From a virus: 20,010 bases of DNA. Within the stretch, counting starts at the first letter, position 1, and each line of letters opens with the position of its first letter. The position numbers and the translations under genes were made by a program. Shown piece by piece: positions 1-20,010 of this stretch. The stretch is from positions 1 to 20,010 of IMG/VR virus record IMGVR_UViG_3300020391_000022; one strand, written 5' to 3'. Below the pieces are notes generated by a model. That model worked only from the letters and a program-made list of their open reading frames with translations. It searched no databases and had not been told where the DNA came from.

Positions 1-757
1 GTTTTAAAGCATCTGTGTCTAAAGCTATATATATTTTTTTAACTGTAGATTCAACTATTCTTTTTAATAAATTTGTTTGTATATTTTTACCTAATAAAGG
101 TATAGCATTTCTTTTTATAGCCATAGCATCAAATGGTCCTTCACATAATATTAAAGGTGAATTCCAATTTATAAATAATTCAAATGGTATTATATCTCTT
201 GAACAGTCTGGGTTTCTATATTTAATAAAAGCATCCTTTTCAAATGAACGAGATGTAAAATAATTTAATTTACCATTACCATCATATGAAGGTATAATAA
301 TCATATTTTTATACTTACCAAAATCACAATAACCTAGATTATATTTTAAAATATCATTTTTTGTAATATTTCTAGATCTTAAGTAAGAGTAAGCTTTTTG
401 GGCTATAATATCTTGATTTCCTATTATCTTTTTAAATTCTTTAGGCAAAGTTACATTATCGTTAACTACAACTGTTTCCTCTACTTCACTTCCAGTTTTA
501 ACTAATTTAGATAATTCTATAAAATGATGGGATGAAGCTTTAATTTGTTTAAATAAACCTCTTATAGTTTTACCTTTTTTACCACAAACCCAACAATGCC
601 AAGGATTATGTCCTTTCTTATTTTCTGTAAAGTTTATTTCTAGTTTAGGTTTATGATGATTGCAAAAAGGACAATGATATGCCTTATTACCTCTTGATGT
701 CCTTTTGCCACTACCTATAACAGTGTCAACTAAATTAACTAATAGTTCATTTATCAC
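1..757 (-). CDS. DNA primase, CHC2 zinc finger plus TOPRIM (3' part missing)
   Basis: This gene would make the RNA primers for phage DNA replication. Only 252 codons are visible before the left window edge. Seen in the translation: a zinc-ribbon with the pairs C29-P-F-C32 and C55-W-V-C58, as in CHC2 primases, with N33-H34-H35 after the first pair; a linker; then the TOPRIM signature C205-E-G-P-F-D-A with candidate metal-binding E206, and A245-L-D-T-D with D247 and D249. The order zinc finger then TOPRIM is that of DnaG-type phage primases; the helicase domain of bifunctional primases, if any, would lie outside. No ATG is available in frame between the preceding stop codon (779-781) and the zinc finger, so I chose the GTG at 757-755, which has no Shine-Dalgarno sequence. 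It follows the GIY-YIG gene by 21 bases in the same reading frame. The function call is secure; the start is less so. Confidence 0.9.
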   Translation of the reverse strand, partial: MINELLVNLVDTVIGSGKRTSRGNKAYHCPFCNHHKPKLEINFTENKKGHNPWHCWVCGKKGKTIRGLFKQIKASSHHFIELSKLVKTGSEVEETVVVNDNVTLPKEFKKIIGNQDIIAQKAYSYLRSRNITKNDILKYNLGYCDFGKYKNMIIIPSYDGNGKLNYFTSRSFEKDAFIKYRNPDCSRDIIPFELFINWNSPLILCEGPFDAMAIKRNAIPLLGKNIQTNLLKRIVESTVKKIYIALDTDALK

Positions 758-778
758 AGGTACTAATATAACATTATT

Positions 779-1231
779 TTATTGGGAAGCCAAATCTTTT
801 GTAAAAAATTTACCTAAAATATTATCATTAAAAAATTTATCTGGTTTCTCTAAAACTTGATACATAAATTGATATTGGGTTTCATAGTAGGTATGCAATT
901 TTTTATTTGGGGTAAGTTTTATAATATGTCTCTCAAAATTCTCTGGTGATTCTGTATTTGATAATTCTAAAAGTATTTTATTAGAACCATAATAAGTTTT
1001 CCAATCTGATTCTTTGGTTACTCTTTTATGTGTTGGTTTTCTACCTTTGACACCTTCATACATTAATAAGTCTTTTTTTGTTACTTTAACTTTACGGTGA
1101 TGTAAAAGTACTTTTTTGCCTATATAAGATTTATCTGATGGTAAATGAGTTATCCTATATATAAATCCATATGTATTTTTTGGAAATTGAGAAATGTGAG
1201 TTATTTCTTCTCCATTGTAAGTCCAATTCAT
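779..1231 (-). CDS. GIY-YIG endonuclease
   Basis: A 150-residue protein of the GIY-YIG nuclease superfamily, many members of which are phage homing or freestanding endonucleases. The signature halves are visible as Y21-G-F-I-Y25 and S35-Y-I-G38-K-K. They are followed by a basic stretch (residues 45-73), W77-K-x-Y-Y-G-S-N84, and Y115-Y-E117-T-Q-Y-Q-F122, in which E117 is the best candidate for the metal-binding glutamate. The protein is short and has no obvious separate DNA-binding domain beyond the basic region. It starts at ATG 8 bases after the upstream tail gene and ends 21 bases before the primase, so it sits between structural and replication genes as a freestanding gene. Family call confident; whether it is mobile, and its target, are unknown. 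Confidence 0.85.
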   Translation of the reverse strand: MNWTYNGEEITHISQFPKNTYGFIYRITHLPSDKSYIGKKVLLHHRKVKVTKKDLLMYEGVKGRKPTHKRVTKESDWKTYYGSNKILLELSNTESPENFERHIIKLTPNKKLHTYYETQYQFMYQVLEKPDKFFNDNILGKFFTKDLASQ

Positions 1232-1239
1232 ATAAATTT

Positions 1240-2067
1240 TTAATTAATTAACTTTTCAATAATTGCATACATATTTTGAACTCCATAAACAGCTGAGTCA
1301 GAATGTACTATTAATATTTTATAAAAAGGAAAACTAGTACCTCCTCTTGGGGCTTTAAGTGTGGTTGAATTACTAGAGTTTTCTAATATTTCTGATATAA
1401 AAACTCCCCCACTTGCCACCTCAGCATTAAAGTGAGTATATGTTCCCTCTTCATTATTAATAATATTAACCTGCCCATTTGAAGGGTCTTGCATAATGGC
1501 CAATGAATATTGACCCGAATTATCCCAATTTAATCTTATAAAATCATCTTCAAAAAAGTTTTGAGTTACTGTTGCATCCCAACTTACTTGATATGCACCA
1601 CTTACTCCAAAATCCTGAGTACCTGATCCAGAAGGTAATGTTAATTCAGCTGGGCCCTTTATTGTTACACCAGAACCTGAAATAACTAAAGTTCTATCCG
1701 GGATGATATCATAATTAAAACCTACACTTCCTGTTATGGATATTTTTCCGTTTGTTAAATCTAATAATGGTGTGTTAATTTCAATTTTTTGGTCTTCAGT
1801 AATGGTAATATCTGTTTCAGTCCCTGCAGCTAAATTAATAATACTATTTCCAGAGCCATTAGCTAATACGGAAAAATTTGAAGAAGTAATTATTAAATCT
1901 GATCCTGTTATATTACCCGTAATAGTTAAGTTATTATCTACATTTAATTTACCATTTATAATAATATCAGAACTATTAGTCCCATCTAAAGCTTCTATAA
2001 TGCCCAAAATTTGAGCTGCTTCAATGGTTTGTCCTGTTTGTATTCCTGTTTTATCTATTGTTGACAT
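1240..2067 (-). CDS. putative tail fibre or baseplate-periphery protein, beta-rich repeats
   Basis: A 275-residue protein I cannot assign to a named family. Residues from about 35 to 160 are a run of short beta-strand repeats rich in N, G, T, S and I (units such as LNVDNNLTITGN, SDLIITSS, KISITGS), the texture expected of an elongated beta-helix or trimeric fibre shaft. The C-terminal part is less repetitive and contains aromatic residues, possibly a globular tip. It is the last structural gene of the block, 11 bases after one of the two paralogous genes, and is followed after 8 bases by the endonuclease gene. In T4 the genes after gp7/gp8 encode peripheral wedge proteins and short fibres, so a fibre or adhesin role is a reasonable inference from position and composition only. 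Confidence 0.6.
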   Translation of the reverse strand: MSTIDKTGIQTGQTIEAAQILGIIEALDGTNSSDIIINGKLNVDNNLTITGNITGSDLIITSSNFSVLANGSGNSIINLAAGTETDITITEDQKIEINTPLLDLTNGKISITGSVGFNYDIIPDRTLVISGSGVTIKGPAELTLPSGSGTQDFGVSGAYQVSWDATVTQNFFEDDFIRLNWDNSGQYSLAIMQDPSNGQVNIINNEEGTYTHFNAEVASGGVFISEILENSSNSTTLKAPRGGTSFPFYKILIVHSDSAVYGVQNMYAIIEKLIN

Positions 2068-2079
2068 ATCTATAAATAT
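2068..2079 (-). promoter_or_regulatory. ATATTTATAG element abutting a start codon
   Basis: On the minus strand ATATTTATAG runs from 2079 to 2070, only two bases before the ATG at 2067 and overlapping the stop codon of the upstream gene. It shares the 8-mer with other gaps in the window. Here it is too close to the ATG for an ordinary promoter unless the transcript is leaderless or starts inside the gene, which weakens the promoter idea. Confidence 0.2.
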
Positions 2080-3056
2080 TATAAATCTAGGTTAACTAAT
2101 ATAGTTGTATCTGTTACGTTTGAACTCTGTAAAGGTTGGGATAATTTTCCTACAGCTACTAATTCATTAGCATTATTATATAATCCTACAGTTGTTATAT
2201 AGGGTTCAAAGTATGAACCAGTTGCAAAATCATATAATTTTCCATCTTGATTTTCACAACTACTAGATATAATTGAAGGATTTGTTGAATATACAAATTC
2301 ATTAGGATTGAAAGTACATTTATATTGTGATTCATGTATTGTCATTGTACTTTGAAAAGAGCATGTAATATTATTACCTGTTATAATTTCATTTAATCCA
2401 GTAATACTTTCTGATCCATAAACTGAAGTACCATAAATAGCTGATCCATAAACTGCCCCTGATATAGATGAAGAAATAGCTGTTAATATAATAATTCCAT
2501 GTTGATATATTACATCACCTACTTTACCACCATTTTGAAATAACTCTCCTTCTCCATTGTCTGTTATGATTCCATTTGCACTTCCACTATATTCAAATCT
2601 AAATGTTCCTGGTTTTATATACTCTCCAAATAAATTTGATGGGATTGAAATAACTCCTATTTCATCATTTGAAGCTGTTGGAAATAATCTATTAGCATCT
2701 AAAGTATTAGGTAAATAATTATCATACATTGGTTGATAAGAACCACTTCCTCCTTCTATTGTTATAGTTCCATCAGTATTAAATTGAGGTAAGTTAGCTG
2801 GTGACCCATCTTCACCAAATAAAAAATTTGTATAATATAATTGTTTTATTGAATCATAAATTAAAGCTTGTGATTGAGATACAATTTGTCCTGTTAAGTC
2901 AGAACCAGATATATAAGGAGTATTTTTACCTATAAATCTATCTATTCCAACATTTGAAGAAGTAAGAGCACTAGCTCCTTGAAAAGAAAAACTTTTATTT
3001 ACTTTAAATGGAGTTACAACAACATCCGATGTGATTAATGACTTGTAAACACTCAT
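2079..3056 (-). CDS. putative structural protein, paralogue of the upstream gene
   Basis: A 325-residue protein of unknown function, probably virion-associated. It is related to the product of the preceding gene (3062-4111): the last 38 residues align without gaps and share 20 identities, including TTVGxYN, ANEL and AVxKLSxPL. Further upstream both contain a PGTF segment followed by an SGS turn, an AISSSI segment, and an F-x-YSxNPS segment. The N-terminal thirds differ. Composition is beta-rich with many Ser-Gly turns, with no signal peptide or membrane segment. It starts 5 bases after its paralogue. Position within the tail block suggests a baseplate or fibre component; duplication followed by divergence would suit two related subunits at neighbouring sites. 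Confidence 0.65.
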   Translation of the reverse strand: MSVYKSLITSDVVVTPFKVNKSFSFQGASALTSSNVGIDRFIGKNTPYISGSDLTGQIVSQSQALIYDSIKQLYYTNFLFGEDGSPANLPQFNTDGTITIEGGSGSYQPMYDNYLPNTLDANRLFPTASNDEIGVISIPSNLFGEYIKPGTFRFEYSGSANGIITDNGEGELFQNGGKVGDVIYQHGIIILTAISSSISGAVYGSAIYGTSVYGSESITGLNEIITGNNITCSFQSTMTIHESQYKCTFNPNEFVYSTNPSIISSSCENQDGKLYDFATGSYFEPYITTVGLYNNANELVAVGKLSQPLQSSNVTDTTILVNLDL

Positions 3057-3061
3057 TCATC

Positions 3062-4111
3062 CTAAAAATCTAATTTTACTCTAACTAATGATTCTTTTGT
3101 AAAATCTTTAAGTAAAGGTCTTGAAAGTTTAGCTACTGCTAATAATTCATTTGCATCATTATACATCCCAACTGTAGTCATATAAACTTGAGGATTATTT
3201 ATAAAACTATTGTAAATTACTTCTCCAGTTGATCCTGATATAAATGATGGATTTTCTGAATAGTTAAATTCAGCATTTCTTGATCTTATAAAAACATAAT
3301 CTGAAGTAACAGTTTCTTCAGAATTTAATTGAAAAGATGCTCCTCCTGATATGGCTGTGAATAAAATTTCTTGATTAACACCATTAGTTAAAGGGGAGGC
3401 TGTATTAGCTTCTACTCCAATTGAAGATGATATAGCCACACAATTTAATAATATTGTTGCTATATCTGGAAAAAATAAACCATAAGAACCTGAATTTGAA
3501 GTATATCCACCTCCTGAAATTCCTGAACCATTTGAACCTGATACTATTTGGAATACTCTAGAAGAACCTAAAAAGGTTTGAACTGATACATCATTTGAAT
3601 TATCTGTTAATTCTAATAATCCTCCAGATCCTGATAAAGTTAAATTAAATGTTCCAGGGAATAGACTTTGTTTATATCTTGCTCTATCAGGTGATATTAC
3701 CCAAAAATCTTCCATTTCAACTGCTGTACTACCTGTAGTACTAGAACATGGAGTTGTTTGACCTGTTGATCCTACACCTGTTATAAAAATAGCATTTTCA
3801 TCTTCTAATATCATAGATCTGTATTGACCATAAGTTGTAGAAGATGGTGTTCTGTCTACATAAATTGAATCATAAGGTGTACTACCTGAGCCAAATTTAT
3901 TACCATAAGCTATGTCAAATTGAACTTCAGCTTCATCTAAAGTTCCAGGTTCTTGATATATTGATAAATAGTAATCTCCAGTTGTGCTTGTTTTTTGTGT
4001 TGAAGATGTAAAAAATGATTCTAATGTAGGAACTCCTGTTGACCAAGCTACTCCTTGTATAGCATCTGCGCTTACAACAAAATCTTCAGCATCTAATCTT
4101 TTAAAACTCAT
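3062..4111 (-). CDS. putative structural protein, paralogue of the downstream gene
   Basis: A 349-residue protein of unknown function with a TAG stop. Its C-terminus (residues 312-349) matches residues 288-325 of the next gene product, and both share a PGTF segment, an AISSSI segment and an F-x-YSxNPS segment, so the two are tandem paralogues. The middle is very rich in Gly and Ser (SGSNGSGISGGG around 190-200), which probably forms surface loops. There are no cysteine pairs, membrane segments or catalytic motifs that I can recognise. The ATG follows the upstream gene by 10 bases and has no Shine-Dalgarno sequence. Its place among tail genes makes a virion role likely; the exact role is open. 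Confidence 0.65.
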   Translation of the reverse strand: MSFKRLDAEDFVVSADAIQGVAWSTGVPTLESFFTSSTQKTSTTGDYYLSIYQEPGTLDEAEVQFDIAYGNKFGSGSTPYDSIYVDRTPSSTTYGQYRSMILEDENAIFITGVGSTGQTTPCSSTTGSTAVEMEDFWVISPDRARYKQSLFPGTFNLTLSGSGGLLELTDNSNDVSVQTFLGSSRVFQIVSGSNGSGISGGGYTSNSGSYGLFFPDIATILLNCVAISSSIGVEANTASPLTNGVNQEILFTAISGGASFQLNSEETVTSDYVFIRSRNAEFNYSENPSFISGSTGEVIYNSFINNPQVYMTTVGMYNDANELLAVAKLSRPLLKDFTKESLVRVKLDF

Positions 4112-4121
4112 GTTTTATATT

Positions 4122-4784
4122 TTAATTTGTTTTTGTAATTATAACAGGTATTGTTAATCTAGCTCCACTATCCAATCCTACAAAAGTAATTGTAGTGCTT
4201 AATTGAGTATTTGAACTAAATAAAGTATTAACTGTTGTAGCTCTTAAATTAATTTGTGACCCTATTACTGTTGAAGATACATTTGTACCTAATGTAGTGG
4301 TAGATGTTGTATTTTGAGTTGTGGCAGCTGTACTTTGAATTCCTACTCCATTAAATGCAGCCATAGTTCTAACGTCTGCTATAGTTGCAGTGTATCCTGA
4401 TGTCTCTGTTAAGGTAGTATTACCTAAGTAATTTAATGTTTGTGGTGAAATTGCTAATGATGCCCCTTGTTTTAAAGTAATTGCTGAGTATCCTAAATCT
4501 AGAACTGGTAATTTAGCTGTACCCCTAGGTAAAGTAGCTAATTTATATTTCATAATTTGAGATTCATCTGGAAATGCTTCTAATAAAGGCATGTTCTCAA
4601 TAGCTTGTCCATAGTAAGCAGAACCTGAAGCATGATTTGGATTGTAAAGTGTGTAATCTATTTCATCATCTGCTAGTGCAAATTGTGTAATTCTGAAGGA
4701 ACCATCATTTTTTGCTAGTAACTCTCTACCTTTTTTTGTTAAGATAGCATCAACTGTTACAACTTGATTGTTTAAATATCCCAT
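4122..4784 (-). CDS. uncharacterised structural protein, conserved-looking N-terminus
   Basis: A 220-residue protein. The first 100 residues look compact and constrained: an opening strand, V-D-A-I-L-T-K-K-G-R-E-L-L-A-K (about 11-25), then ITQFALADDEIDYTLYN and a PNHASGSAYYG segment, followed by a helix ending in LEAFPDESQ. The remainder, from about residue 115, is Thr/Ser-rich and beta-like (TTAATTQNTTSTTT region) and ends in an Ile/Thr strand. I have seen this type of N-terminus in tail regions of marine phages but cannot attach a function. It is the first gene after the largest gap in the window (59 bp), where a candidate promoter-like element lies, so it may begin its own transcript as well as being read through from upstream. 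Confidence 0.6.
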   Translation of the reverse strand: MGYLNNQVVTVDAILTKKGRELLAKNDGSFRITQFALADDEIDYTLYNPNHASGSAYYGQAIENMPLLEAFPDESQIMKYKLATLPRGTAKLPVLDLGYSAITLKQGASLAISPQTLNYLGNTTLTETSGYTATIADVRTMAAFNGVGIQSTAATTQNTTSTTTLGTNVSSTVIGSQINLRATTVNTLFSSNTQLSTTITFVGLDSGARLTIPVIITKTN

Positions 4785-4843
4785 GTCTGTTTAATTCGTT
4801 TGTTATAAATATATATATTGTTAGTTTCTAATCCAAATTATTT
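4785..4843 (-). promoter_or_regulatory. longest intergenic gap with candidate ATATTTAT promoter-like element
   Basis: This gap is almost entirely A/T. On the minus strand it contains ATATTTATAA at 4812-4803, 18 bases before the ATG of the next gene. The 8-mer ATATTTAT recurs in three other gaps of this window (2070-2079, 15772-15781, 19631-19640), which is the reason for calling it a candidate -10-like or phage late-promoter element. No hairpin followed by a T-run is visible, so I see no intrinsic terminator. AT-rich spacer composition alone could explain the match. Confidence 0.3.
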
Positions 4844-4861
4844 TTAAATTAAATTATTTTT
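4835..4861. repeat. 11-bp direct repeat spanning a stop codon
   Basis: The 11-mer AAATTATTTTT occurs twice, at 4835-4845 and 4851-4861, separated by five bases. The pair covers the end and stop codon of the 517-residue structural gene. It looks like a small slippage-type duplication in AT-rich DNA. Confidence 0.5.
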
Positions 4862-6397
4862 AGATAAAATTTCTTTAGCTTTTGATGGAAGATCCGGAGT
4901 TTCTGAAAATTCTATAGAAGTAGGAAATACAAGTCCTCCCGCATTTCTTACCTCAGGTAAATTATCAGGTAAACCATTAAATCCCCCATTAGTATTAAAA
5001 AATATATCTAAAAATATATCTCCTTGACTTCCTGTAGAAACACGACCAATTCCTGTATAATTTCCTGTATATGATCCTGTTGATGAGAAAGATACAGATT
5101 TAAATGTTAATGGTCCTGTTGGATCTCCAAATTTAGAACTAGGAAAAGGAATTGGATTAAATGCCTGTTTTAATTGTTCTATAATTAAATTATCTGAGGT
5201 AATTTCTAATAATTTTTCATTTGGGGTAATAAGATAAGAGGGTTCAAATCTTTGATATTTTTTACCACTACCTTGGGGATAAGTAGCTAATGCTTTAAAA
5301 TAAACTGCGAAATTAGAAGAAATTGTTGCTGATGGAGTTTGGCCATAAGTACCTATATTAACAGGATCTCCAAAAGCTGTTGTTCCTGATTGAGGATTAT
5401 AAACATTAAAATCAATTGTTTGATTTTTGCTACCATATGAAGGATTTAAAATAGATGTAATAGTAAAATTAGATTCAGGGTATGTTCCTTTAGTAGCAGT
5501 ATAATTTTTTAAAGCTAAATAATTAGTGGGTATTATTTGAGATGTGTTGTAATCTATGTCTTGAATAAATGGATTAGGCCTTGATATTAAAACATTATTT
5601 TGTAATACATCACAATCTGAATTTGTAAATTTGTAGTCTAAATAAGGTTCTATAACAGCTTGTAGTTCTGTTCTATTGCCAACTGAGGAACTAACATGTA
5701 AAAAAGTTGTTGGATCAAAAGTTAAAGTGGTTATTAATGGTGATGTTGCTACAATTCTTAAAGAAGAACCAGGATCAAAGGATCCAGATGGTATAAACCA
5801 TTCAACATTAAAACTTTCTGTATTGCCAGCTCCAATTGAAACTACTAAACTAACTAAAGATGGACCTGTGGTAAATGTAGGATTTACAAAATTTAAATTA
5901 GAATCTTGCAACATACATTCTAAAATAGCGTTACTGGAAGCATTAGCTGTAACACTACCTGAAAATTGTATAGAAATATCTTTTTGAGGATAAGTATTCC
6001 ATTTTAATTGAGCTTTATCTATTCCATTTAATATAGAATCAGGACCATTAACTGGGAAATCATAACTTCCAATTGGAAAAGATTGAGTTATAGGTAGATA
6101 TGTGAAATCACCTACACCTTTACTTTGTAAAAGAATAGGTGATGTTGTGTAACTACCACTAAAATTATAATCTAAAGTAGATGCATCTGGATAATAAATT
6201 GAAGATGTTGATTCATAATCTACAACATAAGAAAAATAATCTGTTTGTTGAGATATACCTATAACATTATACCTAGCTTCACTTCCATCACTCCAAGGAA
6301 TAGTTATAGTAGTTAATGTAGATAAAGAATCTGTATTATCATTTCCATTACTATCTATTTTAGCTATTTTTATATATCTTGTGTATAATCCTGACAT
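4844..6397 (-). CDS. uncharacterised large structural protein
   Basis: A 517-residue protein of unknown function that follows the giant gpI/gp7-like gene by 6 bases. The sequence is beta-rich throughout with Ser/Gly/Thr turns. Visible segments are an N-terminal strand region (LYTRYIKIAKIDSNG, residues 4-18), a Trp-containing region (AQLKWNTYPQKDISIQFSG, about 130-150) that resembles a beta-sandwich, and a polar segment with CDVLQNN and RPNPFIQDIDYNTSQ (about 260-285). The C-terminus ends with a short helix, KAKEIL. No enzymatic motif, signal peptide or membrane helix is seen. Position suggests a peripheral baseplate protein occupying the slot where T4 has gp8-gp11, but I see no direct sequence resemblance to those proteins. 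Confidence 0.6.
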   Translation of the reverse strand: MSGLYTRYIKIAKIDSNGNDNTDSLSTLTTITIPWSDGSEARYNVIGISQQTDYFSYVVDYESTSSIYYPDASTLDYNFSGSYTTSPILLQSKGVGDFTYLPITQSFPIGSYDFPVNGPDSILNGIDKAQLKWNTYPQKDISIQFSGSVTANASSNAILECMLQDSNLNFVNPTFTTGPSLVSLVVSIGAGNTESFNVEWFIPSGSFDPGSSLRIVATSPLITTLTFDPTTFLHVSSSVGNRTELQAVIEPYLDYKFTNSDCDVLQNNVLISRPNPFIQDIDYNTSQIIPTNYLALKNYTATKGTYPESNFTITSILNPSYGSKNQTIDFNVYNPQSGTTAFGDPVNIGTYGQTPSATISSNFAVYFKALATYPQGSGKKYQRFEPSYLITPNEKLLEITSDNLIIEQLKQAFNPIPFPSSKFGDPTGPLTFKSVSFSSTGSYTGNYTGIGRVSTGSQGDIFLDIFFNTNGGFNGLPDNLPEVRNAGGLVFPTSIEFSETPDLPSKAKEILSKNNLI

Positions 6398-6403
6398 ATT
6401 TTA

Positions 6404-9400
6404 TTAAGTTTTATAGAATGCAATTGTGTACATAGCATTTTTTGTTGCGGCTGCATCTTTAATACTAATACCAACATAGTATTGACGTCCACTTGTTATT
6501 TCTCCACTATTATTTGTTACTGTTACTTGAAGTTGACCTCCAACTCCTAAAGAAAATTTAAAATCTTGAAAAGCATTAGTTGATCCTACACCATTTATAT
6601 TAGAAGCTAAATTTGGTTGTTCTGGGAAAGCAGGGCTATCTCTAAATACATTATATGAATTAACATTTGAAGTTCCTGCACCTGATAGACCAGTTAATTG
6701 TAATCCTTCTAATGATAAACTAGCAGGTGTTGTTGTACCTGCCCCATTATTAAAGGCTGGTGCTAATCCAATATTAAAAGTTGATGGGAAGGAAATAATA
6801 TCTATTGGAGTACCTAAAGATGGCCAATAATCACTTTCTTTGTAAACTTCCATATTTGTTTGTATGCTTGAAACCCAATCAGTTTCTAAAGAAGTATCTC
6901 GGTTAAAATTAACATTACTAGTTTCATGGAAAGGTAAACGGTTTCCTAAACTAGCAATAGCATTGTTCTCAGGATTTCTTGGTGAAAAACTAAATACATT
7001 ACCATCAAGAGCATTAGTAGATGGTGAGGTTACACTTGAAGATACTAATAAGTTAAAGGCATAAGTTTCAGTATTTAAATCATTTAAACATATTGATTGA
7101 GTTAATGATCTAAATATTAAAGTATTATCTGATGGTGCAGGTGTTCCTGATGTGTCTTTAACTTCAGTTGTAAAATGATCTGATATATCATTTGCTCCAT
7201 TAAGTGGTTGAAATACTTGAAGTGAAACTACTGTTATGTCTTGTATAACTTCTCCAAATTGGTTTTCAAAAATTATTTCTGCTTTTTGAGCTGGGTTTTG
7301 AGTTGAACTTACAAAATAAACAGCACTTCCAGAGTTATCTCTTTCATCAAAATCCCATACAATATTACCAGGTAATGGATTTTCTTGTAATGGAAGGTTA
7401 TCTCCTGAATAAGTACCCATTGTATTTAATGTTAATCTCATTGTTGTTGGAGTATTAGGTATTGTTGTGGCTGGGGGTGGAGAAGGTGATGGCACAAATG
7501 ATGAAGTAGCTTTTGGTTCATTAAATAATGAAATATAACCTGATGTTGGAGAATTATTAAATGATAAAAATTTTCCTTGATTATATATATCATTATTGTA
7601 AATTCTAACTCCATATATATCTAATCCTTTAGCCTCTCCAAAACAATCAATATTTAAATTTCCATTTGTTATTACTAGATTAGAACCTGAAAATATTCCA
7701 TCATAAAATTCATCTTGATTATCATATAATTTAGTCACTGATCCTGATAATGTTGAGTAATTTTCAGACCAACTTTGTGTTATACCAAATCTATTGCTAG
7801 GACCTAATCCTAATGCTCCTGATGGGGATGTTTCTAATTCATTAAAAATATTGAATACTCCTCCTGCTCCACCAGATATTTCAACCATATCAATAGAACC
7901 TGTATATATTTTATTTTCAAATGATACTTGAGGTTGTGGATACTTATTTCTTTCTAATAAATGTTGTTTTACTACTAAACCAGATGCTAAACTTGTTCTT
8001 GCAGGTATAAAATCTTTTATCATTTTAAATAATGAATTATCAAAGAATTTAATTAACCTTACAAAATCAGTTAAATCATATTGTTTAATATATTTTTTAA
8101 AATAATCTTCACTTAATTCATTTAACTCTGGATATTTGTTTCCTTCAAATCTTTGTCTTGGATCACCTATATAATCTCCAATATTAAAATGACCTATTTG
8201 TCCTATAATATCATCATTAATTTGATTTTGAGGGGAAAAAGCAGCCTCTAAATAATTTATACTATCTGTATATGAAGCACTGTTTTCTGTTTGTTGAGTT
8301 ATTCTTCTAAAAGCTGATAAAGTGTCTCCAGTAGGAACAACATTATCTTCAAATCTAATTTTATCATTGATTCTATTTTTTATACCAGCTGCTGGTTGGT
8401 CTAAAAAGAATATTTCAGTATTAGTATGATAAGTTCCTCCATTGTTATAACGAAAAGCATTATCTAAATAATATTTGCTATTTGAAGGAGCTATAAATGA
8501 TGGTCTTATAGGTAGTGATCCTGTTACTCTTGGATGAACTGATTTTAAAGTGTTGGGTGGTATATCTTTTATTGTATCTATTTCACTTCCTAGAGGAGCC
8601 CTAAATATTAGTTCTTCAGGAGCACTATTAATATTATTTCCTTCAATAGATAAAGGATTCATTATATAATCCTTAAATACACTTTCACTTATTTGTGGTT
8701 TATAATATCTTATTTCTTGTAATGATCCTGAAAATCCTTTATATGAGTTAAAATTTATAGAAGATGAAGCAAAAATAGATTTAACTCCCTTTATCCAAAC
8801 ACCAGTATCTGCTCCACTAACAGAAGTACGAGCATAATGTCCAATAGAAGTTCCATCATTTCCATTATATATTTTATTACCAGCATGTAATTTAAAAGTC
8901 CCTGATTGATCAGTAGTAACCATAACTGACCACCAATCATTATTGTAAAAAGGTAGTGTTATACTAGCACTAATAGTAGGTTGAGTATTATTTGGTATAA
9001 ATCTTAAATTAGCATATTGATAATAAGGATCTTTTATTGAACCACTATATGAACCACTGTCATTAACTAATGAACCAGAATCTAAACCTGATCCACTATA
9101 ATCTAATAAAAGTTCAGCAGATGTACCTAGGTATGATATGTTCCATAATGATTGAGATAAATTTGTTACTCCAAAAGGAGATATATTTGATGATATCTTT
9201 TCAGATTTAAATCTAAGTTGAACTGTAGAAGCTCTATCATTAGGAGCATCCCATAATGGTTTAGCTTCCCAAGAACTAGATACAAAATTTAAATTAGGTC
9301 CTACACCTAAAGCAAAATTAAAATTATTAAAATATAAATCATAATCATTAGCATTTACTTGATCTTTACCTCCAAATTCAGATATTTTAAGTATAGTATC

Positions 9401-11119
9401 AGGTATACCATATGATGTTATTAATGCTCGTAATCCTGAAATAGTACCCTTAGATTTTAATAAATATGGTATATTATGATATATTCTTTTATATAAAGAT
9501 TTATTAACATCATCTAAGGGAATAATATCATTTGAGGCTGATATTAATGTATCCACAAATTCAAATCCTGTAGGTACAGGCATTGACCCTGTAATTTCAG
9601 GAAAAGGAAATACACTTCCTTCAGGTGTTAATCCTAAAAATGCTGTGTATAAATCCTTATTAGAAAAATTATTTTGATATAATTTAACTCCAAAATCTCT
9701 AATAGCATCTGCCACTAAATCTTTACTAACTCCAAAATCTAATCTATTATCAGCATTGTATTTTTGAGTAACATCTTTAGTATACAACCAAATGTTATCA
9801 TAATATTGAGCAATCATATCAACAAATAAATCATATTGTTGATTAGCTGGGTCTTCTCTTAAATACTCAGGTATAGCTTTTTTTAATTGATCAGGATTAG
9901 CATTGTCAAAATTAGAGGCAGATAATAATTGACCCCCAAAATTTGAATTATTTTCATTTACACTTCCTAACCAAGTTAGTACTTGAGAACTAGTAGTAGG
10001 ATATAAAACATAAGGTGGCTCTATATTAGATTTTGGCCATGAAGCATTAGAACCACTATTATAATATAGAAAATATTCAAATTGATCAAAGTTTTCTATT
10101 ATTTTTGATATGTTATTCTCTAATATTATTATACTTGTATTAGAACTTGTTACATTAGATAAAGCATTAGATTCAGATGTGTAGTTTTCTATTAATCCTA
10201 TTTTATAATTAAAATTTTCTAATCTAGTTTGAGCTGAGCTAAAATGAACAAAATCACTAAAATTTGTATAGTCTACATTTATATTAATTGAAGATGAATT
10301 AAGTAAACTTTGAACTTGATTTAATGAACTAGTTAAAGCTCCTGATAATATATCATCTTTAGATAAATTTTGAGATGAATTGTTAACTTGACCTTTTATA
10401 GGAATATTGAAATTTGGTCCAGATATTTGTTTAAAATCATCAAAAGTTATAGGAATTATAGGGCATTTTACTTGAAATGCTTCAGGTTCATTTAAGGTAG
10501 TGACAACCCATAATAAGGATTTTATATCAAAATTTGATGGAAGAGGTTCATATAATTTAACTAATATTGTAGGATCATCAGTGGTTTCATTTTCTAATTT
10601 AATATTATTGGCTATTGTTAAATTATTGTCTCCAAAATTTAAGTAAAAATCTACAAAATAATTACTATCTTCTCTAAATTGGATAAAATTATTAGTTTGT
10701 TCTACTATGTCTAAATTTGATAATACACTACTATCTAACCTTATCTCAGTTCTATCTGGTGAGATTTCTGATATATATAAATTTGTAAGTTGGTCACCTA
10801 TTCTTTTTGTTAAAAAATTATAATAAGCTATATATTCTCCTTGATTAAAACCTTCATTTGTAACATCATCTTTTGGAGATATATTAAATTGGGATATACT
10901 ATCATTTTGAGCTGCTTTACCATCCTCTATAACTTGATAATCATCATAATTTAAATTTGAAGATATAATATTTTGATTTACATCATAAACATAAAATTCA
11001 ATATAACTTGAACTTGTTAAAGATGTATCAATATCAAATTGTGTTATCAATGATACATCTTGATCTTCATATGTTTGAAGTTCAAAACTAATAGGATCTA
11101 TAGGAATAACTTCAGCCAT
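6404..11119 (-). CDS. giant baseplate protein with P2 gpI/T4 gp7-like region and LamG-like insert
   Basis: A 1571-residue protein, much longer than T4 gp7 (about 1030 residues) or P2 gpI (under 200). Residues 1-220 are a beta-rich N-terminal module. Residues about 415-575 contain the tail-protein-I pattern: YLREDP, a helix ending in YYDNIWLYTKDV, then YKRIYHNIPYLLK and G558-T-I-S-G-L-R-A-L-I-T-S-Y-G-I572, typical of gpI-type proteins (KGT followed by GLRxLL). Residues about 700-805 look like a concanavalin/LamG sandwich (W729-W730, then a strand series and SGSLQEIRYY). Residues 1037-1062 hold a basic segment, FIPARTSLASGLVVKQHLLE. A Pro-rich linker near 1210-1220 precedes a beta-rich C-terminal third. 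It overlaps the stop of the upstream coiled-coil gene by one base. With gp25 and gp6 upstream, it most likely completes the wedge as the gp7 equivalent. The LamG-like part may bind sugars or only pack. Confidence 0.75.
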   Translation of the reverse strand: MAEVIPIDPISFELQTYEDQDVSLITQFDIDTSLTSSSYIEFYVYDVNQNIISSNLNYDDYQVIEDGKAAQNDSISQFNISPKDDVTNEGFNQGEYIAYYNFLTKRIGDQLTNLYISEISPDRTEIRLDSSVLSNLDIVEQTNNFIQFREDSNYFVDFYLNFGDNNLTIANNIKLENETTDDPTILVKLYEPLPSNFDIKSLLWVVTTLNEPEAFQVKCPIIPITFDDFKQISGPNFNIPIKGQVNNSSQNLSKDDILSGALTSSLNQVQSLLNSSSININVDYTNFSDFVHFSSAQTRLENFNYKIGLIENYTSESNALSNVTSSNTSIIILENNISKIIENFDQFEYFLYYNSGSNASWPKSNIEPPYVLYPTTSSQVLTWLGSVNENNSNFGGQLLSASNFDNANPDQLKKAIPEYLREDPANQQYDLFVDMIAQYYDNIWLYTKDVTQKYNADNRLDFGVSKDLVADAIRDFGVKLYQNNFSNKDLYTAFLGLTPEGSVFPFPEITGSMPVPTGFEFVDTLISASNDIIPLDDVNKSLYKRIYHNIPYLLKSKGTISGLRALITSYGIPDTILKISEFGGKDQVNANDYDLYFNNFNFALGVGPNLNFVSSSWEAKPLWDAPNDRASTVQLRFKSEKISSNISPFGVTNLSQSLWNISYLGTSAELLLDYSGSGLDSGSLVNDSGSYSGSIKDPYYQYANLRFIPNNTQPTISASITLPFYNNDWWSVMVTTDQSGTFKLHAGNKIYNGNDGTSIGHYARTSVSGADTGVWIKGVKSIFASSSINFNSYKGFSGSLQEIRYYKPQISESVFKDYIMNPLSIEGNNINSAPEELIFRAPLGSEIDTIKDIPPNTLKSVHPRVTGSLPIRPSFIAPSNSKYYLDNAFRYNNGGTYHTNTEIFFLDQPAAGIKNRINDKIRFEDNVVPTGDTLSAFRRITQQTENSASYTDSINYLEAAFSPQNQINDDIIGQIGHFNIGDYIGDPRQRFEGNKYPELNELSEDYFKKYIKQYDLTDFVRLIKFFDNSLFKMIKDFIPARTSLASGLVVKQHLLERNKYPQPQVSFENKIYTGSIDMVEISGGAGGVFNIFNELETSPSGALGLGPSNRFGITQSWSENYSTLSGSVTKLYDNQDEFYDGIFSGSNLVITNGNLNIDCFGEAKGLDIYGVRIYNNDIYNQGKFLSFNNSPTSGYISLFNEPKATSSFVPSPSPPPATTIPNTPTTMRLTLNTMGTYSGDNLPLQENPLPGNIVWDFDERDNSGSAVYFVSSTQNPAQKAEIIFENQFGEVIQDITVVSLQVFQPLNGANDISDHFTTEVKDTSGTPAPSDNTLIFRSLTQSICLNDLNTETYAFNLLVSSSVTSPSTNALDGNVFSFSPRNPENNAIASLGNRLPFHETSNVNFNRDTSLETDWVSSIQTNMEVYKESDYWPSLGTPIDIISFPSTFNIGLAPAFNNGAGTTTPASLSLEGLQLTGLSGAGTSNVNSYNVFRDSPAFPEQPNLASNINGVGSTNAFQDFKFSLGVGGQLQVTVTNNSGEITSGRQYYVGISIKDAAATKNAMYTIAFYKT

Positions 11120-11472
11120 TATTGATTAATTGTTTGTTGGAGTTGATTGAGTTGGTCTTCTTGAATTTGCAATAATTCTTGTCTTAATTGAGCTATTTCA
11201 TCTTGCAATGCTGATATTAATTCATTATCAGTTTCAGTATTTATATATTCACCACTAGTTTTAACTAAAAATTCATGAGAATTTGTTGAACCAATTTCAG
11301 GTATATCATAAAAAAGATCATTATACATTTTAAAAAATTCTTCAACTGTTGGTTGTTCATCAATTTGTTCTTGAATTGGTTTTACACCTATTTGTGAGAA
11401 TTTATTATTAATAGTTTTTTCATAATCTTTTTTATTAAAAACCTCTTTATTTAAATTTATATTTTCTGCCAT
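11119..11472 (-). CDS. small coiled-coil protein of the baseplate operon
   Basis: A 117-residue acidic protein of unknown function. The N-terminal half is polar with a PTVEEFFKMYNDLFYDIPEIG segment near 42-62. After a short linker, residues about 80-117 (ELISALQDEIAQLRQELLQI and onward) form a heptad-like helix rich in Leu, Gln and Glu, suggesting a coiled-coil oligomerisation tail. It overlaps both neighbours by one base (TAATG at each end), so it is probably translationally coupled to the DNRLRE-like gene before it and the giant wedge gene after it. It could be an assembly factor or small connector; nothing in the sequence decides. Confidence 0.6.
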   Translation of the reverse strand: MAENINLNKEVFNKKDYEKTINNKFSQIGVKPIQEQIDEQPTVEEFFKMYNDLFYDIPEIGSTNSHEFLVKTSGEYINTETDNELISALQDEIAQLRQELLQIQEDQLNQLQQTINQ

Positions 11473-12620
11473 TATAATGCATTTACAACTTTAAAATAAT
11501 AATTATCATCTAATATTAAAGTAGAACCATTTATATGAGTTTTAATACAAATTTTATAATATCTTTCAGGTTCTAATCCATTCATATATATATCAAAATA
11601 ATTTCCATTAATATCAGAACTTAATTTAGTATATGTAGTATCATAATCTATAATAAATTCATTAGTGTCCAAATCTTTTACAGCATAACATGAAGAAGTA
11701 GGTAAATAATTTACTTCTGTAAATAAAGAAGATGTTGTCCAAACTGGTTTTGGATATTTAGGGGCTAAATTAAATCTAAATCTATTAACACTTTCAGGAG
11801 TAAAATAACCTGGATTTTCAGCTAATGAGGTAGCTAAATTTGTTGTTGTGACTATACTACCTGTAGCTGATCCAGTTAATACTGTTTTGTAATCTTCCCA
11901 TTTAAATTCTAATTGTGGTGGGTATATGGTATTTGTATCAACACTATAAAATTGCATTACAGGTTGAATTTGAATATTTTCATTAAATTCAACTGAATTT
12001 TCCCATTTTGTAATAAAACCATTATTTTCAAAAGATCCACTATACCATTTTTCAACAATTGTTTTAACATTAACATTTAAATCTTTTGTTGATCTAGTGT
12101 CAAATGATTGAGTGACTTCATATTCTGTACCATCAGAACCACTATAATACCAAGCTCCACCCCCAGCAGAGGCAAAAGATAAATTAAATGAACTAGTAAC
12201 ATAATGATTTGTTGAGTCAGTTCCACTTGATGACCAAGCTACTCCAGAATCATAAAAATTTGGTGAAAGCCAAGAACAACCATCTGTTGTTTGAGGTACA
12301 TCTAAATAAGTTCCAGTACCATTAAACCATGATTGAGCTAAAGGATGAACAGATAAATCTGTTGATTCAACAACTCCTTGAGCTGTAGCTATAAATGATC
12401 TAAAATTTACATTCCATTGTGAACCTGATATTTTATTATTTATAACATCTTCAATTTCTTCTTGAACAAATTCAGTTAAAAATCTAGCTACTTGAGGGTT
12501 AGAATCTATAGCTATATTTAAATTTGAAATTGTAGTTATAGGGTCTATCCCAGTATTCATTTGAGGATATAATGAATACATTGTAGCATCTTTATATGGA
12601 AATAATTTATAAATAGCCAT
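11472..12620 (-). CDS. virion protein with DNRLRE-like region and FnIII-like C-terminus
   Basis: A 382-residue protein. The N-terminus (FPYKDATMYSLYPQMNTGID, residues 7-26) and the segment L181-N-V-N-V-K-T-I-V-E-K-W-Y-S-G (to 195) followed by NNGFITKWENS (199-209) resemble the two hallmarks of DNRLRE domains: an opening 'D-A-x-...-N-x-G' strand and the 'D-V-T-x-x-V-x-x-W-x-x-G...N-G-F' core. DNRLRE domains are beta-sandwiches found in secreted cell-surface proteins. Between them lies a Ser/Gly/Trp-rich insert (about 100-170). The C-terminal hundred residues (about 288-382) look like a fibronectin-III-type sandwich ending in YYKICIKTHING and YYFKVVNAL. It starts 3 bases after the internally duplicated gene. 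A surface or adhesive baseplate part is an inference; the domain call is by eye. Confidence 0.6.
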   Translation of the reverse strand: MAIYKLFPYKDATMYSLYPQMNTGIDPITTISNLNIAIDSNPQVARFLTEFVQEEIEDVINNKISGSQWNVNFRSFIATAQGVVESTDLSVHPLAQSWFNGTGTYLDVPQTTDGCSWLSPNFYDSGVAWSSSGTDSTNHYVTSSFNLSFASAGGGAWYYSGSDGTEYEVTQSFDTRSTKDLNVNVKTIVEKWYSGSFENNGFITKWENSVEFNENIQIQPVMQFYSVDTNTIYPPQLEFKWEDYKTVLTGSATGSIVTTTNLATSLAENPGYFTPESVNRFRFNLAPKYPKPVWTTSSLFTEVNYLPTSSCYAVKDLDTNEFIIDYDTTYTKLSSDINGNYFDIYMNGLEPERYYKICIKTHINGSTLILDDNYYFKVVNAL

Positions 12621-12623
12621 GAT

Positions 12624-13109
12624 TTAAAATGTTGAGTTAGATGGTAGTTCACCAGGTGAAAATGAATCTTCATATTTATCATTAGGAAGATATTGATGTA
12701 CTTGATTATTTATTATAACACCATTTTGATCAGTTAAAGGACCTTGAGGTGTTGTTGTTTGATATATACCTGATGGTATATTTGAAGTACCAGCATTAGC
12801 CCTATTAGGTCCACCATTTGGATTAGGATTTTCAATATCTAAATTTGTACCATCTTTAAAAATGTTTCTTCCATTATTATTAATTTGAGTACCATTTATT
12901 CCAAAATCACTTTTAACACTTGATTGTAAACTATTAGTTCCAGAACCATTTCCTCCAGGTGTACTTGAATCTAAATAAGTATTGGTAGGTGAATACTTAT
13001 GTCTATGATTATAATCAGGAAAGTTATTTGGACCCCCTAATGGTTGAGGATTTTCAACATCTAAATTAGTTTGATTTAATGAATTTCTTAAAAATGGTGC
13101 TAATGGCAT
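12624..13109 (-). CDS. small Asn/Pro/Gly-rich protein with internal duplication
   Basis: A 161-residue protein of unknown function, lying between gp6 and the DNRLRE-like gene. It consists of two diverged copies of one unit. Copy one has TNLDVENPQPLGGPNN (14-29) followed by HRHKYSPTNTYLDSSTPG (35-52); copy two has TNLDIENPNPNGGPNR (88-103) followed by HQYLPNDKYEDSFSPG (138-153). The spacing inside the second copy is longer. About a quarter of residues are Asn, Gly or Pro, so the chain is probably extended and wraps around a partner rather than folding as a globule. It contains His-x-His at 35-37, which could bind metal, but the second copy keeps only one His. Start is ATG without Shine-Dalgarno sequence. 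Confidence 0.6.
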   Translation of the reverse strand: MPLAPFLRNSLNQTNLDVENPQPLGGPNNFPDYNHRHKYSPTNTYLDSSTPGGNGSGTNSLQSSVKSDFGINGTQINNNGRNIFKDGTNLDIENPNPNGGPNRANAGTSNIPSGIYQTTTPQGPLTDQNGVIINNQVHQYLPNDKYEDSFSPGELPSNSTF

Positions 13110-13120
13110 AATTTAAATTT

Positions 13121-14977
13121 TTATAATGGTACTACTCTACCTTTAATATCTCTATTTGGGAATTTAACTTCAAATATTGAGGGATCCAAACTTGGGTATA
13201 TTACTTGATTTTGTGTTGCAGATGAAATATCATAAGCATACTGTGAATATCCTGAAGTTGTTCCTGATTTATTTGTTATATTAATATTTTTAACTGTTTG
13301 AACTCCTTCTACATTATCTAATTTAATAAATAAATTTTTAAGTAAAATTGGTTGATTTATTTGAAAATTATCTCTTAAAAAATGTTGTTGTAAATTTAAA
13401 ATACAATTTAATATAACATTATTATTATTAAAATTAGGTAAAACTACAATTTCAAAATCAATAGCTATATTAATAATAAAAGCATCTCTTATTTCTATAC
13501 TGTCTCCTATCATTCTATAATTAGATAAATAAGTTCTTAAGTTCTTTTTTAAAGTATTTGTAGATGTTTGATATTGGTTTTGAGAGTTTTGAGATAAAAT
13601 AAATAAATTTAGAGTTTCAATAGATGAAACTTGATCATCTACTAATTTTGGTTTTTCAATATAAGCTTTAGATATAGACCCAAATTCTGAAGGCATACTT
13701 AATGCCCTAATCATATAGTCATTCAAAGTAACAGTTCTCTGTTGAGTAGCAATTTGCATTAATGTATTTTGTCTAATTTCAGTTATAGTATCACCAGATG
13801 AACCACCATCAGCTACTTGAGGATTATTTGAAGCTAAAGTACCAAATATATAATTTGATGTTGTTCCATTTAAATTGCTATTATTAAATTTAATATTTGA
13901 TGAATTTATTTTTGTTAAAACTCCACTAGTTACATTTGATTCAACACCACCTCCAGTTAAATATCTTACTGTTAAAGTAGTACTTGAAGGAGCAATACCA
14001 TAAGTATTTGTAAAAAGGAAATTTGTAGGTGAATAAGCTGTTGTAAGTTTATCTTGTTCAAAAGGTAAACCTATACCTACATTATTAGGGTTTGGTGTAA
14101 TTATTTCATCTATATCTTTTGGATTGCCTGCTCCAAATTGAATTTGGATATTTTTTTCTGAAATGAATCTTGTAGCAAAACGCCTTTGAACTTTTTTTAA
14201 TTGAAGGAGATAAGGAACATCACCTGCATCAGCTGTATTATTAGGGTCATTAATGTTAGTATTTTTTATTTTATCATAAACCATTTCTTGACCTAAATAA
14301 TCTACTTCATTCCATGTATATCCATCACTATCTGTTATATCTAATATTCCTATAATATTATTATCAGTTATATTAATTGTAGGAAATTGTTGTGGAGCTC
14401 CAAATGTAAAAGTTTGAGTATTTACTGTAGCAGAAATAGCTTTTCTTGTTTTCTTTAAAAGATAATATTGAGGGTCAGTTCCTGCTATTTGATAAATTGA
14501 TACTTCAGTTGGATCTAATGAGCTTGAAAATGAAAAATCACATTTATCCTTCATTAAAAATGATATTTTATTGTTGGAATTTGATGTCACTGTAGTATTT
14601 TCTTCTATTGTCATAGTATAATCATAGTCAGGAACATAATTTCCACCAATTAATTTGGAAGGAACTTGTTGAAATAATTCTATAGTAGCTTGAGCAGCTC
14701 CTGTAGCTTTAGGTTTATAACCAAACATATAAGCTAACTCATATAAATTATTTGTTTGTCTAGCAAATTGGGTAAATGTTTCTTGTAATTGATTATCTAA
14801 ATAAAAAGACATTACATCACTTACATAGGCCGCCTGTTCCATGAACATCATACCAGGTGATGTTGGTGAAAAGTCATTATAAGTGTTAGGAAAATAAGTT
14901 TGTGAAAACTCAATTAATCTAGTTCTTATATCAGAAAAATCTCTATTTAAATATTTTACATCTCTATCTACAGCCAT
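13121..14977 (-). CDS. 6: baseplate wedge protein gp6 (baseplate J family)
   Basis: A 618-residue protein matching the T4 gp6/P2 gpJ baseplate family; T4 gp6 is about 660 residues. The N-terminal region (about 8-110) has the expected pattern for marine T4-like gp6: YLNRDFSDIRTRLIEF, FSPTSPGMMFMEQAAYVSDV, FYLDNQLQE and ELAYMFGYKP. A beta domain follows. Around residues 400-445 the core IRQNTL, QQRTVTLNDYMIRALSMP, SISKAYIE is visible, the typical baseplate_J segment. The C-terminal part (about 485-580) includes IGDSIEIRDAFIINIAID and LLKNLFIKLDNVEGVQTV, which corresponds to the dimerisation region in gp6. In the wedge, gp6 forms the ring around the tail hub and binds gp25 and gp7. Its start codon overlaps the gp25 stop codon by one base, so the two are probably translationally coupled. 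Confidence 0.9.
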   Translation of the reverse strand: MAVDRDVKYLNRDFSDIRTRLIEFSQTYFPNTYNDFSPTSPGMMFMEQAAYVSDVMSFYLDNQLQETFTQFARQTNNLYELAYMFGYKPKATGAAQATIELFQQVPSKLIGGNYVPDYDYTMTIEENTTVTSNSNNKISFLMKDKCDFSFSSSLDPTEVSIYQIAGTDPQYYLLKKTRKAISATVNTQTFTFGAPQQFPTINITDNNIIGILDITDSDGYTWNEVDYLGQEMVYDKIKNTNINDPNNTADAGDVPYLLQLKKVQRRFATRFISEKNIQIQFGAGNPKDIDEIITPNPNNVGIGLPFEQDKLTTAYSPTNFLFTNTYGIAPSSTTLTVRYLTGGGVESNVTSGVLTKINSSNIKFNNSNLNGTTSNYIFGTLASNNPQVADGGSSGDTITEIRQNTLMQIATQQRTVTLNDYMIRALSMPSEFGSISKAYIEKPKLVDDQVSSIETLNLFILSQNSQNQYQTSTNTLKKNLRTYLSNYRMIGDSIEIRDAFIINIAIDFEIVVLPNFNNNNVILNCILNLQQHFLRDNFQINQPILLKNLFIKLDNVEGVQTVKNINITNKSGTTSGYSQYAYDISSATQNQVIYPSLDPSIFEVKFPNRDIKGRVVPL

Positions 14978-15384
14978 TATCCAAAGTTTATTTCTAATGT
15001 ATCACTAATATTAGTATTTATAACATTATAAGTTAATGATACTGTTATTGTATTTAAATCTTCTTGTCTTAATATTTCTAAATTACCTACAATTATATTT
15101 GGAAAAAAATCACCTAAATCAGATTGAATTCTTTCTTCTAAAAAATCTAGATTATCTGTTGTAATTTGTTCAAAAATAAAATTTCTTAAACCTCCTCCAA
15201 ATGTTGGATTAAGAGGTCTTTCACCTTCATTAGTTAAAAAATAGTTTATTAAATTTGATTTAATTGCTTCTTTTGTAGTGTAATTAGATTGAAATACTCC
15301 AGGTGCTGAAAAAGGTATATTAACTCCTACAGCAGCACTTTTATTAAAGTCAATGGGGAATATTTGTTGTGCTTCAAATGCCAT
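14977..15384 (-). CDS. 25: baseplate wedge protein gp25 (GPW/gp25 family)
   Basis: A 135-residue protein, the usual length of T4 gp25 (132). It carries the family signature N52-E-G-E-R-P-L-N-P-T-F-G-G-G-L66, in which E55-R56 correspond to the conserved 'EPR/GER' core strand, followed by IFEQITTDNLDFLEERIQSDLGDFFPNI and a C-terminal strand pair (NTITVSLTYNVI). gp25 nucleates the baseplate wedge and contacts the sheath; the P2 counterpart is gpW. The gene lies immediately before gp6, as in T4 and P2, with one-base overlaps on both sides. Despite an old name, this family is structural and no lysozyme activity should be assumed. Confidence 0.93.
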   Translation of the reverse strand: MAFEAQQIFPIDFNKSAAVGVNIPFSAPGVFQSNYTTKEAIKSNLINYFLTNEGERPLNPTFGGGLRNFIFEQITTDNLDFLEERIQSDLGDFFPNIIVGNLEILRQEDLNTITVSLTYNVINTNISDTLEINFG

Positions 15385-15761
15385 TATTTATTTGTCATTA
15401 ATCCCATTATTTGATCCATTCCAACTTCACCAGCTGGTAATTGACCATTTGGAGATGTTGTATCTATAGTTCCTCTAGGGTTAAAAGTTTGAGCATGACT
15501 ACTATTTAAATTTAAAGCTGTTTCTCCTATAACATCCATATATTTTTGTTTTTTTTCAATTAATGAATGTTGAGTAACAGGTTTTGATGTTACTGGTGGA
15601 GGAGTTGTAGATGTTATATCTTTATTTTCCACTATGGGATTAGAAGCCACAGTATTTATTTTAGGTGCTCTTACAGCCTCTAATAAAACTTCTTTTAGCT
15701 CTTCTTGTATAGCTTCTTTTACAGCTTCTTTTATTAACTTTTTTAATAACGTGGTTTTCAT
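15384..15761 (-). CDS. small protein with N-terminal amphipathic helix
   Basis: A 125-residue protein of unknown function directly before gp25. Residues 2-30 (KTTLLKKLIKEAVKEAIQEE and onward) form a strongly amphipathic, Lys/Glu-rich helix without a membrane-length hydrophobic stretch. A Pro/Thr-rich linker (TTPPPVTSKPVT, about 50-63) leads to a second short helix (SLIEKKQKYMDVIGETALNL) and a Gly/Pro-rich end terminating in MDQIMGLM. The layout helix, linker, helix is that of a small adaptor or assembly factor; T4 encodes small hub proteins near gene 25 (gp26, gp51), but I see no sequence match to them. It begins a new one-base-overlap cluster after a 24-bp gap that carries an ATATTTAT element. 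Confidence 0.55.
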   Translation of the reverse strand: MKTTLLKKLIKEAVKEAIQEELKEVLLEAVRAPKINTVASNPIVENKDITSTTPPPVTSKPVTQHSLIEKKQKYMDVIGETALNLNSSHAQTFNPRGTIDTTSPNGQLPAGEVGMDQIMGLMTNK

Positions 15762-15785
15762 TGTTTGTTTTTTATAAATATTGTA
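15762..15785 (-). promoter_or_regulatory. gap with candidate ATATTTATAA promoter-like element
   Basis: On the minus strand ATATTTATAA runs from 15781 to 15772, followed by A-rich AAAACAAACA up to the ATG at 15761. It is the same 10-mer as in the 59-bp gap before 4784. If it works as a -10-type box, transcription would start at or very near the ATG. This is weak evidence, based on recurrence only. Confidence 0.3.
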
Positions 15786-17948
15786 CTAATCTGCTTTTAA
15801 ATCATTTTGTTGAATATAAAATATTAACTCATCAATTAAAATTTGGTCATTTGATGAAAATGAAGGTTCACCTTTGAGCATTATAATTCCTTGAGAATTT
15901 TTAGCTATAGCTTGCCTTCTTTTTAACCCTCCAATAGTTACATTATCTACACTTACAGTATCCATTTCAAATCCATTTATATTAGTAACTACAGGTGATA
16001 ATTGTTGAGATTGTTCTTGTGTTGAATTTAATAATTGTTGAGATACTGATATTTGGGTTTGTGTTGTTTCACCTATTTCTTCAGCGCAACTTTGAATTAA
16101 AGCATCTAAAATATTTAATAATAATAAAACTTTTCTAAGTTCTTCAATTATTAATCTTAATTGTATTGTTCCTCCACCTAATTTAGATTTAAAAACTTCT
16201 ATTAAATCTTCAAATTTTTCTATTAAATCTTTAGCTATTAAAACAGGACCAACTGGGTTAGGTGTTGCTACTGTTGATGGAATAAAAGATTGTACCCCAA
16301 CATATATTTTAGCTGCAATAATTGCATCTTGTGCTGTATTAATAGTAATAGGGGGTATTTCCAAAAATTTATTTATTGAATTTATACTTGTATAAAGATT
16401 ATTTAATTGTTTAGTTAGTTTGTTTTTTTTATTAATAATTTTATTTAATTTTTCTAGATTAGAAGGACAAGTTTTAGGAAGATTAGTAATATTTTTAAGA
16501 ACCTCTTCATTAAATTTTGTAACTCCAAAAGCTACTACCATTTTTAAAATTGCAGGTATTAATCTATCTTGAATAGTTCTAAATAATTTTTTTAAAAGAT
16601 TAGATATAAAATCTTTTGGTGATTCTTCTTCTAATATTGCTTTTTGAGTTTCTGTTAAAGCTTTGTTTTCTATAATTTGTTCTTCTAGTTCTTCTTCAAT
16701 AGGAGTTAATTTAATATATCCTAAATCTTTTATAAAATCACCATTACCTTTAATTAATTGAATTGGATTACTTTGAGAGTAATCTTGAGCACTGACTATA
16801 GCTGTAAATTGTTTAAGTTTTTTTCCTGAGATGTTTGGAACTCTTGGATCACCTTTTGATTTTAAATATTCATATATTTTTCTATTTTGTAATATAACTT
16901 CATCATCACGGAAATTACCTGTTGGAATAATTCCAGCATCAACAGCATCTAAAATATCACTAGGAGTAATAAGTTCTCTAATTTCTATATCATTTAATTC
17001 TTTTGAGGATTCAAATGATTCATCATTAAATTGAATATTTAAACTAAAAGTACCATCAGTTTGAGAAGTTGCTTTTTCTTTTGAATCTGTATCTGATTGT
17101 ATACGAGCTCCAGGTATTGGGTTTTTTGAATTTTTATCTATTACAGTTCCTTTAAAAGATTCTGCTATTACTTCAACTTCTTTTAATAATTCATCATCTT
17201 CATCAAGTTCTATAACATTAAGGTTTATTTCTTTTGTTGTAGCTGTTACTTGTTTTGTTATAAATGAATCTACATAACCAGCATATGATATTTTAAGTTC
17301 ATATGTACCAACTGCTAAATCTTGAGATGAAGAGATTAATCCATCAAAATCTGTAGTTAAACCTTTACCTGTGAATTCTCCATTTTGGCTTATAGGTATA
17401 TTAGCATTAGGTAACTCTTCTTTAGTTGAAGAATCTATTACTTTTCCAGTGAATAATATTGATTGGATTGAAGGTTTTGGGGGATTAGGTGGGTATTTAG
17501 ATCTTACAATTTGTCCAGCATAAGTTAAAGATTGAAAATGATCAAGTCCATTAGGAGTTTGTGATGCATTAGGTACACCAGCTCCTCTAAAATCTGCTGG
17601 GCCAATTTGATAATTGGTACTTGGGATTCCACTTTTTATTGCATTGATAGCACTTTTTAATCTATTATCACTAGCAACCCAAGGTTCTATAATAAATATT
17701 TTAGATTTATCATTAACAGCTTTAGCTACTTGTAAAGCATATTTTCCAGCAGCACTATATAAAACAATAGGAGCATTTGGATATTTAATTATTGAAGATA
17801 ATAGTTTTTGTATTTCTGTATGGCCAAAATATAGTAATCCTTCATCTTCACCATATCCATCTAAAAATAATTGAGCTTGATCATTAGAACTAACAAGGTT
17901 AGTTATCCCAGTCATTAATATAACATTAATATTTTCTTTACTAGGCAT
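15786..17948 (-). CDS. multidomain tail protein: hydrolase-like N-terminus, two carboxypeptidase-regulatory-like domains, helical C-terminus
   Basis: A 720-residue protein. Residues 7-150 look like a Rossmann-type or alpha/beta-hydrolase domain: strand NVILMTG, then PIVLYSAAGKYALQVA with a possible nucleophile S65, strand KIFIIEPW, GPADFRGAG, and a final LDHFQSLTYAG with H137. Residues 166-247 are a carboxypeptidase-regulatory-like sandwich (FTGKVIDSSTKEELPNANI, GLTTDFDG, VGTYELKISYAGY). A second copy starts at 266 (KGTVIDKNSKNPIPGARI, QTDGTFSLNI) but seems interrupted by about 70 residues before it closes at 381-414 (DLGYIKLTP). Residues 420-640 are mostly helical, including a Leu-rich helix at 604-618, and the end is a compact beta segment plus the helix DQILIDELIFYIQ. 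No signal peptide is present. The gene overlaps the spike gene stop by one base. The regulatory-like domains are typical of Bacteroidetes surface proteins. Enzymatic activity is conjecture. Confidence 0.65.
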   Translation of the reverse strand: MPSKENINVILMTGITNLVSSNDQAQLFLDGYGEDEGLLYFGHTEIQKLLSSIIKYPNAPIVLYSAAGKYALQVAKAVNDKSKIFIIEPWVASDNRLKSAINAIKSGIPSTNYQIGPADFRGAGVPNASQTPNGLDHFQSLTYAGQIVRSKYPPNPPKPSIQSILFTGKVIDSSTKEELPNANIPISQNGEFTGKGLTTDFDGLISSSQDLAVGTYELKISYAGYVDSFITKQVTATTKEINLNVIELDEDDELLKEVEVIAESFKGTVIDKNSKNPIPGARIQSDTDSKEKATSQTDGTFSLNIQFNDESFESSKELNDIEIRELITPSDILDAVDAGIIPTGNFRDDEVILQNRKIYEYLKSKGDPRVPNISGKKLKQFTAIVSAQDYSQSNPIQLIKGNGDFIKDLGYIKLTPIEEELEEQIIENKALTETQKAILEEESPKDFISNLLKKLFRTIQDRLIPAILKMVVAFGVTKFNEEVLKNITNLPKTCPSNLEKLNKIINKKNKLTKQLNNLYTSINSINKFLEIPPITINTAQDAIIAAKIYVGVQSFIPSTVATPNPVGPVLIAKDLIEKFEDLIEVFKSKLGGGTIQLRLIIEELRKVLLLLNILDALIQSCAEEIGETTQTQISVSQQLLNSTQEQSQQLSPVVTNINGFEMDTVSVDNVTIGGLKRRQAIAKNSQGIIMLKGEPSFSSNDQILIDELIFYIQQNDLKAD

Positions 17949-19258
17949 TATTCAGCAAATGTTGTTTTTGATTTATAAGATTCTATTCTATTTTGAAAAG
18001 TAGTAATTAAACTTTCACAAGCTACAGCAGCTCCTATTACATTAGCTTTTGGTGCTGACACACCAGCAGGCCATATTGTATCTGATTGTAACATTTTACA
18101 TAAAAATGATAATTGATCCATTACTTTATTTAAATCAAATAAAAATTTATCACCTAAAATTAAAGGTTGAGAAGCTTCTTTACTACCTAGTTTAATATGA
18201 GTACCAACATCAACAACAAAATTTGCTTTAGTATCAAAATTAAAACCTTTTAAAGCTCCAAAACTTATAGTTCTTTGAGAACTTAATAATATATGATCTT
18301 TTTTTGAATTAAAAAGTAAACGTCCTGATGATATTATTACTTGATTTCCTGTATATGATGATGGTGATGATGGAATTTCACCCCAAGGCTCAGTGTATGA
18401 ATTATATTTAACACTAGCAGCTGAGATTGGAATTTGTTGATTTGATGTTAAATATATAGATGATTTATCATAGTTTATATCCTCAGTAATAGATGTCCAA
18501 CCCTCATCAGATGATTGAGGATTTTGTCCATTTCTTAAAATTATAATAGGATCTCCATTTTTACCCACCTTTGACCAATTATTCAAGTATGGATTTTGAT
18601 CTGTAACTCTAAAATTGGATTTTAATGATTTAGCAGTACTACCAAATCTAATACTATTACCCCATCTACCTTCATATATTATATCACCTGCAAAAGGTAA
18701 TAATGGATGAATATTATTTCTTTCTATAAAAGTATCTTGTGAAATATTTTTATCACTATTTAGTCTTATACTATTTCCATCTTTGATTTCAGAGTTATAA
18801 TCTGTTTTTCTAATAGGAGATCCAGCGTCTGTTTGAAAATAATCTTTATTTTGTGATGGAGGATTTTGTGGAGTAATTGGGTTTGGATAAGCATTATGAT
18901 GTGGGCTATTCCAAATTCCAATCATGTTAATATAATAAAAAGATTTAGAAGAAGTATTTCTTCCTATATTTTTAGTTGGTAATAAAAATAGTAAAACTAA
19001 TTCATTAACTAAAGGATATGCTGAATATTGAGGTATAAAGGGCTTAGCTGGTAATTGTTTATTAGAGCCAGGAAAATCATCTTCTTCAAAAAATATAGTT
19101 CCTATACTTGACCATCCCCCATATTTTTCAAATTTTGGATGTTGATCATTTAAAATAATATCTGTAACTCTACCTATTATTAATTTTTTATTAACATTAG
19201 ATAATAATGAATGTAATCCTGATGGGTATTCTAATTTATTAGATCTTTCTCTAAGCAT
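17948..19258 (-). CDS. gp5/VgrG-like baseplate hub or spike protein with OB fold
   Basis: A 436-residue protein likely to sit at the centre of the baseplate and pierce the outer membrane. Residues about 24-118 have the strand pattern of the gp5/gpV OB fold: KLIIGRVTDIILND, SIGTIFFEE, AKPFIPQYSAYPLVNELVLLFLLP, YYINMIGIWN. A middle region has GDIIYEGRWGNSIRFGST (191-208), also seen around spike shafts. Residues 305-372 are short beta repeats (NQVIISSGRLLFNS, DHILLSS, NFVVDVGTHIKLGS), compatible with a trimeric beta-helix. The last 60 residues are helical with C387 and C414. I find no lysozyme domain such as T4 gp5 carries between OB fold and helix. One-base overlaps join it to the small gene before and the 720-residue gene after. 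The alternative is a gp27-independent spike of another contractile system. Confidence 0.65.
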   Translation of the reverse strand: MLRERSNKLEYPSGLHSLLSNVNKKLIIGRVTDIILNDQHPKFEKYGGWSSIGTIFFEEDDFPGSNKQLPAKPFIPQYSAYPLVNELVLLFLLPTKNIGRNTSSKSFYYINMIGIWNSPHHNAYPNPITPQNPPSQNKDYFQTDAGSPIRKTDYNSEIKDGNSIRLNSDKNISQDTFIERNNIHPLLPFAGDIIYEGRWGNSIRFGSTAKSLKSNFRVTDQNPYLNNWSKVGKNGDPIIILRNGQNPQSSDEGWTSITEDINYDKSSIYLTSNQQIPISAASVKYNSYTEPWGEIPSSPSSYTGNQVIISSGRLLFNSKKDHILLSSQRTISFGALKGFNFDTKANFVVDVGTHIKLGSKEASQPLILGDKFLFDLNKVMDQLSFLCKMLQSDTIWPAGVSAPKANVIGAAVACESLITTFQNRIESYKSKTTFAE

Positions 19259-19611
19259 TAATCTTCTTCTTTTTTAGGTGGGAGTTGTAATTTTTCTATC
19301 TCTGAGAGTAATTGTTCTTTTTCTTCTTCAGATATACCAAATCCATTATCTTCATTACCTTCATTTGCAAATATACGTTGAAAAATAGTGGCTACTTTTA
19401 TAAGTGCTTCATCATTTTTAATGCCTAATTCCATGTATTCTTTTATAAGTGGTACAATCATTGTAGCATCACCTATATCACTAATTAATGGTTTTAATTC
19501 ACTAATTAAAGCACTAATTTGTTTTTCTTTTTTCTTTTGATTATCATATATCTCTTTCAAGAGATCAGAGTAGGATTTTTTCCCAAATACTTTTTTATCT
19601 AAATGACTCAT
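19258..19611 (-). CDS. small helical protein before the spike gene, unknown function
   Basis: A 117-residue, highly charged and mostly helical protein. A basic N-terminus (SHLDKKVFGKKSYSDLLKEI) leads into a long predicted helix (KKKEKQISALISELKPLISD), then IVPLIKEYMELGIKNDEAL and a second helical stretch ending in an acidic tail (SEEEKEQLLSEIEKLQLP). There are no cysteines or membrane segments. The start overlaps nothing and follows a 35-bp gap; the stop overlaps the ATG of the spike gene, which suggests coupled expression and perhaps a chaperone-like or assembly role. That role is inference; I do not recognise the family. Confidence 0.6.
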   Translation of the reverse strand: MSHLDKKVFGKKSYSDLLKEIYDNQKKKEKQISALISELKPLISDIGDATMIVPLIKEYMELGIKNDEALIKVATIFQRIFANEGNEDNGFGISEEEKEQLLSEIEKLQLPPKKEED

Positions 19612-19646
19612 AGTTAATAAGTTTTATTGGTAATAAATATAGATAT
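19612..19646 (-). promoter_or_regulatory. gap with variant ATATTTAT element
   Basis: On the minus strand ATATTTATTA runs from 19640 to 19631, 19 bases before the ATG at 19611. It shares ATATTTAT with three other gaps. No Shine-Dalgarno sequence lies before the ATG and no terminator hairpin is visible after the upstream stop codon. Confidence 0.28.
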
Positions 19647-20010
19647 CTAATCTTCTTGAAATTCTACATAACCTGTATCTAAAAAATATATATAATTATC
19701 TTTAAATAAATTATATAATCTATTAGCTATTTTAGTAATTTTAGGTGTTTTAACCTCTAAACCATTAGTAGCCATTATTTCTCTAATGTAAATGTAAAGT
19801 GCTTTTTTATTAAAAATTTCAATACTCTCTCTTTTTCTAAATAATTCTAATATAGCATCTGCTATTTGAGCATCATTACCTTTAGGGAAAAATTTATCAA
19901 AATTATCTTCAATATATTTAATATATCTATCTATAAAATAAGATAGTTTTTCAATTCCTTTATCTCCTTCTATATTGTAAGAGTATTTTTCATCTTTATA
20001 TAAATCTTCA
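19647..20010 (-). CDS. uncharacterised protein, C-terminal 120 residues (5' part outside window)
   Basis: An open frame enters from the right edge and ends with TAG at 19649-19647, giving 120 visible residues. It is charged and helical: EDLYKDEKYSYNIEGDKGI, IDRYIKYIEDNFDKFFP, then DAILELFRKRESIEIFNKKA and LYIYIREI, and a C-terminal KITKIANRLYNLFKDNYIYF followed by an acidic tail, EFQED. The helix-rich basic middle could bind nucleic acid or RNA polymerase, but I recognise no specific family. The base composition and lack of spacing resemble the downstream genes, so it is probably a true coding region of the same operon. Its start and total length cannot be seen. Confidence 0.65.
   Translation of the reverse strand, partial: EDLYKDEKYSYNIEGDKGIEKLSYFIDRYIKYIEDNFDKFFPKGNDAQIADAILELFRKRESIEIFNKKALYIYIREIMATNGLEVKTPKITKIANRLYNLFKDNYIYFLDTGYVEFQED

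Follow-up and report, generated by a model that had tools for sequence, protein, structure and literature searches.

A conserved anchor with exchangeable fronts between the spike and gp25 genes suggests a mount for envelope-directed cargo in Flavobacterium-phage-like tails

In phage T4, the lysozyme that opens the question considered here is a domain of the spike protein gp5 itself. We know of no account of the way in which Bacteroidetes myophages get through the envelope with a spike that bears no such domain. The question is raised by a fragment of an uncultured virus, 20,010 bases in length and referred to as the window, in which a 720-aa protein is encoded beside a spike-like protein. Its ORF opens with ATG, contains no internal stop, and overlaps the stop codon of the spike gene, within a contractile-tail cluster that runs from the spike-like protein through the 720-aa gene, a 125-aa protein, and gp25 to a gp6-like wedge (Table 1). 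The placement between spike and gp25 given in the original prediction is borne out by profile matches to gp25 and to the gp6-like wedge, as well as by synteny in about 80 contigs. The claim that the spike lacks a lysozyme is also supported, as searches of the spike-like protein against Pfam, NCBIfam, and the PDB returned no match of any kind. A Phage_lysozyme domain was sought in both the spike and the 720-aa protein and detected in neither, which sets them apart from a T4-type gp5 spike, and T4-type lysozyme (PF00959) was not found in the four genomes or records searched, namely two IMG/VR records of 155-160 kb, Flavobacterium phage vB_FspM_immuto, and Microcystis phage Mel-JY01. The tail cluster ends in a 150-aa ORF (779-1231, minus strand) whose start (YGFIYRITHLPSDKSYIGKK) appears GIY-YIG-like by eye and which perhaps encodes a homing-type endonuclease.

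Table 1. Features of the 720-aa gene and its neighbours; positions are those of the window, residues those of the 720-aa protein.
Feature	Position	Strand	Basis and remarks
Whole gene, 720 aa; spike gene on one side, 125-aa ORF and gp25 on the other	15786..17948	-	Open ORF; gene order kept in about 80 contigs
N-terminal alpha/beta (hydrolase-like) domain, residues 1-155	17484..17948	-	Model; relatives L012, L014, L087; fold matches
Codons of S65; E88; H137	17754-17756; 17685-17687; 17538-17540	-	
First CPDR sandwich (A), residues 161-250	17199..17468	-	PF13715/PF13620; model strands; PDB fold matches
Sandwich B (second CPDR): first half, residues 264-311	17016..17159	-	Family profile positions 1-45, iE 9e-13; second Pfam stretch
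Mostly helical 65-residue insertion in B, residues 312-376; resembles L076 N-terminus	16821..17015	-	Model; family profile; alignment
Sandwich B (second CPDR): second half, residues 377-417	16698..16820	-	Family profile positions 43-83, iE 4e-10
Helical anchor segment, residues 418-655	15984..16697	-	Low to middling model confidence
Most conserved anchor end, residues 656-720 (NGFEM...RRQAIA...SFSSNDQILIDEL)	15789..15983	-	71-86% identical to relatives compared; common to immuto gp115
Spike-like protein next to it (436 aa); lysozyme domain sought and not detected	17948..19258	-	28% identical to immuto gp116
gp25 baseplate wedge neighbour	14977..15384	-	PF04965 E=5e-9; phrog_261 E=4e-18
gp6-like wedge neighbour	13121-14977		phrog_219 E=4e-10

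The C-terminal 300 residues made up most of the alignment with which 142 relatives were recruited from IMG/VR, 80 of which were kept. Contigs of sufficient length show the spike gene upstream, in some cases separated from the anchor gene by one or two additional ORFs, and the 125-aa gene and gp25 downstream. Among the 74 members with a complete 5' end, counted by pattern-based scans on contigs that in many cases break off close to the gene and include several near-duplicates, an anchor of about 300 residues is conserved and the part ahead of it ranges from 0 to 553 residues. The commonest front is a single carboxypeptidase-regulatory-like domain (CPDR; Pfam PF13715/PF13620; transthyretin-like fold) of about 90 residues. 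Within the gene cluster, variation is greatest in the front and in the spike. Comparison of these sequences shows that the family is built on a conserved anchor (about residues 418-720), preceded in most members by the CPDR that is the second of two in the window protein (B), with different modules placed ahead of it or inside its loop. One relative, L013, carries both CPDRs and a helical anchor 75% identical to that of the window, the closest of the relatives compared in detail, and lacks the N-terminal alpha/beta domain, unlike L012, which retains this domain at 66% identity; modules have thus been gained and lost on a steady anchor.

Both the C-terminal anchor and the gene position place the protein in the family that occupies the slot between spike and gp25 in immuto-like phages. 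In vB_FspM_immuto, the homologous C-terminal anchor belongs to gp115, which lies in the same slot between the spike (gp116) and gp25 (gp113). Unlike the window protein, gp115 (371 aa) has neither a CPDR nor an alpha/beta front. This protein (NC_055915.1, 80392-81507; L009, 8011-9126) is annotated as 'DNA repair ATPase, RecN', a label that looks wrong and is most likely a coiled-coil artefact, given its homology to the baseplate-slot anchor. The immuto relative and one contig from a Flavobacteriaceae MAG link the family to Flavobacteriia, and the source virus is Flavobacterium-phage-like.

The two CPDRs of the window protein are recognised in both sequence and fold. CarbopepD_reg_2 (PF13715) scores 62.3 bits against a cut-off of 32.2 (E=4e-17) over two stretches, the better covering residues 167-260, and PF13620 scores 50.6 bits against 32.3 (E=3e-13). 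An AlphaFold2 model of all 720 residues from a 51-sequence alignment (overall pLDDT 77.7, pTM 0.48) renders both sandwiches with high confidence, blocks of the first being mostly above 90, and the anchor as helical with lower confidence. Model strands at 161-248 make up sandwich A, and those at 261-307 and 382-414 make up sandwich B. Foldseek matched the sandwiches to the transthyretin-like domain of carboxypeptidase D (5aq0, TM 0.78 on target), CnaB pilin domains, and hydroxyisourate hydrolase, in keeping with a transthyretin-like beta-sandwich. The two sandwiches of the original prediction, including the one it had located at residues 166-247, are therefore present. In SusC/TonB-dependent receptors a CPDR is followed by a plug and a beta-barrel, and Pfam matched neither of these in the 720 residues. 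The literature searched contained no account of a CPDR in a phage baseplate. A second CPDR-like ORF of about 176 aa lies distant from the tail cluster in a related phage of 155 kb (G002, the record behind L085, 13786-13992).

Sandwich B differs from an ordinary CPDR, being interrupted by another module in the window and cut into two genes in relatives. Family profiles were built because Pfam scored weakly on rejoined split CPDRs. A profile of CPDR B, made from eight sequences of other family members, matches the window protein in two pieces (264-311 and 377-417) that meet at about profile position 44; the insertion is therefore delimited as residues 312-376, 65 residues in place of the roughly 70 first predicted. 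It resembles the N-terminus of L076: the alignment scores 67 where 1000 shuffles gave no more than 44, and the phmmer E is 5e-4. A similarity to the N-termini of L014 and L087 noticed by eye was rejected, as 27 and 47 of 1000 shuffles scored as high. Long inserts also occur in L076, L080, and L082, at about profile positions 38-43 of CPDR B, the pieces of L082 and L080 matching more weakly. In L080, a 65-residue module (INTTHDxxYxYKK...FPNWTEA...INRDAIVE) is found twice, near the N-terminus and in the CPDR B loop (residues 1-75 and about 150-215), and L076 carries the same doubled module, with an N-terminal copy and a loop copy.

The same region of CPDR B is where genes part. The anchor ORF opens at profile positions 37-44, the second half of the sandwich, in L041, L043, L045, L054, and L061; it opens at positions 25-28 in L059 and L070 and, behind another module, at position 48 in L062. 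A profile of the first half, trained without the upstream genes of the split contigs and run over 788 ORFs, recovered, apart from the anchor proteins, the C-terminal ends of upstream ORFs in L061 (E 3e-5), L062, L064, and L065 (4e-5), and L070 (9e-5), and more weakly the upstream ORF of L043 (0.02) and the start of the short L059 ORF (0.01). CPDRs in the upstream ORFs of L024, L025, and L026 were matched as well, and no unrelated ORF among the 788 gave an E below 0.2. In L045 and L054 this profile detected no first half, and in L041 the match was at noise level only. By these matches, the gene is broken inside CPDR B in several lineages with both pieces retained, and the two pieces may rejoin into one sandwich. 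Another break point is seen in L021, L022, and L024-L026, where the upstream ORF consists of a CPDR and a short helical tail with a charged end, and the anchor ORF starts inside the helical part.

The N-terminal alpha/beta domain was modelled alone from five sequences, few of them effectively distinct (pLDDT 83, pTM 0.84). The model is three-layered, with strands 9-12, 38-41, 61-64, 84-88, and 113-115 alternating with five helices; S65 stands at the turn between strand 61-64 and helix 65-77, and H137 opens the last helix (137-151). A minimal alpha/beta hydrolase carries its nucleophile after the third strand and its His where the last helix begins; S65 and H137 match these places in the model, and pancreatic-type lipases have the catalytic acid just after the fourth strand, where E88 is found and could serve as that acid. 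In the BFVD, the nearest fold is A0A6J7WH09, annotated as an alpha/beta hydrolase (E 4e-4, TM 0.52), and Bacillus subtilis lipase A is among the PDB matches (E 9e-3, TM 0.48); in the model, the window domain resembles both in its three layers and in the placing of Ser and His, an order of elements that flavodoxin-like folds also show. A reading as an SGNH hydrolase was dropped, since the Ser follows the third strand rather than the first. Single-sequence, alignment, and DNA-pattern scans of viral contigs, together with one scan of genome contigs, located the domain outside the window only in L012, in L014 and L087 (33-34% identical), and, in part, in L015, and phage records yielded no meaningful match. 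S65, E88, and H137 are unchanged in L012, L014, and L087, and so in distant relatives at 33-37% identity, a conservation that carries little weight because just a handful of relatives bear the domain. Residues 1-20 of L014 and L087 resemble an EF-hand or dockerin-like start (DTDGDGIVTFMDL; Pfam EF-hand E about 0.1) and may form an extra module before the alpha/beta domain.

Phages with other cargo in this slot provide a broader view. In Mel-JY01, the slot is occupied by a GH19 endolysin-like protein that matches lytic enzymes and endolysins in the PDB (best E 4e-13). A DUF5675 domain (PF18925), whose fold is that of Tlde1-like L,D-transpeptidases, is fused to the anchor in L074, encoded by its own gene just upstream in L045, L054, L062, and L070, and absent from the window. 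Its invariant H169...S177-x-G179-C180 pattern recalls L,D-transpeptidases. Such cargo looks peptidoglycan-directed, and the proposal that this slot can supply envelope enzymes is strengthened accordingly by these two examples.

Taken together, the best overall explanation, to which we give a probability of roughly 55%, is that the 720-aa protein is a mount in the baseplate or spike region bearing interchangeable envelope-directed cargo. The modular mount architecture is very probable; that its cargo is directed at the envelope is somewhat favoured. The anchor would be built into the baseplate or hub, CPDR A would act as a spacer and CPDR B as a coupling, and the front module would be a tool that acts on the envelope and is delivered along with the spike. 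In the window, the alpha/beta domain might work as a serine hydrolase, using S65, H137, and perhaps E88 to attack an ester or glycan of the envelope, a job resembling that of the T4 gp5 lysozyme. The likeness to gp5 would thus lie in breaching the envelope at the tail tip, whereas here the cargo comes from the neighbouring gene and is carried by an anchor of its own. A more tentative proposal is that CPDR B is a plug-and-socket joint, tolerating modules in one loop and buildable from two separately encoded pieces, so that an envelope enzyme of the DUF5675 type, produced as a separate protein, would be held on the baseplate anchor by completing the sandwich; the window protein would be the fused form, with a module inserted in the loop.

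What the window's own module does is less settled than the mount. Instead of an enzyme, the alpha/beta domain may be a Rossmann-like binding or structural module making glycan or protein contact, with the CPDRs as adhesive or spacer elements. The order of its secondary structure fits a hydrolase core and equally fits flavodoxin-like folds, and in the PDB search the scores of PurE, LarB, and flavodoxin domains are close to that of lipase A because the strand order is common. No sequence family was recognised, with no Pfam match up to E=10 and a probability of 0.12% in profile comparison with lipase A; the sole match of the sequence profile to the PDB, a 33-residue strand-helix piece of quinolinate synthase (E 0.01-0.04), was taken as chance. 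The nucleophile elbow (L63-Y64-S65-A66-A67) has Leu at position -2 in all relatives and departs from the small-x-Ser-x-small pattern; no acid is conserved after the fifth strand, the one used in lipase A, D119 being Ala in L012. Many family members, moreover, front only CPDRs or modules without assignment. On the other side, S65 and H137 occupy the nucleophile and His positions of alpha/beta hydrolases and are kept at 33-37% identity, and enzyme-like domains occupy the slot in other phages. The S65/H137 pair of the original prediction is upheld as regards its hydrolase-like positions and left doubtful as an active site, and the domain is called 'hydrolase-like' rather than 'hydrolase' on account of the Leu, the lack of a profile match, and the equal scores of the other folds. 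That the domain is catalytically active is possible, judging by the model, and hydrolysis would be the single most likely action of the module at odds clearly short of even; a non-catalytic binding module is about as likely.

The remaining alternatives concern the CPDRs and the protein as a whole. Since CPDRs are common in Bacteroidetes surface proteins and the family is linked to Flavobacteriia, they might be recent host-derived modules whose main function is contact with a receptor, much as originally proposed. This is unlikely, as most members whose fronts are complete have CPDR B, located at the joint of inserts and gene breaks, which does not resemble a rare acquisition; no recent transfer from the host need be assumed when the CPDR is a standing joint of the phage family. 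For the second CPDR, a role as a joint is preferred to envelope contact, since modules insert and genes split at its loop. The splits were read from metagenome contigs and might reflect sequencing or assembly errors or decaying genes, but this is quite improbable: they recur across several separate contigs and involve two types of module, the spacing is ordinary (-8 to +38 nt, with proper starts; a further small ORF lies between in L041), and fused counterparts exist, L053 for L061 and L074 for L062 and L070, covering both module types. Equally improbable is that the protein is a hub assembly factor or chaperone that leaves the virion, its fronts being incidental. The long helical anchor of low confidence and a weak, insignificant Pfam match to the secretion chaperone CesA (E 0.07) would agree with such a role, but the fronts look extracellular or envelope-directed, as with CPDR and DUF5675, and vary, like the spike, more than the rest of the cluster.

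The mount with exchangeable cargo remains the preferred reading, and the conserved tail-end anchor with its exchangeable fronts suggests that such phages exchange the tools they use on the cell envelope while keeping the mount constant. Such a mount would supply a list of candidate envelope enzymes, including the alpha/beta domain, DUF5675, GH19, and several modules without assignment, and would allow the pairing of modules with hosts to be compared. A natural beta-sandwich split between cargo and mount, if true, would be an unusual means of attaching an enzyme to a virion.
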